Shown: one piece after another, positions 1 through 64,000 of the stretch
Layout of the letters: each line of letters opens with the position of its first letter
Position numbering within the stretch: the first letter of the stretch is position 1
Source of the DNA: Gilvimarinus xylanilyticus
Lineage (GTDB): Bacteria; Pseudomonadota; Gammaproteobacteria; Pseudomonadales; Cellvibrionaceae
Length of the DNA stretch: 64,000 nucleotides
Direction of reading: 5' to 3'
Assembly: GCF_024195295.1 (NCBI RefSeq)
Contig: NZ_JAMFTH010000001.1
Location: forward strand, 1,178,001 to 1,242,000
The notes under the pieces: generated by a model
Database searches by the model: none
Told to the model about the DNA's origin: nothing
What the model saw: only the letters and a program-made list of their open reading frames with translations
Program-made: the position numbers and the translations under genes

Positions 1-1
1 G

Positions 2-304
2 CTGCAAGAAAACGACTGGCAGGGCCAAATTAAGGCCATTGAGGCTCAGTTAACCCACGAACTGGCCCCCTGCCGGGATTTACCACAGGTAGAGGATGTG
101 CGGGTACTGGGGGGAATTGGTGTCGTGCAACTGCGCCAAGCGCCGCCTATGGAGGTCATTCAGCCGGCGCTAGTGGATCAGGGAATTTGGGTGCGCCCCT
201 TCGGCAAGCTGGTGTATATCATGCCGCCCTATTGCATTAACAAGGCGGACTTACGCTCACTGACCCAGGGGATTTACAAGGTGGTCAGCCACCTCAGCTC
301 ATAG
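2..304 (+). CDS. bioA: Adenosylmethionine-8-amino-7-oxononanoate aminotransferase, C-terminal end (partial)
   Basis: The last 100 codons of a gene entering from the left edge. The tail carries the BioA signature [11 protein letters not shown] followed by [18 protein letters not shown], very like the end of E. coli BioA. BioA is a PLP-dependent class III aminotransferase that converts KAPA to DAPA in biotin synthesis, using S-adenosylmethionine as amino donor. The PLP lysine lies outside the window, so activity cannot be judged. The stop overlaps the end of the convergent trpS gene by 11 bases, and no terminator lies between them. BioA is preferred over other class III aminotransferases because of the [10 protein letters not shown] block. 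Confidence 0.9.
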
Positions 305-1301
305 GTTTTAAACCCACTGCACGGCGCACTTTTTCCAGCAAAGGTGCGCTGTGTTCACGCGCTTTTACGGCACCGGCTTGCAGGATCTCTTCGATGTCGG
401 CCGGACGTTCCATCAGCTCAAAGTACTTCTCGCGGGACTCGCCAATTTGGCCGTTAATAAGCTCAAACAATTCGCGCTTGGCTTCGCCCCAGGCAATACC
501 GTCGGCAAACTTTTGGCGCATCTCGCTCACTTGCTCATCACTGGCGAAGGCTTCCCAAATCTGAAACACCGTCGAGGTATCCGGGTCTTTCGCCTCGCCC
601 GGCTCGAGCAAATTGGTTTTAATTTTGTTGATGTGCTTTTTCAGCTTTTTCTCGGGCAAAAACAAGGGAATGGTGTTGTTATAACTTTTGCTCATCTTGC
701 GGCCATCCAGGCCGTTTAAGGTGGCCACCTTGTCGTCCACCACCGCCTCGGGCAACACAAAATGGTCGCCATAGTGGTGGTTAAAACGCGCGGCAATATC
801 CCGAGCCATTTCAATATGCTGGATTTGGTCGCGCCCTACCGGAACTTTATTGGCGTTAAACATGAGTATATCCGCCGCCATTAGCACTGGGTAATTATAA
901 AGTCCCATGGTAATGCCGTAGTCTGGGTCTTCACCGGCCTCTTCGTTGGCCGCCACCGCCGCTTTGTAGGCGTGAGCGCGGTTCATCAAACCCTTGGCGG
1001 CCATACAGGTTAAAAACCAGCACAGCTCGGGAATTTCGGGCACATCGGACTGACGATAGAAAACGGCCTTTTCGGTGTTTAACCCCAAAGCGAGCCAAGT
1101 GGCAGCTATTTCACGGCGCGACTGTTCTACCCGCTCGGCGTCGTGGCATTTAATCAGTGCGTGGTAATCGGCCAAAAAGTAAAAGGATTCAAAGGCGGGA
1201 TCTTCACTGGCGGCAATGGCCGGACGGATAGCGCCCACGTAATTGCCCAAATGCGGGGTACCCGTGGTGGTGATACCGGTCAGTACGCGTTGCTTACTCA
1301 T
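294..1301 (-). CDS. trpS: Tryptophanyl-tRNA synthetase
   Basis: A class Ic aminoacyl-tRNA synthetase that charges tRNA-Trp in the cytoplasm. The 335-residue length fits bacterial TrpS. The HIGH-type motif is seen as PHLGN at residues 16-20 and the KMSKS loop is intact at about residues 202-206. The ATG at 1301 follows a GAGAG ribosome site. It lies 33 bases downstream of the glycosyltransferase gene on the same strand and appears to be the last gene of a leftward string that also contains tsaB and the M18 peptidase. Its 3' end overlaps convergent bioA. Nothing odd is seen in the sequence. Confidence 0.96.
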
Positions 1302-1333
1302 GCTGCTCTCTATTTGATTGGTAAAAACGGCGC

Positions 1334-2464
1334 CTATAATACAGCCCCAAACGGCGGTTGTGTAGCAAGCTGCTTTATAACTCGGCCATAGTCGGGGCCC
1401 AGGCGATTCCAGGAAAAGCAGGAGACATCCGGGGGCGCGGGCCAGCGCCCCTCGTTAAAGCGCGTTAAATGCTGCGCCAGGGCCACAGCCAAGTTCCTGG
1501 CGTCAGCCTCGCAATCGCCACTCACTGGATAGCACCCATCGCCAAAGTACTCGGGATAAACTTGACGCTCGGGCAGCACCGGGATACAACCCGAGGCTAC
1601 CGCCTCGAGCACGGCAAGACCCTGAAAATCGTGATCGGCGGTGGATACCACCAGATCGCAACGACGCAACAGCTGGCGATACTGCTCGGCCGATTCCACA
1701 TACCCCCACTGGCCCAGGCCATCTGCAGCGGTTAACAAATCGCGTATCTGGGTAAAAACCGGGGGAACTTGGCGAAAGCGCTGCCCCACCAGGTGCAATA
1801 CAAAAGGTAGCTTGCCATTATGTTCGCGGCATATGATCTGCAGGGCGCGGTAAAGCAACTCGGGGTTTTTATCGTACTCCCAGCGATGGTTCCAAACCAA
1901 CTGGAGTTTAGCCTGCCTGGCCTTTTCCGGCCTGCGAAACCACTCGCTCTCTATGGGCACAGGCAAAACCACCGATTTTTGCTGCAACTTTTCAACAATA
2001 CCGGGCGGAACCAGATCGGGCAGTTTTTTAAGCAAAGCTTCCGCACCCGCCATAAAACTGCAGCGATTGTAGTCTGAGTTAAACGCTAAGGTATCGGCGC
2101 ACAGCGCGCTGTAAAGGCTGACGATTTGCGGTTCGACGGAGTGAGATTGGTGCTTACTTTGAGGGTAAGCGAACTGGTTTTCGTGAAAGTACAACAGCGT
2201 TGGCAACTGACTGAGCGCCGGCACCATACCCCGCAGGCTGGACAAATCCACCATTGAGGTGGCAACCAGACAGTCGTAACCATCGGCCAGTGCCTGGGCG
2301 TGAAGACCGGCAAAGCTCAGGCTGTTGCCGCGTATGCGCCAACTAAAATAGCGCGGCGGCAAGGCAATGTGGGTAAAGTCGATGGCAGGCAAGTGTCGGC
2401 TTAAACCCTGCCGCCAACGTTTATGGCTGTCGGCGTCATAGCCCGACAGCAACAGCACTTTCAC
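1334..2464 (-). CDS. DUF3524/GTDC1-like glycosyltransferase (tRNA-queuosine mannosyltransferase-like)
   Basis: A 376-residue family-4-type glycosyltransferase. The first 170 residues match the DUF3524 domain of animal GTDC1, now known as the tRNA-queuosine alpha-mannosyltransferase [17 protein letters not shown] near residue 90, then [11 protein letters not shown] near 190. The C-terminal half has WGYVES, the acidic [16 protein letters not shown] nucleotide-sugar block and VYPEYF. These blocks are shared with the eukaryotic protein as I remember it. The start is GTG at 2464, sharing its G with the TAG stop of the M18 gene, so translation is probably coupled. Neighbours tsaB and trpS also act on tRNA. 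By inference it may glycosylate queuosine tRNA; another acceptor is possible and no substrate can be proven from sequence. Confidence 0.8.
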
Positions 2465-3792
2465 TATTGCGTCTCAAACCGTCCCGGCGCCTGGGGGCGG
2501 GCAAAATAAGCCTGAATGACACGGGCCAAGGCAAAAGCGTCATCGCTGCCGGCCAGCTCGCGAGTTGAATGCATGGCAAATGTGGGGACACCCACATCGA
2601 TGGTTTTAACCCCCACCTCGGCCGAGGTGATGGGACCGATGGTACTGCCACACTCCATATCGGTGCGCGAGACAAAACTTTGCACCGACACACCGACTTG
2701 CGCACACAGCATTTTAAACAACCCACTGGTTTCGCTGGTGGTGGCGTAGCGCTGATTGGCGTTAATTTTAATCACCGGCCCAGCGTTCAGCACGGGGCCG
2801 TGTTCGGCGTCGTGCTTTTGCACAAAGTTAGGGTGCACCGCGTGTGCATTGTCCGCCGAAATCATCATAGAGGCGTCGAGCGTGCGCAATCGCGCGCTGA
2901 CATCGGGCTGCAAGCGCTGTAGAAATTGCTCCAGCATGGGCCCTTTGGCTCCACAAGCCGAAGCACTGCCAATCTCTTCGTGATCCGTACACACCAATAG
3001 ACAGCTCTGAGCGTCATCGGCGCGTTTGATCGCATCCAACCCCACATAACAGCTGAGTAGGTTATCCAAGCGCGCACTGGCGACAAACTCGCCTTTCAGC
3101 CCCATTTGCGCCGGTTTTTGGGTGTCGTACAAAGACAGCTCAAAATCGAGAATTTCCCGCACCTCAAGCCCCGGATGCTCCGCCTGCAGCTGCGCCATTA
3201 ACAGGGCCGAAAAGGTAAACTCGTCGGGGTTTTCATCGGCCAGCATCAAAATAGGCCGGATGTCCGTTTGCGGATTAATACTGCGATTGCGGTTGGCTTC
3301 TCGGTCTAAGTGAATGGCCAAGCTGGGCACTACAGCAATAGGTGCGCGAAAGTCGATTAAGCGACTTGCGGGCGAGCCCGAGGCCGACCGAAAAGTCACC
3401 CTTCCGGCCAGCGAAAGGTCGCGATCGAACCAAGTTGATAGCAATACGCCGCCATAGGTTTCAACCCCCAGTTGGTAGTAGCCCGCACTGGTGACCTTGG
3501 CATTGGGTTTCACTTTAAGACAGGGGCTGTCTGTGTGCGCGCCCAACATCCGAATGCCGCTTTCGGCCAAAGGGGCTCGGCCGTGTATAAATGCAATCAG
3601 CGAAGAGCCATTGCGAATAACGAAGTAGCGCCCGCCCGGCTCAAGCTGCCAGTGATCCGCCTCGTCGATTTCGCGAAATCCCGCGTCGCTTAACTGCCGG
3701 GCCATTTCCCGAGTGGCATGAAACGGGGTGGGCGATGTGGCGATAAAATCAATCAACCCGCTATTAAAGGTTGCGTTGCTGGGCTCTGTCAT
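2464..3792 (-). CDS. apeB: M18 family metallo-aminopeptidase
   Basis: A cytoplasmic aminopeptidase of the M18 (aspartyl aminopeptidase/ApeB) family, 442 residues, a normal length. Metal-ligand motifs are visible in order: AHTDSP (about residue 86), WFDRDLSLAGRV (about 118), CTDHEEIGS with the catalytic and ligand glutamates (about 268), SADNAHAVHP (about 310) and the C-terminal AMHSTREL histidine. Such enzymes are dodecameric dinuclear-zinc peptidases that remove N-terminal, often acidic, residues. The ATG at 3792 has GAGA upstream. The stop overlaps the GTG start of the glycosyltransferase by one base. It sits 98 bases downstream of tsaB on the same strand. Confidence 0.93.
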   Translation of the reverse strand: MTEPSNATFNSGLIDFIATSPTPFHATREMARQLSDAGFREIDEADHWQLEPGGRYFVIRNGSSLIAFIHGRAPLAESGIRMLGAHTDSPCLKVKPNAKVTSAGYYQLGVETYGGVLLSTWFDRDLSLAGRVTFRSASGSPASRLIDFRAPIAVVPSLAIHLDREANRNRSINPQTDIRPILMLADENPDEFTFSALLMAQLQAEHPGLEVREILDFELSLYDTQKPAQMGLKGEFVASARLDNLLSCYVGLDAIKRADDAQSCLLVCTDHEEIGSASACGAKGPMLEQFLQRLQPDVSARLRTLDASMMISADNAHAVHPNFVQKHDAEHGPVLNAGPVIKINANQRYATTSETSGLFKMLCAQVGVSVQSFVSRTDMECGSTIGPITSAEVGVKTIDVGVPTFAMHSTRELAGSDDAFALARVIQAYFARPQAPGRFETQ

Positions 3793-3890
3793 AATGTATC
3801 TCAGTGGGTATTTATTCGGCCATGAAAGTTGTCGGGTCGGTGCGCTCCGTAAAAACCGGGGTTCTCACGCCGCTCCGACCGTTTTCGAGA

Positions 3891-4583
3891 CTAAGAGGAG
3901 CGAATACGTTCGCGCTTTTTCCAGGAAACCTTATCGCGAATATACATTGGCTGGACCTCGAGCACGTCAATAGCGTCACCGGTCAGCCACTGCTGCTCGG
4001 CCAACGCCAGTACCGATGTTGCCCGGAGGTTCGCATCGGGCTGCGCCTCGTGTCCGGAGTTCGCCAAGGGCGCTAGCGACCACCCTGCCCCAACACCAAC
4101 CACCGTAATTTGCTGCTCATCCAGCCAGCGCACAACATCCTCGGGCGACGAGGCCGCAGGCGCTTTATATTCGCTGATCTCACCTTGAACAACGCGGTAT
4201 ACCGCCCAATAAGTCTCTCCCATCCGGGCATCCAGCGCCGGCAGCAGCCATTCGACTTCGGGGGTTTGATTCAGTTGCTGCCAGGCCAGCGCTTCGAGAG
4301 TTGAGACCGCAATTACGGGTAAATCCGCCGCAAACGCCAGCCCCTGAATAACGCCCATACCAATTCGCAAGCCGGTAAAAGAACCGGGACCCGCGGCAAT
4401 GGCCAGGGCATCCAAATCTTTGAGGCTTATCTGCGCCTGTTCCAGCACTTCATCAATCATGGGCAAAGCGCGCTGGGTGTGGCTTTGCGCCGCAAGTTCG
4501 TAACTCTGCCATTGCTGATCCCCGACAGATAACGCTACCGAACAGGCCTCTCCTGAGGTATCCAAGGCAAGAATAGCGGTCAT
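3891..4583 (-). CDS. tsaB: tRNA threonylcarbamoyladenosine biosynthesis protein TsaB
   Basis: The 230-residue non-catalytic partner of TsaD in the t6A37 tRNA-modifying complex (with TsaC and TsaE). The N-terminus MTAILALDTSGEACSVAL and the block AGPGSFTGLRIGMGVIQGLA are diagnostic of the ASKHA-fold TsaB/YeaZ family. I chose the ATG at 4583, with GGAGAG upstream, rather than an in-frame start 18 codons earlier, because homologues begin here. An adk-tsaB neighbourhood is seen in Pseudomonas; here a histone H1-like gene with its own terminator lies between them. The gene probably heads a unit with the M18 peptidase, glycosyltransferase and trpS. Confidence 0.94.
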   Translation of the reverse strand: MTAILALDTSGEACSVALSVGDQQWQSYELAAQSHTQRALPMIDEVLEQAQISLKDLDALAIAAGPGSFTGLRIGMGVIQGLAFAADLPVIAVSTLEALAWQQLNQTPEVEWLLPALDARMGETYWAVYRVVQGEISEYKAPAASSPEDVVRWLDEQQITVVGVGAGWSLAPLANSGHEAQPDANLRATSVLALAEQQWLTGDAIDVLEVQPMYIRDKVSWKKRERIRSS

Positions 4584-4640
4584 GGGTTCTCTCCACGGCA
4601 AAAGCTCTATTTTGACAGATCGTGCAGCAACCACCAAGCC

Positions 4641-4672
4641 AGAAACAAAAAACCCCCGCCGAGGCAGGGGTT
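4641..4672 (-). terminator. Rho-independent terminator of the H1-like gene
   Basis: On the minus strand an ACCCC-x-GCC / GGC-x-GGGGT hairpin (4652-4671, one mismatch) is followed by a T6 run. It sits 22 bases after the stop of the H1-like gene and upstream of tsaB, separating the two units. Confidence 0.85.
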
Positions 4673-4693
4673 GAGTGGGTCAAACCTTTGGGT

Positions 4694-5380
4694 TTACGCC
4701 TTTTTTGCGGGGCGACCGCGTTTGGCGGCGGTTTTACGTTTTGCCGGCGCCTTACGGGTTTTGGCCTTCGCCTTAGCGGCCTCTTTGCGCTCAATTTCAC
4801 GCAACTTGGCTTTCGCCTTTTTCTCGGCGGCCTTAGCCTTAGCTGACAACTTGCGCGAAGCCGCTTTGACTTTTTGCGCATCGGCTTTCGCACGGGCCTT
4901 TAACCACTTAACCTCAAATGCCGCCTTGGCTTTTTCCAGATCGGATTGCGCGCGCGCAGACAAACGCTCCTCCATCTCCTGAACCTTGGCTTTGCTGGCC
5001 GCTTCAGTCGCACGCGCCGCCGCTAAGGTTTTTTCTTTTGCCAGGTTCGATTTTTGTTGCGCCAATTTTGCGCGTAGATCACGCGCTTTTTCATTGGCGC
5101 GGGCGACGCCATTAGCGGCGGTTTTTGCAGCGCGCTTATCAACCGCTTTCGCGCTTTTGGCTGCTTTAGCTTTTGCGGCCTTGGCTTTCGCGCGGGCTGC
5201 ATCAAGCTTTTTGCTGTGCGCATCCAACTGAGCCTGTGCTTTATCGACCGCGGTTTGCGCTTTTGCGACTGCTGGATCAACACTTGCCGTCGCCGCTTGA
5301 GCGCGCGTAGGGGATTTACGGGTTACGGACTTACGTTTAGCTGGCGTCTTGCGCGCTGTTTTTTTCGCAACTCTGGCCAT
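4694..5380 (-). CDS. Histone H1-like lysine/alanine-rich DNA-binding protein
   Basis: A 228-residue, extremely basic protein built mainly from K, A and R. The N-terminal 30 residues (KKTARKTPAKRKSVTRKSP) and C-terminal 40 residues resemble eukaryotic H1 tails and the Pseudomonas AlgP/chlamydial Hc1 type. The C-terminus ends KRGRPAKKA, with an AT-hook-like GRP core. The middle (about residues 40-190) is a long heptad-like alanine/lysine helix with E, D and Q, likely a coiled coil or extended helix. By inference it is a nucleoid protein. The ATG has AGGAGA upstream, and an AT-rich leader and a strong terminator make it a single-gene unit. The low-complexity composition makes exact orthology uncertain; no globular enzyme domain is visible. 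Confidence 0.8.
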   Translation of the reverse strand: MARVAKKTARKTPAKRKSVTRKSPTRAQAATASVDPAVAKAQTAVDKAQAQLDAHSKKLDAARAKAKAAKAKAAKSAKAVDKRAAKTAANGVARANEKARDLRAKLAQQKSNLAKEKTLAAARATEAASKAKVQEMEERLSARAQSDLEKAKAAFEVKWLKARAKADAQKVKAASRKLSAKAKAAEKKAKAKLREIERKEAAKAKAKTRKAPAKRKTAAKRGRPAKKA

Positions 5381-5842
5381 AAAATATCTCCTAAAAATAT
5401 CGTTAAATTATCGACTCGTTTTGTGCACAGCACCTTAAAACTGCAACAACATTGTAAATATATTTAAAAAATATACAAATTGCACGTTTATACAGCAAAA
5501 ACTGAAAAAATGTCGTCTGCAGCAGAAGGATATACATGTTTTTATTCGTAGGTGTTTTTGCATTTATTCCGTGACAACCCAAATCAATTGCGCGTAACAC
5601 TTACACGACGTTTTAAGCGAATTATTACGATGAGAAACACCTTTTATACTACACGCACGCGCCATCTTATTTTTAGTGTTTATTATCTATAGACACAAAT
5701 AACCCGCGATCTAGCACTACACGCCAAGCAAAGACTATGTCTTTCCCACTTAAAATACAGGTACAAAAAAGCCCGATGTCGGATCACGCCTCGACAAGAG
5801 GACGTTGAACATCGGGCCTTTGTTGAGTTTTGGCGCGGGAAA
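5381..5842. other. AT-rich intergenic region upstream of the H1-like gene
   Basis: About 460 bases without a credible gene. 5381-5765 is clearly more AT-rich than its surroundings and presumably holds the H1-like gene promoter; a loose palindrome, TTGTA (5452-5456) to TACAA (5474-5478), encloses an A/T-only core. The part near 5843 is the adk terminator. A 65-codon open frame at 5403-5600 (minus) has no family signature and is not accepted. Confidence 0.7.
5766..5818 (-). terminator. Rho-independent terminator of adk
   Basis: A 9-bp perfect stem, GCCCGATGT (5771-5779) with ACATCGGGC (5809-5817), encloses a smaller CCTC/GAGG hairpin. It is followed on the minus strand by T6. It lies 25 bases after the adk stop. 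Confidence 0.88.
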
Positions 5843-6538
<696 letters not shown>

Positions 6539-6695
6539 TTATTGTGTAAAAAGGCCAACCAGCGCCCATTTTGCGCTGTACAGAAAAAAGGCGATACGAT
6601 ACACGGCTGTTGGCTGAATCACAAGATCGTGCCGCGCTGCATAGCTAAACCTTTGTTTTAGCTAAGCTTTCCTCTATAGTTAAATGACACACTAA

Positions 6696-6727
6696 AGGAG
6701 CCTCTGATTAAGTCCCCAGTGGCCTCT
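6696..6727 (+). repeat. Left terminal inverted repeat of MITE-like element
   Basis: 32 bases beginning AGGAGCCTCTG; matches the reverse complement of 7027-7058 at 29 of 32 positions. Confidence 0.8.
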
Positions 6728-7026
6728 GGCTTACAGAGCTTTTCGAGATCAAGGCGGGGAACTGAAAGCGGGCTGACGGCCCGGTGAGGTGAGCCAACAC
6801 AGAGATCGGAAAGCTCTGTAAGCCCCGAAGGGCGCGGCCAAAACGTCCATCCGCTGTGTTGCCTACACGGATGTAGGTAAGGGCCGTGAGCAGGACGCGG
6901 AAGGCTTGCACTTCTTGCCAAGGACTATGGCCATTGCCTGCGAAGCGCGCCAAGGGCAATGGATTGCCCGAATGCCGGAAAGGCAGGAGCATTTTCCGGC
7001 GAGGGAGTGAACGTTTTGACTCGCGC

Positions 7027-7058
7027 AGAGACCACTGGGAACTTGATCAGAGGCTCCT
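7027..7058 (-). repeat. Right terminal inverted repeat of MITE-like element
   Basis: Inverted partner of 6696-6727, ending CAGAGGCTCCT. The 6500-6695 stretch to the left of the element also contains a separate 8-bp palindrome TAGCTAAA / TTTAGCTA (6642-6649, 6657-6664) in the adk promoter region. Confidence 0.8.
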
Positions 7059-7093
7059 AAGACCTATCCAAGCAATCCGACGAGGTAACCACC

Positions 7094-7426
7094 ATGGACA
7101 CAAAACCGGGCGAATTATTGCAACACTGGAATGATACGGTGGGCGGTCAGCTCACCTCCGATAGCTACCAGGTTCGACTTCCCATCGAAGCGGCGGCGAA
7201 AGTAGAGGCTCTGGCGGAGATGTTCCCTAAAACCACCACTGAGCATCTGCTGGGGGATTTGATTGCATCAGCGCTCTACGAGCTGGAAGAATCTATGCCT
7301 TATGTGAAGGGAGACAAGGTAATAGCCCACGACGAGATGGGCGACGAAATCTACGAGGACAAGGGCCCCACCCGCGAGTTTCTGGCATTGAGCGCGCAAA
7401 AGCTTAAGGAGTTGAAAGCCCGCTAG
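7094..7426 (+). CDS. Small conserved gammaproteobacterial protein, function unknown
   Basis: A 110-residue acidic soluble protein with no signal peptide or membrane segment. The pattern (WNDT...YQVRLPIEAAAKVEALAEMFP...LLGDLIASALYELEESMPYV...EIYEDKGPT) is one I recognise from Pseudomonas proteins that databases sometimes label type 1 pili tip component; that label has no visible support in the sequence. The residues 25-70 region could form a ribbon-helix-helix-like or helical fold (inference). The ATG at 7094 follows AGGT. The promoter must lie in or just after the MITE-like element, whose right end is 35 bases upstream, so the insertion may have altered its control. Confidence 0.75.
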   Translation: MDTKPGELLQHWNDTVGGQLTSDSYQVRLPIEAAAKVEALAEMFPKTTTEHLLGDLIASALYELEESMPYVKGDKVIAHDEMGDEIYEDKGPTREFLALSAQKLKELKAR

Positions 7427-7433
7427 AGCGACT

Positions 7434-7454
7434 GCGCCCGAAAGCTTCGGGCGC
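7434..7454. terminator. GC-rich hairpin between convergent genes
   Basis: Perfect 9-bp stem GCGCCCGAA / TTCGGGCGC with a 3-base loop, placed between the convergent genes ending at 7426 and 7480. No T-tract on either side, so it may be a weak or 3'-stabilising terminator. Confidence 0.5.
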
Positions 7455-7479
7455 CCTCAGCTGCGGCCCGATTAGTAGG

Positions 7480-8007
7480 CTAGGCATCCACCTCGGCGTA
7501 TTTGCCTCCTTCGCGGTAGATAACCTCTGCCACAATTTCTGCGGGGGTTTTAGCGTAACAGTTAATGGTAATATCGGCGTACTTTTCATACAAAGGCACC
7601 CGCTCGGCGTAAAGCTCGGAAAAACTCTGCTCCTCGGGCTTGGCAATTCCCCGGCGGGTCATGTTATCGATACGCTCCACCAGATCATCTTCGGGCAGAG
7701 CCAAATAGACCACTTGCCCCAGGCTGCGCAAAAACTGCATCGCCGCATCGCTGTACACCGCACTTCCGCCGGTGGCGACCACATGGTAGTCACCCTGTAG
7801 CTGCAGCAAGGTGGCCTCTTCAAGTTCGCGCAGGTGCATATGCCCCGCTTCGTTAATAATATCTTGCAGGGTTTTACCCACATGGGTTTGGATCAGCAGA
7901 TCCGTGTCGACAAAATCACGCGCTATCTCTTTGGCCAGTAGCACACCGATGGTGCTTTTACCCGCACCGGGCATACCGATAAGAATAATACTGTTGCTGC
8001 GAGTCAC
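7480..8007 (-). CDS. Shikimate kinase family protein
   Basis: A 175-residue P-loop kinase: GMPGAGKST at 11-19, D34-T-D36, R60 with E63, a lid arginine in MTRRGIA, and ERVPLYEKYAD, all matching shikimate kinase (shikimate + ATP to shikimate 3-phosphate). The shikimate-binding GGG motif reads GGS (ATGGSAV), as in a second subgroup usually annotated as shikimate kinase whose role is less certain. It is not next to aroB, where the main gammaproteobacterial aroK sits, so it may be a second copy or a related small-molecule kinase. The start is GTG at 8007 with GAGGAG upstream, 24 bases downstream of the chemoreceptor gene on the same strand. Confidence 0.8.
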   Translation of the reverse strand: MTRSNSIILIGMPGAGKSTIGVLLAKEIARDFVDTDLLIQTHVGKTLQDIINEAGHMHLRELEEATLLQLQGDYHVVATGGSAVYSDAAMQFLRSLGQVVYLALPEDDLVERIDNMTRRGIAKPEEQSFSELYAERVPLYEKYADITINCYAKTPAEIVAEVIYREGGKYAEVDA

Positions 8008-8031
8008 GAAAAAGCTCCTCTAGGACGAAAG

Positions 8032-9708
8032 CTATACTTTAAAGCTCGCCACCAGATCGCGCAAATTCTCTGACAACCCGCTTAGCTCGCGGCTGGCGCT
8101 GGCGGTCTTGGCCGCCCCGTCGGAGGTGCCCGTAGCCAGCTGATTAATTTCCACCAAATTCTTATCGATTTCAGCGGTGACCGAGCTTTGCTCCTCGGCA
8201 GCCGAGGCGATCTGAATCGCCATATTGGTAATCGAACCCACCGCATCGCGGATACTCACCAGTGATTCGCCGCCATCATTGGCTGCGCGCACCGCATCGC
8301 CGGTCATTTCATTGGATTCATTCATAGAGGTTACAGCGGTTTGTACTCCGGTCTGCAATTGAGCCAGCATTTTTTGAATATCTTCGGTGGATTCCTGTGT
8401 ACGGCTGGCCAGGGTTCGCACCTCGTCAGCGACTACCGCAAAACCACGTCCCTGCTCGCCGGCGCGCGCGGCCTCGATGGCGGCGTTAAGAGCCAGCAGA
8501 TTGGTTTGCTCTGCCACCCCGCGAATAACATCAATAACCGAGGTAACATTTTTGGCCTCTTCTTCCAGCTGCGCCATTACCTGAGCGGTTTCACCTATTC
8601 GCGCGGAAAGGGTTTCAACCCGACGCACCGCGGCTTGAATTCGGTCTTTACCAGCCTCGGTAATGTCGGTGGCCTGTTTGGCGCTGTCGGCGGTTTCATT
8701 GGTGTTTTGCGCCACTTCGTGAATCGCGACGGTCAACTCATTGACCGCTGAAACCACCATGTTTATCTGCTGACATTGTTCGTCGGCCGCTTTTTGACTG
8801 CCCGCCGACACTTCGAGCATGGTTGCCGAGGCCTGTGCGACCTCTTCGGTGTTGTGACGAATCTGGCCGATAATCTGCTGTAGCCGGGCCATGAAATGAT
8901 TGACATGTCCCGACAGCTCACCCAGCTCATCCTCTGAGTTTACCTCGAGCCGGATGGTCAGGTCGCCATCGCCCTCAGCGATATTTTGGATTCGATTGCT
9001 AATGGATTTAAGCGGCTTAATCACCAGCATGGGCAGTATGATCGCCGCGGCAATGGCGACCAATGTACACAGCACCGCAATCGCTATCAGCTGAGTCGTG
9101 GTTGCCTGCTCCTCGGCTTTAATTTCTTGAGTAAACTGCTCCACATGGTTCAGGCGCCGTTCTCCGACAACGTCCATATGGGTGCGCACGGCGTCAAAAA
9201 GGACGTAGCTTTGTTCAAAGCCCTCGCGCTCAAAATCGTCAATGGCATTGGGGTCGCCGCTGGCTGCCCGCGCGGCAAGCGCACTACTGTAGTCATACCA
9301 GCGCTCAAACAGGGTGATAAATTCGGCTTTCTCGGCCGCCGTGCTGGTATTGGACAACGCCAGGGACTGCAGGAAGCGATCCCGCGCCTGATTGGCATTT
9401 TCTTTATGCTCGGCGATCAAAGCCGCGGGAGTCGCTCCGCTAACCGCACTGACATAAACGGTTCTCTCGGCGGTTAAGGCCTGATACAAATCGCGGTCCG
9501 CCTGCAAAATCAACTGTAATTCCTGCAGATTAACCTCGGCAATCGTGTCGGCGTTTTTGGCCAACTGTTTGGCGGTCAAAATCGAATAAATACTGGAGTA
9601 CAAAAACAACCCCACCAGCACGACCAAAGGTATGGTCAGTTTCCAGCGAAATCCCATATTGTTATACCAACGCAGCATTCCAGCGCCCTCAATATTAATT
9701 GTTATCAT
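8032..9708 (-). CDS. Methyl-accepting chemotaxis protein
   Basis: A 558-residue transmembrane chemoreceptor. TM1 is at about residues 23-45 (IPLVVLVGLFLYSSIYS). A helical periplasmic ligand domain follows (about 46-205), of four-helix-bundle size. TM2 is at about 207-230, with HAMP directly after (KPLKSISNRIQNIAEGDGDL), then the signalling domain with the conserved tip EQTNLLALNAAIEAARAGEQ. It should cluster with CheA/CheW and bias flagella or a chemosensory-type system. There is no C-terminal CheR-binding pentapeptide; the protein ends LRDLVASFKV. ATG at 9708 has GGGGAG upstream. The ligand cannot be predicted. It may be cotranscribed with the kinase gene downstream. Confidence 0.94.
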   Translation of the reverse strand: MITINIEGAGMLRWYNNMGFRWKLTIPLVVLVGLFLYSSIYSILTAKQLAKNADTIAEVNLQELQLILQADRDLYQALTAERTVYVSAVSGATPAALIAEHKENANQARDRFLQSLALSNTSTAAEKAEFITLFERWYDYSSALAARAASGDPNAIDDFEREGFEQSYVLFDAVRTHMDVVGERRLNHVEQFTQEIKAEEQATTTQLIAIAVLCTLVAIAAAIILPMLVIKPLKSISNRIQNIAEGDGDLTIRLEVNSEDELGELSGHVNHFMARLQQIIGQIRHNTEEVAQASATMLEVSAGSQKAADEQCQQINMVVSAVNELTVAIHEVAQNTNETADSAKQATDITEAGKDRIQAAVRRVETLSARIGETAQVMAQLEEEAKNVTSVIDVIRGVAEQTNLLALNAAIEAARAGEQGRGFAVVADEVRTLASRTQESTEDIQKMLAQLQTGVQTAVTSMNESNEMTGDAVRAANDGGESLVSIRDAVGSITNMAIQIASAAEEQSSVTAEIDKNLVEINQLATGTSDGAAKTASASRELSGLSENLRDLVASFKV

Positions 9709-9934
9709 TTATGGCTCCCCGACCAAGCACGGGGCAGAGCCTGATAACTCCAGTGTAGTACACCGCGTGCTATGACGACGGTCTAATGATATCGGCGAAA
9801 AACGTTATTGCTGAAGGGGCTATCGGTGGTGTCACGGTTTATTGCTCTCGGGGGTTTACAAACTAGCAGGCTTGTTAGTGAACAACCCTTGCTGAGTTGA
9901 TATTCAACCGTGGTCTGCAGCCCCTGCAACAGGA

Positions 9935-11653
9935 TCAGGGACTTTTGAGTTTTAGACTCACCTTGGTGACCCTGGAATTGGACATATCCAGGACAATAAA
10001 TTCGACTTTACCCAGGCTGACCCGGTCGCCCACAACGGGCTGTTTATAGCGACGGTAAATATAGCGGCCAATACTCCAGTTGGCTTTTTCTGCGGGCACC
10101 TCAAAACCATATAACATACCCAAATCGGCGAGCTTGGCCCGTGGTGATACCACAAACTCCCCAAAGAAAGCTTGGGCCGAAAGGCGATCGGGCTCTTTCT
10201 CCCCTACCAGCCATTTATCCATCGCGCCTAGGGAATCTGGCTTGGCGAGCAAATAGACATGGTCGCGCTCCTGCAAGCTTTGCTCGAGCGGATTGTCGAT
10301 CGGCTCACCCTCGCGAATCACACAAAGCAAACGGGCGCCAGTGCTGTCATGCAGCCCTGCCAACCCCATGTTGAGCGCCGGAGAATCAGACAATAGCTTA
10401 TAACCCACGAACTCGTAGCCCGCCTCGCCCGGCACACCCAGTTCGACGCGCTGAACCCGCGCAGTAGACGTGGGAACATCCACCTTCAGCCAGCGAGCCA
10501 CCGGGCCCACGGTCCACCCCTGCAGCACCAACGAGATAATCACTACGAAGAAGGCAATGTTAAAAAAGAATGGCCAGTGCTCGAGCCCCGCCAACCAGGG
10601 AAACATGGCCAACACAATAGGTACAGCACCGCGCAAACCGACCCAAGAAATAAACAAGCGCTCGCGCCAGGAAAACTGAAACGGCAACAGAGAAATCCCT
10701 ACAGCCACAGGGCGCGCGACAAATATCAAAAACAAACCGATCAGTAAGGCGCTGGAAGCATAGGTCATCAATTCTGAGGGCGTAACCAGCAGCCCCAGCA
10801 TTAAAAAGAGGCTAATTTGCGCCAGCCATGCAATTCCATCGTGAAATCGCTGAATATTATAAAGCCCGCGCGAGACCCGGTTACCTACCATCAACCCCGC
10901 GAGATAAACCGCCAAAAACCCGCTCGAATGCAGCACTGCGGCAAGGCCAAAAATCGATACCCCACCGAACAGCGCCAGCAACGGGTAAAGCCCCGGGCTG
11001 AGAGCCAGACGCGCCACGCCCCAAGCGAGAACGCGACCGCCTGCCACACCGATTAGGGCACCTACCCCCATTTGCCAGGCAAACCCCAGCAACATGGATG
11101 GGTTAAAGCCGGTCTCTCCCATGCGTAAGAATTCCACCACCGTAATGGTCAGAAAAATCGCCATAGGGTCGTTCAGACCGGACTCTATCTCTAGGGTGGC
11201 GCCCACCCGCGCCTTGAGCGCGAGCCCCTGCATATTCAGCACCGAAAATACTGCAGCGGCGTCGGTAGAACCCACAATAGCCCCCACCAACATCCCCTCC
11301 ACCCAGGGCAAGCCCAAGACCCAGGCGGCAAAGGCACCGCAGGCCCCGGCGGTAATCACAACACCCACCGAGGCCAAAACCAGCGCGGGCTTTAAGCCCA
11401 CCCGAAAATTGTTAATATCAGTGCGCAGCCCACCGTCAAACAAAATAACCGCCAGGGCCAAGGTGCCTAAAAAGAGCGCCGACTGGACATCGTTATAGGC
11501 AATTCCGCCAATGCCCTCTTCGCCACCGAGCATACCCACCAGCAAAAACACCAGAAGTAAAGGCATACCCACGCGCGGCGAAAGCGCACTGGCCAATATG
11601 CTGATCAAAAACAGTACAGCGCCCAATAAAATGAGCTGATTTAGTAATTCCAT
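9935..11653 (-). CDS. nhaP2: K+(Na+)/H+ antiporter NhaP2/CvrA
   Basis: A 572-residue inner-membrane cation/proton antiporter of the CPA1 family. About twelve hydrophobic segments fill residues 5-390, including the ion-site motifs GSTDAAAVFS and ESGLNDPMA. The C-terminus (about 400-570) is cytoplasmic, with a TrkA-C/RCK-C-like part (EPIDNPLEQSLQERDHVYLLAKP) and a CorC/HlyC-like tail, the arrangement of E. coli CvrA/NhaP2. These antiporters expel K+ or Na+ and affect volume and pH control. The start at 11653 is 97 bases from divergent rnb, so the two share a promoter region. Confidence 0.92.
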   Translation of the reverse strand: MELLNQLILLGAVLFLISILASALSPRVGMPLLLVFLLVGMLGGEEGIGGIAYNDVQSALFLGTLALAVILFDGGLRTDINNFRVGLKPALVLASVGVVITAGACGAFAAWVLGLPWVEGMLVGAIVGSTDAAAVFSVLNMQGLALKARVGATLEIESGLNDPMAIFLTITVVEFLRMGETGFNPSMLLGFAWQMGVGALIGVAGGRVLAWGVARLALSPGLYPLLALFGGVSIFGLAAVLHSSGFLAVYLAGLMVGNRVSRGLYNIQRFHDGIAWLAQISLFLMLGLLVTPSELMTYASSALLIGLFLIFVARPVAVGISLLPFQFSWRERLFISWVGLRGAVPIVLAMFPWLAGLEHWPFFFNIAFFVVIISLVLQGWTVGPVARWLKVDVPTSTARVQRVELGVPGEAGYEFVGYKLLSDSPALNMGLAGLHDSTGARLLCVIREGEPIDNPLEQSLQERDHVYLLAKPDSLGAMDKWLVGEKEPDRLSAQAFFGEFVVSPRAKLADLGMLYGFEVPAEKANWSIGRYIYRRYKQPVVGDRVSLGKVEFIVLDMSNSRVTKVSLKLKSP

Positions 11654-11750
11654 AGAGACATAATACTACACAAGCGAGCTATCACAGCGAGAAACCCCAA
11701 TAGGTGTTATTATTCCCTTTTTAACGCCGCCAGAAACAAGTTGTTTATTC

Positions 11751-13751
11751 ATGCTCAGTAAAGACGCGCTGTCGCAGCTATCACAATTAAAATCCAACAT
11801 TGAAGCCCACAAAGAATACGCCGAGGGAATCATCCGGCCCACGGCCAAACGATTTGGCTTTGTTCGCCTTGACGATGGCCGTGACGCCTTCCTCGACCCA
11901 GAACAGATGCAAAGAGTGCTGCCCGGCGACCGAGTAAAAGTCAGCTTGGGTGAGAACGACAAAAAGCAGCTAGAGGCCCAGCTGGAGTCTCTGTTGGACA
12001 GCGAGCTAAAAACCTTTGTGGGACGCTATGTCCGCAAAGGTCCGGCGCATTTTGTCGAACCCGACCTTCCCCCCTTCTCCCGCTGGCTGTTTATCCCTCC
12101 ACAGGAGCGTACCAATTGCGGCGAGGGTGATTTAGTCCAATGTGAGCTGATTCGCCACCCCTTCAAACACCAGGGAAAAGCCCAAATTCGCGTGATTAAC
12201 CGCATTGGCAAGCCTGAGGAACCCGGCATTGAGGGGCGCTACATCAGCGCCAAATTCGACCTGCCGTCCGAGTGGTCAGACGCCGCGAGCGCCCAGGCCC
12301 AGCAAATCACCCCCGACGCACTGAACCAGCTAGAGCGGGAGGATTTGACCGCCCTACCTCTGGTCACCATAGACTCGGAATTCACCCGGGATATGGATGA
12401 CGCCATTCACGCGGAGCAAACCGAAACTGGCTGGACGTTAACCACCGCTATCGCCGACCCCGGCAGCTTGATTGAGCCAGATAGCCCGCTGGAGCAGACC
12501 GCGCGCGAGCGGGTTAGCACCCTGTATCTGCTGGGGCACCCGGTGACCATGCTGCCCACCGAGCTCTCTCACGAGACGTTTTCTTTGATACCCGATGCGA
12601 TAAAGCCGGCACTGGTATGCCGCATGGAAATATCGCGCAGCGGGGAAATTACCGATTACCGATTCTCGACGGCCAATATTCGCTCTCATCACAAACTCAG
12701 TTACCAAGGGGTAAGCGAGTTACTGGATAACAGCGGTGACACGCTGCAAAAAGAGTTGCCCGCAGCGATTACGACCAGTTTACAAGCGCTTAACGAGTGC
12801 GCAAAAGCGCGCCTGAGCCATCGCCAGGAACACGCCCTGGTTATGGAAGACCGCGCCGACTACCAATACTGGCTTAACGATTTAAAGAAAATTGAGCGGA
12901 TTGAAAAACGCTCCCGTAACACGGCGCAAAAGGTCGTCGAGGAAGCCATGCTGGCCACCAATATCTGTGCGGGCGAGCTGTTCCTTAAATACCCCGACAC
13001 CGCCATATTCTCAAGCCATATAGGCTTTCGGCCCGAACGCCTGGAGGATGTAAAAAGCCTGATTCAGGAAGTCATCCCCGAACTTGCCGAGCTGGATTTT
13101 ACCCGGTTGGATAATTTCCAAAAACTGTTCAAAACCTTAAGGCAGAACGCTCCCTCAGATCCCCAGCAGGGGCAGTTATTATCATTGTTGCAACGCATGC
13201 AACAAGCGGGCAGCCTGACTCAACATAGCCTGGGTCATTTTGGTCTGGGGTTTAACGCTTACGCGACCGTCACTTCGCCCATTCGGCGCTATCAAGACCT
13301 TTATAACCACCGGATACTGAAAGCAATCCTCGCAGGCGAGACCTTACCCACCCTAACCGACTCTGAGGTTACCCAACTGCAGGCGACCCTCAGTAATGGC
13401 AGACAAGCCAGCCGCACTCTGGAACAGTGGCTGCTGTGTCAGTACATGGCCGATAAAGAAGGCACTGTGCATCACGGCACCATTGTCGGAGTAACCGCCC
13501 GGGGCATTAACGTAAGACTGGATGATGTGGGTACCGACGGCTTTGTCCAACTCGCGGAAAAAGGCCAACCCAAACCTAAGTTTGACAGTCGAAAATTAGT
13601 ACTGAGAACGGATTCCGATGAGTTCTTTTTGGATCAGCCGGTAACCGTAAAAGTGAAAAGTGTCGATACAAATAGCCGACGCATTAACCTAGAGCTAGTG
13701 GATAAGGCGATCGCCGAGCGCTTAAAGGCTTTTGATCAAGCCGACACCTAG
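11751..13751 (+). CDS. rnb: Exoribonuclease II
   Basis: A processive 3'-5' hydrolytic exoribonuclease of 666 residues that degrades unstructured RNA. N-terminal cold-shock-type OB domains (about 20-180; RFGFVRLDDGRDAFL) are followed by the RNB catalytic domain with the metal-binding aspartates D208, D214, D216 and D217 (DSEFTRDMDDAI). The SPIRRYQDLYNHR block that follows contains the catalytic-site arginine, and an S1 domain ends the protein (about 575-655, GTIVGVTARGINVRLDD). Lengths fit RNase II (about 640) rather than the longer RNase R. ATG start with no strong ribosome site. A shared bidirectional terminator follows. Confidence 0.93.
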   Translation: MLSKDALSQLSQLKSNIEAHKEYAEGIIRPTAKRFGFVRLDDGRDAFLDPEQMQRVLPGDRVKVSLGENDKKQLEAQLESLLDSELKTFVGRYVRKGPAHFVEPDLPPFSRWLFIPPQERTNCGEGDLVQCELIRHPFKHQGKAQIRVINRIGKPEEPGIEGRYISAKFDLPSEWSDAASAQAQQITPDALNQLEREDLTALPLVTIDSEFTRDMDDAIHAEQTETGWTLTTAIADPGSLIEPDSPLEQTARERVSTLYLLGHPVTMLPTELSHETFSLIPDAIKPALVCRMEISRSGEITDYRFSTANIRSHHKLSYQGVSELLDNSGDTLQKELPAAITTSLQALNECAKARLSHRQEHALVMEDRADYQYWLNDLKKIERIEKRSRNTAQKVVEEAMLATNICAGELFLKYPDTAIFSSHIGFRPERLEDVKSLIQEVIPELAELDFTRLDNFQKLFKTLRQNAPSDPQQGQLLSLLQRMQQAGSLTQHSLGHFGLGFNAYATVTSPIRRYQDLYNHRILKAILAGETLPTLTDSEVTQLQATLSNGRQASRTLEQWLLCQYMADKEGTVHHGTIVGVTARGINVRLDDVGTDGFVQLAEKGQPKPKFDSRKLVLRTDSDEFFLDQPVTVKVKSVDTNSRRINLELVDKAIAERLKAFDQADT

Positions 13752-13779
13752 CAGGCGTTATTCACCAGTGTTTAATAGA

Positions 13780-13811
13780 AAATACGCCGGCGACTGCCGG
13801 CGTATTTTTTT
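13780..13811. terminator. Bidirectional rho-independent terminator
   Basis: 12-bp perfect stem AAATACGCCGGC / GCCGGCGTATTT, loop GACT, followed by T's on the plus strand and preceded by A's. It serves rnb and the convergent pectinesterase gene. Confidence 0.92.
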
Positions 13812-13862
13812 GCAAACAATTAACCCCACATTTTGATTGCGGGATTAATCGACGAATGGGCT

Positions 13863-16421
13863 TTATGGTTCAGGAACCCAACCCTCACCGCCATTAAAGC
13901 TGGCAAAAACCGACGCCCGATCCATAAAACCGCTCGCCTCGCCAGCCGACAAGACATAACCGGACTCGCGCGCGGTTAAATCGAGCGGCGCACCGTTCAG
14001 ATCGGTACTGCCATACTCGCGCCAGCCAGAGGTTGCGCTGGCAACCGATGGGTTAGGCGCGGGTTGACTGTTGACACCCTCTCCGGCCCAACCAATGGGA
14101 TTGATATGACTATCCATGGCACAATTGATAAAAGTCACATTATCAAAATAATCGCCACTGCCCCCACTGCGGGCCAAATAAGAGGCCCCCGTTGGAATCA
14201 TATTACCGGTTGGACCCGCACCTTGAGTCAGGCGGGAGTTTAAAAACACAAAACCCGGGTCTGATTCATTCTGGGTGCGAGCCTGCAAAATATAACCGCC
14301 ATTCGACGCGCTGCGCGAATCACCCAAGGATCGAATTTCGCTGTTTTCAAACAAAGATGCGACACTGTAACCCCAAATGAAGTCCACGTTACCCGCTACC
14401 AAGGTGTTATAAAACCAGGTATAGCCTTTTAACAACAAGGTATCTTGCTCGCTGATAAAGTTGGCATTTTTCGCAATCAGACGATGGCTACTATTAAAAT
14501 AAATAGTCTCCGCCTGATTGGAGGCATCATTGCGACGAATATGATCATTCTGTAGCGTCAGCGACTCCAGCACTAACCTATCCGCCCCTTCCACTAAAAA
14601 TACACTGCGACCACCACCGGGGGTGCCGGAACTAGGCGCGGCACTGCCGCCCGAACCGCCGTTCAGTGATTCGTAGTTATCATAGTGAATCACTACCCCA
14701 TCGCGACTTTCACCGCGAATGGTTAAGTTATTCTTGTTGCGCAAAAATAACATTTCACGATAGGCCCCATCGCGCACGTTGATCACGGCAGGGTCGTCTT
14801 TCGCCACCTCGGACATGACATAATTCAATGCGCCCTGCACAGTGCGAAAATCTGCTGCACCATCGTCGTCAACACTCACCTCTGTGCCACCAGGTTTTTC
14901 CGCGCGGGTGCTAAACTGCCAACCGCTGGTATCCCCCAGACCGACAAACTCACTGCCATTAAGGGTGGCGCTCACCACACCATCACCAATCGCCACATAA
15001 TATTGCGAGCCATAATCCAGCACTCCGGTGTGGGGCTGTATATGCAGGGTATTCCCGTCTATGGTAAAGGGCTGGTAGTACACGCTACGCACCCGATCCT
15101 GGTCACGATAGCCGATGTGATCTATCTCTGCGCCTAAGTTAATCACATCCACCAAGGTGTTATCACTGGCACGGAAGATTCGCACGGAACCTATGTCTCC
15201 CAATTCGGGGACATCGTCAAAGGTGATAGCAAAAGATTGATCAATATGCACATCAGTGGCGGCCGGAGCGGGGATTACCTTGCCATTCAGGTCTCCGTAC
15301 TGGGCCGACGGCATGGTAAAACCCTCGGCGACCATGACATCAATGGTGCGAACAATACTGGGATCGGAACCACTGGTAAAACTGACTTCGGCCTCACCCT
15401 TCGTCAGCGGAGTGAGACTGACACGATCACCCTCTACGGCAACGGCGACGACAGCCGGGTCGGATGATTCAACACTAAACGTATCCGCAGTGACGCCGTC
15501 ATCCTGCATCGCCGACACTGTGACCTGCAATGGTTCATTACCGGCCTCTACTTCCCAGCTGGGTTCAGCGTAGTCGAGTGTTAACTGCACAGGCTTTACC
15601 GCCGGGTCACCCACTTTGATATCGTCAATTTCAAACGAGCGGTTGTAGGTATAAAGCCCAATCAATCCTTTTTCGCTGTAGAGGTTTTCTTCGCTGGTGC
15701 CTAGCTTTTCACCGTTTAGGTAAACACTTAATGCATCGCCAATCAATTCAAAACGCACGGTGTACCAAACCCCATCGGTGTCGCCCGCTTCGCCCAGTAA
15801 AATCGGCTTGCCCGCCTGCACCGGACGAGAGATAGAACCGTCTTCACTTTTGGCCACCTCAACTTTGGTACTGCTGGAGGAGTTTTGCACGTTTAAACCA
15901 CCGGCATACCAGTTTCCGGGGCTGTCATAGCGCGCCATCATGTATAAAAATTTACTGGCCGTATTACTGTTTTGGCGCGGCCGGATTCTCGCTTCGACAA
16001 AATAATCCGCCGCAGGCACATCGGCAAAGGCTTCTGGGGTGACCAGTAACAGCTCGCCGTCTACTTTGTTGGGACCTGCGGTAGCGGCGGTATAGCGCAG
16101 AACATTGTTGCCATTATCGTCCAGAATATCGAATTGACCGGTCGCACCTTTCGTATTATCGGGAGCGGCCAGAATATTCCAGCGCGATAAATCACCCGAG
16201 GCGAAATCTTCACAGAAATACAGGCCGGTTTCCGGGCACACATAGGGCCCACTTGGGACTTCTGGTTCGGGTTCGGGTTCGGGTTCGGGTTCGGGTTCGG
16301 GTAGCGAGTCTTGCTCGGAAGGCACTTTAATGACAATCGCTTCATCGTCATCACTGTCGCTGCCACAACCGGCCAAGGTGCCCATTAACACCGCCGCTGA
16401 CAACAATAGCATTCTATTCAT
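13863..16421 (-). CDS. Multidomain pectinesterase (CE8) lipoprotein
   Basis: An 852-residue protein starting at ATG 16421 (AAGGA upstream) with a lipoprotein signal ending LAGC, so it is probably lipid-anchored to the outer membrane. After an acidic stretch and a (PE)n linker comes a LamG/concanavalin-like domain (about 65-265), a bacterial Ig-like segment (about 270-365), an Ig/SwmB-like segment (about 370-520) and the beta-helix CE8 catalytic domain (about 530-850). Catalytic motifs are seen: GAYREM, QAETIY, Q659-D660-TL, D680-FIWG and R751. It should remove methyl esters from homogalacturonan, exposing it to pectate lyases. Start codons 27 codons upstream are ignored because they precede the signal peptide. 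Confidence 0.9.
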   Translation of the reverse strand: MNRMLLLSAAVLMGTLAGCGSDSDDDEAIVIKVPSEQDSLPEPEPEPEPEPEPEVPSGPYVCPETGLYFCEDFASGDLSRWNILAAPDNTKGATGQFDILDDNGNNVLRYTAATAGPNKVDGELLLVTPEAFADVPAADYFVEARIRPRQNSNTASKFLYMMARYDSPGNWYAGGLNVQNSSSSTKVEVAKSEDGSISRPVQAGKPILLGEAGDTDGVWYTVRFELIGDALSVYLNGEKLGTSEENLYSEKGLIGLYTYNRSFEIDDIKVGDPAVKPVQLTLDYAEPSWEVEAGNEPLQVTVSAMQDDGVTADTFSVESSDPAVVAVAVEGDRVSLTPLTKGEAEVSFTSGSDPSIVRTIDVMVAEGFTMPSAQYGDLNGKVIPAPAATDVHIDQSFAITFDDVPELGDIGSVRIFRASDNTLVDVINLGAEIDHIGYRDQDRVRSVYYQPFTIDGNTLHIQPHTGVLDYGSQYYVAIGDGVVSATLNGSEFVGLGDTSGWQFSTRAEKPGGTEVSVDDDGAADFRTVQGALNYVMSEVAKDDPAVINVRDGAYREMLFLRNKNNLTIRGESRDGVVIHYDNYESLNGGSGGSAAPSSGTPGGGRSVFLVEGADRLVLESLTLQNDHIRRNDASNQAETIYFNSSHRLIAKNANFISEQDTLLLKGYTWFYNTLVAGNVDFIWGYSVASLFENSEIRSLGDSRSASNGGYILQARTQNESDPGFVFLNSRLTQGAGPTGNMIPTGASYLARSGGSGDYFDNVTFINCAMDSHINPIGWAGEGVNSQPAPNPSVASATSGWREYGSTDLNGAPLDLTARESGYVLSAGEASGFMDRASVFASFNGGEGWVPEP
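16264..16302 (-). repeat. Hexanucleotide tandem repeat coding for a Pro-Glu linker
   Basis: About 6.5 copies of GGTTCG on the plus strand, read on the minus strand as alternating Pro and Glu codons between the lipoprotein anchor and the first domain. Unit length is a multiple of three, so copy-number change would lengthen the linker without a frameshift. Confidence 0.92.
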
Positions 16422-16777
16422 ACGCTGTTCCTTATTATTTTTGAGTAAAAACTTTGCGGATAAGATGGCTCCACAAAAAGTCGTCCTGACCACACCAAAC
16501 AATATGGCCTTACCAACAATACAACATTAGTCAGGCCAAAACAATCGTATGATAAATTTTATGAGACGGCCTTATTAAGGGTTTTGTAGAAACGTCTCGC
16601 ACGAGCGGTAAAAGCTACAATATCAATCACTTAGGGCTGATCAGATAACCACCAACTGAGGCTTCAAGCGGCTCGAAACGAGACCGAAACCACAAAATAT
16701 TAGCTATTCATGGGCAATGGCTTAGCATTTGCAATATAGTTCGACACCAGATTTAACTCGACTTGAGGAGTCACATT
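16422..16777. other. Divergent promoter region between pectinesterase and outer-membrane gene
   Basis: About 356 bases without a gene. It contains two inverted pairs, GAGACG (16563-16568) with CGTCTC (16593-16598) and TTGTAG (16584-16589) with CTACAA (16615-16620), which interleave and could be operator sites. No classical -35/-10 pair stands out. Confidence 0.5.
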
Positions 16778-17356
16778 ATGGTCAAACCACTTAACCCTCT
16801 TACCCTGTCTATCGGCCTTGTCGCGGCACTATCCACAGCCCCTAGCCTAGCTCAGTCAAACAGTGCAACCGCGGTCAACTATACCTATGGGGGCCTACAA
16901 TATACCGAACAGAATTTGGACGATTACGACTGCAACCAGGATGGTTTAAGTGCATATGGTAGCTACGCGATCGACAATAACTGGTTCGCCCTGGGCAACC
17001 TTACGGATGTGAGTGGGGACAAAGGCTGCGGGTCGACCACCTTGCGCGCCGGCGGTGGCTACCACACCCTGTTGACCCGGGGCTGGGATCTATACGGCAC
17101 CTTGAGCGTAGAGCGCACTGACCCGGACCATGGCGATAGCGACACCGGCCTAGTCGCGGCTGCGGGGGTACGCGGTTGGATGTTTCAACAGCTGGAAGGT
17201 AAAGCAGAAGTGGCGCATCACACCGTCTTTGATGACACCACCGAGCTCAACCTGGGGGCCAATTACTGGTTTACAAACGCGCTGGCCGCCACCCTGGACA
17301 CCAGCTTTTCAGACGAAGGTGAATCCATTTCGCTAGGCGCAAGAATGAACTTTTAG
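16778..17356 (+). CDS. Small outer-membrane beta-barrel protein, function unknown
   Basis: A 192-residue exported protein. The signal peptide is about residues 1-28 (LSIGLVAALSTAPSLAQS), followed by amphipathic beta-strand-like segments rich in G, Y and T and a C-terminal SLGARMNF ending in Phe, the usual BAM recognition signal. An eight-stranded barrel of the OmpA/OmpW size class is likely. Two cysteines (DYDCNQ and DKGCGS) could form a disulfide. ATG at 16778 follows GAGGAG, so I prefer it to an in-frame ATG five codons earlier. It diverges from the pectinesterase gene, but a functional link is only positional. Confidence 0.75.
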   Translation: MVKPLNPLTLSIGLVAALSTAPSLAQSNSATAVNYTYGGLQYTEQNLDDYDCNQDGLSAYGSYAIDNNWFALGNLTDVSGDKGCGSTTLRAGGGYHTLLTRGWDLYGTLSVERTDPDHGDSDTGLVAAAGVRGWMFQQLEGKAEVAHHTVFDDTTELNLGANYWFTNALAATLDTSFSDEGESISLGARMNF

Positions 17357-17362
17357 TCTTTC

Positions 17363-17394
17363 TCCGGCAAGGCTACAATAGTGGTTTTGCCGGA
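17363..17394 (+). promoter_or_regulatory. Hairpin before cvfB start
   Basis: Perfect 8-bp inverted repeat TCCGGCAA / TTGCCGGA with a 16-base loop, ending nine bases before the cvfB ATG. No T-run, so it is not a classical terminator. It may affect initiation, since cvfB lacks a clear ribosome site. Confidence 0.4.
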
Positions 17395-17403
17395 TTCCCT
17401 CCC

Positions 17404-18234
17404 ATGGCCCAAATAGGACAACACGCTCGTCTACCCATTGTTAAACTCGTCGATTTTGGCGCCTACCTGGATGCCCAAGAGCTTGGCAATGTACTACTCC
17501 CCAAACGTTACCTCGACGACAGTATGAGCTTGGGCGATGAGATTGATGTCTTTATCCACTTAGACAGCAACGATATCCCTGTGGCGACCACCCTGAAACC
17601 GCGCGCTTGTGTGGGTGAAAGTGCCTACCTACCCGTGGCGGATATAAACGATGCCGGCGCTTTTCTGGATTGGGGGCTTCCCAAACATCTACTGGTTCCT
17701 TTTAACGAACAACACAAGCGCTTTGAGATGGGCCGGTCGTACGTAGTCACTTTGTTTCTCGATCCCTACAGTCAGCGGATAGCCGCGTCTTCAAAACTCA
17801 ACCGCCACCTTGAGGAAAACGGCAAAGCCCTAAAAATCAATCAAGCCGTTGAATTGCTTATCTGCGGTAAAAGCGATATGGGTTATAAAGCGGTGATTGA
17901 TCACCACTATCTGGGGCTGATTTTCCGCGACGATGCGTTTCGCCAGCTTAGCTACGGCGAACGTATCCAAGGTTACATTAAGAACATCCGTCGCGACGGT
18001 AAGATCGACCTCAGCCTCCAACCATCCGGTGACAAAGGGCGTGATCGCCTACAACAAAAGATTCTCGATCACCTGAAAGCCAATGGCGGCCGCAGCGATC
18101 TGAATGATCGCGCCCAGCCGGATGATATCTATCGCGAATTTAACGTCAGCAAAGGCGCCTATAAAAAAGCCTTGGGCGCACTTTATAAACAGCGTCTGAT
18201 CGTTATTGATCACCAGGAGATTCGCTTAATCTAA
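17404..18234 (+). CDS. cvfB: CvfB-type S1 RNA-binding protein
   Basis: A 276-residue cytoplasmic protein of the CvfB/YitL family: three S1-like OB domains (about residues 1-65, 70-140, 145-215, the last with GYIKNIRRDGKIDLSLQP) and a C-terminal winged-helix domain (about 225-276, DIYREFNVSKGAYKKALGALYKQRLI). The family is named for a Staphylococcus virulence regulator and is thought to bind RNA; its role in gammaproteobacteria is not settled. The start ATG at 17404 matches the family N-terminus but has no good Shine-Dalgarno sequence. Confidence 0.9.
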   Translation: MAQIGQHARLPIVKLVDFGAYLDAQELGNVLLPKRYLDDSMSLGDEIDVFIHLDSNDIPVATTLKPRACVGESAYLPVADINDAGAFLDWGLPKHLLVPFNEQHKRFEMGRSYVVTLFLDPYSQRIAASSKLNRHLEENGKALKINQAVELLICGKSDMGYKAVIDHHYLGLIFRDDAFRQLSYGERIQGYIKNIRRDGKIDLSLQPSGDKGRDRLQQKILDHLKANGGRSDLNDRAQPDDIYREFNVSKGAYKKALGALYKQRLIVIDHQEIRLI

Positions 18235-18595
18235 AGCTTCCCGCCTTAAAGTAAAAATTAGTTCTAAAAAATGTGTTGCGTAATCGTTTTAACTGCTTAG
18301 AATTTTCTTTTGCATAAAAACACCATTACAAAAGTCGAAAACGATCTAACTTACTCCTAAGAGCTGTAAATACCTCAGCGCAGTGCAACACCTCTGACAT
18401 CTGGTGACAGTACCATTTCCCGGCTTAATGCTACCCTCGCGAGCAAAAAAACATTGCGTAACGGTGATATGTGTGGCCTCTTAGGTTTCTCGGTTCAGGT
18501 GTAATTAGCTGTAATCGTAGAAACCCTGTAAATCTGCTTTGCTATAGCGCTTAGTCATCGCCCATTGCCGACGACTGATCTTCACGGGGGGAACT
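18235..18595. other. Gene-free stretch after cvfB
   Basis: About 361 bases, AT-rich at the left. No convincing terminator or promoter is seen. A 12-codon frame at 18469-18504 begins MCGLLGF, like the N-terminus of class II glutamine amidotransferases, and then stops at once; it may be chance or a relic. Confidence 0.5.
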
Positions 18596-19084
18596 ATGTC
18601 AACCATACAACAAAATCCACATGCGCTTGCGGTGGATTTCAAGCTCCTTTTTAGCGAAATTTTGGAAGAGGTCGCCTTAAGCCGCTTGATTAACACAGTG
18701 CAAAACAGTACCGAACATCGAATAGGCGCTGCAACCTACGATAACGCTCAGTGTTCTAGCACCCGCTCTGGCGAGAACTGCAAAGTGACCTGCACTCTGG
18801 GGCGCGATCAGGTGTTTACCGGAGACACGAATCAGGCCCCTTTCGTTAAGCCACTCAAGGGGCATCTGGTGATCGCCGACGGCTGCAGTATCGATGACCT
18901 GTACTGCAGAACGTTTAAGTTTGGTTACGCGGCGGCTGAAACCCTTTTGTATATATGCTTTTTTGATTTTAATACGATGTTACTCGGCTACTTTTACGCC
19001 CGAACACCCTCAAGCGTCAGTGCCGTGGGAATGGGTGAAGGAGAATGGCACCCCTGCCACAAACGCTATCGCAGTGCCTCTTGA
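18596..19084 (+). CDS. Hypothetical protein, doubtful gene
   Basis: An open frame of 162 codons with an ATG preceded by GGGGG at good spacing. I do not recognise it. The first 40 residues look helical and acidic (LLFSEILEEVALSRLI). Residues 50-100 contain four cysteines, and the last 60 contain an aromatic stretch and an unusual basic tail (HPCHKRYRSAS), giving a composition less protein-like than the neighbours. It is not clearly shadowed by any other gene and lies 52 bases upstream of the LuxR-type regulator. It could be a small orphan protein, a frameshifted relic or non-coding DNA. Confidence 0.35.
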   Translation: MSTIQQNPHALAVDFKLLFSEILEEVALSRLINTVQNSTEHRIGAATYDNAQCSSTRSGENCKVTCTLGRDQVFTGDTNQAPFVKPLKGHLVIADGCSIDDLYCRTFKFGYAAAETLLYICFFDFNTMLLGYFYARTPSSVSAVGMGEGEWHPCHKRYRSAS

Positions 19085-19135
19085 GGGCTGGATAAAACTC
19101 ACCTTAAGAACACTCGCGAACAACGGACTCGCATT

Positions 19136-20260
19136 ATGGAACCGAGCGATCTACAGCTGATTGATCAAGTTTACGCCGTGACGACCCGCGAGGGCTCATT
19201 AAAGGATGCCGCGCACACATTTTTGGTTCAACAAAATGAATTGGCTGGCGCTATTGTTCACTATGATCCCCACAAGCATATTGTGAAAAAAATTGAACCC
19301 GTTGCCCGCAACCCTGATCACGAGCCTTTGATTCAAGGACTGCTTGAACTGTACATGACAGAGGCGGGCCCGCTCCAACACCCGTTAATAGAGGCGGGCT
19401 ACGACAACATAGGGAAAGGCGAGCTAGTCATTTCAGACGATACTCTACCCTACCCGAGCTTTAAACAAACCGCCTATTTTCAAGCGGTACTCGCCCCCTT
19501 GGGAGTTCGCCGCACGATGGCCTGGGTAGCCTGGGGCAGTGAACAGTCTTGGCAGGTTTTTATCAGTTCGAGAGATTCTCTCGCCGGTGAATACGGCGAG
19601 AGCGAACTGGCCCGCGTAAAATTGTTTAAACGTCACTTTGCTCGAGCCATTTACACACTGGAATTACTGGGAAACGCCCATTGCAGTAAAAGGTTCTTTG
19701 AACAGGCGATTAACCAAGTCCCCCAAGCCATGGTGGCTGTCGATGAACAATTGAATGTTTTGTTCTGCAATCCGACCGCAGAAAATTTGCTGCGAAACTA
19801 TTCAACGGTAAGCATCAAAAGCAACAAACTGAATTTCGGCTCGGACTCTAACGAAAAAGCAAAATTCAACCATTGGTGGAAACTACTGACTCAGACGGGG
19901 CTAACCGATAGCGCAAAGTTCAACCCCATTGATGGTAAAAAACTCTGGGAGATAGAGGCCAGCCGAATATCCACCACACCAAGGGCGGGAATTCCGCGCA
20001 GACACTGGCTGCTTACGTTAAAGCCTAATCCTTCCCGCGGAGAAAAGCCCATTTCTTATCTAATTAACCGCTACGGGCTGAGCGAGTCCGAGGCCAAAGT
20101 CTGCTTTGCGCTGTGCGATACTGGTGACGCCGTATCCATCGCCCAAAGTCTTGGCATAACACCCAATACCGCCAGAACCCACCTTAAACATATATTCAAG
20201 AAAACCGGTTATAAAAATCAGGTTCAGTTAGCGGTAAATATTACTGCAGAAACCTCCTAG
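19136..20260 (+). CDS. LuxR-family transcriptional regulator with PAS-like domain
   Basis: A 374-residue probable activator. The C-terminus (about 305-370) is a LuxR/GerE helix-turn-helix: LSESEAKVCFALCDTGDAV then IAQSLGITPNTARTHLKHIFKKTG. A PAS-like segment is at about 185-290 (FEQAINQVPQAMVAVDEQLNVLFCNPTAENLL). The first 180 residues form an unrecognised sensory region. There is no phosphoacceptor receiver domain and no autoinducer-binding signature. The layout is common in regulators next to accessory operons. It lies 357 bases upstream of the chaperone-usher operon on the same strand and is its likely regulator (inference). The start ATG at 19136 has a weak ribosome site. Confidence 0.85.
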   Translation: MEPSDLQLIDQVYAVTTREGSLKDAAHTFLVQQNELAGAIVHYDPHKHIVKKIEPVARNPDHEPLIQGLLELYMTEAGPLQHPLIEAGYDNIGKGELVISDDTLPYPSFKQTAYFQAVLAPLGVRRTMAWVAWGSEQSWQVFISSRDSLAGEYGESELARVKLFKRHFARAIYTLELLGNAHCSKRFFEQAINQVPQAMVAVDEQLNVLFCNPTAENLLRNYSTVSIKSNKLNFGSDSNEKAKFNHWWKLLTQTGLTDSAKFNPIDGKKLWEIEASRISTTPRAGIPRRHWLLTLKPNPSRGEKPISYLINRYGLSESEAKVCFALCDTGDAVSIAQSLGITPNTARTHLKHIFKKTGYKNQVQLAVNITAETS

Positions 20261-20617
20261 TCTACTTTTTCTTAACATTAAGATAAAAATAATCCCACCT
20301 CTAACCCATTTGGGTAATGCCTAAAAGCGATAGATACCGAATACTAACACCAAATTCGTATTTCCGCTTTTGGGGACACATAGATCGGACGATCGGTTAT
20401 TCAGATTTAGGCCCGAGTTCAGGCCCATCTTCCCCATCAGCCAGCACCAGCCGGTAATCTGCTCAAGGCTCAACCACGCAGATAGAGGACTGTTGCACCT
20501 CGAACGCAGGCGCTTGGGGGGAGCGCCGCGGCCTGAATAAAACTTTCGGGCATTTATCTCCCAAACCAGGTTCTCTGAACCATTAACTATTCATGTCTAA
20601 CGTAAAAGGATCTACCC
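20261..20617 (+). other. Leader/promoter region of pilus operon
   Basis: 357 bases without a gene, expected to hold the pilin promoter. GATCGG occurs twice in tandem (20383-20388 and 20391-20396), eight bases apart, a possible binding site for the adjacent LuxR-type protein. AAAGGA lies before the pilin ATG. Confidence 0.45.
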
Positions 20618-21127
20618 ATGAAAAAGCTACTTATGACTGCTGTACTTCCTCTGGCTGCCGTAATCACCACTAACGCTTCAGCCGAAACCGACAAGTTAAT
20701 GCTGTCTGGCAGCATTGATTATCAGTGCACACTGAACCTCGACAGCCAAGGCGCTGGCACCGTTAACCTGGTTACCGGCATCCAGAATCTCGGCACTTTT
20801 ACTATTGCCTGTAACGATCCGGATGGTTTCGAGGTAGAAGTAGACTCGCTGAACGACGGCGAAATGAAAGATGGCGGCGGCCAGTACGCAGCCCCCTACA
20901 AAATGGAATTCTCACCCAACGGCACCGCGCCTACCACAGTACTGTTCAGTGGCGGTTACCTGTCACTTGATGCTTCTGACAGCGTGGTGGGTTTCGATGC
21001 TGATTATGCAGCATCGGGCGGCTCCACTTACAATATTGCATTTAAAATCGACCCCAACTTTAACAACGCTTTACCTGGTGGTGTAGCGATGTCTGACGAA
21101 ATCGTATTTTCGATTGAGGGTTTGTAA
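20618..21127 (+). CDS. Chaperone-usher pilus major subunit
   Basis: A 169-residue exported subunit. Signal peptide about 1-22 (cleavage near ASA|ET). The mature protein has two cysteines, C37 and C65, in the spacing expected for the conserved disulfide of fimbrial and spore-coat-U-like pilins, and beta-strand-rich sequence ending DEIVFSIEGL. The donor strand needed for polymerisation would be the mature N-terminus ETDKLMLSGSI. It is the first gene of a pilin-chaperone-usher-tip operon and precedes a strong hairpin, consistent with being made in excess. The family call rests on context plus the cysteine pair; sequence similarity to named pilins is low. Confidence 0.8.
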   Translation: MKKLLMTAVLPLAAVITTNASAETDKLMLSGSIDYQCTLNLDSQGAGTVNLVTGIQNLGTFTIACNDPDGFEVEVDSLNDGEMKDGGGQYAAPYKMEFSPNGTAPTTVLFSGGYLSLDASDSVVGFDADYAASGGSTYNIAFKIDPNFNNALPGGVAMSDEIVFSIEGL

Positions 21128-21136
21128 GATCACTAT

Positions 21137-21166
21137 CCCTAAACGCCTAACTTAAGGCGTTTAGGG
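21137..21166 (+). promoter_or_regulatory. Perfect 12-bp hairpin between pilin and chaperone genes
   Basis: CCCTAAACGCCT (21137-21148), loop AACTTA, then AGGCGTTTAGGG (21155-21166). It begins nine bases after the pilin stop and lacks a T-tract. It probably protects the pilin mRNA 3' end or partly stops transcription so that the subunit exceeds chaperone and usher. Confidence 0.8.
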
Positions 21167-21216
21167 GTTGCCTTGCACACAAGCCATTTGATAAAACTTT
21201 GAACGCGAGCTTACCT

Positions 21217-21954
21217 ATGATTCAGCGACTTGGAAGTGTACATCTTTTTATCTGTTTACTTTTCGCTTTTGCCGCAAGCGAGAGCGAAAGCTACAGCGTT
21301 TCTCCACTGCGCACCGAGCTTCAACCTTTAGGAAGTGGCGCAGTTCAAAGGCTTACGATTACTAACACCGAAACGAAACCCATTACCTTATCTCTGAACC
21401 CAGAAAAAATAACCATTGATAGCGATGGTCGCGTGATTAAAACCCCCGCAAACAACGATATTCAAGTATTTCCGCCGCAGGTCATTCTTGAGGCGGGACA
21501 AAAACAAAGCATTCAAATACGATACACCGGCGACACCGACATTATCTCTTCACTCTATACTGTACACGTTAATCAAGTTCCGGTATTAGCGGCCAAAGGC
21601 AAAGCACAAATAAAAGTAGCGCTGGATTTTCATGTTGCCGTACTGGTTCAGCCCCACGGCGGAACGCCCAAATTTTCCGTAGAAGAAATCACTCAGGACA
21701 CCAGCACCGGTCTATGGCGAATTAACATAGCCAACCGTGGCGATGCAGCGGGACGCTTTAACTGGGGCGAATGGATCGCACAAACAGATAAAGGGGAGTT
21801 GATTATCCCTGTGAATAATTTAGAAACCGGGGACAGCGGGTACTTATTGCCGGGTTCAAACCGGTGGGTGAGTGTCACCGAAAACACTCCCTCTCAATTC
21901 TCTGAACTCTACTCTCTTAGCTTCAACCCTACAAAATTTTTAGAAAATCGGTGA
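21217..21954 (+). CDS. Periplasmic pilus assembly chaperone
   Basis: A 245-residue exported chaperone of the PapD/FimC superfamily. A signal peptide of about 25 residues (VHLFICLLFAFAASES) precedes SVSPLRTELQPLGSGAVQRLTITN, the typical first strand with the subunit-anchoring arginine. The G1-strand region is SSLYTVHVNQVPVL and the C-terminal Ig domain begins at about 150. It should donate a strand to subunits until the usher takes over. The start is uncertain: ATG 21217 is chosen, while an in-frame TTG six codons earlier (21199) is possible. Its stop is followed after six bases by the usher. Confidence 0.85.
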   Translation: MIQRLGSVHLFICLLFAFAASESESYSVSPLRTELQPLGSGAVQRLTITNTETKPITLSLNPEKITIDSDGRVIKTPANNDIQVFPPQVILEAGQKQSIQIRYTGDTDIISSLYTVHVNQVPVLAAKGKAQIKVALDFHVAVLVQPHGGTPKFSVEEITQDTSTGLWRINIANRGDAAGRFNWGEWIAQTDKGELIIPVNNLETGDSGYLLPGSNRWVSVTENTPSQFSELYSLSFNPTKFLENR

Positions 21955-21960
21955 TATGTT

Positions 21961-24384
21961 TTGCACAGTCGATACGGAAATCACTACCCGGTCTGTCTGT
22001 GCATGCTTTTGTTAACCTTGTTTAGCCTTAAAACACAAGCCGATCCTCAGACAAGTGCTGGCACGTCTGAGCCAGTATTCCTATTGACCGGCCCTCTTAG
22101 CCTTGATGAACGATATTTGGGGGACATTGATCTAAAAGTGACCGCATCCGGCCGTGGTCAGTTGGATTCACACCGTTTGCTACAACTTTTAGAACCGCTG
22201 ATATCGTCTAAGCTTTACAACGCCTACTCTGCTTTAGCCGAAAAGGAGAAATTCAGGTCGTTTAGCGAGCTTTCCATCAACGGCGTACACGTTGCGTATG
22301 ACCCCGCAAGCCTCGGTGCCCAAGTCACTTTACCGGTCACCTTACGGGGCAGCAATACACTTAGGTTGTCGGGTTTGAAAACGCCAAACCCGTGGTCTGC
22401 GAATCAACCTGCCAAGCTTGTCGGGGGGGTTAGGCTTTCCGGGCAAAGCACATGGCTGTACGGCAACCAGAGAACTCATCAAGTCGATACCGCCCGCGCC
22501 GACGCCTTCGTCACCCTCGGCGGCTTCAGCGGCGTAACCTTCGACGGCAGCGTAAACTACAACTCCAGCGCCCCCGAAAGCACGGAATTTGAAGGCTGGA
22601 AACTCACCAAAGACTTTTTCATTACAGCGCTGAGATTGCAGGCGGGCGAAATCCCAACCCTAGGAAGTGGTCTACAAGGCTCTACCGAAATAAAAGGCGT
22701 CGGTATTTTCAGGCAGTATCAGGCGATCCGGCCTTTTCAGAATGTACGCCCTACAGGTCGCCAAAGCCTTTTGCTCGAACAACCTTCCACCGTAGAAATT
22801 TATGTTAATGGCGATCTAATACAAACTCTTAATCTTCCTCCAGGCCCATACAACCTCGACGAATTTCCACTGGTAGATGGATTCAACAATGTTCAGTTCC
22901 GTGTGCTAGATCCCGCGGGCAATGAAGAAATTATCGACAAATCTGTGCTCTACTCACCGGCTATTTTGGGCAGTGGCATAACGGACTTTGGCGTGTGGAT
23001 TGGAGAACCGATGCTCTCCAACGGCCTTGAAAATGATCTCGCCAGCACCGCGTACTGGCTGCGTGGTATTGGAGCCGCCACAGTGGGTGTCAATATGCAG
23101 GCAAGCAATACCGGGCATCAATTAGGGGGAACGACTGTCTTAGCCAATGAGAATGGGTTTATTTCGATAGATCTGGCCTGGGGGCAACACCGAGAAACGA
23201 GACGGAATGGGCTTTCAGCCGCCGTCAACGGCCATTTGATCCTATCGCTTCGCCAGCCCGATGATCTGCGTCTGAATCTGCGCGCCGAGCACTTTGACCG
23301 TTATACCTTCGACCCACTCAGAAGCTCTCCCCTATCCAGGCGCCGCTGGGAAAGTGCATTTAATGGTAGCTGGAAACTGGGCGAAACCACCTCCTTGTCA
23401 TTCGGTGCTGCGGCTCAGCAAAGATACAACCAGGAATCCACCCAGTGGAGCGCCAATATTGGTATTACCCGACGAATCGGTGAGCTCAGCTTTAATATTT
23501 ATACCAACCATGTTAAGCGTGCTGATGGAAGTGGCGAGACCTCGTTTCGCCTAAGTCTCACCATGCCCTTAGGCTACAACGCTCGCACCGCAAGTCGATA
23601 CGACTCACGTAACGATCGCACAGAGCTTGAATTGAGCCGCTACCGACGCCAACAAATATCGGACTGGTCAGCGCGAGCCCGAGTGGGGTCCGAAACCCTG
23701 CAAAGCGATACCGACTTGGAAGCTGCATGGTACGGACAAAGGCTCTATACGCGAGCCAATCACTCCTCTGTGAATCCCTCTGGGTCCACCGATCATTCTG
23801 TCAACCGTACCTCACTGCAGGCCTCCACTACCGTGGGTTTTGCCGGTGATCAGTTTGGCTGGGGACAATCCAGCCCTTCGGGCTTCACCGTAGTGAATGT
23901 TCACCGCTCACTTAAGAACAGTGATTCCCAATTTGTACAAGCGGGAGAAATTATGTTCCGTGAAGACGGCTTGGGCCCCGCGTTGGTTCCCGCCCCCATT
24001 GGCTATACGCCATCAGATCAAGAAGTGGTGATTGAAGATCTTCCGGTAGGCTATGCGTTAACCGACACCTTACGCACCATCATGCCCGGCTATTTCAGCG
24101 GGTATCAATTTAGCATAGGCTCCGCCGCCCATAGATCCGTCATCGGCATTCTACTCACCCCAGATAAGGAACCCGCAGCTTTGCTACTGGGATACCTCAT
24201 ACCGCAAGAATTTGAGTCACCCAAAGTAGAGTTTTTCAGCTCCGTCAATGGCCAGTTTTTTGCTCAGGGCTTAGGTTCAGGCCGTTACGCTATAGAAATT
24301 GATGGCAAAGTTCGCGGCACAATAAACGTGCCCGATGATGAAGACATTTTGACAGATTTCGGAGAGGTGTTACTGAATGAATAA
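21961..24384 (+). CDS. Outer-membrane usher of chaperone-usher pilus
   Basis: An 807-residue usher, normal length for FimD/PapC-type proteins (about 800-870). After the signal peptide comes an N-terminal domain (about 30-150), the long 24-strand barrel region, the plug-type block VEIYVNGDLIQTLNLPPGPYNLDEFPLVDG (about 278-310) and C-terminal domains from about 650 (VVIEDLPVGYALTDT). It forms the pore through which chaperone-bound subunits are polymerised. The only upstream in-frame initiator is TTG at 21961; starting at the later ATG (22003) would give a signal peptide without a charged n-region. The sequence is divergent from type 1 ushers and closer in style to alternative/archaic ushers. 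Confidence 0.88.
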   Translation: MHSRYGNHYPVCLCMLLLTLFSLKTQADPQTSAGTSEPVFLLTGPLSLDERYLGDIDLKVTASGRGQLDSHRLLQLLEPLISSKLYNAYSALAEKEKFRSFSELSINGVHVAYDPASLGAQVTLPVTLRGSNTLRLSGLKTPNPWSANQPAKLVGGVRLSGQSTWLYGNQRTHQVDTARADAFVTLGGFSGVTFDGSVNYNSSAPESTEFEGWKLTKDFFITALRLQAGEIPTLGSGLQGSTEIKGVGIFRQYQAIRPFQNVRPTGRQSLLLEQPSTVEIYVNGDLIQTLNLPPGPYNLDEFPLVDGFNNVQFRVLDPAGNEEIIDKSVLYSPAILGSGITDFGVWIGEPMLSNGLENDLASTAYWLRGIGAATVGVNMQASNTGHQLGGTTVLANENGFISIDLAWGQHRETRRNGLSAAVNGHLILSLRQPDDLRLNLRAEHFDRYTFDPLRSSPLSRRRWESAFNGSWKLGETTSLSFGAAAQQRYNQESTQWSANIGITRRIGELSFNIYTNHVKRADGSGETSFRLSLTMPLGYNARTASRYDSRNDRTELELSRYRRQQISDWSARARVGSETLQSDTDLEAAWYGQRLYTRANHSSVNPSGSTDHSVNRTSLQASTTVGFAGDQFGWGQSSPSGFTVVNVHRSLKNSDSQFVQAGEIMFREDGLGPALVPAPIGYTPSDQEVVIEDLPVGYALTDTLRTIMPGYFSGYQFSIGSAAHRSVIGILLTPDKEPAALLLGYLIPQEFESPKVEFFSSVNGQFFAQGLGSGRYAIEIDGKVRGTINVPDDEDILTDFGEVLLNE

Positions 24385-25231
24385 ATCAAAGAGCATCACA
24401 ATGGCAATATTTTGGCTTCCCTGGGCGGTCCAGGCCTGCGATTTGGACTTTAACCTTGAGCCCTCGCCGATCAATGTAAGCTATGAACCATTCTCGGCCG
24501 TGGGCGCGCTAGGAAAAACCACCTTCGAGCTGCGCAATACAGCTCAGGAAGACAAATTTATTCTGGATTTAAGAGCCATCGAAGCCCCCACCTTAGATGA
24601 GTACCAAATCCTCTTTGAAGCAAACACAAGCGACGCGCAACTGCGGCCAATCGATGACCAACGTTTTGAACTCCAGCTAGCGCCGGGCGAGAGCAAGAAA
24701 ATTGACCTGAACGCTTTAGTATCTCACGCGAGCGTTCCGCCCGCCGGGGTTACCGAAATCACCTTTGAGCTTAGCGCCACCAGCGCAAATACCGGTATCG
24801 ACTGTTGGGAACAACTCTATTTGCCGGTACACATTAACGCCCCTTCCCGTGCACAATTTAATATCGCCGGTGCAGACACCGCCTACTTTGACGGGCCCAA
24901 CCTCTATCATCTGGACTTCGGCAAGTTAGTATCGGGTATGAATCGACGCGTATTTTTTCAGCTGCGGGCAAACGATAAAGTCACCATGACGTTAGAATCT
25001 GAAAACAACGGACGCATGGTACACCAGACCCAATCAAAATATGGCGTTGCCTACACGTTCAGCTTAGAAGGCCAAGAACTGGATTTAAGTTCGAAAACAA
25101 CCATCCACTTAGAGACCGCGCCAACATTTAGAGGGATTTCTATGCCCGTGGATATTACAATTGGCTCCACCAACGGGATACCCAGCGGTGATTATGCGGA
25201 TACTATCACCATTGACGTATCTGCGCTGTAA
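24377..25231 (+). CDS. Two-domain pilus tip protein with spore-coat-U-like domain
   Basis: A 284-residue exported protein overlapping the usher by eight bases. Signal peptide about 1-20, mature protein starting CDLDF. The N-terminal half (about 21-155) is an unrecognised beta domain ending with a second cysteine (GIDCWEQL). The C-terminal half (about 160-284) matches the spore coat protein U pattern: LDFGKLVSGMNRRVFFQLRAND, a LESENNGRMVH block and the final PSGDYADTITIDVSAL. In Csu-type systems the last gene codes for a two-domain tip adhesin, and the same role is inferred here. VQAC is a poor lipobox, so a lipoprotein is unlikely. Confidence 0.8.
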   Translation: MNKSKSITMAIFWLPWAVQACDLDFNLEPSPINVSYEPFSAVGALGKTTFELRNTAQEDKFILDLRAIEAPTLDEYQILFEANTSDAQLRPIDDQRFELQLAPGESKKIDLNALVSHASVPPAGVTEITFELSATSANTGIDCWEQLYLPVHINAPSRAQFNIAGADTAYFDGPNLYHLDFGKLVSGMNRRVFFQLRANDKVTMTLESENNGRMVHQTQSKYGVAYTFSLEGQELDLSSKTTIHLETAPTFRGISMPVDITIGSTNGIPSGDYADTITIDVSAL

Positions 25232-25265
25232 TCCATGAAAACACAAAGAGAAGCCCCTCAAGAAC

Positions 25266-28200
25266 TTAATTATAATCTTCAACATTTACCGATGATAAAG
25301 ACTTTCTTTCAATCGAAGAGCGGTGGAGACGCCATTTCCGCATTCGCCCCTTAAGCCGGTCGCCAGCAAAATAGGCACAGGGCACCAAGAACAGGGTTAC
25401 TACCGACGAAAACAATACACCGAATGACAGAGAAATAACCATAGGCTGAAGAAATTGGGCCTGCAAGCTGCGCTCGAACAGGATGGGCAACAAACCGATA
25501 AAGGTGGTTATTGAAGTGAGCACGATGGGGCGGAACCGGTCCACCCCGGCCTGCATAACCGCGTTAAAACAGGTTTCGCCACGCTGGCGCAAGGTGTTGA
25601 TACGCTCTAACAACACCAGGTTGTCGTTGACCACCACGCCGGAGCAAGCCAGAAAGCCAAATCCAGAGAACAGACTAAAGTCGACGCCCATGATTAAATG
25701 TCCGATAACGGCGCCTACAAAACCAAAGGGTACGGCGAGCATTACAAGCAAGGGCTGAAACAGCGAGCGGAAGGCGATAGCAAACAGTGCCATGACTACC
25801 ACAAATATTTTGAGAAAGTTCATCCCAAAATTATCGCCAAATTGCGCTTGCGAGCGCAGTGCTCCATCCAAAGACAAATCAAAGCCCAAGTAGGTTTTCT
25901 GCCACTTGGGCAGGTTGGCAGCCAACAGTTCTGAGGTGATGCGCCCCGCATCTACCCCCTCCTCCACTTCAGCGGTCAACGTGATATTGCGTTTTCGATC
26001 AACCCGGCGAATGGTACTGGTACCCGGCACTAACTGGATATCCGCGACCGCCGCAATGGGTAGTTCGCGCCCGTCGGGGGTTCGAATACGAATATGATCC
26101 AAAGTATCCAGCGTGCGCCGCTCGTCCGCTTCGTAACGCAGCATCACCCGCACGTCTTCTTTGGCGCGTGGAATACGCTGAATTTCGACACCGTAAAACC
26201 CCTGACGCACCTGGGAGGCCACATCGCTTAAGGTAATTCCCAGCGCCTCGGCATAGGGCTTTAGCTCAACCTCGACTTCGGTGCGTTCGGTGTCCAAGTT
26301 ATTGCGCACATTAAAAACACCGGGATAGGCCGCTAGCGCCTCACTGACCTCCGCAATCGCCTGCTGCTGTTTATCGCGCCTGTTCTCCAGCATGCTCATA
26401 TTGAGGGTGATATCCGGCCCGCCACCGGCCATGGTGGCGCTCAGGGAGTAATCCTTGGCTTCGGGCAATGGGCCGATAAGTTCGCGCAAGGTATCGGCGA
26501 CATCCTGGGCGCCAATGGCTCGCTCCTCCTCCGGGGTCAGGCCAATAAATACGGTTGCCTGGGTGCCATTCAGGGTGCGGTTTACCTCGCGAATAAAGGG
26601 CTGGCCATTATTGCGCTCCAACAGCTGTTCGTCGGCGGCGGCTTTATCCACTTGCTCACGCACGTAATCGGCGACCTTTTGGGTCTGAGAAAAAGGCGCG
26701 CCTTCAGAAAAGCTGATGCGTATCTGCACCATCGGGTTGGGCACCTGAGGGAAAAAGCTCACGCTGACCCAGCCGGATATTACCACCGCTAAGGTAATGG
26801 CAAACGCAAAGAAAAACCCCAAAAAAGTACTGCCGCGACGCTCGAGCATAGCACCCAAAGTGGGCTGATAACGCGATTGCGCAAAACGCTCCATACCGTC
26901 GGAAAATTTATGTCGAACCCGACTCAGTAACTGAAACGCTTTAACTCGGCTGGGCTTTTCCGGGTGCATATGCGAAAGGTGTGAAGGCAATACCAGTAGT
27001 GATTCCAACAGCGAAAAGCTCAGGCATAAAAACACCACCCAAAAGATCGAGCGAGTAAACACCACAATGTCCGAGGGCACATCGATCATGGGCATAAAGA
27101 AAATAATGGTACTCAACACGGCCAAAAACACAGGCACCATAACCGTTCGGGTTCCGCCAAGAGCAGCGATTTTGCCACGCTCACCGCGTTGCTGATGCCG
27201 GTAAACACTTTCGCCTACAATAATCGCGTCGTCCACCACAATCCCCAGCACCATCAAAAAGGCGAACATGGAAAGCATGTTAATGGACACACCCAAATAG
27301 GGCAGCAGCCAAATAGACCCCGCAAAGGTGGTGGCAATACCCACAACTACCCAAAGGGCCAACAAAGGCCGCAGGAAGAGCATTAAAATCATAAACACCA
27401 ACAGCAATCCGCTAATGGCGTTGTCGGTTAAAAGGTTAAAGCGGCTGTCGAATAAGTCCTTGGCTTCAAAATTAATTTTAAGCTCAACACCCGGTGGCAG
27501 CAGTTGATTAAACTCCTCAACATAAGCGCGGGCGTTCTCGGTACCTTCAAAAAGCAAGGGGTCGTCACTCATTTTAACTTCGAGATTAACGCCCGGCTTA
27601 CCGTTCATAAAGAACTCAATGTTTTCCTCGCTAAAGCCATCGTTGATTTCGGCGATATCACCCAGTAACAACTGCCCGCCATCGCGCCCACTGCGCACTA
27701 CTATATTGGCAAAATCCTGGTAGTCGTATGCCTGGGCGCGAGTTTGAATTTGCAGGTCACCGTCTTTGGTGCGAATGACCCCGGCGGGCACATTCACCGA
27801 ACGCCCGCGAACCGCTTCGGCAAGCTCGTTAAAACTCAGGTTATAGCGACGCAGAGTCTGCTCGGAGACACCAATACTCACCTCATCGCTTTTCACGCCG
27901 TTAATTTGAACCTCAGACACCCCTTCAAGCAGCGACATTTCATCGCGAATTTGGTAAGCCCAATCTTTTAACTGACGTCTGTCGACATCCCCATACAAGG
28001 CGACCCACATTAAAGTTTCGCGGAAAATTAACTGGCTTACCACCGGCCTTTCGGCCGAGGGCGGAAAAGTATTAATGGCGTCGATTCGGCCTTTAATATC
28101 GTTGAGCAGTTCGCGCAGGTCGTGGCCTTCAATAACCTGCACATTCACTTGGCCCACACCCTCGCGCGATTGCGAGGTAATTTGGTAAATGCCCGGAAGA

Positions 28201-28421
28201 TCGGCGATAGCCTCTTCAATGCGAACCACTATTTGCTGCTCTACTTCGGCAGGAGCCGCGCCGGGGTAAGGCATGCTGATGTTAATCATGTTCCCCTCGT
28301 AACGGGGAAAGGCTTCTTTTTCAACCGATGAATAGCTAAAAAAACCGCCCAGCAACATGGCCAGCATCAACAAATTGGCGGCGATGGGATTGTCCACGAA
28401 CCATTTGATTAAACCATGCAT
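25266..28421 (-). CDS. RND (HAE-1-like) efflux transporter, inner-membrane pump
   Basis: A 1051-residue proton-driven transporter of the AcrB type. Both repeats show the usual TM1, a large periplasmic loop and TM2-6. The proton-relay pair is present in GIVVDDAIIVGESVY (about residue 400), and the second-half equivalent reads GVVVNDNLVLLERIN. The conserved N-terminus IKWFVDNPIAANLLMLAMLLGG and SMPYPGAAPAEVEQQIV are typical. It should work with the adaptor encoded three bases upstream and an outer-membrane TolC-type channel from elsewhere; no channel gene is in the window. ATG with GGGAG inside the adaptor 3' end. Substrate range is not predictable. Confidence 0.94.
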   Translation of the reverse strand: MHGLIKWFVDNPIAANLLMLAMLLGGFFSYSSVEKEAFPRYEGNMINISMPYPGAAPAEVEQQIVVRIEEAIADLPGIYQITSQSREGVGQVNVQVIEGHDLRELLNDIKGRIDAINTFPPSAERPVVSQLIFRETLMWVALYGDVDRRQLKDWAYQIRDEMSLLEGVSEVQINGVKSDEVSIGVSEQTLRRYNLSFNELAEAVRGRSVNVPAGVIRTKDGDLQIQTRAQAYDYQDFANIVVRSGRDGGQLLLGDIAEINDGFSEENIEFFMNGKPGVNLEVKMSDDPLLFEGTENARAYVEEFNQLLPPGVELKINFEAKDLFDSRFNLLTDNAISGLLLVFMILMLFLRPLLALWVVVGIATTFAGSIWLLPYLGVSINMLSMFAFLMVLGIVVDDAIIVGESVYRHQQRGERGKIAALGGTRTVMVPVFLAVLSTIIFFMPMIDVPSDIVVFTRSIFWVVFLCLSFSLLESLLVLPSHLSHMHPEKPSRVKAFQLLSRVRHKFSDGMERFAQSRYQPTLGAMLERRGSTFLGFFFAFAITLAVVISGWVSVSFFPQVPNPMVQIRISFSEGAPFSQTQKVADYVREQVDKAAADEQLLERNNGQPFIREVNRTLNGTQATVFIGLTPEEERAIGAQDVADTLRELIGPLPEAKDYSLSATMAGGGPDITLNMSMLENRRDKQQQAIAEVSEALAAYPGVFNVRNNLDTERTEVEVELKPYAEALGITLSDVASQVRQGFYGVEIQRIPRAKEDVRVMLRYEADERRTLDTLDHIRIRTPDGRELPIAAVADIQLVPGTSTIRRVDRKRNITLTAEVEEGVDAGRITSELLAANLPKWQKTYLGFDLSLDGALRSQAQFGDNFGMNFLKIFVVVMALFAIAFRSLFQPLLVMLAVPFGFVGAVIGHLIMGVDFSLFSGFGFLACSGVVVNDNLVLLERINTLRQRGETCFNAVMQAGVDRFRPIVLTSITTFIGLLPILFERSLQAQFLQPMVISLSFGVLFSSVVTLFLVPCAYFAGDRLKGRMRKWRLHRSSIERKSLSSVNVEDYN

Positions 28422-28424
28422 GAT

Positions 28425-29636
28425 TTATTCTCCCACCGAGTTCGCGGCCACATCCACCTTGACATCGCTGTCTGTAACAGGTGGTGGCTGGACCGCGTTA
28501 ACGGGATGGGGGTCAACCGCCACACCTATCGGGGTCAAACTCTGCTTTTCCAGGCTGACTAAAGTATCGGCTGCCAGGTCGCTGCGCACCCAAATCTGTT
28601 CGGCGTTTTTATGCAATACAGAAACAGAAGATTCGACAATGGCATTGTCGTCATCAAGGGTGAGCAACTTATCGCGCTTATACAAAGCCCGGCGCGGTAG
28701 CACACTAACGCCCTCTAGCGAGCGCCCATCGATGCGCGCTTCAACGAAAAGACCCGGCAGCAGCGGAACGGGTTGCGCGAAAGGTTCAGCCACCTCGACT
28801 ACCGCGTTATACATACGGGTATCGGCATCGACAAACGCCTGGGTGCGCACTAGATGACCGGCCCACTGATGGGTCTGTCCGGCCACGGTACCGGTGATGG
28901 TTACCGCAGGTTTACTCGCTTCGGTGTGGGGCGTAGCAAAGGGTAAATCAATCAGCGCCGCTTGCTGTTCGGTAAGCGGCAAACGTACCTCGACGATGGC
29001 GGAATCGTACACGCTCGCAAGCGCAGTACCGGCGCTCACATATTGCCCCACATCAACCAAAGTCTCTTTGACCCTGCCGGCATAGGGCACCTGAATGTGA
29101 GTGCGCTCAAGGTTCAGCTGGGCGACTTTTAGGTCTGCTTGAGCCGATGCGAGACGGGCTTTGGCTGCCGCCAGCTGGGGTTTGCGCATAAACAAATCAT
29201 TGGCGCTTTTATCACCTAAGTCGCGCCACTCGCGCTGGGCCTGCCGTCCTAAACCCTGTTCTTCGGCCACCGCCTGCTGAGCTTCGGCCACCCGGGCCTG
29301 AGCCTGTAACAGAGCCGCCTGATAATCCGCATCGTCAATGCGCATTAGCTCTTCACCGGAGGCAAAAAAGCCCCCATCTACAAACCCCGAGCCCACTGCG
29401 GTTACCTCACCCGAGACCTGCGCAATTACGGTGATTTCGCGTTTGGGTGTCACCGTCCCCGACACGGTCACCGCCAAGGCTGTGGGCTGGGGTTGCAAAG
29501 GCGCCACGTCAACTTGCACCAATGCCGGATCGCCTGGCGGGGGTTGAGGCACGGGCTTGGGTTTTGCGACGACCAACACGGCAACAGTGATAATACCCAC
29601 CAGGCATATTCCCAGCGGTAGAATAAACTTCTTCAT
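28425..29636 (-). CDS. RND efflux periplasmic adaptor (membrane fusion protein)
   Basis: A 403-residue adaptor starting at ATG 29636 with GGAG upstream. An N-terminal anchor (ILPLGICLVGIITVAVLVVA) and a proline-rich segment precede a barrel-sandwich (VTPKREITVIAQVSGEV), a helical hairpin (about 105-170, alanine/glutamine-rich coiled coil) and the returning lipoyl half (LERTHIQVPYAGRVKETLVDVGQYV), then beta-barrel and membrane-proximal domains. It bridges the RND pump and an outer-membrane channel. It is the first gene of a two-gene unit with no visible regulator next to it; upstream DNA to 29785 holds only the presumed promoter. Confidence 0.92.
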   Translation of the reverse strand: MKKFILPLGICLVGIITVAVLVVAKPKPVPQPPPGDPALVQVDVAPLQPQPTALAVTVSGTVTPKREITVIAQVSGEVTAVGSGFVDGGFFASGEELMRIDDADYQAALLQAQARVAEAQQAVAEEQGLGRQAQREWRDLGDKSANDLFMRKPQLAAAKARLASAQADLKVAQLNLERTHIQVPYAGRVKETLVDVGQYVSAGTALASVYDSAIVEVRLPLTEQQAALIDLPFATPHTEASKPAVTITGTVAGQTHQWAGHLVRTQAFVDADTRMYNAVVEVAEPFAQPVPLLPGLFVEARIDGRSLEGVSVLPRRALYKRDKLLTLDDDNAIVESSVSVLHKNAEQIWVRSDLAADTLVSLEKQSLTPIGVAVDPHPVNAVQPPPVTDSDVKVDVAANSVGE

Positions 29637-29784
29637 TGTGCGCTCCTGCAAAGCGAATCTACGGTTGTTATTGTGACGCCATACTACCGAATTCAGATGC
29701 ACAACGCTCAAACAAACAATGCTGAGAGATCAGCAATTATAGAAACTTGCCCTAAAGATCAGATATATACGATGTTTAACGACT

Positions 29785-30006
29785 CTAATCCACGGGGCGG
29801 CCCAAGTGTTTGAGGGCCACCAACCGCAAGATATACCCCAGCTTGAAAATGGCGGGAAAAATAATCAGCGCAATATGCGATATTAATACACCGCCTAAAG
29901 AGAGAGACTCGGCGATAACATACGCCGAGTAAAGTGCCGCAGTGCTTAACAGTGCGCATACCGCCATGATGATGTGCGCTGCATTTAAAAGCGTTTGCCC
30001 ATTCAT
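29785..30006 (-). CDS. Small two-helix membrane protein, putative NsrR-regulon member
   Basis: A 73-residue hydrophobic protein with two or three membrane segments (AAHIIMAVCALLSTAALYSAYVI and VLISHIALIIFPAIFKLGYIL) and a short basic tail. I do not recognise a family. The ATG at 30006 has GAGGTGGAG upstream; an in-frame GTG three codons earlier overlaps that ribosome site and is less likely. Its start lies 36 bases from a near-perfect NsrR operator that it shares with divergent nnrS, so it is probably induced by nitric oxide. A role in NO handling or membrane-protein support is inference only. Confidence 0.75.
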   Translation of the reverse strand: MNGQTLLNAAHIIMAVCALLSTAALYSAYVIAESLSLGGVLISHIALIIFPAIFKLGYILRLVALKHLGRPVD

Positions 30007-30041
30007 TGACTCCACCTCGGTGCCGACTTGCCCATCAAACT

Positions 30042-30064
30042 AAGATGCATTAATCATGCATCTT
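30042..30064. promoter_or_regulatory. NsrR operator (strong)
   Basis: 23-bp palindrome with 11-base halves AAGATGCATTA and TCATGCATCTT around one A, matching 10 of 11 positions. This agrees with the known NsrR consensus (AAGATGYATTT halves). It is centred between the small membrane gene and nnrS, and the cognate regulator gene is in the same operon. Confidence 0.9.
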
Positions 30065-30068
30065 TTAT

Positions 30069-30091
30069 ATAATGTATAATAGATACATCTT
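30069..30091. promoter_or_regulatory. Second, weaker NsrR-like site overlapping nnrS -10 boxes
   Basis: Core ATGTAT...ATACAT with one complete AAGATGTATCT half on the minus strand and a degenerate other half. A TATAAT hexamer lies inside it (30075-30080) and another overlaps its left edge (30068-30073), so binding would block the nnrS promoter. Confidence 0.65.
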
Positions 30092-30105
30092 TTGGGAAAA
30101 TCAAA

Positions 30106-31269
30106 ATGAAAATTCTACTGGCCGCGCCGTTTCGACTATTTTTTACCGCATGCTCCGCCTATGCGGTGATAATGCTGATTGGCTGGACTGGTTTTTTATT
30201 TACCGGCTGGCCTCTGGCAGATGGCATGGATCCATTTAAATGGCACAGCCACGAAATGCTGTTCGGCTTTGGCGGTGCCGCGATTGCGGGCTTTTTGCTC
30301 ACCGCCGTTGCCAATTGGACCCAGACCAAAGCTCTGTCAGGCGCGCCATTGCTCGCTCTGTTCACTTTATGGGTGCTGGGCCGGGTGGGGTTTTGGGGAT
30401 CGGCCTATATTCCTGCGCCCGGGCGGGCACTATTGGATCTTGGGTTTTGGTTGGCGCTTTTAAGCTACGTCACTTACTTACTCTTCGTGCAGAGAAGCAC
30501 TCGCAACCTTCCCGTTGCCGGCATCATTGCACTACTGACTTTAGCCAACACGTTTATGCACTGGGGGTTTATTAGTGGACAAATCCGTGTATTAACTGCG
30601 GGGCAACAATGGGGATTGGGGCTCCTTGCGTTATTAATCGCTATGATTGGTGGCCGCATTATCCCCCTGTTTAGTCGCAACTGGCTGCAACAACGCGGTG
30701 CCAACCCCAATCTGGTCACCCAATACGCGCTACTGGATAAAACAGCGCTGATCACCCTGTTAATTTGGGCAGTGTCCCTACCTCTGGCATCCGGGCCGCT
30801 TTCCGGCCTGCTCGCTCTCATCGCCGCATTGCTACACAGCGCGCGCTTGCTTTTTTGGCGTGGCTGGCGAATGCGCGCCCAACCCTTGCTATGGATTTTG
30901 CATTTAGGTTACGGATGGCTAGTCGTCAGTTTATGGTTACAGGCTTTGTCTCGCTGGTTTTTGCTGCCCCCTACTGTGTGGCAGCACACCCTAGCGGTGG
31001 GCGGGCTGGGCACGATGATTCTCGCGGTGATGACACGAGTAGCCATGGGCCACACCGGGCGTCCGCTAGCGCTGGTTAAAGGCGGCTTGTTCATTTATGG
31101 GTTTATCACGCTCGCGGCCTTTACTCGGCTACTAACCGCTGTCGGAGTTCTGGCTTTTACGCCGGGGATTATGTCATCCGCAGTCTTTTGGATACTGGCT
31201 TATGGTTTGTTCGTGATACTCTACGTGCCCGTGCTTTGCGCGCCGCGCGCCGATGGCCGCGCCGGTTAA
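30106..31269 (+). CDS. nnrS: NnrS family haem-copper membrane protein
   Basis: A 387-residue polytopic inner-membrane protein with about twelve hydrophobic segments. The N-terminal PFRLFFTACSAYAVIMLIGW and WHSHEMLFGFGGAAIAGFLLTAVANWT are the NnrS signature; conserved histidines (HSHE, and later MGHTGRPL) are candidate haem/copper ligands. NnrS protects against nitric oxide and is controlled by NsrR or NnrR in many proteobacteria; the exact chemistry is unresolved. It is the first gene of nnrS-nsrR-sirB2, behind two NsrR-like sites. ATG at 30106 with a weak GGGA. Confidence 0.93.
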   Translation: MKILLAAPFRLFFTACSAYAVIMLIGWTGFLFTGWPLADGMDPFKWHSHEMLFGFGGAAIAGFLLTAVANWTQTKALSGAPLLALFTLWVLGRVGFWGSAYIPAPGRALLDLGFWLALLSYVTYLLFVQRSTRNLPVAGIIALLTLANTFMHWGFISGQIRVLTAGQQWGLGLLALLIAMIGGRIIPLFSRNWLQQRGANPNLVTQYALLDKTALITLLIWAVSLPLASGPLSGLLALIAALLHSARLLFWRGWRMRAQPLLWILHLGYGWLVVSLWLQALSRWFLLPPTVWQHTLAVGGLGTMILAVMTRVAMGHTGRPLALVKGGLFIYGFITLAAFTRLLTAVGVLAFTPGIMSSAVFWILAYGLFVILYVPVLCAPRADGRAG

Positions 31270-31282
31270 TTTGAGGACTAAC

Positions 31283-31720
31283 GTGAGACTGACCCGCTAC
31301 ACCGATTACGCCTTACGCGTCTTAATGTACTTGGCGGTAACAGACGAGCGCTGCACCATTGCCGACATTGCCGATCGATACCAGATTTCTAAAAATCACT
31401 TAATGAAGGTAGTGCAACAGCTTAATCAGCAAGGCTATGTCAGTGCCACCCGGGGCAAAAGCGGCGGCTTAAAACTGGGGCGAGACAGCGCGCAGATTAA
31501 CTTGGGCGAGTTAATACGCCATACCGAAGCCGATTTTTCCATGGTAGAGTGCTTCGACCCGGCCAGTGACCACTGTCGTTTAACCCAGGCGTGCCGTTTG
31601 AAAGGTATTATTGACGAAGCCCTTCAGGCGTTTTTATCCGTTTTTGACCAATACACGCTGGCCGATTTAATCGGCAATAATAAACAACACACCCAACTTG
31701 TGAGACTGCTGAACCTATGA
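31283..31720 (+). CDS. nsrR: Nitric-oxide-sensing Rrf2 repressor NsrR
   Basis: A 145-residue Rrf2-family regulator. Winged helix at about 1-65 (MRLTRYTDYALRVLMYLAV, then ISKNHLMKVVQQLNQQGYV) and the three cluster-ligand cysteines C90, C98 and C104 in VECFDPASDHCRLTQACRLKG. NsrR binds an Fe-S cluster; NO nitrosylates it and releases DNA. The start is GTG at 31283 with GAGGA upstream, giving the family N-terminus; earlier in-frame codons are not used. It is cotranscribed with nnrS, so it represses its own operon and NO induces it. Its stop overlaps the next ATG (ATGA). Confidence 0.94.
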   Translation: MRLTRYTDYALRVLMYLAVTDERCTIADIADRYQISKNHLMKVVQQLNQQGYVSATRGKSGGLKLGRDSAQINLGELIRHTEADFSMVECFDPASDHCRLTQACRLKGIIDEALQAFLSVFDQYTLADLIGNNKQHTQLVRLLNL

Positions 31721-32082
31721 GCTATATGGCCCTAAAACACTCCCACCTGTTATTCGTCGCCTTATCGGTAGGCTTTTTTCTTATTCGCTTTATAGGCCGC
31801 GAAGCCGGCGCAAATTTCGTGAGAGGCAAGTTTTGCAAAATCGCCCCTCATGTTATTGATACCTTGTTGCTGGCTACCGGGGTCGGCTTGGTTGTGGTAG
31901 TGGGCTATCCCTTGTGGCCCGTCAATTGGTTAACGGTCAAACTGGCACTGGTGGTTAGTTATATTCTGCTCGGTGTTATCGCCCTTAAATCGACCCGGAA
32001 AACCCCAAGCCGTGTGGCCGCCGCCCTGGCCATTGCCTGCATATTGGCCATTGGCCATTTGGCAGTCAGTAAAGCGTTTTAA
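31717..32082 (+). CDS. SirB2-family membrane protein
   Basis: A 121-residue protein with four hydrophobic segments and the SirB2 pattern: KHSHLLFVALSVGFFLIRFIGR at the start, APHVIDTLLLATGVGLVVVVGYPL in the middle and LALVVSYILLGVIALKS near the end, with conserved histidines in two helices. The family's biochemical role is unknown; the histidines suggest haem or metal binding (inference). Its ATGA overlap with nsrR couples it to the NO-responsive operon. Confidence 0.85.
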   Translation: MSYMALKHSHLLFVALSVGFFLIRFIGREAGANFVRGKFCKIAPHVIDTLLLATGVGLVVVVGYPLWPVNWLTVKLALVVSYILLGVIALKSTRKTPSRVAAALAIACILAIGHLAVSKAF

Positions 32083-32144
32083 GGTCTGTCGCCACTGTCA
32101 ATGCAGCTCTAAATAGCTTTTCAACATTCCGGGAAGCTGGCACT

Positions 32145-33032
32145 TTAGGCGAAATACTGCTTAAAGGCGGCGCCCAGAGCGCGGGTCGCGGGGCCCGCCA
32201 AATCGGGTTCGGCGTAAACCAAATACACCGCCACCTTGCGCTCGACTCCCTGGACCATAGGCAGGCGCTTGAGCGCGCCGCTTTGCAAATGCTCGTCAAT
32301 GTAGCCCGAGGGCAGCCAGGCATAACCCAACCCGCGCCGCACGGCCGTTAGCGAGGTGGTAATGTGGGCCAGCGTCCAGCGTTGATCCGCCTCTTGCCAG
32401 CCTGCGGTATAGCGGCGGTGAATACCCGAATCGCGCACCACCAATTGGCGGTGATGGCGCAAATCCTCTTGAGTAATCGACCGCCCCAAGTGGTGCAGAG
32501 GGTGTTCGGGCGCGGCTACGCCAATCAGCGAAATATCCGTTAAGTGATCGCCCATAAACCCGGCGGGCATACGCCCGGTAATCGCCAAGTCCACCTGTTT
32601 CTGCACCAGTGCATCTTCAGTGCCGCTTAACACCGACTCCAGCACATCCACACGGGTAGCGGGAAACCCTTCGGCAAACTCCGCCAGACAATCGAGTACC
32701 TGGGTGCCGGGAATCAATAAATCCGCCGCCAAGCTGACCACCGGCTCTATTTTTTGGCTCATTCGGGCGGCGGCACTTTCCAAGGCCTCGGCCTCATCCA
32801 GTAGATGCTTGGCGCGGCGGTACAAGCTCTCACCGGCAGCGGTGGGGTTGGCGCGACGCCCCTCGATTTTAAAGACCGCCACATTCAGGGCCTGCTCAAG
32901 CTGACTAATAGCGTAAGAGACGGTCGATTGGCTCTTACACAGAGTTTCCGCCGCCCGGGCGTAGCCCCCCTGCTCTATAACCGCAATCAAAGCTCGCCAC
33001 TGATCCAATGTGACTTTGACGTCTTTGCTCAT
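32145..33032 (-). CDS. LysR-family transcriptional regulator
   Basis: A 295-residue LTTR. The N-terminal winged HTH (about 7-65: LDQWRALIAVIEQGGYARAAETLCKSQSTVSYAISQLEQAL) is followed by a linker helix and a periplasmic-binding-like effector domain (about 95-295). It diverges from azoR with 114 bases between, and a perfect TCGAA-ATA-TTCGA palindrome lies 18 bases before its start, the usual arrangement for self-repression and activation of the divergent gene. The effector is unknown; azoR and pirin as targets suggest a quinone or electrophile signal (inference). Confidence 0.93.
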   Translation of the reverse strand: MSKDVKVTLDQWRALIAVIEQGGYARAAETLCKSQSTVSYAISQLEQALNVAVFKIEGRRANPTAAGESLYRRAKHLLDEAEALESAAARMSQKIEPVVSLAADLLIPGTQVLDCLAEFAEGFPATRVDVLESVLSGTEDALVQKQVDLAITGRMPAGFMGDHLTDISLIGVAAPEHPLHHLGRSITQEDLRHHRQLVVRDSGIHRRYTAGWQEADQRWTLAHITTSLTAVRRGLGYAWLPSGYIDEHLQSGALKRLPMVQGVERKVAVYLVYAEPDLAGPATRALGAAFKQYFA

Positions 33033-33049
33033 TGTTGTCCACCCAGAGT

Positions 33050-33062
33050 TCGAAATATTCGA
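33050..33062. promoter_or_regulatory. LysR-type binding palindrome
   Basis: TCGAAATATTCGA, 5-base arms around ATA, in the lysR-azoR gap. It resembles the T-N11-A class of LTTR boxes. Confidence 0.6.
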
Positions 33063-33146
33063 TCAATCTACCGTAAAAACTTGTATTTATCATCTATTTC
33101 TCAAGGGTTTTAATAACACCATCGAATTCAGCAATGGGAGAAACTA

Positions 33147-33752
33147 ATGAAAACTCTGTTACAGATTAAAAGCAGTTTGAACGGTGACGACGGACAATCA
33201 AGCTACCTGAGCAATCAATTTGTCCAACGCTGGAAAGCGCAACACCCAGACGGGCAGGTTGTGGTGCGGGATTTGGCCGCAAACCCGGTGCCTCACCTGG
33301 ACGGCGAGCGCTTTAACGCTTTTTTAACGCCTGCTGACAAGCGCAGCGCGCAAGAGCAGAAAATCGTCGACTACTCGGATGAGCTGATTGCCGAAATCAA
33401 ATCGGCGGACGTTATCGCTCTGGGCTTACCCATGTACAACTTTGGGATTCCGTCCACTCTTAAAGCCTATTTTGACCACATCGCCCGCTCGGGAGTCACC
33501 TTCCGCTACACCGCCGAAGGTCCAGAGGGGCTGCTGCCCAATATTCCAGTCTATATTTTGGCTGCGCGCGGCGGTATCTACCAGGGGACTCAGGCCGACT
33601 CGCAAACCGGTTATATGCAAACATTTTTGGCCTTTTTGGGACTGAAAAATACCCAGTTTATTTACGCCGAAGGCTTAGCCATGGGTGAAGAAGGCAAAGA
33701 CAGTGCTCTTAATCAGGCTGTTGCAACCATCAAAGACTCGGTAGCCGCATAG
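33147..33752 (+). CDS. azoR: FMN-dependent NADH:quinone reductase / azoreductase
   Basis: A 201-residue flavodoxin-like enzyme of the AzoR family, which reduces quinones and azo compounds by two electrons using NADH and FMN. Visible motifs are the N-terminal phosphate loop IKSSLNGDDGQSS, the flavin-contact block PMYNFGIPSTLKAYFDHIARSGVTFRY (about 95-120) and ARGGIY (about 140). ATG with GGGAGA upstream. It is divergent from the LysR gene and 29 bases ahead of the pirin gene, a pairing common in proteobacteria and likely a quinone/electrophile-stress unit. Confidence 0.94.
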   Translation: MKTLLQIKSSLNGDDGQSSYLSNQFVQRWKAQHPDGQVVVRDLAANPVPHLDGERFNAFLTPADKRSAQEQKIVDYSDELIAEIKSADVIALGLPMYNFGIPSTLKAYFDHIARSGVTFRYTAEGPEGLLPNIPVYILAARGGIYQGTQADSQTGYMQTFLAFLGLKNTQFIYAEGLAMGEEGKDSALNQAVATIKDSVAA

Positions 33753-33781
33753 AACAGCGGTCAAACAGGAGGCACATTCAA

Positions 33782-34633
33782 ATGAGCCGACAACTAAGAC
33801 AAGTGATACCCGCCGTTGCCACCAGCGACGGCGCCGGGGTGAAAATTAAGCGCAGCCTGGGGCAGTCTCAGGTCGCACGCCTGGACCCGATTTTAATGCT
33901 GGACGAGTTCAACTCGGACGACGCCGCGGATTATTTGGCGGGCTTCCCCTCCCATCCGCATCGCGGTTTCGAGACCGTCACTTACATGCTCGACGGCCAT
34001 ATGCTGCACGAGGACCATATGGGCAACAAAGGCGACTTGCGCGCCGGCGATGTGCAGTGGATGACGGCCGGTCGGGGCATTATTCACTCGGAAATGCCCC
34101 AGCAACTTGAAGGCCGTATGCGCGGCTTTCAACTTTGGCTTAATCTGCCGGCGGCGGAGAAAATGAAACCGGCAAATTACCGGGACATCCCCGCAGCTCA
34201 GATACCGACAGTGGCGCTCGATAATGATGTCAGCATCAAGGTGATTGTTGGCCCTTTAACACACAACGGAGAAACCACCGACGGGGCCATTAGCGGCGTA
34301 TCGACTCAGCCTATTTATTGGGATGTCTCTCTCCCCGCTAACACCAGCACAACATTGTCAGTGCCCGAGCATCATCAGCTGTTCGTTTACTCGTACGAGG
34401 GAGAAATTGCCCTGGGGGACGATCAACGCCCACTGGACACCAGCCAAGCTGGAATTTTAACCTCAGGCGATACTCTGACACTGAAAAGCAAAGCTCAACC
34501 AGCACGCGTGCTGGTTATCGGTGGCAAAGCCATTGGCGAGCCGATTGCGCAATATGGACCGTTTGTGATGAACACCAGTGAGGAAATCGAACAGGCCATT
34601 AACGATTATCGCAGTGGCCAACTAGCAGGATAA
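33782..34633 (+). CDS. Pirin family protein
   Basis: A 283-residue bicupin. The N-terminal cupin carries the metal ligands H58, H60 (HPHRGFETVTYML), H102 and E104 (GIIHSEMP). Bacterial pirins such as YhhW have quercetinase-like activity, though the physiological substrate is unclear. AGGAGG stands before the ATG. It is the second gene after azoR and presumably under the same LysR regulator. The C-terminal cupin (about 150-270) lacks a full histidine set, as usual for the family. Confidence 0.92.
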   Translation: MSRQLRQVIPAVATSDGAGVKIKRSLGQSQVARLDPILMLDEFNSDDAADYLAGFPSHPHRGFETVTYMLDGHMLHEDHMGNKGDLRAGDVQWMTAGRGIIHSEMPQQLEGRMRGFQLWLNLPAAEKMKPANYRDIPAAQIPTVALDNDVSIKVIVGPLTHNGETTDGAISGVSTQPIYWDVSLPANTSTTLSVPEHHQLFVYSYEGEIALGDDQRPLDTSQAGILTSGDTLTLKSKAQPARVLVIGGKAIGEPIAQYGPFVMNTSEEIEQAINDYRSGQLAG

Positions 34634-34660
34634 AAAAATGGGGCCCTGATGGGCCCCATT
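34632..34660 (-). terminator. Rho-independent terminator
   Basis: 10-bp perfect stem AATGGGGCCC / GGGCCCCATT with loop TGAT, followed on the minus strand by T7. It terminates the leftward gene at 34682 and probably also stops read-through from the pirin gene. Confidence 0.9.
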
Positions 34661-34681
34661 ATTGTTACGAGAGCGGATCCA

Positions 34682-35239
34682 TTACTGAGCCGCAGGGGGT
34701 AAATTACCCTCTTCCATATTCTTGGCCATAAAAGCGGAAATTTTATCCCAGTTGTCACTAACCACTTCCACGTCTTCGGGCTTGGCATCTACCTCCCCTG
34801 CCATTTCCCGCATCATTTGTTGCTGCTCTTCGGGCATTTTAGCCATCAGCATTTCCCGCATCTGGTAGGCAATCGCCTGGCCGACCCGTGAGCTGACTCG
34901 CACGTACTCCCCGGCGCTATCCCAATCGTTGTCCTCTAACACCTTATAAATTTTATCGTATACGCCTTGCTCTTTGAGAACCTCATCTAGCACGTCGTCC
35001 TGTTTTTCCAAGCTCATGGCCATAAACTCTTCTTCAGAATACTTTTGCGCCAGCGCCGAGTTTTCCCCTATGGCCTGAAAAACATCTTGCATGGGGATAA
35101 ACGCCTGGGTGGTTTCCAGCCAGCTGTCGATGGTATCGCTGTCGATTGTTTCCTCGGCCTGCGCCAAAGACACGCCAAAGGTTAACGCCAGCAGTAACAC
35201 ACAGCGGCTAAAAAAAGACTTTGATTTAACGTCGATCAT
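34682..35239 (-). CDS. Exported protein of unknown function
   Basis: A 185-residue protein with a clear signal peptide (about 1-27, CVLLLALTFGVSLAQA|EE). The mature part is acidic, helical and methionine/glutamate-rich (KYSEEEFMAMSLEKQDD; MREMLMAKMPEEQQQMMREMAGEV), with no cysteine, so a soluble periplasmic helical protein is likely. I do not recognise a family. ATG 35239 has GGAG upstream and gives the signal peptide; an earlier in-frame start is rejected. It follows a small membrane-protein gene on the same strand (33 bases) and has its own terminator. Confidence 0.75.
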   Translation of the reverse strand: MIDVKSKSFFSRCVLLLALTFGVSLAQAEETIDSDTIDSWLETTQAFIPMQDVFQAIGENSALAQKYSEEEFMAMSLEKQDDVLDEVLKEQGVYDKIYKVLEDNDWDSAGEYVRVSSRVGQAIAYQMREMLMAKMPEEQQQMMREMAGEVDAKPEDVEVVSDNWDKISAFMAKNMEEGNLPPAAQ

Positions 35240-35271
35240 AGTTTTACTCCATTTACGGCCTAAGCCTGTGT

Positions 35272-35661
35272 TCACGCCAAGCGCAATGTGACAGCGGCCA
35301 CCATTGCCCACACGACGTAGTAAAGATAAATCACCAAAGGCGTCAACAGGCCCAGCGAAAGCCCGGCAACCCCATACCCTGTGGTGTAAGGATAAATGAC
35401 GAATAATTGCACCAAGGCAGGGATCAACCCCAACACCCAGGCCTTAAAAAACCAGCGGCTACCGAAAACCGGCAACAACAGCAAAAACCCCCATAGCCCC
35501 CCCCATACTAAACGCGGGTAGAGCCAGGCAGCCGATAATGCCGGTGCTATGCGAACATTCAGCGCGTCGGTCAAGCCGTATCGCCCCGCCAGCCACAACG
35601 CCAACGCAGCAATCAGTGCACCTAAACTACCCGCACCATAGACCAACAACCATTTTCTCAC
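35272..35661 (-). CDS. Small integral membrane protein, unknown function
   Basis: A 129-residue, very hydrophobic protein with four predicted membrane helices (about 8-27, 43-65, 72-92 and 102-127), rich in W, Y and L. No family recognised. It diverges from the ABC transporter gene (98 bases apart) and precedes the exported helical protein gene, with which it may be cotranscribed. Confidence 0.7.
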   Translation of the reverse strand: MRKWLLVYGAGSLGALIAALALWLAGRYGLTDALNVRIAPALSAAWLYPRLVWGGLWGFLLLLPVFGSRWFFKAWVLGLIPALVQLFVIYPYTTGYGVAGLSLGLLTPLVIYLYYVVWAMVAAVTLRLA

Positions 35662-35759
35662 GCTCAGCCCTCATATTATCGGGCAATAACACAAGTTTAC
35701 CCGCAGCCTGTTACAATCAGGCCACAGCATATCCGCCCTTTACGGTAAGTTAAAGCCTC

Positions 35760-37589
35760 ATGTTTTCATTTTTCGAACGATTGCTCAAACCCTTTCCCGA
35801 AGAACCTGTGCAGCAACCGCCGCGCGGCTTATTCGCCTTTTGTTGGCATTACACCCGAGGCGCCAAGCGTTACTTGCTGTTAATGGCCGCCTTGTCGGCC
35901 TGCATTGCCATCATTGAAGTTTTCCTGTTTGGCACTCTGGGCAATTTAGTGGACTGGTTAAACCACACCAACCCGGCAGACTTATGGCGCGATTACGGCA
36001 CCCAGCTCACCCTGGTGGGATTAACCCTACTGATTGGGCTGCCGCTGGTTATTTTCTTTCACGCTAGCCTTATCCACCAAACCATGCTGGGCAACTTCCC
36101 CATGGCAATTCGCTGGAAGGCACACCGCTATTTAATTCAGCAAAGTGTGCACTTTTTTCAGGATGAATTTTCCGGGCGCCTGGCCACACGTTTAATGCAA
36201 ACCTCGCTGGCGGTGCGCGAAACCGTGATGAAGCTCTTAGATGTAGCGGTTTATATCGGGGTTTATTTCGGCAGCATGATTTTTTTAATGGCCGCTCTGG
36301 ACTGGCGCCTGGCCCTGCCCATGATTGCCTGGGTGATCGGGTATATCGGTCTATTAGCTTACTTTCTGCCACGCCTAAAACGCATCTCTAGCCGCCAGGC
36401 CGATGCCCGCGCGGAGATGACCGGGCGCATTGTCGATACCTACACCAACATCCATACGGTCAAACTTTTCTCTCACGCCGGGCGCGAGTCCAGCTACGCA
36501 CGCCGAGGAATGGACAAGTTTTTACAAACTGTGCATCCGCAAATGCGAATGGTCACGGTGCTTAGCACCTGCGTCTGGACGCTTAACTCGCTGCTGATCT
36601 TCTCGCTGGGTGCACTGGGCATAATGCTGTGGAGCCAGGCGGCTATTAGCACCGGTGCCATTGCCACAGCGCTCGCCCTGGTGCTGCGTATTAACGGTAT
36701 GTCGCAGTGGATTATGTGGGAAATTTCGGCGCTGTTCGAAAATATCGGCACGGTACAGGACGGCGCCAACACTCTGTCTAAACCTTTGCAGGTGACCGAC
36801 CGCGAAAACGCCCAAGAACTAACCGTAACCTCAGGCCAGATCGATTTTACCAATGTCAGTTTTCATTACGACAACCAGACCCAGGTAATGGACAGTTTTA
36901 ACTTGTCTATTAAACCGGGGGAAAAAATCGGTTTGGTCGGCCGCTCCGGTGCGGGTAAGTCAACCCTGGTAAATTTGCTGCTGCGTTTTTACGATTTGCA
37001 GAGCGGGGAGCTCAGCATTGATGGCCAAGCGATTAATCAAGTCAGTCAAAAGAGCCTGCGCCAGCACATTGGCATGGTGACCCAAGACACCTCCCTACTG
37101 CATCGCTCGATTCGCGACAATTTACTCTATGGCCGGCCCGACGCCAGCGAAGAAGAAATGATCCGCGCGGCGCAAAAAGCCCAGGCACACGACTTTATTC
37201 TTGCGCTTGAGGACTCCCAGGGACGCAAGGGATACGACGCCCATGTGGGCGAGCGCGGGGTAAAGCTCTCCGGTGGGCAGCGCCAGCGAATCGCGATCGC
37301 CCGGGTGCTGCTTAAAGACGCGCCTATTCTAATTCTGGATGAGGCCACCTCGGCACTGGACTCTGAAGTAGAGTCGATCATCCAGAATAACCTGACCACT
37401 TTAATGGGCGACAAGACCGTGATCGCGATTGCACACCGTCTATCCACTATTGCCGCTCTGGACCGTTTGATTGTTCTGGATAAAGGAAAAATTGCCGAAC
37501 AGGGAACCCACGCCGAGCTATTGGCGCAAAACGGACTTTACGCGCAGCTTTGGGCACACCAATCCGGGGGCTTTTTGGGGGAAGACTAA
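35760..37589 (+). CDS. ABC transporter, fused permease and ATPase (exporter type)
   Basis: A 609-residue half-transporter with six membrane helices (about 35-310) and a C-terminal ATPase (about 360-600). Walker A is GRSGAGKST, the Q-loop lies in HIGMVTQDTSLLH, the signature is LSGGQRQRIAIARVLL and Walker B is ILILDEATSALD, followed by the switch histidine in IAHRLST. It should work as a homodimer or with a partner half from elsewhere, exporting lipids, drugs or peptides; the substrate cannot be told. The MsbA/MdlB-like form lacks a peptidase domain. ATG start without a strong ribosome site. Confidence 0.93.
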   Translation: MFSFFERLLKPFPEEPVQQPPRGLFAFCWHYTRGAKRYLLLMAALSACIAIIEVFLFGTLGNLVDWLNHTNPADLWRDYGTQLTLVGLTLLIGLPLVIFFHASLIHQTMLGNFPMAIRWKAHRYLIQQSVHFFQDEFSGRLATRLMQTSLAVRETVMKLLDVAVYIGVYFGSMIFLMAALDWRLALPMIAWVIGYIGLLAYFLPRLKRISSRQADARAEMTGRIVDTYTNIHTVKLFSHAGRESSYARRGMDKFLQTVHPQMRMVTVLSTCVWTLNSLLIFSLGALGIMLWSQAAISTGAIATALALVLRINGMSQWIMWEISALFENIGTVQDGANTLSKPLQVTDRENAQELTVTSGQIDFTNVSFHYDNQTQVMDSFNLSIKPGEKIGLVGRSGAGKSTLVNLLLRFYDLQSGELSIDGQAINQVSQKSLRQHIGMVTQDTSLLHRSIRDNLLYGRPDASEEEMIRAAQKAQAHDFILALEDSQGRKGYDAHVGERGVKLSGGQRQRIAIARVLLKDAPILILDEATSALDSEVESIIQNNLTTLMGDKTVIAIAHRLSTIAALDRLIVLDKGKIAEQGTHAELLAQNGLYAQLWAHQSGGFLGED

Positions 37590-37709
37590 GGCGGTTGAAA
37601 GCGGGCCTAATCGAGGCGTAGTCGGGCGAAAACCCTGGATACTCAAGGGCTCGGCGGCGCGTCCCTGCGCCGCATCATCATTCCCCAAGCCTAAAAATTC
37701 GATCGCACA

Positions 37710-37967
37710 CTAGCGACGAAAGTAGTTTTTCCAAATCATCGCGAGCAGGCCAATCAAAAAGCCCACATGGGCCAGCAGCGCGCCGGCGGCAAAAATATAC
37801 ACCAGAACCGGAGGCGTCGGTTTCGCGATTGAGAAAAGGCTGTTGATCATTAAAGGGACAGCGCTAAGCAAAACCAGAATCAGCGACAGAGCAATAAGCT
37901 TAATTTCTTTTTCCGCACGAGCGTAAACCACCCGGGTGATTGGGTTGCGCTGCCACACAAAATTCAT
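37710..37967 (-). CDS. Small two-helix membrane protein, unknown function
   Basis: A short protein with a basic N-terminus (QRNPITRVVYARAEKEIK) and two membrane helices (IALSLILVLLSAVPLMI and VYIFAAGALLAHVGFLIGLLAMIW). I do not recognise the family. Three in-frame starts are possible: ATG 37967 with AAAGGG just upstream (chosen), ATG 37982, or TTG 38015 inside the end of rlmKL. All place it directly after rlmKL, suggesting cotranscription. It converges with the ABC transporter gene, with a GC-rich 7-bp hairpin (37654-37673) between them. Confidence 0.65.
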   Translation of the reverse strand: MNFVWQRNPITRVVYARAEKEIKLIALSLILVLLSAVPLMINSLFSIAKPTPPVLVYIFAAGALLAHVGFLIGLLAMIWKNYFRR

Positions 37968-37984
37968 AAGCCCTTTTAGCATCG

Positions 37985-40198
37985 CTAATCGGGCCGGTGC
38001 TGAATCGACCAGCAATGATGAATTTTTTGGTTGCGGGAAAAGTCTTCGCCAATGGTTTCGCGCGTCATCGGCGTAATAACAAAAGCGCCTAAAGCCTGTT
38101 CGTCCAACTTGAAGCTTCTGAGGTTATTGGAGAAAAACAAGACGCCGTCATCGGCCAGCAAGCGCATGGCGCGATCAATCAGGTATACATGGTCACGCTG
38201 CACATCCAACACATCGGCCATGCGCTTGGAGTTGGAAAAGCTGGGCGGGTCAAGCAAAATCATATCGAAGCGCTGATCTTGATCTTTCGCCAGCCACTGC
38301 ATGCAGTCGGCTTGCTCCAAACGATTTTTGGATTCCGACAAACCGTTCAAGGCTAAATTTTTACGCGCCCAATTCAAATAGGTTTGCGACATATCCACAC
38401 TTAAGGTGAAGCGGGCACCGCCCACAGCGGCCTGGACGCTGGCCGCGGCGGTGTAGCAGAAAAGGTTCAAGAACCGTTTACCTTTTGCCTGCTCGGCAAT
38501 TTTCAAACGCAGCGGTCGATGATCTAAAAACAACCCGGTATCCAGGTAAGACCACAAATCTACCAGTAAACGCGCCTGCCCTTCTTGCACTTCAAGGGAT
38601 TCGCCTTGAGCATCGCGCTCGAGTTTTTCGTACTGGCTAGCGCCGCGATTACGGCGTCGCTGTTTATAGCTGATGCAGTCGGGCGCGACTTGCAAAGCCT
38701 GGGGCACCGCCGCCTGAATTTCGGCAAAGCGCTCGGCCGCCTTGTCTTCATCCACCGAACGGGGGGGCTGATACTCCTGCACGTGCACCAAACGTTTAGC
38801 CTCGCCACTGCCGGTGGATTTACCCGTGTACACGTCAATGGCGCAGGCGTACTCGGGAATATCCGCATCGTACAGGCGGTAGCAGCTGGCCTGGCTGCGT
38901 TTTAAGTAATTTTTCAGCTTTTTGGCATTTTTTTGTAGCCGGTTAACCACGGCCTGCGCCCCGTCACTTAACGGGCCCTGTTCTATACTTTGCTCGGTAG
39001 CCAGGGGCTTAGGGGGCGCTTTCACAAATTGTTCTTGGGCGATATCGAAGAGCAAAAGCTCGCTGGGAATGGTGCCGTTAAAAAGCTTGTACTTTTTCTT
39101 CGAGCGCAATCCCATTTGTTTGCCCAGCTCGGGGTTGCCGGTAAACACCGCCGCCCGCCAGCCGGTAAATTCCTCGCGAAATTTCTCGCCCATATGGGCG
39201 TAGAGAATCTTCATGGATTCCACTTCGCCCAGGCGCTCGCCGTAGGGCGGGTTACAGACGATAAGCCCCTCGGGTAGGGGTTTGTGGGTGGGGCGTTTAA
39301 ACTCGCGCAGTTCTTTGCGCGCGACACGCAGCCAGTCATCCAGGCCGGCGCGAATTATATTTTCCTCAGCGGCGCGAATGACTTTTAAGTTGGCATCATA
39401 GCCACGTATTTCGGGCAAATCCTCCCGCGCCAATCCCGCCAAGCGCCGTTCACGGGCCTCGTTCAATAATGACTGCCATTGTTCGGCGTCGTGCTGAAGC
39501 CAGCGCTCAAAGGCGAACTGAGAACGAAACAGTCCCGGGGCAATGTCCGCCGCCATTAAGGCCGCTTCAATCAAGAAAGTGCCCGAGCCGCACATTGGGT
39601 CCAGCAAGGCCGTTTCTTCGTTAGCGCACCAGCCTGCCCGGATTAAAATGGCCGCTGCCAGGTTTTCTTTCAGCGGAGCTTCGCCCTGCTGTTGGCGGTA
39701 ACCGCGCCGGTGTAAACTATCGCCAGACAAATCCAGGCTGATATTGGCCTTGCCGCGATTTAAACGGACGTTAACCCGCAAATCCGGGCGCTCTTTTGAC
39801 ACCGACGGGCGAGAACCTGTGAGCTCGCGCAGGGTGTCTACAATCGCGTCTTTAACCTTCACCGCACCGAACTGGGTATTGCGAATACCGCCGCCCTGAC
39901 CGCTAAAGTCCACCAACAATGTCCCTTCAGGGCCAATGTGCGCTTGCCAGGGCAGGCCTCGCACCAGCTGATACAGCTCCTCGGCGTCTCGCACAGGGCC
40001 TGCCGCCAAAGGCAAGAGCACTTTGTTGGCCAGACGCGACCACAGACAAGCGCGGTAGGCGGTGGTCAGCGGCCCACTGAAATAGACGCCAGCGACAGTC
40101 TCGCGGCAGCCTTCCCCACCCAGGGTTTTAAGCTCCTCGAGCAGCAGGCCCTCCAGGCCTTTCGGGCAAGTGGCAAAATATTGATGTGTCGCACTCAT
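37985..40198 (-). CDS. rlmL: Bifunctional 23S rRNA methyltransferase RlmKL
   Basis: A 737-residue fusion that methylates 23S rRNA at G2445 (N2, RlmL part) and G2069 (N7, RlmK part). N-terminal THUMP region about 1-165, RlmL Rossmann domain about 165-390 with LLDPMCGSGTFLIEAAL and catalytic NPPYGERL, then the RlmK half about 400-737 with FLNLFCYTAAASVQAA and LLDPPSFSNSKRM. Full length as in E. coli RlmKL. The rlmKL-rmf-pyrD order is the same as in Pseudomonas aeruginosa. ATG with GAGATA in a duplicated 15-bp motif. Confidence 0.96.
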   Translation of the reverse strand: MSATHQYFATCPKGLEGLLLEELKTLGGEGCRETVAGVYFSGPLTTAYRACLWSRLANKVLLPLAAGPVRDAEELYQLVRGLPWQAHIGPEGTLLVDFSGQGGGIRNTQFGAVKVKDAIVDTLRELTGSRPSVSKERPDLRVNVRLNRGKANISLDLSGDSLHRRGYRQQQGEAPLKENLAAAILIRAGWCANEETALLDPMCGSGTFLIEAALMAADIAPGLFRSQFAFERWLQHDAEQWQSLLNEARERRLAGLAREDLPEIRGYDANLKVIRAAEENIIRAGLDDWLRVARKELREFKRPTHKPLPEGLIVCNPPYGERLGEVESMKILYAHMGEKFREEFTGWRAAVFTGNPELGKQMGLRSKKKYKLFNGTIPSELLLFDIAQEQFVKAPPKPLATEQSIEQGPLSDGAQAVVNRLQKNAKKLKNYLKRSQASCYRLYDADIPEYACAIDVYTGKSTGSGEAKRLVHVQEYQPPRSVDEDKAAERFAEIQAAVPQALQVAPDCISYKQRRRNRGASQYEKLERDAQGESLEVQEGQARLLVDLWSYLDTGLFLDHRPLRLKIAEQAKGKRFLNLFCYTAAASVQAAVGGARFTLSVDMSQTYLNWARKNLALNGLSESKNRLEQADCMQWLAKDQDQRFDMILLDPPSFSNSKRMADVLDVQRDHVYLIDRAMRLLADDGVLFFSNNLRSFKLDEQALGAFVITPMTRETIGEDFSRNQKIHHCWSIQHRPD

Positions 40199-40201
40199 GT
40201 C

Positions 40202-40240
40202 GTCTATCTCTGTTAGACCCGTGTAGTCTATCTTTGTTAG
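40202..40240 (-). repeat. Direct repeat in the rlmKL leader
   Basis: Two copies of GTCTATCTYTGTTAG at 40202-40216 and 40226-40240, 24 bases apart, differing by one base. Read on the minus strand each gives CTAACARAGATAGAC; the nearer copy includes the rlmKL ribosome site. Confidence 0.75.
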
Positions 40241-40444
40241 TTAGAAAATCCCGCCACCGTAACTGTGACAGTTTTAAGACCAAAGCGATCTATTAGATAG
40301 CCCGCCTATAAAAATAAATTCGTTCACAAGGTTCGCGCATTTTGGTGTACTGAACCTCCCGCGATGCAAAATACTCAACCGTCGGTGAAGGCCGACCCTT
40401 AGCGGGCAATCCAACAACAGTGTATGGCTTTTGGGCCATTCGGT

Positions 40445-40463
40445 CACTTAATGCGATTAAGTG
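40445..40463. promoter_or_regulatory. Perfect palindrome upstream of rmf
   Basis: CACTTAATGCGATTAAGTG: 8-base arms around GCG. Operator-like; the factor is unknown. It is 155 bases upstream of the rmf start. Confidence 0.5.
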
Positions 40464-40617
40464 CGCCGCGGTTTCTTACGGCCCTGAAAAAGCTCACTGC
40501 AACGTTAACCTAGGATAGGAGGCAATTCGCTTTACGCAATCTGCTACCGACGGCCAACTGTGTCCGGCTAATCCGGCCTGCCGTCATCTTAATGACTAAC
40601 CAGAGGTATTGCTAAGC

Positions 40618-40839
40618 ATGAAACGCCAAAAACGTGATCATATTGAAAGAGCATTCGGTAAGGGCTACCAAGCCGGCATTGACGGACGATCCAGAAGTCT
40701 TTGCCCCCACGGTACTGGTATGGCCCGACAGCAATGGATGAGCGGCTGGCGCGAGGCGCGCACCGATCAATGGGACGGCTTCAATCGAATGGCACAGGTG
40801 CAAAAGCTAAGCAATTTATCGTACGGAGGTATTCATTAA
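40618..40839 (+). CDS. rmf: Ribosome modulation factor
   Basis: A 73-residue basic protein starting MKRQKRDHIERAFGKGYQAGIDGRS, then CPHGTGMARQQWMSGWREARTDQW, matching E. coli RMF closely but with about 18 extra C-terminal residues. RMF pairs 70S ribosomes into inactive 100S dimers in stationary phase or starvation. ATG at 40618 follows AGAGGT. A bidirectional terminator separates it from convergent pyrD. Pseudomonas has the same neighbourhood. Confidence 0.96.
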   Translation: MKRQKRDHIERAFGKGYQAGIDGRSRSLCPHGTGMARQQWMSGWREARTDQWDGFNRMAQVQKLSNLSYGGIH

Positions 40840-40902
40840 CCGACCTATGGCAACCACAAACTGTTAGCTAATGTAAAAACATCGGTCTGCCACTCGCAGC
40901 CC

Positions 40903-40926
40903 AAGCCCGCTAGAGCGGGCTTTTTT
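40903..40926. terminator. Rho-independent terminator between rmf and pyrD
   Basis: AGCCCGC / GCGGGCT stem with TAGA loop, followed by T6 on the plus strand (rmf side). The minus-strand side has only AA/TTGG, so it mainly serves rmf. Confidence 0.88.
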
Positions 40927-40932
40927 GTGCCC

Positions 40933-41964
40933 CTAAGACTGCTCTTTGCGATACTTGGCAATCGCCTTGGCGCAATCGGCCACAAGCCCAGGTCCCTCGT
41001 AAATAAACCCGGAATACACTTGCACCAGGCTCGCCCCGGCGGCGATTTTTTCGGCCGCTGCCGCGCCCGAGTCAATCCCACCCACGCCGATAATCGGCAT
41101 TTTACCCGCCAGGGTTTGCGCCAACACCTGAATCACATGGGTGCTTTTATCGCGCACCGGTGCTCCGCTTAAGCCGCCTGCCTCCTGGTGTTGCGGATCA
41201 CTCTCGACCCCTTCTCGGCCGATGGTAGTGTTGGTCGCGATGACCGCGTCCAGCTCTAACTCCAGCAGTGTCTCGGCCACCGACGTGATCGCTTCATCGT
41301 CCATATCCGGCGCAATTTTGACCGCGATAGGCACATACTTTTCTTGCGCATCGGCCAGTTTTAACTGCTCTCGCCGAATGCCTCCCAACAAGTCTTTTAA
41401 GCTTTCACCAAACTGCAGGCTTCGCAACCCAGGGGTATTGGGGGAGGAAACGTTCACGGTAATATAATCGGCGTAGGGGTAAACCTTGCGCAGACAAATT
41501 TTGTAATCATCCAGCGCGTTTTCCACCGGCGTTTTGGCATTCTTGCCAATATTGATCCCCAGAATACCTTGATAGCGACGGCTTTTAACCTGACTCACCA
41601 GGTGCTCAACACCCTTATTGTTGAACCCCATACGGTTAATAATGGCGTTATGCTCGGGCAGGCGAAACAGGCGCGGCTTGGGGTTACCCGGTTGGGGTAA
41701 AGGCGTTACGGTGCCGATTTCGACAAAGCCAAACCCGAGCTTGCCCAAGGCGTTAAAATAATCGCCGTTCTTATCCAAGCCGGCGGCCAAGCCCACAGAA
41801 TTAGGAAAACACAGCCCCATGACCTCCACCGGGTCATCGGCAATATCGTCGCCCATAAACCCCGCCAGCCCCAGGCGCTCCGATGCCCCCAGAAGGTCCA
41901 GACTGACTTCGTGTGAGGTCTCGGGGTTGAGGCAGAACAAGAGCTTGCGAACGGCGGAGTACAT
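40933..41964 (-). CDS. pyrD: Dihydroorotate dehydrogenase (quinone), class 2
   Basis: A 343-residue FMN enzyme oxidising dihydroorotate to orotate in pyrimidine synthesis and passing electrons to membrane quinone. The class 2 N-terminal helices (about 1-40, [19 protein letters not shown]) precede the barrel with [38 protein letters not shown] (catalytic serine, about 175) and NTTIGREG. The FMN-phosphate site GVGGIDSG lies near the end. The length and N-terminus exclude the cytosolic class 1 enzymes. Confidence 0.97.
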
Positions 41965-42026
41965 GGTTAATCCTCTTTAATCTGGGCGGGTCTTGGGGGC
42001 GGCAAGGATACTTAAAAAACCAGCAT

Positions 42027-42248
42027 TTAGCCAATTTTAAGCAGGCGATGAAATCGGTTGGAATCGTCAAACTCCAGCACGTAATGGCCCTGAATGCCAT
42101 CGTGGCCCACAAACGGGCGCAACACCGAAACCGGAAAGCGCACCCTGCGCCCGTCCTGGGCGCGGGCCACCACATCTTTGACGCTGCCCTGGTACCAGCG
42201 CTGAAGCTGTTCCGGGCTAATTGAAAGGGGCACAATAACTCGCTGCAA
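42027..42248 (-). CDS. DUF2835 family protein
   Basis: A protein of about 73 residues matching the DUF2835 pattern: SISPEQLQRWYQG, VVARAQDGRRVRFPVSVLRPFVGHDGIQGHYVLEFDDSNRF. The function is unknown; the small beta-rich fold and RPF core are conserved in gammaproteobacteria. No ATG is available near the family start; TTG at 42248 has GAGG eight bases upstream and is preferred, while TTG 42272 or GTG 42233 are alternatives. It lies 62 bases upstream of pyrD on the same strand. Confidence 0.85.
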   Translation of the reverse strand: MQRVIVPLSISPEQLQRWYQGSVKDVVARAQDGRRVRFPVSVLRPFVGHDGIQGHYVLEFDDSNRFHRLLKIG

Positions 42249-42430
42249 CCCAAGGTCCTCTAAATCTGGCAATAAAGCGCTATTGTAGCCAAATTACCCA
42301 TTCAAGGGGACTTGATGATGACCCGGTAAAGCCGGTTTTAACGCGTCATTGGCCGTGACCGGCCCAGTGGAACCGGGCCATTCACTGGACGACCCGACGC
42401 GCTTCAGCCGTCGCCAAGATAGCTTAGCCC

Positions 42431-43900
42431 TTAGCCCTCGGCCCCTGCCTGCCCAAAGCAGATGTATTTAAGCTGCTGATACTCGGCCATGCCCTCGCGA
42501 CCACCTTCGCGACCAAACCCGGACTGGTCAATACCGCCAAACGGCGCCATGGCATTGGATATTCCACCTTCATTGGCGCCCACCATGCCAGCTTGAAGGG
42601 CTTCACTGACCCGCCACACACGGTCGCTCTGCTGGGCGTAAAAATAGGCCGCCAGACCGAAGGGGGTATCATTTGCCGCCTCTATGCCCTCTTGCTCGGT
42701 TTCGAAACGCATAACCGGCGCCAGCGGGCCAAAGGTTTCTTCCTGCCACAGCTGCATATCGCGGTTAACGCCGGTTAGGATAATCGGGTCAATGCGATTG
42801 TGCGCCAGTTTGCCCGGTCGATCACCCAGAGCGCATGAGGCTCCTTTTTGTAAGGCATCGTCGTAATGGCGCTGGACTTTCTCGACGGCACCGGCGTTGA
42901 TCAGCGAGGTTTGCTTAACGTCCTCATCAAAACCATCGCCAACCTTCAGCTCGCTTAACGCCGCGCTCAACTTATCCACAAAGGCGTCATGCACCCCAGT
43001 CTGGACTAAAAAACGATTAGGACAAATGCAGGTTTGCCCGGTGTTGCGAAACTTAGAGGCTACGGCGCCTTTAACGGCCAACTCTACATCCGCATCATCA
43101 AACACTACAAACGGGGCATTGCCCCCCAACTCCAGCGATAGCTTGTGCAGATTATCCGCACACATAGCCATAAGCTTGCGCCCTACCGAGGTAGAACCGG
43201 TAAAGCTCAACTTCTTAATGGTGCTTGAAGCGGTCAAAACTTCGCCAATATCCGCTGATGAACCGGTCACCACACTGAAAACACCGGCCGGTAAACCGGC
43301 TCGCTCGCCCAGCTCAGCCATCGCCAGCGCCGTAAAGGGCGTCAAACTTGAGGGTTTGACCACCATTGAGCATCCAGCCGCCAAGGCCGCGCCCGCCTTG
43401 CGGGTAATCATGGCGGCGGGAAAGTTCCAGGGGGTGATGGCGGCGCTCACGCCCACAGGCTCGGGCCTCACCACAATACGCTGATGAGCCTTTACCGCAG
43501 GCACCAGCTGACCGTAGCCACGCTTCGCCTCTTCGGCAAACCACTCGATATAGGACGCGGCATAGTCAATCTCGCCCCGCGATTCATTAATGGGCTTGCC
43601 TTGCTCCAACGTCATGATTTTTGCCAGGTCTTCCTTATGCTCGTGCATCAAGTCGAACCACTGTCGAAGCACCTGAGCTCGCTCGGCAATGGAATGCTGC
43701 TTCCAGACCTCAAAGCCCTCGGCAGCGGCCGCGATAACCGCCCCCACCTGACCTTGCCCCAGAGAGGGCACCACTCCAATCACTTCGTCAGTCGCCGGGT
43801 TGGCCACCTCAATGGTTCCTTCATCGCCCTTATCTATCCACTGGCCTGCGCCATAGCAGGCTTGGCGAAACAGCGTTGAATCTTGCAAGGAAATACTCAT
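42431..43900 (-). CDS. gabD: Succinate-semialdehyde dehydrogenase
   Basis: A 489-residue aldehyde dehydrogenase closest in pattern to GabD. Cofactor and active-site blocks: ITPWNFPAAMITRK, the catalytic glutamate in LELGGNAPFVVF and catalytic cysteine in NTGQTCICPNRF, then EETFGPLAPV and PFGGIDQSGFGREGG. It oxidises succinate semialdehyde to succinate, completing GABA degradation. ATG 43900 with AAGG is chosen; a 34-codon upstream extension lacks homology. Just upstream is gdhB, so the two may form a glutamate/GABA unit; no gabT is in the window. A close semialdehyde substrate such as glutarate semialdehyde cannot be excluded. Confidence 0.88.
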   Translation of the reverse strand: MSISLQDSTLFRQACYGAGQWIDKGDEGTIEVANPATDEVIGVVPSLGQGQVGAVIAAAAEGFEVWKQHSIAERAQVLRQWFDLMHEHKEDLAKIMTLEQGKPINESRGEIDYAASYIEWFAEEAKRGYGQLVPAVKAHQRIVVRPEPVGVSAAITPWNFPAAMITRKAGAALAAGCSMVVKPSSLTPFTALAMAELGERAGLPAGVFSVVTGSSADIGEVLTASSTIKKLSFTGSTSVGRKLMAMCADNLHKLSLELGGNAPFVVFDDADVELAVKGAVASKFRNTGQTCICPNRFLVQTGVHDAFVDKLSAALSELKVGDGFDEDVKQTSLINAGAVEKVQRHYDDALQKGASCALGDRPGKLAHNRIDPIILTGVNRDMQLWQEETFGPLAPVMRFETEQEGIEAANDTPFGLAAYFYAQQSDRVWRVSEALQAGMVGANEGGISNAMAPFGGIDQSGFGREGGREGMAEYQQLKYICFGQAGAEG

Positions 43901-44004
43901 AACCTTATTCACCTTTTTACCTAGCAATAAAGTCTTATCATCCCAATCGACTTTATTGTCGTCCTTGAAATATTGGCGCACGTGTGTGCCTATGCGCCAC
44001 ATTA

Positions 44005-47000
44005 TTAATCAGCGGTGTGCCGGGTAACTTGCGCCAAATCAAGCAACTCTCGCAGCGCCACCGCGAACATAGCGTAGTCTGTCGAGGTATTGGCCTGAGT
44101 GTGAGCAACCATGCTGCTCCATCGTTTCAAAAGGTGCTCGTGAGCGCTCTCCCACTCGGCCAAAACTTCGCCTGCCGAGCTATCTTGCAAGTGCGGCGCC
44201 AAGGTGTAAGTTAAACTGCGAAGCTGGGATTCCAAATCATCCATGTAAGATTCCCGTGCCATGGCTTGCCAATAATTATCCACCCGCGCTTCCGACAACT
44301 GCAACGCGAAACCGTCCAGCTGTAGGCGCGCTACCAGGGCAACGTAGAGTTCAGCGACCGGCTGGAAGGGCTGATTTAAACGGTCCGCCACATCCACAAT
44401 ACCCAGGCCCGAATACAGGTAACCGGGTGAAACCACATCTCGGGCCAGATCGTCCTCTACGCCTTCGCGTGTAAACTTTGCAAGTTGCTCATCCCAGTTT
44501 GCACGGCTGTCATCCCCCAGCAAGGCGCGCAAACATTCGCGCACCTCTCGCAAGGGCTCGGCAAAGCGCTCTATCTCTTGCTGCAAATCATACTCGCCGC
44601 GACGATTGCGCAAAAACCAGCGGCAGGCATGACGCATGCGCTGCATTAACTGCTTCATCAACGCCAGCTGGGTGTGCGCCTCAACGGCAAAATCGAGCTG
44701 TTCGACACGCTCCCACAAAGTCGATAAATTCAAGCTGTCGCGCGCCAACACATAAGCGCGAGCTACCGTAACCGGCCCGGCCCCGGAGGCGTCTTGTAGA
44801 CGTTGAACGAAGGTGGCGCCCTGGTAATTGACAATTTCATTGGCCAGCGCCGTGGCGACGATTTCGCGCCGCAGCTGATGCTGCTGTAAAACCTCTGGGT
44901 AATCGCGCTGCATTTTGTCGGGAAAAAACGCTTCGCATAAGGGGGCGATTACCGGGTCGTCGGCGATTTCTGCCACGGCTAAATCTTCCTTGAGCCCCAC
45001 TTTGGCATACGAGATAAGCACCGCCAGCTCGGGGCGGGTCAAGCCATCGCCGCTGGCTTGTCGCTCTAATAGAACATCGTCGCTGGGCAGGTTTTCCAGC
45101 TTCCGGTTGAGGCGTCCGGCCTCTTCCAGCTGGTTGATAAAGCGCCGCAACTCCGAGGTACGCGCCAAGGCATCGCGCTGCACCAAACTGATGGCCTGAG
45201 TCTGGCGATAATTATTTTGCAGCACATCTTGCTCGACCTCGTCAGTCATACTTTCAAGCAGCTGGTTGCGTTCGGACTCGGTCAGTTTTCCCGCCTTCAC
45301 CAATTCGGCCAGGGCAATTTTGATATTCACCTCGTGATCCGAGCAGTCTACCCCCGCCGAATTATCGATAAAGTCGGAGTTGCAGGCGCCCCCCGCGCGA
45401 CAGAACTCGATGCGCCCGGCCTGGGTCATGCCCAAGTTGCCGCCCTCGCCTATCACTCTGCAGCGCAGCTCACCACCATTGACGCGAATGCTGTCGTTGG
45501 CTTTGTCCCCCACATCCGCGTGAGATTCACTCTCGGCCTTCACGTAAGTGCCAATACCGCCATTCCAAATTAAATCCACCGGCGCCTGCAATAACGCATG
45601 CAACAGCTCGTTGGGGGTTAAGGATTTGGCCTCAATGTCAAAGCACTCCCGCATTGGCGGCGTAATAGCGATTGACTTGGCTGAGCGCTCAAACACACCC
45701 CCGCCCTCGCTAATCAGTTTTTCGTCGTAGTCGGACCACTGGCTGCGGGGCTTTTCAAATAAGCGCTTGCGCTCATTAAAACTAGCCTCGGGCTCCGGAT
45801 TCGGGTCGATAAAAATATGCATGTGGTTAAACGCGGCGGTTAATTTAAGCGCGCGTGACAACAACATACCATTGCCGAACACATCGCCTGCCATATCGCC
45901 AATACCCAGCACCGTCACCGGGTCCTTTTGCACATCAACACCCTGCTCTTTAAAGTGGCGCTGCACACTAATCCAGGCGCCCTTGGCGGTAATCCCCATC
46001 GCTTTATGGTCATAGCCGTTGCTACCGCCCGAGGCAAAGGCATCGCCCAACCAAAATCCCGCGTTCTGTGCCACTTCGTTGGCTATATCCGAGAAACTGG
46101 CGGTGCCTTTATCCGCCGCCACAACCAGGTAAGGATCATCGCTGTCGTGGCGTACGACTTTGTCCGGCGGCTGAATCTCGCCATCGTGTAAGTTATCGGT
46201 TAAATCCAATAGGGCGGTAATAAACTGGCGATAGCAGGCAATACCCTCTTCCTGCTTTTGCTCGCGGTCCAGCCCTGCGGCTTGCTTGCAGATAAAACCG
46301 CCCTTGGCGCCACTGGGCACAATCACCGCGTTTTTTACCTGTTGGGCTTTCACCAAGCCCAACACTTCAGTGCGATAATCGAGGAATCGATCAGACCAGC
46401 GCAAACCGCCGCGAGCAACGCAACTGCCGCGCAAGTGCACACCTTCAAAACGCGGAGAGAAGACAAAAATTTCAAACTCAGGTTTAGGCTCGGGAATATC
46501 GGGGATATCGCGGGCACTGAACTTAAAGCAGAGGAACTCGCGCTCCAGCTTCTGATAAAAGTTACAACGCAGTGTCGCTTTCATGAGCGCCAAATAATGA
46601 CGGACAATCCGGTCCTGCCCCAAATCGGGCACATCCTCAAGCTGCCGGTAAATTTCGGACTCAATGGATTGACACTGCTCGACCCGATCCCCGGCGTATT
46701 CGGGATCAAACTTAATGGTGAAATACTCACACAACGATTTCGCAAGTGCAGGCTGGGCCACCAAGGCGTCGGCAAGAATATCACCGGCGTAGTAAAACTG
46801 CGTTTGCTTCATATAAGCGGCGTAAACCCGCAGCATATTAACCTGGCGCCAGCGCAGCCCCGCTCCTAACACCAGCTTATTAAACCCGTCGTTATTGGCA
46901 AAGCCATCGCGCACCGCCCAAAGCGCTTGGGTAAAGTCCTCGGCGCCCTCATTAATATCAACGGCATCCGGCATTTGCGGCTGAAGATAGAAATCGTGCA

Positions 47001-48804
47001 GCCAGACACGCTCACCATTGCCGTCCAAAATGGTATAGGGGTGCTCTGAAAGCACGCAAAACCCAAAATTCTCCAGCACCGGAATAATATCCGAAAGCGC
47101 GATCGCCTGATCGCGCACAAACAGCTTGCACCGAATTAGATTGGCGTCGGTATAAATATCCAACGCCTGACGCTGCTGCGGCGCCAGCCGATCTAACAGC
47201 AACACATCGCGCCGCGCCTCATCGGCGCTGTAAGCGTCTTGATAACCAGGGCCGAAACTGTCGCCATAACGGTTCAATAAATGGCGTGCACGCTCTTCGT
47301 CTAAGCTTTGGCGCAAACTGGCGAACAGTCGGTCATTCCAAGAGCGCGCCAATTCCGCGACATTTTGCTCCAGACTTTCAGCATCAAACTCCGAGCCTGA
47401 GCCTTTGGCAATACGAAACACCAAATGTACTCGCGCAAGCACTGACTCGGAAAAAAACGTATTGAACTCCTGATCGCAAGCGCCAACTTTATCGGCAATA
47501 TACTGCTGAATTTTTTCCCGCAAGCGGGTCGAGAACAGGTCGCGCGGGACATAGAGTAAACAGGTAACAAACTTACCGAAACGATCACGGCGTGCGAACA
47601 GCCGCACCTGATAGCGCTCGCTAATGGATAAGATACCTTGCAAGGTATCGTATAGCTCCGAGGCACTGGCCTGGAACAACTCATCACGGGGAAAGGTTTC
47701 TACAATTTGCTCCAATGCCTTGCCTTCGTGGCTCCACTCGTTTAGCTCCATACGCTGATAAATATGCGCGATTTTTTCATCCAGCAAAGGAATTCGGCGC
47801 GGCGAAATATTGTAAACACTCGAAGTGTATAAACCTAAAAAGCGCGCTTCGCCGCATACCTCGCCGGCATCATTATAGCGTTTTACCACCACGTAGTCGG
47901 GGTAGGCATTGCGGTGCACCCGCGAGCGCTGGGGCGATTTGGAGAAGGCAATAGGCGAAGGCGACAAATAAAAGCGCTCGACTCCGGGATGAGCGTCGTC
48001 CAGCACCTTGTATTTGGCTTTGCTGTCGTCATCGAACAAGCCCAGACGAGCCTCGCGATTCTCCCTCAGGGTAGACTTTCCTTCGCGCTCGATTAAATCA
48101 AATTCGGTATAGGCCAAAAAGGTAAAATGGTTATCCGCCAGCCAGCGTAAAAAATTCTGGGTTTGCGTCGCTTCATTGACCTGGGCTTTGTCACGCACCA
48201 CCTCAAGGTTGTCTGCAGCGGCTAACATTTTTTTCTTTAGGGGCGCAAAGTCAGCCACGACTTGCTGCACCACGGCCAGCACCTGGCAAAATGACTCCTC
48301 CAGCTGGTTCAGTAGCTGCTGATCACTTATGGCACCAATCTCTAAGTAGACTAACGCTTCGGCGGGAGTTTCGGGCGAGCCGGCAAGCTCAAGGTGCTGC
48401 AATTTGCCCGCCTCGCGGGTGGCGCAAAATGGGGTACTCTTAATGCTGTAAATAGGAATATTGCGGGCCGCCAACTCAATGCGAATAGAATCGACTAAAA
48501 AAGGCATATCCTCTTGCCAAATGGCGACCAGCGTATAGGGGCTACTCCAACCATGCTGATCTTTATCGGGGTTGAACACGCGAACTTTGGGGGCAGCGCC
48601 CGCGCTGTTTAACAAGCGCCATAGAAAACGCACGCAGGCAATTTTTGCCTCTGCGCCCTGGGCCGCCATTTCCTCGGGGCGGTAGTGGTGAAAAAACAGC
48701 CGTACAAATTCTGTACAGGCGCGACACTCATCTTCAGGCACCGCCTCGCAGACGGCGCGGCTTATAGCTTCCACATCAATGGCTGAGTTTTCTTCATGGC
48801 CCAT
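44005..48804 (-). CDS. gdhB: NAD-specific glutamate dehydrogenase, large (180-kDa) class
   Basis: A 1599-residue enzyme converting glutamate to 2-oxoglutarate and ammonia with NAD. The N-terminal half contains ACT-like regulatory regions (about 40-500). The catalytic part (about 700-1200) includes the conserved blocks LRGSCVARGGLRWSDR, VPSGAKGGFICK, ALLDLTDN and GDMAGDVFGNGMLLS, with WNGGIGTYVKAE further on. The length matches the Streptomyces/Pseudomonas GdhB class. ATG 48804 with AAGGGAG is chosen over GTG 48813, which abuts that site. Mainly catabolic for amino acids; upstream of gabD on the same strand. Confidence 0.95.
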   Translation of the reverse strand: MGHEENSAIDVEAISRAVCEAVPEDECRACTEFVRLFFHHYRPEEMAAQGAEAKIACVRFLWRLLNSAGAAPKVRVFNPDKDQHGWSSPYTLVAIWQEDMPFLVDSIRIELAARNIPIYSIKSTPFCATREAGKLQHLELAGSPETPAEALVYLEIGAISDQQLLNQLEESFCQVLAVVQQVVADFAPLKKKMLAAADNLEVVRDKAQVNEATQTQNFLRWLADNHFTFLAYTEFDLIEREGKSTLRENREARLGLFDDDSKAKYKVLDDAHPGVERFYLSPSPIAFSKSPQRSRVHRNAYPDYVVVKRYNDAGEVCGEARFLGLYTSSVYNISPRRIPLLDEKIAHIYQRMELNEWSHEGKALEQIVETFPRDELFQASASELYDTLQGILSISERYQVRLFARRDRFGKFVTCLLYVPRDLFSTRLREKIQQYIADKVGACDQEFNTFFSESVLARVHLVFRIAKGSGSEFDAESLEQNVAELARSWNDRLFASLRQSLDEERARHLLNRYGDSFGPGYQDAYSADEARRDVLLLDRLAPQQRQALDIYTDANLIRCKLFVRDQAIALSDIIPVLENFGFCVLSEHPYTILDGNGERVWLHDFYLQPQMPDAVDINEGAEDFTQALWAVRDGFANNDGFNKLVLGAGLRWRQVNMLRVYAAYMKQTQFYYAGDILADALVAQPALAKSLCEYFTIKFDPEYAGDRVEQCQSIESEIYRQLEDVPDLGQDRIVRHYLALMKATLRCNFYQKLEREFLCFKFSARDIPDIPEPKPEFEIFVFSPRFEGVHLRGSCVARGGLRWSDRFLDYRTEVLGLVKAQQVKNAVIVPSGAKGGFICKQAAGLDREQKQEEGIACYRQFITALLDLTDNLHDGEIQPPDKVVRHDSDDPYLVVAADKGTASFSDIANEVAQNAGFWLGDAFASGGSNGYDHKAMGITAKGAWISVQRHFKEQGVDVQKDPVTVLGIGDMAGDVFGNGMLLSRALKLTAAFNHMHIFIDPNPEPEASFNERKRLFEKPRSQWSDYDEKLISEGGGVFERSAKSIAITPPMRECFDIEAKSLTPNELLHALLQAPVDLIWNGGIGTYVKAESESHADVGDKANDSIRVNGGELRCRVIGEGGNLGMTQAGRIEFCRAGGACNSDFIDNSAGVDCSDHEVNIKIALAELVKAGKLTESERNQLLESMTDEVEQDVLQNNYRQTQAISLVQRDALARTSELRRFINQLEEAGRLNRKLENLPSDDVLLERQASGDGLTRPELAVLISYAKVGLKEDLAVAEIADDPVIAPLCEAFFPDKMQRDYPEVLQQHQLRREIVATALANEIVNYQGATFVQRLQDASGAGPVTVARAYVLARDSLNLSTLWERVEQLDFAVEAHTQLALMKQLMQRMRHACRWFLRNRRGEYDLQQEIERFAEPLREVRECLRALLGDDSRANWDEQLAKFTREGVEDDLARDVVSPGYLYSGLGIVDVADRLNQPFQPVAELYVALVARLQLDGFALQLSEARVDNYWQAMARESYMDDLESQLRSLTYTLAPHLQDSSAGEVLAEWESAHEHLLKRWSSMVAHTQANTSTDYAMFAVALRELLDLAQVTRHTAD

Positions 48805-49065
48805 GTAAAACACTCCCTTGGGATATTCGCGGTCGGCCTTGAGCTTATCAAAGCCGTCAATAAAAGACTGCAGCGCAGGCGTGCCATCCTAACCAGTGCG
48901 TGCGCCGCATAACAAACACGGCGACCTTATTAGGCCTAAAAGTCGTTGATTACCAGTATAGAACACCCTCGCCCCCAAGCCTGCGCTTGAAATTTACGGA
49001 ACTGCCACCACATGGCAATGTCATATAGCGCCAATAAAACACCAGCATTATTAAAGGGTATTGAC

Positions 49066-50019
49066 ATGCAGCAACAGCTCGCAACGCTTACGGACTGGCT
49101 CGGCAGCCAGATCATCGGTCAGGAGCATCTGGTACAGCGCCTTTTGATCGCGCTTTTGGCGGACGGCCACCTGCTGGTCGAGGGGGCACCGGGGCTTGCC
49201 AAAACCAAGGCCATCAAAACCCTCGCCGACGCCATTGAGGGCGACTACAACCGCATTCAATTTACCCCCGACCTGCTGCCGGCGGATGTCACCGGCACCG
49301 ATATTTACCGCCCCGAACAGGGCGTGTTCGAATTCCAGGCAGGCCCCATCTTCCATAACCTAGTGCTGGCCGACGAAATTAACCGCGCCCCGGCCAAGGT
49401 ACAGTCGGCTTTGTTAGAAGCCATGGCCGAACGCCAGGTAAGCGTGGGCAATAAAACCTACCCCCTGCCCCCGCTGTTTATGGTGATGGCAACCCAAAAC
49501 CCTATTGAACAAGAAGGCACCTACCCGCTGCCCGAAGCTCAGTTAGACCGCTTTTTACTGCATGTGAATGTGGATTACCCAAGTGTTGAGGCCGAGCGCA
49601 AGATTCTCTCGCTGGTGCGCGCCGAAGCGACCCACGACGCCCAGGCAGCCCCCGCTCCCTTGTCAGAAGCGACCGTTATGCAGGCGCGCCAGGAGATTCT
49701 CAAGCTGCATATGAGCGAGGCGGTAGAGGAATATATTGTTCAGCTGATTAACGCCACCCGCCGTCCCGGCCAGTACAGCGAACCACTGGCAGGGCTTTTG
49801 GAATACGGCGCCAGCCCGCGCGGGACCATTGCCCTGGAGCGCTGCGCCCGGGCCCATGCCTGGCTGGCGGGCAAAGATTTTGTCAGTCCCGACGATGTCG
49901 CGGCGGTATTGCACGACTGTTTGCGCCACCGGATTATCTTAAGCTTTGAGGCCGAAGCCGACGGCACGACTCGCGACCAAGTCATTGACCTGTTGTTGAA
50001 AACTGTCCCCATCGCCTGA
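49066..50019 (+). CDS. MoxR-family AAA+ ATPase
   Basis: A 317-residue AAA+ ATPase and first gene of the Bat operon. Walker A GAPGLAKT at residues 40-47, Walker B LADEINRAPAKVQSALLEAM, sensor 1 in MATQNPIEQEGTYPLPEAQLDRF, and a C-terminal lid with ASPRGTIAL. MoxR ATPases act with VWA-domain partners as chaperone-like assembly or metal-insertion factors; the VWA partners are the fourth and fifth genes here. The start is ATG 49066 with AAAGGG; an in-frame start 18 codons earlier is not needed. Its stop overlaps the DUF58 start (TGATG). Confidence 0.94.
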   Translation: MQQQLATLTDWLGSQIIGQEHLVQRLLIALLADGHLLVEGAPGLAKTKAIKTLADAIEGDYNRIQFTPDLLPADVTGTDIYRPEQGVFEFQAGPIFHNLVLADEINRAPAKVQSALLEAMAERQVSVGNKTYPLPPLFMVMATQNPIEQEGTYPLPEAQLDRFLLHVNVDYPSVEAERKILSLVRAEATHDAQAAPAPLSEATVMQARQEILKLHMSEAVEEYIVQLINATRRPGQYSEPLAGLLEYGASPRGTIALERCARAHAWLAGKDFVSPDDVAAVLHDCLRHRIILSFEAEADGTTRDQVIDLLLKTVPIA

Positions 50020-50963
50020 TGAGTCAAAACAAGACCGAAAATTTGGCGCGCGGCCCATACTGCGACCTGCAGGCTCTGCTGCGCGAGCGCTTTATCGCAA
50101 ACGAGCTTAACCTGTTTGCCCGCAAAACCGTGCAAAGTGTGCAAAGCGGTCGCTTTCGCACGCGATTTCGCGGCCGGGGCGTCGACTTTGAAGAGGTGCG
50201 GCTGTACCAGCCGGGCGATGATATTCGCTCGATTGACTGGCGCGTAACGGCCCGTACCCAGGTACCCCACACCAAGCTTTACAGTGAGGAGCGCGAACGC
50301 CCTGTTTATATTTTGTGCGATCAACGCGCGCCGATGTTCTTTGGCAGTGTAAACTGTTTTAAAAGTACCCTCGCCTGTCATATCGGCGCCCAGCTAAGCT
50401 GGGCGGCGCTTAACAGTGGCGACCGCTTAGGGGCCGTGATTTTTGGCGATAACCAGTTTCGCGACATTCGCCCCAAACGCAGCAAACACACAGTGCTGCA
50501 AACTCTGCAGCTGTTGCATAAGTTCAATGCCGAGCTCAACTCGCCCATCGTGACTCAAGCAAAGCTCGATTTAACGCAAATGCTCAAAGACACCCGCCGC
50601 ATCGCTACCCCCGGCGCGGCCTTGTTTGTCATCAGCGACCTGCACGATTTGGACGACCAGGCCGAAAAGCAGCTGTTCCACCTGGCGCGTCACCTGGATA
50701 TTACCCTCATTCAAACCACCGATCCGCTAGAGCACCAACTACAGGCGGCGGCTGCGTTGAACATTACCGACGGCAAGCACAAAACCCAGCTGCCCGCTCA
50801 CGACCGTCAGTTTCAAAAGGCCTACGCCCAGCAGGCCCGCCGACAGCAGCAGGCCTTGGAAGACCGGGCCCAGCGGCTGGGATTAGAAGTTATCAACATA
50901 TCAACCGCTGGCAATTACAGCGAGCTGCTACGCCAGCGCTACGGCAACAGGAGGCGCGCGTGA
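50019..50963 (+). CDS. DUF58 domain protein of the Bat operon
   Basis: A 314-residue cytoplasmic protein. RTRFRGRGVDFEEVRLYQPGDDIRSIDWRVTART is the DUF58 signature (about residues 45-80), followed by a VWA-like fold whose metal site looks incomplete (YILCDQRAPMFFG where a DxSxS motif would be). DUF58 proteins always travel with MoxR and are thought to link it to the membrane VWA proteins. It overlaps both neighbours by four bases or fewer. Confidence 0.92.
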   Translation: MSQNKTENLARGPYCDLQALLRERFIANELNLFARKTVQSVQSGRFRTRFRGRGVDFEEVRLYQPGDDIRSIDWRVTARTQVPHTKLYSEERERPVYILCDQRAPMFFGSVNCFKSTLACHIGAQLSWAALNSGDRLGAVIFGDNQFRDIRPKRSKHTVLQTLQLLHKFNAELNSPIVTQAKLDLTQMLKDTRRIATPGAALFVISDLHDLDDQAEKQLFHLARHLDITLIQTTDPLEHQLQAAAALNITDGKHKTQLPAHDRQFQKAYAQQARRQQQALEDRAQRLGLEVINISTAGNYSELLRQRYGNRRRA

Positions 50964-51442
50964 ATCCCTCCGATCCGCTGGCACAGTTAAAAGACATTCA
51001 CAGCCCCGAGGCCATTGGCTGGTGGCCGCTTGCGCCACTGTGGTGGGTCATAATCGCTATCGCCCTGCTTGCGGTGGTCGCGCTGGCTTTTGCGTTACAC
51101 CGTCTTTATCGCGCTAACCAATACCGGCGTGATGCCCTGGCTGAACTGCGCCAAATGCCCGATGACAAAAACAACCAGGACTTTGCCCGGCGCATTAACA
51201 CCCTGTTAAAACGCACCGCCGTGGCATGTTACGGCTTTGAACGCTGCGCCACTCTACACGGCCAAGCCTGGGTGGATTTTTTGCAAACCAGCGCCCCCAG
51301 GATTAATTCAGCTAACGCCCACGTATTAGCGGATGCGCCCTACCACCCCGCCCCCGAGCTGGACCAACAAGCGCTACGCGATTACGCCGCACGCTGGATA
51401 AAGCAACACCGCAAAAACCTACGGGAGGCCAACAATGTTTGA
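50960..51442 (+). CDS. DUF4381 membrane protein of the Bat operon
   Basis: A 160-residue protein with one membrane helix (about 26-46, APLWWVIIAIALLAVVALAFAL) preceded by a DPLAQLKDIHSPEAIGWWPLA segment, the DUF4381 pattern. The rest is a soluble helical domain. The GTG start at 50960 overlaps the DUF58 stop (GTGA) with GGAGG upstream. Function unknown; it is constant in Bat operons and may tether MoxR/DUF58 to the membrane. Confidence 0.9.
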   Translation: MNPSDPLAQLKDIHSPEAIGWWPLAPLWWVIIAIALLAVVALAFALHRLYRANQYRRDALAELRQMPDDKNNQDFARRINTLLKRTAVACYGFERCATLHGQAWVDFLQTSAPRINSANAHVLADAPYHPAPELDQQALRDYAARWIKQHRKNLREANNV

Positions 51443-52454
51443 ATTTGGTCTGCTCTGGTTGCTGGTGCTTTTACCTTTACCGCTGATCATGCGTTGGGTG
51501 AAACCCAAAACCGATTCGGCGCCCGCGGTAAAAGTCCCTTTTTATCACACGGCCGCCGAGCTGGCCGGTAGCAGCCCGCTCAAGCGCAAGCGCTGGGGCC
51601 ATGGCATCACGCTCTGGCTCATCTGGGTTTTGCTGGTCATCGCCGCGGCCGACCCGCGCTGGATTGGCGAGGCGCAATCACAACCCTACAGTGGTCGCGA
51701 CATGATGCTCGCAGTGGATATTTCCAAGAGTATGGAAATACGCGATATGTTGCCCCCCGGCATCGTCGCCATGCAGTTTCAAAACGGCGAACCTATTAAC
51801 CGTTTAACCGCCGTGAAAGCCGTGGTGGGCGACTTTGTTACCCGACGCACCGGAGATCGCCTGGGTCTTATTTTGTTTGGCGATCAAGCTTACGTGCAGG
51901 CACCGCTTACTTACGACACCCAAACCGTAAACCAACTGCTGCAAGAGGCGCAGATTGGTTTTGCGGGCGGCGCCACTGCCATCGGCGATGCTCTGGGCCT
52001 GGCCATCAAACGCTTGCGCGAACGGCCCGAAGGTAGCCGCCGCATTATTTTATTAAGCGACGGCGCCAATACGGCGGGCAACACCGAACCTTTAGAGGCT
52101 GCGCGCATCGCCGCCGATATGGGCGTTAAAGTTTATACCATTGGCTTTGGCTCCAACCGCTCCACCGGTGGCTTTTTCAGCCGTAGCGCTTCAGCCGATT
52201 TAGACGTGCGCACCCTCCAGCAAATTGCCGAGAGTACCGGAGGTGAATTTTTTCGCGCCGAATCCACCGAAGAGCTGGCCGAAGTACACAAACAATTGGA
52301 CGCCCTGGAGCCGATTGAATTAGACGAGCGCACCGTGCGCCCCATGAACCGCCTGTTTTACTGGCCGTTAGGCCTTGCGCTCTTGCTGTCGGCGTTGCTG
52401 GCCGCAAGCCGGATTCATCTGCGCCGCGCCAACCTAGCGGGAGGTGTATCGTGA
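51435..52454 (+). CDS. batA: VWA domain membrane protein (BatA-like)
   Basis: A 339-residue protein: two N-terminal membrane helices (about 3-18 and 55-75), a von Willebrand factor A domain (about 88-300) and a C-terminal helix (about 308-328). The metal-ion-dependent adhesion site is intact: D95-I-S-K-S, with the later T and D positions in FAGGATAIGDALG and LLSDGANTAG. The soluble domain is expected in the periplasm, where it could bind a client protein. Starts eight bases before the previous stop. Confidence 0.92.
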   Translation: MFEFGLLWLLVLLPLPLIMRWVKPKTDSAPAVKVPFYHTAAELAGSSPLKRKRWGHGITLWLIWVLLVIAAADPRWIGEAQSQPYSGRDMMLAVDISKSMEIRDMLPPGIVAMQFQNGEPINRLTAVKAVVGDFVTRRTGDRLGLILFGDQAYVQAPLTYDTQTVNQLLQEAQIGFAGGATAIGDALGLAIKRLRERPEGSRRIILLSDGANTAGNTEPLEAARIAADMGVKVYTIGFGSNRSTGGFFSRSASADLDVRTLQQIAESTGGEFFRAESTEELAEVHKQLDALEPIELDERTVRPMNRLFYWPLGLALLLSALLAASRIHLRRANLAGGVS

Positions 52455-54361
52455 ACCTGCTTGCCGACTTTCATTTTATTCGCCCCTGGGCTTTGCTTGC
52501 ACTGGTACCGCTACTGCTAATCGCGGCGCTTCTGTGGTTTTCGCGGACCCGCCTGGGGGGCTGGCAATCGCTGATTGCTCCCGAGCTACTGTCCGCCTTA
52601 AGCGACGGCCGCCAGCAGCGTCAATCGCGTTTTTATCTCATCATAGTCGCCATCGCCTGGCTTATCGCCTGCCTCGCAATGGCGGGCCCCACCTGGGAGC
52701 GAGCCCCCAGCCAGGTGCACAGACAATCGGACGCTTTGGTGCTGTTACTGGATTTATCTCCCTCGATGATCGGCGACGATATTAAGCCCAGCCGCTTGGT
52801 GCGTGCGCGCTTAAAAATTGCCGACATCCTGCAACGGCGTGATCAGGGCGAAACCGCATTGGTGGTATACGCCGACGATGCCCACACGGTTACCCCGCTG
52901 AGCGAAGACACACAAACGATTCAGTCGCTCTTGCCGGTGTTATCACCGGGCATGATGCCGGTCCCAGGCAGCCGCCCCGAGGCGGCGGTTGAGCGCGCTA
53001 TTGAGCTGTTGCGTAACGCGGGCTTTGACCGCGGGCGATTATTACTGCTGACCGATGGTGTTGCCTCCAGTGCGCAAACGGCGGTTGCCGAGCTGCTAAA
53101 CGATACCCCCTATTCGCTATCCATTATGGGAATAGGCAGCGACGAATCAGTGCCCATTCGCTCGGGCCAGGGCGGCTTTTTGCGCGACGGGCAGAATAAT
53201 ATTGTGACCACTGAGCTCGGCAGTGGCGATCTGCAGCGCCTGGCGCAACAAACCGGCGGGCGCTATATCACCAGTACCTTTGATACACGCGATGTGGAGT
53301 ACCTCAGCGAAAATGTGTCGGCCCTGAATGCCGAACACCGCAAAACCGATTCCAGCATGGATATCTGGTTGGATCGCGGCCCCTGGCTGGTGCTAGTGCT
53401 GCTACCCATTGCCCTTTATACCTTTCGTCGGGGCGTTTTATTGGCGCTAATGCTCGTGCCTTTTGCCGCTTTTAGCCCGCAACCTGTACAAGCGCAAACT
53501 CTGCCCGACGTTCTGTTAACCCCCGATCAACGCGGCGCCCGTGCCTTGGAGCAAAACCAACCCGAAGCCGCCGCCGAACAATTTGAAAACCCCGCCTGGC
53601 GCGGCACCGCGCAATATCGCGCGGGCGAGTACGAGGCCGCAGCCGAAAGCTTTAACCAAGTGGATACCGCCCAGGGGCACTACAACCGGGGCAACGCCCT
53701 GGCCCGCGCCAATCAATTGGAAGCAGCGTTAGAAGCTTATGATGAGGCTCTAAAACGCGACCCCAATTTTGCCGATGCCCAGGCCAACAGAGAACTGGTT
53801 GAGCAATTAAAACAACAGCAGCAAGACCAGCAAAATCAACAAGGCGACAACCAGCAAAACAACGAACAAAATCAAGATAAGCAACAAGATCAATCGCAGC
53901 AGAACAGTTCACAAGGGCAGCAAAACGAAGAACAGGGAGAGCAGCAAAGCTCACCCAGCAGCGACAACTCACCCTCGCAAAATCGGCCGCAACAAGGACA
54001 GAATAGCTCCCAAGGTGAGCCGCAAAATCCGCAGAACCAACAGGGGCAATCATCCAGCGCCAGCAGTGGCCAAAACCAAGAGGCCGAACCGCAAACGGAC
54101 GCGGGACAATCATCCTCGGCCCAAGGCGCGCAGAGCTCGAGCGCCGGCGCCGAGCAGGCCGGTGAACAGGCTCAAGCGCAAGCGGCGCCCACACCTGAAG
54201 AGCTGGAACAACAGCAAGCGCAAGAACAATGGCTGCGCCAAATACCCGACGACCCCTCGGGCCTGATGCGCAATAAATTTGAATACCAATATCGGCAGAA
54301 ACGCCTGGAATCCAAGCTCAAACAGCTAAATGATATGGGCAATACGGAGCAACGCTGGTGA
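52451..54361 (+). CDS. batB: VWA-TPR fusion membrane protein (BatB/BatC-like)
   Basis: A 636-residue fusion. Two N-terminal membrane helices, a VWA domain (about 90-300) with D101-L-S-P-S, two further helices (about 312-345), a TPR region (about 360-450, GHYNRGNALARANQLEAALEAYDEALKRDPNFADAQANRELVEQL in pattern) and a Q/N/S/E-rich disordered stretch (about 455-590). The protein ends in a conserved basic block IPDDPSGLMRNKFEYQYRQKR. The GTG start overlaps the batA stop (GTGA). In other bacteria BatB and BatC are separate; the fused form is common in gammaproteobacteria. It should pair with BatA and BatD. Confidence 0.92.
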   Translation: MNLLADFHFIRPWALLALVPLLLIAALLWFSRTRLGGWQSLIAPELLSALSDGRQQRQSRFYLIIVAIAWLIACLAMAGPTWERAPSQVHRQSDALVLLLDLSPSMIGDDIKPSRLVRARLKIADILQRRDQGETALVVYADDAHTVTPLSEDTQTIQSLLPVLSPGMMPVPGSRPEAAVERAIELLRNAGFDRGRLLLLTDGVASSAQTAVAELLNDTPYSLSIMGIGSDESVPIRSGQGGFLRDGQNNIVTTELGSGDLQRLAQQTGGRYITSTFDTRDVEYLSENVSALNAEHRKTDSSMDIWLDRGPWLVLVLLPIALYTFRRGVLLALMLVPFAAFSPQPVQAQTLPDVLLTPDQRGARALEQNQPEAAAEQFENPAWRGTAQYRAGEYEAAAESFNQVDTAQGHYNRGNALARANQLEAALEAYDEALKRDPNFADAQANRELVEQLKQQQQDQQNQQGDNQQNNEQNQDKQQDQSQQNSSQGQQNEEQGEQQSSPSSDNSPSQNRPQQGQNSSQGEPQNPQNQQGQSSSASSGQNQEAEPQTDAGQSSSAQGAQSSSAGAEQAGEQAQAQAAPTPEELEQQQAQEQWLRQIPDDPSGLMRNKFEYQYRQKRLESKLKQLNDMGNTEQRW

Positions 54362-54366
54362 GGCAC

Positions 54367-56037
54367 ATGAACACGCACAAACACCTTTTACCCCGCACCC
54401 TAGTCGCCGTTTTTTTGCTGTGTCTGGCCTCGCCCCTGTGGGCTGCCAGCTTAACGGTAGAACCGGGACGCAACAGCATTGCCATTACCGACCAACTGAA
54501 CGTTAATGTCACCTTAAAAGATGGCAACACCAACGACGAACCCAACTTCGCCGTGCTGCGCGATGATTTTGATATTCTCAACATCAATCGCCGGGTTCAA
54601 TCAATCAGTGTTAACGGCCGCAGCGAGTCATCTATTATTTGGCAACTGGCACTCGCCCCCAAACGCCGGGGTGACATTATTATCCCGAGCTTAGAAGCCG
54701 CCGGCATCCTCTCCGAGCCGGTAACCATTACGGTCACCAATGCGCCCGACTCCCCAGCCGATACCGATGCCGAGACATTCTTGCAAGTAACCGCTGACAA
54801 AAACTCGGCCTATGTCCAGGAACAGGTCTTGGTCAGTGCCAAGCTCTACTCCAAATACAACTGGACCGGCCGCGAATTGGGTAATTTTGAACTAGACAAT
54901 GCCTTGGTCGAGGCGGTTAGTGAGGACGAATATGTCACCACCATTAACGGCACCGAGCACTTGGTGTACGAAGTCGTATTTGCGTTCTACCCGCAAAAAA
55001 GCGGCACTTTGCATATTCCGCCCTTACAGTACGCCGCCCAATTGCGCAGCGGTGGTCGCTCGCTGATGAGCTTTAGCTCCGGCCCGGTAAGACGCGGCCG
55101 CAGTCAACCCATTGATATTAAAGTCAAACCCATTCCCGCTGCCAGTGGTGCCGATACCTGGCTGCCAGCACAAGACATTAAGCTAACCCAACACTTTAGC
55201 CACGACCCGGAAACGCTGGTGGCGGGCGAGCCAGTTACGCGCCGCGTCACCATTGAAGCGAAAGGCTTACTGCCGACCCAACTACCGCCTATCGAGTTTG
55301 GCGATATTGAAGGCTTCAGTAGCTACAAAGACAAAGCGCAAACCGACCAACAGCGAAGCGACACAGGGGTGAGCAGTACCCGCACCGAAACCCTGGCACT
55401 GGTACCCAATGCCGCCGGTCGCACCACCTTACCCCCGGTGGAGCTGCGCTGGTTTAATACCCAAACCGGCGAATTTGAAACAGCAACCCTGCCCGCGCTA
55501 GAAGTTAACGCCACCTTGCCCAGCACCCCAGGCAAAGCGGTTAATGTCGCGCAAGAACCGGAAACCTCGGGCGGCTCGGGTAAAGTGACCGTGGTACACC
55601 GTGCCCCTATGTGGTTAATCATCACTCAAGCGGTAACCGGGCTGCTATTACTCATTGTCGCCTCACTTTACTTTTTTGTCCCTAAAAAGCGGAAATCCAA
55701 AACAGTACCCGCCGGTGCACCCAGCGATAAAGCCCTATGGAAACAGGTAAAACGCAGCGCTGCTGATCAGCATTGGCCCCAGCTACGCCAAGACTTATTA
55801 CAGTGGGCCAGCGTGCATTGGAATACCTCGGTAAAAGGCTTGGACCAGCTGGCGCGCCTTGCACAAAATCCCGAGATTGCGGAGCAATTGCACGAGCTGG
55901 ATAAAGCCAACTACAGCGCCCAAAACCACAGTTTTGATCCGGGTAAACTGCTACCCGCACTGCAAAAGCTAAGGGTGGATAAACGCGATGGTAAAACTCA
56001 GCCACTGGCACCGCTCTACCCTACGGGTAATCCGTGA
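54367..56037 (+). CDS. batD: BatD-like periplasmic membrane protein
   Basis: A 556-residue protein with signal peptide (about 1-26, TLVAVFLLCLASPLWA), several Ig-like beta domains (about 27-410) and a single C-terminal membrane helix (about 415-440, WLIITQAVTGLLLLIVASLYFFV), then a short cytoplasmic helical tail. This is the BatD layout; the block QVLVSAKLYSKYNWTG and the SVNGRSESSIIWQLALAPKRRG segment are typical. I use ATG 54367 (GGTGAGG upstream); GTG 54358 is an alternative. Its stop overlaps the next GTG. Confidence 0.9.
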   Translation: MNTHKHLLPRTLVAVFLLCLASPLWAASLTVEPGRNSIAITDQLNVNVTLKDGNTNDEPNFAVLRDDFDILNINRRVQSISVNGRSESSIIWQLALAPKRRGDIIIPSLEAAGILSEPVTITVTNAPDSPADTDAETFLQVTADKNSAYVQEQVLVSAKLYSKYNWTGRELGNFELDNALVEAVSEDEYVTTINGTEHLVYEVVFAFYPQKSGTLHIPPLQYAAQLRSGGRSLMSFSSGPVRRGRSQPIDIKVKPIPAASGADTWLPAQDIKLTQHFSHDPETLVAGEPVTRRVTIEAKGLLPTQLPPIEFGDIEGFSSYKDKAQTDQQRSDTGVSSTRTETLALVPNAAGRTTLPPVELRWFNTQTGEFETATLPALEVNATLPSTPGKAVNVAQEPETSGGSGKVTVVHRAPMWLIITQAVTGLLLLIVASLYFFVPKKRKSKTVPAGAPSDKALWKQVKRSAADQHWPQLRQDLLQWASVHWNTSVKGLDQLARLAQNPEIAEQLHELDKANYSAQNHSFDPGKLLPALQKLRVDKRDGKTQPLAPLYPTGNP

Positions 56038-57143
56038 CCGAGCTGCTTAATCTGGAACTTGCCGGGCACAAAGTCCAGCTAAGGCGTCAGCAAGCGACGC
56101 TGGATGAGCTGCGCCTGGACGGTAAGGTGGTCTCACTTAATGTGCGCCACGAGTGGCACGGCGTGCACGCGTTTAACCTGCCAGGCTACGGTACCGTGAC
56201 CTTGGAATACTCCCTGGACGACACCGCCCGACACTGTGTTTACCGCTTTTATACCGATAGCGAAACTCTCGCCCAGGGCAAAAGCCCGATAAACGGCCCC
56301 TTGGGACAAGCCTCCGTACAGCAAACCACATCCGCCGAAAGCCGCACGGGCGATACCGCCACCGCCGGCAAAGCCACCGAAGCCGCAAAACATCACGGCA
56401 TTGCCCTGTTCGGGTTATTTTTTAAACTGATAAAAAGCGCTGGCGCCTTAAAAGCTGCTCTTGCCGGTACCGCTTTGGCCGGCTGGGCCTGGCTGTTTAA
56501 CTTAGAAGTGGCCATTTGCATTATTGCCGCACTTTTTATTCATGAGTTTGGCCATGTGATGGCCATGCGCCAGTGTGGTTTAAAAGTAAAAGGTATTTAC
56601 CTTATTCCCTTTTTGGGCGGCGCGGCGGTTAGCGAACAAGCCAAAACCCGCTGGCAGGATTATAAAATTTCCATGGCGGGTCCGGTTGTGGGCGGCGCCG
56701 GTGCCGTTGCCGGGTGGCTGGCATGGTTAATAACCGACAACCAAACCCTGGCTATTTTTGCCGCCGTTAGCTTGCTTTTAAATATATTTAACCTCTTACC
56801 TATTGTCCCGCTGGATGGCGGCCAGGCCATTAAAGCCATTGCCTACAGCAAACCCGGCAAGCTCGGTCATACTATTATGCTGGCCTTAAGCGCGGTACTG
56901 GTGGCCGGAGCCGCCGTCTTCGGTTTTACCCTGCTGGTGTTTTTTGGCATTTTAGGCGCGGTAGATTTGCTCGCCAGCGGCAGCAAAGAATATCAACGCC
57001 AGGTGCCCATGAACACTTATGGCATGACCGTCTGCGCCGGGCTCTACTTTTTTATAGTTGCGGTGCTGGTGGCTATATCCTGGGCGATGGCCGACTCTGG
57101 CATTGCTGGGGCGAACCTGCCGTTTGTGTTTTTATCGAGCTAA
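56034..57143 (+). CDS. M50 site-2-protease-like intramembrane metalloprotease, Bat-operon linked
   Basis: A 369-residue polytopic protein. Residues 1-110 form a cytosolic beta-rich region with an Ala/Thr-rich linker, then six or so membrane helices. The zinc motif is H170-E-F-G-H174 and the third ligand motif NLLPIVPLDGGQ gives D261, so the active site is complete. No PDZ domain is seen. M50 proteases cut transmembrane segments, often in regulated proteolysis of anti-sigma factors. The GTG start overlaps the batD stop by four bases (GTGA) and continues the operon. The target is unknown; a Bat component is an obvious candidate (inference). Confidence 0.9.
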   Translation: MTELLNLELAGHKVQLRRQQATLDELRLDGKVVSLNVRHEWHGVHAFNLPGYGTVTLEYSLDDTARHCVYRFYTDSETLAQGKSPINGPLGQASVQQTTSAESRTGDTATAGKATEAAKHHGIALFGLFFKLIKSAGALKAALAGTALAGWAWLFNLEVAICIIAALFIHEFGHVMAMRQCGLKVKGIYLIPFLGGAAVSEQAKTRWQDYKISMAGPVVGGAGAVAGWLAWLITDNQTLAIFAAVSLLLNIFNLLPIVPLDGGQAIKAIAYSKPGKLGHTIMLALSAVLVAGAAVFGFTLLVFFGILGAVDLLASGSKEYQRQVPMNTYGMTVCAGLYFFIVAVLVAISWAMADSGIAGANLPFVFLSS

Positions 57144-57404
57144 TGCACATTACCAGCAAAAGCGCTATTGCCAGCAAACCCTGCTCGCTTACCCTTAGCC
57201 AATAAAAATTTACAAACCTTATCCCGCGAGCATTTCCCACGTATATCCGCCAACCCCGCCCTCTCCGGACCTATACGCCCTTTTCGGTGGCGTTTACACA
57301 CGCTCGCAATTCTGTCTGTTTTGCGCTATTTTACACCCACTAATAGTCATTATGAACATAACAATAGTCACCGACCGCGAAGTCGGAATACCAAGGAGAC
57401 CACA

Positions 57405-59999
57405 ATGTATCAGCTCTCTCGCTTTACTTGGCGCCCACTAGCGGCGGCCATTGCCGGGGCAACGCTGCTAGCCGCTTGCGCCAGCCAACCCACATCAAGT
57501 CAGAAGTCAGCCTTTAGCATTAACGATAAAGAGTACTTTGACTCCGCCGCCGTCGATGTTTTTGCCTTTTCCAGTAAACCCGGAGGCCTGTTCTTTGATT
57601 CCAAAACCGCCGGTATCGAGATCGTTCAGCACGGCGAGCGCACGGCCACCAATGGTGATGTGCGTCTGCTGCACACCCCCGAGCAGTGGGATGGTATGGG
57701 GCAATTTGTGAACCGCGAGGTAAACTCTCAAGCTGGCACCATCACCACCGAACTGGCCTACCCCGAGCACGGCTTTAGCTACCGTGTGCAAGCCACATCG
57801 ACCGCTACAGGCTTAACTGTCAGCGTGCATTTAGACCAGCCGCTACCGGCCGACCTAGAGGGCAAAGCCGGTTTCAATATGGAATTTGTGCCCGCTGAAT
57901 ACTGGGATAAAACCTATTTGGCCGACGGCAAGCCGGGCCAATTCCCTCGCTCAGCATCCACCACCGACGGCATGTTGATGAACGAGAAAGGCTTAACTGA
58001 GCCCACACCCTTTGCCAGTGGTAAAACCCTGGTACTGGCGCCTGAAGATGACGAGCGCCGCGTGACCATAAGCGAGGCCTTGGGCGATGGCGAACTGATG
58101 CTGTTTGACGGCCGCACCAAGGCACAAAATGGCTGGTACGTGGTGCGCGATATGATTCCCGCCGGCACTACCGGTAAAGTGGTGGAATGGAACATCGAAA
58201 TTAGCGCCATCCCTGACTGGGTGCGCGAACCCGTCGTCGGCTATTCGCAGGTGGGTTACCACCCAGCGCAGCCCAAACAGGCGGTGATTGAGCTGGACCC
58301 CAACGACACGCCCGAGAGCACCGTAGAACTGCTGCGAATTAACGCCGACGGCAGTACGGAAGTGGCTCGCAGCGGCAAACCCGAGGCCTGGGGCGATTAC
58401 CTGCGCTATCAGTACCTGACCTTTGATTTCTCCGAAGTTAACGAACCCGGCCTGTACCAATTGCGCTACGGCAGCCAGACCGGCAATGCCTTCCCTATCA
58501 GTGAAGATGTACTGGCCAAAGTCTGGCAGCCGACGCTGGACTTTTTCTTCCCCGTGCAAATGGACCATATGCTGGTGCGCGAAGCCTACCGCGTGTGGCA
58601 CGGCCGCTCGCATATGGACGACGCCCTGCAGGCGCCGCCCAACTACGAGCACTTTGACCTCTACGCCCACGATGAAAACCTGGACACCGACTTTGCGCCC
58701 TTTGAGCATATCGACGGCTTGAACTACGGTGGTTGGTACGACGCGGGCGACTACGACATTCGCACCCAGTCGCAATACCACACCGTACAAGGGCTGGTAC
58801 ACGCCGTTGAAGAGTTTGGCATTGAGCGCGACAACACCACCGTCGACCAAGCGAAAAAATTCACCCAGATAAATCGCCCGGACGGTCAGCAGGATATTCT
58901 GCAGCAAATCGAGCACGGCACCCTGGCGTTGATTGCCCAGCACCGCGCCATTGGCCACGCCATTCCGGGTATTGTCGCGGGGCGTTTATACCAATACCCC
59001 CACTTAGGCGATGGCTCCACCAAAACCGACAATATGGTTTACGACGCCAGCATGGACCCCCACGCCGATGAACGTGCAGTAGGCGATATGTACGAGCCCT
59101 CGACTGTCGACCCCACCGCCGGTGAAGACCTGATGCCCGAAAACGGCACTCACAGTGGCCGCTTTGACGACCGATGGGCCTTTACCAGCAATACCACAGC
59201 TCTCAACTATGGCTCGGCCGCTGCCCTGGCCGGTGCCAGCCGAGTATTGGGGTCGCTAAACGCAGATCTTGCCGCCGAAAGCCTGGAAACGGCGAAAAAA
59301 GTGTGGGAATACGAAGCGGGCCGCGAACCCAACACCTACCGCTTTGGCAACACCACCGGTGGCAAATTGGAAGAAGAGCACCTGAAAGCCGCGGTGGAAT
59401 TATTGCTAGCCACCCAAGAGCAAAAGTACGCCGATGCAGTGCGTTTACTACTGCCTCAGGTAAAAGAAAATTTCCGCGGTGAAAACGTCGCCATGCTGGT
59501 CGCCGCCCTGCCCTACATGGATGACGCCTACGCCGCCGAGCTGAAAACCCTGGCGCGCGAGTACCGGGACGGCATTAGCGAAATCGAAAAAGATAATCCC
59601 TACGGTGTGCCTATTACTCGCGGTGGCTGGGCCGGTAACGGTTCCGTGATGGGTTTTGGTATCACTAATTACTGGCTGAACAAAGCCTTCCCCGAGATCG
59701 TAGAAAAGGACTTGGTATTCCGCAGCCTGAATTATATTTACGGCACCCACCCGGATTCCAACTACTCTTTTGCCTCGGGCATAGGCGCCGAGTCACAAAC
59801 CGCCGCCTACGGCAGCAACCGTGCGGACTTTTCCTATATTCCCGGCGGGGTTGTGCCCGGGGTACTAGTATTAGCACCGGACTTACCCGAGAACAAAAGC
59901 AACTGGCCGTTCTTTTGGGGTCAGAACGAGTACGTAATTCCAATGGGCAGCCGGTATTTGTTTTTAACCCATGCCGCCCAGGCGCTGTTAGAAAAGTAG
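57405..59999 (+). CDS. Glycoside hydrolase family 9 lipoprotein
   Basis: An 864-residue enzyme with a lipobox (LLAAC) at about residue 24, so probably anchored in the outer membrane. Residues 30-270 are a beta-rich domain I do not recognise. An Ig-like CelD-N domain follows (about 272-370, VVGYSQVGYHPAQPKQAVIEL), then the alpha/alpha-barrel GH9 domain (about 373-864) with the nucleophile-water aspartates in D446-A-G-D449 and the catalytic acid E842 in WGQNEYV. GH9 enzymes hydrolyse beta-1,4-glucans and related chains by inversion; exact specificity is open. ATG 57405 with AAGGAG is chosen; a 79-codon upstream extension lies before the signal peptide. Confidence 0.9.
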   Translation: MYQLSRFTWRPLAAAIAGATLLAACASQPTSSQKSAFSINDKEYFDSAAVDVFAFSSKPGGLFFDSKTAGIEIVQHGERTATNGDVRLLHTPEQWDGMGQFVNREVNSQAGTITTELAYPEHGFSYRVQATSTATGLTVSVHLDQPLPADLEGKAGFNMEFVPAEYWDKTYLADGKPGQFPRSASTTDGMLMNEKGLTEPTPFASGKTLVLAPEDDERRVTISEALGDGELMLFDGRTKAQNGWYVVRDMIPAGTTGKVVEWNIEISAIPDWVREPVVGYSQVGYHPAQPKQAVIELDPNDTPESTVELLRINADGSTEVARSGKPEAWGDYLRYQYLTFDFSEVNEPGLYQLRYGSQTGNAFPISEDVLAKVWQPTLDFFFPVQMDHMLVREAYRVWHGRSHMDDALQAPPNYEHFDLYAHDENLDTDFAPFEHIDGLNYGGWYDAGDYDIRTQSQYHTVQGLVHAVEEFGIERDNTTVDQAKKFTQINRPDGQQDILQQIEHGTLALIAQHRAIGHAIPGIVAGRLYQYPHLGDGSTKTDNMVYDASMDPHADERAVGDMYEPSTVDPTAGEDLMPENGTHSGRFDDRWAFTSNTTALNYGSAAALAGASRVLGSLNADLAAESLETAKKVWEYEAGREPNTYRFGNTTGGKLEEEHLKAAVELLLATQEQKYADAVRLLLPQVKENFRGENVAMLVAALPYMDDAYAAELKTLAREYRDGISEIEKDNPYGVPITRGGWAGNGSVMGFGITNYWLNKAFPEIVEKDLVFRSLNYIYGTHPDSNYSFASGIGAESQTAAYGSNRADFSYIPGGVVPGVLVLAPDLPENKSNWPFFWGQNEYVIPMGSRYLFLTHAAQALLEK

Positions 60000-60023
60000 T
60001 TTTGCATGGAGATGTGAGCCTTG

Positions 60024-60054
60024 GGTCGACACCCCTATGGTGTCGGCCTTTTTT
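60024..60054 (+). terminator. Rho-independent terminator of the GH9 gene
   Basis: 10-bp stem GGTCGACACC / GGTGTCGGCC (one G-T pair), loop CCTAT, then T6. Confidence 0.9.
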
Positions 60055-60056
60055 AA

Positions 60057-60830
60057 TTACCCCTCAGCTGCCCCCAGCAGCACAATACCGAAAATTACCC
60101 AATCATTAATAATGTGCGCGCCGGTAGAAACCAGAATATTCTTGGTTTTGATATACGCAAGCGTCAACACCAATCGAGCCGTGCCAATCACCAGCAAGCA
60201 CTGGAGCCAATTCCAGTTGTAAGATGGCAAATGCACCAACCCAAACATCAAGGAAGAAAGCAGCCAGGCAATCAATACCGCTTTAACACGGGACAGCCCG
60301 AGACGCTGATAGCAAAAATAAAGTATGGCCAACATGGGTAAAAGCGTGAGCACTTCTTCGCCAAACAGCTGGGGAATACTGCGTAGAAAAAACCATTCGC
60401 GCTCAGTACTACTCTGACCAGCCAAGGCTTCTACGGCCACATTCGCCTCGGCACCCAAAAACTTCATCACCAGTACGCCTACCAGCGAACTGATCACCAA
60501 ATTTAGCGCCGCAACACCTAGCATCCAGCCAAAGTCCGCCCTACGAAGCCGACGAAACAGCGCTCGCCAATGCGGGCCAGCCAGCGCTCGCAACACCACA
60601 AGAGGAATAACTGGAAACAACAGGGCGCGAATAAAAATACCCAAGTCGCCGGTCAACACTGGTACCTTGAGTGTTAGGCACATAAAGCCCACAGCCACGG
60701 CGGCGAGCACGATCAGCCACTGCCCCGCCGACACTGTGACTGGATGGCCTGCGTAGAACGGGAAATCTATTCCCGTACTCTTCAGAAACTCTATATGAGC
60801 ACTCTGGCGATGTGCTTTACTGTTATTCAC
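60057..60830 (-). CDS. CPBP family intramembrane metalloprotease
   Basis: A 257-residue protein with about seven or eight membrane helices. The CPBP (Abi/CAAX protease) motifs are present: FGEEVLTLLPM for the paired glutamates (arginine of EExxxR absent), FGLVHLPSYN with the second-motif histidine, and STGAHIINDW with the third. The missing arginine makes activity less certain. GTG at 60830 has AGGAG at good spacing; an earlier GTG two codons upstream overlaps that site. It diverges from the GGDEF-EAL gene (190 bases apart). Substrate unknown. Confidence 0.82.
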   Translation of the reverse strand: MNNSKAHRQSAHIEFLKSTGIDFPFYAGHPVTVSAGQWLIVLAAVAVGFMCLTLKVPVLTGDLGIFIRALLFPVIPLVVLRALAGPHWRALFRRLRRADFGWMLGVAALNLVISSLVGVLVMKFLGAEANVAVEALAGQSSTEREWFFLRSIPQLFGEEVLTLLPMLAILYFCYQRLGLSRVKAVLIAWLLSSLMFGLVHLPSYNWNWLQCLLVIGTARLVLTLAYIKTKNILVSTGAHIINDWVIFGIVLLGAAEG

Positions 60831-61020
60831 GGGCACTCCTATTCAATGATAGTTTTCACTTGTACAAGCGCCGGTCAGACTACAACCAGGGTGCTCTGTC
60901 GCACATCATTTCCCTGTCCAATTTAGGGGTATCAGCTCCGGGCGCAAAACAATAGTCAAAGCATAGCCAGTCGCCCTATAATGCAGGAAAATACTATAAT
61001 TAAAGCCATATGAGGCCCCA

Positions 61021-63567
61021 ATGCACTTCACGGCAGATACCTCGATGGAACAACTGTTGTTGCGCACCTTGGCAGCCAACTCGTTGGACCTGATCTACGC
61101 CAAAGATCGCAATGGTCATTTTTTATTTGCCAATGTCGCACTGGCCAAGCTCTTCGGCCTTAACTCACCCCAGGACATGCTGGGTAAAAGCGACTTTGAC
61201 CTTTACCCCGACCATTTGGCGCGGGGCTACCACCAGGATGATCAACAGGTTATTGACTCGGGCGAGCCGATCGCCGACCGTGAAGAACAAATGATTGATA
61301 TTGCCAGCGGCGAACATCGCTGGTACTCCACCACTAAAATTCCGTTAAAAGATGTCAACGGCGCCATTATCGGCCTTGTGGGTATTACCCGGGACATTAC
61401 CGCCAGTCGCAACACCAAGGTGCAAACCCAGGCCTTAAACCGCGAGCTTAAAGGCCGCGAAGCGCTGCGCAACAAAGAACTGGAGCAGCTATCGGCCACC
61501 CTCGAAAAAGAGCGGCAGCTAATGCGCACTTTAATTGACGCCCTGCCCGACAACATCTACGCCAAAGATTTAAATAGCCAGTTTCTACTGGCCAATCACT
61601 CGGTGGCCGATAGCATGGGCACCACCTCGACAGAAATTTTGGGCAAAGATGATTTCGACTTCTACCCGGCTGAACTGGCCCAGCAGTATCGCGACGATGA
61701 ACAAAAAGTGCTTACCACAGGCAAAGCCCTGCTTGAGCGCGAAGAACCCGCTGTAGATCAAACCACCGGCAGAACTCGCTGGCTGCTCACGAGTAAAATC
61801 CCCTTTCGGAATAAATCTGGTCGAATTGTTGGCCTGGTCGGTATAGGGCGGGATATTAGTCGCCGTCGGCTCGCGGAATTGGCGCTTCGGCGCAGTGAAG
61901 AAAGGTTCCGTAGTCTCACCGAGCTTTCCTCGGACTGGTACTGGGAGCAAGATGAACGCAGCACTTTCACAGACCTTACCGACCCCAACGGCAAATCCGG
62001 CTTTAACCGCAAAGACATACTGGGTCGCAGTATTACTCAACTTCCCTATTGCGAACCCTTGAGCGGCTGCTGGATCGAGCTTGAGCACACCCAAAGCGAG
62101 CGCGAGCCCTTTCGCGGGTTTGAGCTACGCTGCGAAAAACCCGGACAAAAGCCGCGCTTTATCAGCTTAAGCGGCATGCCTGTGTTTGATGATAAGCAAA
62201 ATTTTTGCGGCTACCGGGGCATTGGCCAGGACATTACCGCACGCCGCGAATCCGAAGACCGGGTGCATTTTCTCGCCACCCATGACAGCTTAACCGAGCT
62301 ACCCAACCGGTTTATGTTTCACGAAATTCTCGACGTTGCTTTAAAATCGGCCCAACGCCATAACCGCGCACTGGCGGTATTGTTTATCGATCTTGATCGG
62401 TTCAAAAACATTAACGACACGCTGGGCCATGATGCCGGCGACCAACTGCTTCAAGTTATTGGTCAACGTTTCACCCAGACATTACGTGCCAGCGATGTGG
62501 TTGCGCGCCTGGGCGGCGACGAATTTGTGGTACTGCTGCAAGACATTCATACCGAGCAAGACGCGCGTATAGCGGCGCAAAAACTGATAGCCGCTGCCGT
62601 TAACCCCGTCATCATACGCGACCAGGAATGCCGGGTAACGGCGAGCGTGGGCATTTGCATGTACCCGGCCGATGCCGACGACGGCGAAAGCCTGATGAAA
62701 AACGCCGATATCGCCATGTACTTGGCTAAAGAAGAAGGCAAAAACACCTACCAGTTCTACTCCCCCAACCTTCAGGCCCGCTCGCGCGAGCGCCTGGAGC
62801 TAGAAAATCACCTGCGTTTGGCCGTAGAGCAGGATCAACTGTTTTTACACTACCAAGCCAAGCGCGACTTAAAAACCGGCGCTGTAGCCGGGGTTGAAGC
62901 GCTGGTGCGCTGGCAACACCCAAGCCTTGGTGTAGTTCCGCCTAACGACTTTATTCCCCTGGCTGAAGAAACCGGCTTAATTGTGTTAATCGGCCGCTGG
63001 GTACTCAAAACGGCCTGCCTGCAGAGCGCTCACTGGCAGCAGCAAGGGCTATTGCCTGTGTGTATGTCGGTAAATTTATCGCCGCGCCAGTTTTACGATG
63101 AATATTTGATTGAAGACATTCGCCTAGCCCTTCAAGAGTCCGGACTCGCGCCCGCCAACCTGGAGCTGGAAATTACCGAAAGCATGGTTATGCAAAATAC
63201 TGATCGCGCTATCGATATTTTACGCAGCCTTAAAGCGCTGGGGGTTCGCCTGGCCATTGATGACTTTGGCGTAGGCTATTCGTTGCTGGCACAGATCAAA
63301 CAGTTTCCGGTAGATACTCTTAAGGTCGACAGCTCATTTATCCGCGACATTCCCGCCAATTTTGAAGACAAAGCCATTACCCAGGCGATTATTGCGATGG
63401 GCAAAACCCTCAGCTTAACGGTCATCGCCGAAGGTGTAGAAACCCTCGAGCAGGAATCGTTTCTGCGCGAGCACAACTGCGACCAATCCCAAGGTTATTT
63501 CTTCAGCCGTCCCATTGCGGCCGAAGGATTAGAGGCCCTCTTAAGAGACAACTCCACAGCAAAATAA
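61021..63567 (+). CDS. PAS-PAS-PAS-GGDEF-EAL cyclic-di-GMP protein
   Basis: An 848-residue soluble protein with no membrane helix. Three PAS domains (about 1-130, 165-290 and 295-410), the first two near-duplicates (DFDLYPDHLARGY and DFDFYPAELAQQY), each ending with a PAC-type GLVGIxRDI segment. GGDEF (about 415-575) has an intact G498-GDEF site. EAL (about 590-840) has E626-A-L, NLSPRQF, ELEITESMVM, DDFGVGYS and KVDSSFI, so phosphodiesterase activity is expected. It could make or degrade c-di-GMP in response to a small ligand or redox state sensed by PAS. ATG with GAGG; two TATAAT boxes (60977 and 60995) lie upstream. Confidence 0.95.
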   Translation: MHFTADTSMEQLLLRTLAANSLDLIYAKDRNGHFLFANVALAKLFGLNSPQDMLGKSDFDLYPDHLARGYHQDDQQVIDSGEPIADREEQMIDIASGEHRWYSTTKIPLKDVNGAIIGLVGITRDITASRNTKVQTQALNRELKGREALRNKELEQLSATLEKERQLMRTLIDALPDNIYAKDLNSQFLLANHSVADSMGTTSTEILGKDDFDFYPAELAQQYRDDEQKVLTTGKALLEREEPAVDQTTGRTRWLLTSKIPFRNKSGRIVGLVGIGRDISRRRLAELALRRSEERFRSLTELSSDWYWEQDERSTFTDLTDPNGKSGFNRKDILGRSITQLPYCEPLSGCWIELEHTQSEREPFRGFELRCEKPGQKPRFISLSGMPVFDDKQNFCGYRGIGQDITARRESEDRVHFLATHDSLTELPNRFMFHEILDVALKSAQRHNRALAVLFIDLDRFKNINDTLGHDAGDQLLQVIGQRFTQTLRASDVVARLGGDEFVVLLQDIHTEQDARIAAQKLIAAAVNPVIIRDQECRVTASVGICMYPADADDGESLMKNADIAMYLAKEEGKNTYQFYSPNLQARSRERLELENHLRLAVEQDQLFLHYQAKRDLKTGAVAGVEALVRWQHPSLGVVPPNDFIPLAEETGLIVLIGRWVLKTACLQSAHWQQQGLLPVCMSVNLSPRQFYDEYLIEDIRLALQESGLAPANLELEITESMVMQNTDRAIDILRSLKALGVRLAIDDFGVGYSLLAQIKQFPVDTLKVDSSFIRDIPANFEDKAITQAIIAMGKTLSLTVIAEGVETLEQESFLREHNCDQSQGYFFSRPIAAEGLEALLRDNSTAK

Positions 63568-63598
63568 ACACCGGAAATCATACGCCCTGAAGATCGCA

Positions 63599-63907
63599 CT
63601 ACGCCCTGTTCCTCCAGTCGCCAATCACAAGCATTGCCACACAGCTAAACCAAATAGCTACACCGTAAAACAACGACAAGTTATCGCCATTAAAAAGACT
63701 GCGCCCTATCAACATTGCCGTGGGGGTAGCAATACCGCCCGCCATAATACCCACGCAAATGGATTGCCTTAGGTTAGACCGTAAGTCTTTTTTATAGAAT
63801 TTTCCACAATGGGGACAACCGAAGGATTTTTCTGGATTGCGCCAGTCCTCGCAAAGCGCCTGTTGAGCGGTGAAAATTTGATTGCAGCTGGGGCACTGGT
63901 AGGACAT
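63599..63907 (-). CDS. Zinc-ribbon membrane protein, unknown function
   Basis: A 102-residue protein starting MSYQCPSCNQIF, with a second CPHCGKFY pair giving a four-cysteine zinc ribbon (about residues 5-36). Two membrane helices follow (about 50-70 and 77-95). Such small ribbon-plus-membrane proteins are common and mostly uncharacterised. ATG 63907 with AAGG is chosen; an upstream in-frame start 14 codons earlier adds a non-conserved extension. It ends 31 bases from the convergent GGDEF-EAL gene. Confidence 0.75.
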   Translation of the reverse strand: MSYQCPSCNQIFTAQQALCEDWRNPEKSFGCPHCGKFYKKDLRSNLRQSICVGIMAGGIATPTAMLIGRSLFNGDNLSLFYGVAIWFSCVAMLVIGDWRNRA

Positions 63908-63942
63908 ATCAACGCCTTGATAATTATGTTTTTTAAGCGCGC

Positions 63943-63999
63943 CTACCAACGGGCCTTATCCCACATCTCGGGGTTGGCCCAAAAGCGCGGATTATTCCA
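63943..63999 (-). CDS. C-terminal end of a gene continuing past the right edge (partial)
   Basis: On the minus strand an open frame runs in from the window edge and ends at TAG 63943-63945, reading WNNPRFWANPEMWDKARW. The tryptophan-rich tail looks protein-like, and its stop lies 35 bases before the zinc-ribbon gene start. Only 18 codons are visible, so neither identity nor reality is certain. Confidence 0.5.
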   Translation of the reverse strand, partial: WNNPRFWANPEMWDKARW

Positions 64000-64000
64000 G

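What the first reader, a model, noticed from the sequence alone, without database searches (positions are those of the whole stretch)
1334..2464. Bacterial homologue of the tRNA-queuosine mannosyltransferase (GTDC1/QTMAN type)
The protein carries the DUF3524 N-terminal domain and the NHRWE-DK, WGY, H-F-G-LEAV-GC and VYPE-F blocks that I recall from animal GTDC1. In animals that enzyme mannosylates queuosine in tRNA-Asp. A bacterial gene placed between tRNA-modifying and tRNA-charging genes suggests that glycosylated queuosine, or another tRNA sugar, may exist in this bacterium.
Basis: partly seen in the sequence, partly recalled or inferred. Interest (0 to 1): 0.72.

Follow-up and report, generated by a model that had tools for sequence, protein, structure and literature searches.

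The report
Bacterial relative of tRNA-queuosine mannosyltransferase
This bacterium carries an intact relative of the animal enzyme that attaches a sugar to a modified letter of transfer RNA, and it has genes for making that letter and the sugar donor, so sugar-decorated tRNA here is a good but untested prediction.

Summary
In detail: window 1334-2464 (-) is an intact 376-aa gene with Pfam QTMAN_N (PF12038, E 1e-56) and a GT4-like donor domain; the AlphaFold model is a confident GT-B-like fold (pLDDT 92.6). It sits in an apparent operon tsaB - M18 aminopeptidase - this gene - trpS. The genome, of the same genus as Gilvimarinus agarilyticus, has tgt, queA, queG, gluQRS and a GDP-mannose pyrophosphorylase.

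Best explanation: a glycosyltransferase that puts a hexose, probably mannose, on queuosine-34 of tRNA. Co-occurrence with Q genes agrees but does not discriminate: queA is in 22 of 22 carriers and in 315 of 347 non-carriers of the class sample.

Two cautions: an unrooted tree puts the window protein and the animal sequence on opposite sides of a well-supported branch, and GluQRS, which acts on Q of tRNA-Asp, is in nearly every genome of the family. No biochemical test was possible. A new member of a known kind with a testable prediction.

The parts
1334..2464 (-). QTMAN-family glycosyltransferase gene, 376 aa, GTG start
   Evidence: ORF; PF12038 E 9.8e-57 and PF00534 over cut-off; model pLDDT 92.6
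1952..2461 (-). QTMAN_N domain (residues 2-171), the N-terminal, acceptor-side half of the fold
   Evidence: Pfam match; 10 of the 20 positions shared by both groups lie here
2162..2191 (-). [10 protein letters not shown] motif (residues 92-101); Y92, H94, E95, Q97, P101 near-invariant
1532..1930 (-). GT1/GT4-type donor domain (residues 179-311)
   Evidence: Pfam match
1868..1891 (-). NHRWEYDK (residues 192-199); R194 and K199 expected to hold the donor diphosphate (assignment from recalled GT4 knowledge)
   Evidence: near-invariant in both groups
1604..1633 (-). [10 protein letters not shown] (residues 278-287): D/E-x7-E motif of GT4-like enzymes (motif recalled)
   Evidence: E287 near-invariant in both groups; H278 is replaced in L132
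2464..3792 (-). M18 family aminopeptidase, directly upstream; its stop overlaps the GTG start (TAGTG)
294..1301 (-). trpS, tryptophan--tRNA ligase, 32 bp downstream
3891..4637 (-). tsaB (t6A biosynthesis subunit); ORF as listed, the true start may lie further in

Best explanation
It is a retaining GT-B glycosyltransferase of the QTMAN family. It most likely transfers a hexose, probably alpha-mannose from GDP-mannose, onto a hydroxyl of the cyclopentene ring of queuosine at position 34 of one or more GUN-anticodon tRNAs, after Tgt, QueA and QueG have made Q. Shown here: family, predicted fold, intact motifs, conservation, presence of Q and GDP-mannose genes in the genome. Inferred: the acceptor (Q in tRNA), the sugar (mannose), retention of configuration, cytosolic location (no membrane or signal predictor was run). 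Open: which tRNA and which hydroxyl, since GluQRS is also present. I put a tRNA-Q hexosyltransferase of any specificity at about 0.68, and mannose on tRNA-Asp specifically at about 0.4.
For: PF12038 at 191.9 bits against a cut-off of 25. Confident model; nearest solved folds, of the 50 shown, are by their titles glycosyltransferases such as GlgM, SenB, MshA, BshA and PimA at 13-17% identity. Own genome has tgt with queA beside it, queG, gluQRS and a GDP-mannose pyrophosphorylase match with an open frame. One PF12038 match in the own genome. queA in 22 of 22 carriers of the class sample, one of them with a broken copy. Of 50 titled carriers given out of 80, queA in 46 and tgt in 46. Q genes (queA, tgt or queF) in the fetched flank of 8 of 80 titled loci.
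Against: No biochemical evidence. Co-occurrence does not discriminate: 315 of 347 non-carriers in the class sample, and 107 of 111 genomes in the phylum of G298, also match queA. 16 of 61 family genomes lack the gene although tgt and queG are there. Carriers without a Q-gene match exist: G044 lacks tgt (83% complete); G269 and G304 lack both queA and tgt, G290 and G295 lack queA, G275 and G306 lack tgt; G384 lacks queA and G405 has it only below the cut-off. Carrier G008 (90% complete) shows no GDP-mannose pyrophosphorylase match. The window protein and the animal sequence lie on opposite sides of a supported branch. GluQRS in the same genomes would compete for tRNA-Asp. No Q gene in 39 other fetched carrier regions.
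Confidence: 0.68

Rival explanations
1. A sub-case of the best explanation, so the odds overlap: it glycosylates Q, but with a different tRNA, sugar or hydroxyl from the animal enzyme, leaving tRNA-Asp to GluQRS.
For: Window-type rows (38 of 46) are separated by a branch with support 100/99. Six positions separate the groups, S7, A11, F40, G79, Y118, Q281, and the recalled animal sequence agrees with the other group at five of them. GluQRS is over its cut-off in 59 of 61 family genomes.
Against: 20 core positions are the same in both groups. gluQ is an ester (recalled) and could be lost or be made on a different pool of tRNA, so coexistence does not prove different targets.
Confidence: 0.3
2. 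It is a small-molecule glycosyltransferase that acts on free queuine, Q nucleoside or a pterin- or deazaguanine-like compound, not on tRNA.
For: Fold matches include small-molecule enzymes: SenB, BshA, MshA and a UDP-Glc:tetrahydrobiopterin glucosyltransferase.
Against: The similarity is at 13-17% identity and general to the fold; the N-domain is shared with an RNA-acting animal enzyme.
Confidence: 0.12
3. It is an ordinary cell-envelope or exopolysaccharide GT4 glycosyltransferase that only resembles QTMAN.
For: The donor domain matches general GT1/GT4 models; weak profile matches to RfaG and GlgA. A gene cluster that I read by eye as uppP, an envelope lipid-carrier phosphatase, is in 15 of 81 neighbourhoods.
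Against: QTMAN_N is a specific N-domain at 191.9 bits. The four window neighbours that were searched are trpS, an M18 peptidase, tsaB and a protein without a family. Most neighbour clusters were not annotated, so this is a limited test.
Confidence: 0.07

Closest known systems
Animal QTMAN (GTDC1), tRNA-queuosine alpha-mannosyltransferase
   Different: About 30% (N) and 40% (C) identity in local alignments to the recalled sequence; LSxYxAxSH, FxWR and HDFQG in place of E-x-F/Y-x-GGSH, WxWR and HEFFG; other side of a supported branch; the target of the bacterial form is unknown
Animal-like bacterial members (L127, L131, L132, L165, L166, L167, L179)
   Same: Same domain pair and core residues
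   Different: They share a side of the 100/99 branch with the recalled animal sequence; the window protein does not. The tree is unrooted, so this is one branch, not proof of common descent
GluQRS (glutamyl-Q-tRNA-Asp synthetase)
   Same: A bacterial enzyme that modifies Q34 (recalled); present in the same genome
   Different: Related to aminoacyl-tRNA synthetases; adds glutamate by an ester (recalled)
GT4-type enzymes of known structure (GlgM, SenB, MshA, PimA, BshA)
   Same: Same fold class; TM-score to the query 0.60-0.72, except MshA 3c48 at 0.45
   Different: 13-17% identity and other acceptors

Membership tests
QTMAN family (Pfam PF12038) | QTMAN_N domain over the curated cut-off, full length | tested here: met
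   191.9 bits against 25; profile 1-168 of 168
QTMAN family (Pfam PF12038) | GT4-like C-terminal donor domain with R/K pair and D/E-x7-E | tested here: met
   PF00534 over cut-off; R194, K199, E287 near-invariant; motif assignment recalled
QTMAN family (Pfam PF12038) | GT-B fold | tested here: met
   predicted model pLDDT 92.6, pTM 0.92; the 50 PDB matches shown of 312 at E <= 0.001 are by title glycosyltransferases or a pseudo-glycosyltransferase; that these are GT-B is general knowledge
tRNA-Q mannosyltransferase (activity) | Q can be made in the organism: tgt, queA, queG | tested here: met
   queC, queD, queE and queF were not searched for in the whole own genome
tRNA-Q mannosyltransferase (activity) | GDP-mannose can be made | tested here: met
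   GMP_PMI match over cut-off in G000; 477-codon open frame, the stop lies at its end; phosphomannomutase not searched
tRNA-Q mannosyltransferase (activity) | transfers alpha-mannose to the allylic OH of Q34 in tRNA-Asp | not testable with these tools
   needs LC-MS or an enzyme assay
Animal-like QTMAN subfamily | lies on the side of animal GTDC1 in a tree | tested here: not met
   38 window-type rows against 8 rows with the recalled GTDC1, branch 100/99; 56 against 4 rows, 99.
Envelope polysaccharide glycosyltransferase | lies among polysaccharide genes | tested here: inconclusive
   searched window neighbours are trpS, M18 peptidase, tsaB and one without family; a cluster read by eye as uppP is in 15 of 81 neighbourhoods, most other clusters not annotated

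The most novel reading that the evidence does not exclude
Gammaproteobacteria of this kind decorate queuosine-34 with a sugar, a class of tRNA nucleoside that the papers I saw describe only from animals, and do so in cells that also encode GluQRS. Two enzymes would then compete for, or divide between them, the same wobble nucleoside: either a two-way choice on tRNA-Asp, or a window-type QTMAN that has moved to another Q-tRNA, sugar or hydroxyl.
Probability: 0.5. Interest if true: 0.75.

Novelty: new member of a known kind. Interest (0 to 1): 0.5.

Why it matters
A 2024 review passage says that the sugar forms of Q are found in tRNAs of vertebrates and that glutamyl-Q is known only in bacteria (PMC12710937); a 2025 abstract says the sugar forms were found in many animals (PMC12518689, listing and passage). 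A working bacterial QTMAN would put sugar on a tRNA base in bacteria, would give the animal enzyme bacterial relatives with the same chemistry, and would offer a genetically simple system for asking what a bulky sugar at the wobble position does to decoding. The coexistence with GluQRS makes a sharp experiment: which cap is on which tRNA.

Tried and rejected
Co-occurrence as proof: rejected as weak, because queA is nearly universal in the samples. Mutual exclusion with GluQRS: tested and not found; both are present through the family.

Gene fusion: open frames of 707 and 726 aa around the domain looked like fusions, but the extra part lies upstream of the conserved start and reads as GC-rich chance frame by eye; I did not search it against families. 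Mobile or phage origin: no match in phages, plasmids or viral contigs at the limits used; viral fold matches are general glycosyltransferases at 7-17% identity among the 50 shown.

Solved relative: by sequence only weak partial matches. Context enrichment for Q genes: 8 of 80 titled loci, but these come from about three kinds of neighbourhood, with none in 20 and 19 other regions, so it is only a hint.

A paper on sugar-Q in bacteria: none seen in ten searches; the library does not hold the 2023 Cell paper on QTMAN or the review that I asked for.

Rows dropped: L091 (cut) and L100 (too long) left out of the structure alignment, and 78 rows thinned to 70 at 80% identity. L133 (cut), L174 (208 aa) and L182 (broken) left out of trees and residue counts. 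Trees used chosen subsets (60 and 46 rows). Rows were limited to 340-420 aa and not thinned. tgt and queA were sought in 50 of the 80 titled carriers, chosen by me for spread.

Full report
What is there. Window 1334-2464 on the minus strand is an open frame of 376 aa with a GTG start. It matches Pfam PF12038, QTMAN_N ('tRNA-queuosine alpha-mannosyltransferase N-terminal'), over the whole profile at 191.9 bits (cut-off 25), and Glycos_transf_1 in the second half. That PF12038 was formerly called DUF3524 is recalled. NCBIfam gives nothing. By sequence, no solved structure is closer than weak partial matches. Upstream lies an M18 aminopeptidase whose TAG stop overlaps the GTG start, and before it tsaB. 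Downstream, after 32 bp, lies trpS. All four are on one strand, so an operon is likely but not shown. Consensus scans give a terminator-like stem ahead of tsaB (4672-4651), but also two such stems on the same strand inside the M18 gene and a promoter-like site (1364-1336) before trpS; the counts (13 terminator-like against 8.6 +/- 3.0 in shuffles, 2 promoter-like against 3.2 +/- 1.6) carry little weight.

Who carries it. G004, which is of the window's genus, has the same tgt coordinates as the genome of locus L042, titled Gilvimarinus agarilyticus, so the window genome belongs with Gilvimarinus. The domain is in 45 of 61 genomes of the family, 19 of 200 in the phylum (18 over the cut-off), 22 of 369 in the class and 13 of 111 in the phylum of the genome of L113, titled Lujinxingiaceae. 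It is in none of the 14 control genomes. A scan of titled genomes kept the best 80 of 566 confirmed stretches, and there were more candidates; by their titles these are mainly gammaproteobacteria, with Mariprofundus and a few others. No match was found in phages, plasmids or viral contigs.

Structure and residues. AlphaFold2 on 71 sequences gives pLDDT 92.6 and pTM 0.92. The 50 PDB matches shown are by title glycosyltransferases or a pseudo-glycosyltransferase at 13-17% identity. R194/K199 and D279/E287 fit the donor-diphosphate pair and the E-x7-E motif of GT4 enzymes (recalled). Conservation of the acceptor-side domain is my main argument that the acceptor is conserved too; that this domain usually diverges with the acceptor is general knowledge, not a result of a call.

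Two groups. Unrooted trees of 60 rows and 46 rows have a supported branch (99; 100/99) with the window-type rows on one side and, on the other, the recalled animal sequence with three or seven bacterial rows: L127, L131, L132 from the phylum of L113, and also L165, L166, L167 and L179 from the class. Six positions separate the groups: S7, A11, F40, G79, Y118, Q281; the recalled animal sequence agrees with the second group at five of the six. The animal row is a long branch, is recalled, and served as the drawing root by my choice; the bootstrap had not settled. The difference between the bacterial groups is visible in the sequences without it (E-P-x-x-x-GSH and WKWR against S-x-Y-x-A-x-SH and FxWR).

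Is the chemistry possible in this cell? The own genome has tgt with queA beside it (64% identical to E. coli QueA), queG, gluQRS and a GDP-mannose pyrophosphorylase in an open frame whose stop lies at its end. In the family, tgt is in 60 of 61 (the miss, G044, is a carrier and 83% complete), queG in 61 of 61, gluQRS over cut-off in 59 of 61 (the other two have it in pieces), GMP_PMI in 58 of 61 (misses: carrier G008, non-carriers G016 and G017). Of 50 titled carriers given out of 80, queA is in 46 and tgt in 46; G269 and G304 lack both, G290 and G295 lack queA, G275 and G306 lack tgt, and the titles of all six say MAG. In the class, 22 of 22 carriers match queA, but so do 315 of 347 non-carriers. 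In the second phylum queA is in 107 of 111; of its 13 carriers, 11 are over the cut-off, G405 is below it and G384 has none, and both of these have tgt.

Context. trpS is in the fetched flank of 28 of 80 titled loci. queA, tgt or queF is in 8 of 80 (L063, L081, L086, L087, L097, L107, L110, L111), and yajC without them, which follows tgt in E. coli, in three more (L100, L105, L108); some of these loci are cut by contig ends. None of 39 other fetched carrier regions holds a Q gene; at least six of them are on contigs already among the 80, and several are short. In the window genome tgt lies about 104 kb from this gene. A cluster that I read by eye as uppP is in 15 of 81 neighbourhoods. The neighbourhood is compatible with a role in translation but does not prove one.

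The GluQRS problem. GluQRS glutamylates Q34 of tRNA-Asp (recalled; reference titles agree). From memory of a 2023 JACS abstract (Pichler et al.; not held) the glutamate sits on the allylic hydroxyl, the one that carries mannose in animal manQ (alpha-allylic, PMC8654956, passages seen). If so, the two enzymes would compete for one hydroxyl of one nucleoside in this bacterium, or the window-type enzyme uses another tRNA, sugar or hydroxyl. This is the most interesting open point and is directly testable.

Literature. I saw listings of ten searches and passages of PMC12518689, PMC12873605, PMC11703503, PMC12710937, PMC8654956 and PMC12313893. A 2024 review passage says that sugar-Q is found in vertebrate tRNAs and that gluQ is known only in bacteria. 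PMC12873605 reports lectin-detected glycoRNA in E. coli; its text has no 'manQ' or 'galQ', and E. coli is among the control genomes without PF12038. The 2023 Cell paper that named QTMAN is not held, so whether it already discusses bacterial members is unknown to me.

Verdict. A real, intact member of the QTMAN family with the genomic prerequisites that I could test. Bacterial members are within reach of the Pfam model, so the family assignment itself is not new; I saw no report of the chemistry in bacteria in the searches named. I file it as a new member of a known kind with a testable prediction.

Noticed in passing
4694-5380 (-): A Lys/Ala-rich 228-aa protein without a Pfam or NCBIfam match, upstream of tsaB.
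   Followed up: no
L182:8011-9146: The QTMAN homologue of genome G466 (rated 100% complete) is broken at about residue 140: its two parts lie in different frames and one search counts one TAA. A pseudogene or an assembly error.
   Followed up: partly
L127, L131, L132, L165, L166, L167, L179: Bacterial proteins with animal-like motifs (GSH after E-P, WKWR), from the phylum of L113 and from gammaproteobacterial families f171 and f128: possible bacterial kin of the animal enzyme.
   Followed up: partly
L114: A MAG titled Klebsiella pneumoniae carries a QTMAN that groups with an uncultured Pseudomonadales (99 support); the title is probably wrong.
   Followed up: no
G001, G033, G051 (g2); G002, G034, G052 (g3); G016, G041, G059 (g16): Three genera of the family lack the gene in all three genomes sampled of each, although these keep tgt and queG: natural non-carriers for a comparison of tRNA nucleosides or codon use.
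   Followed up: no
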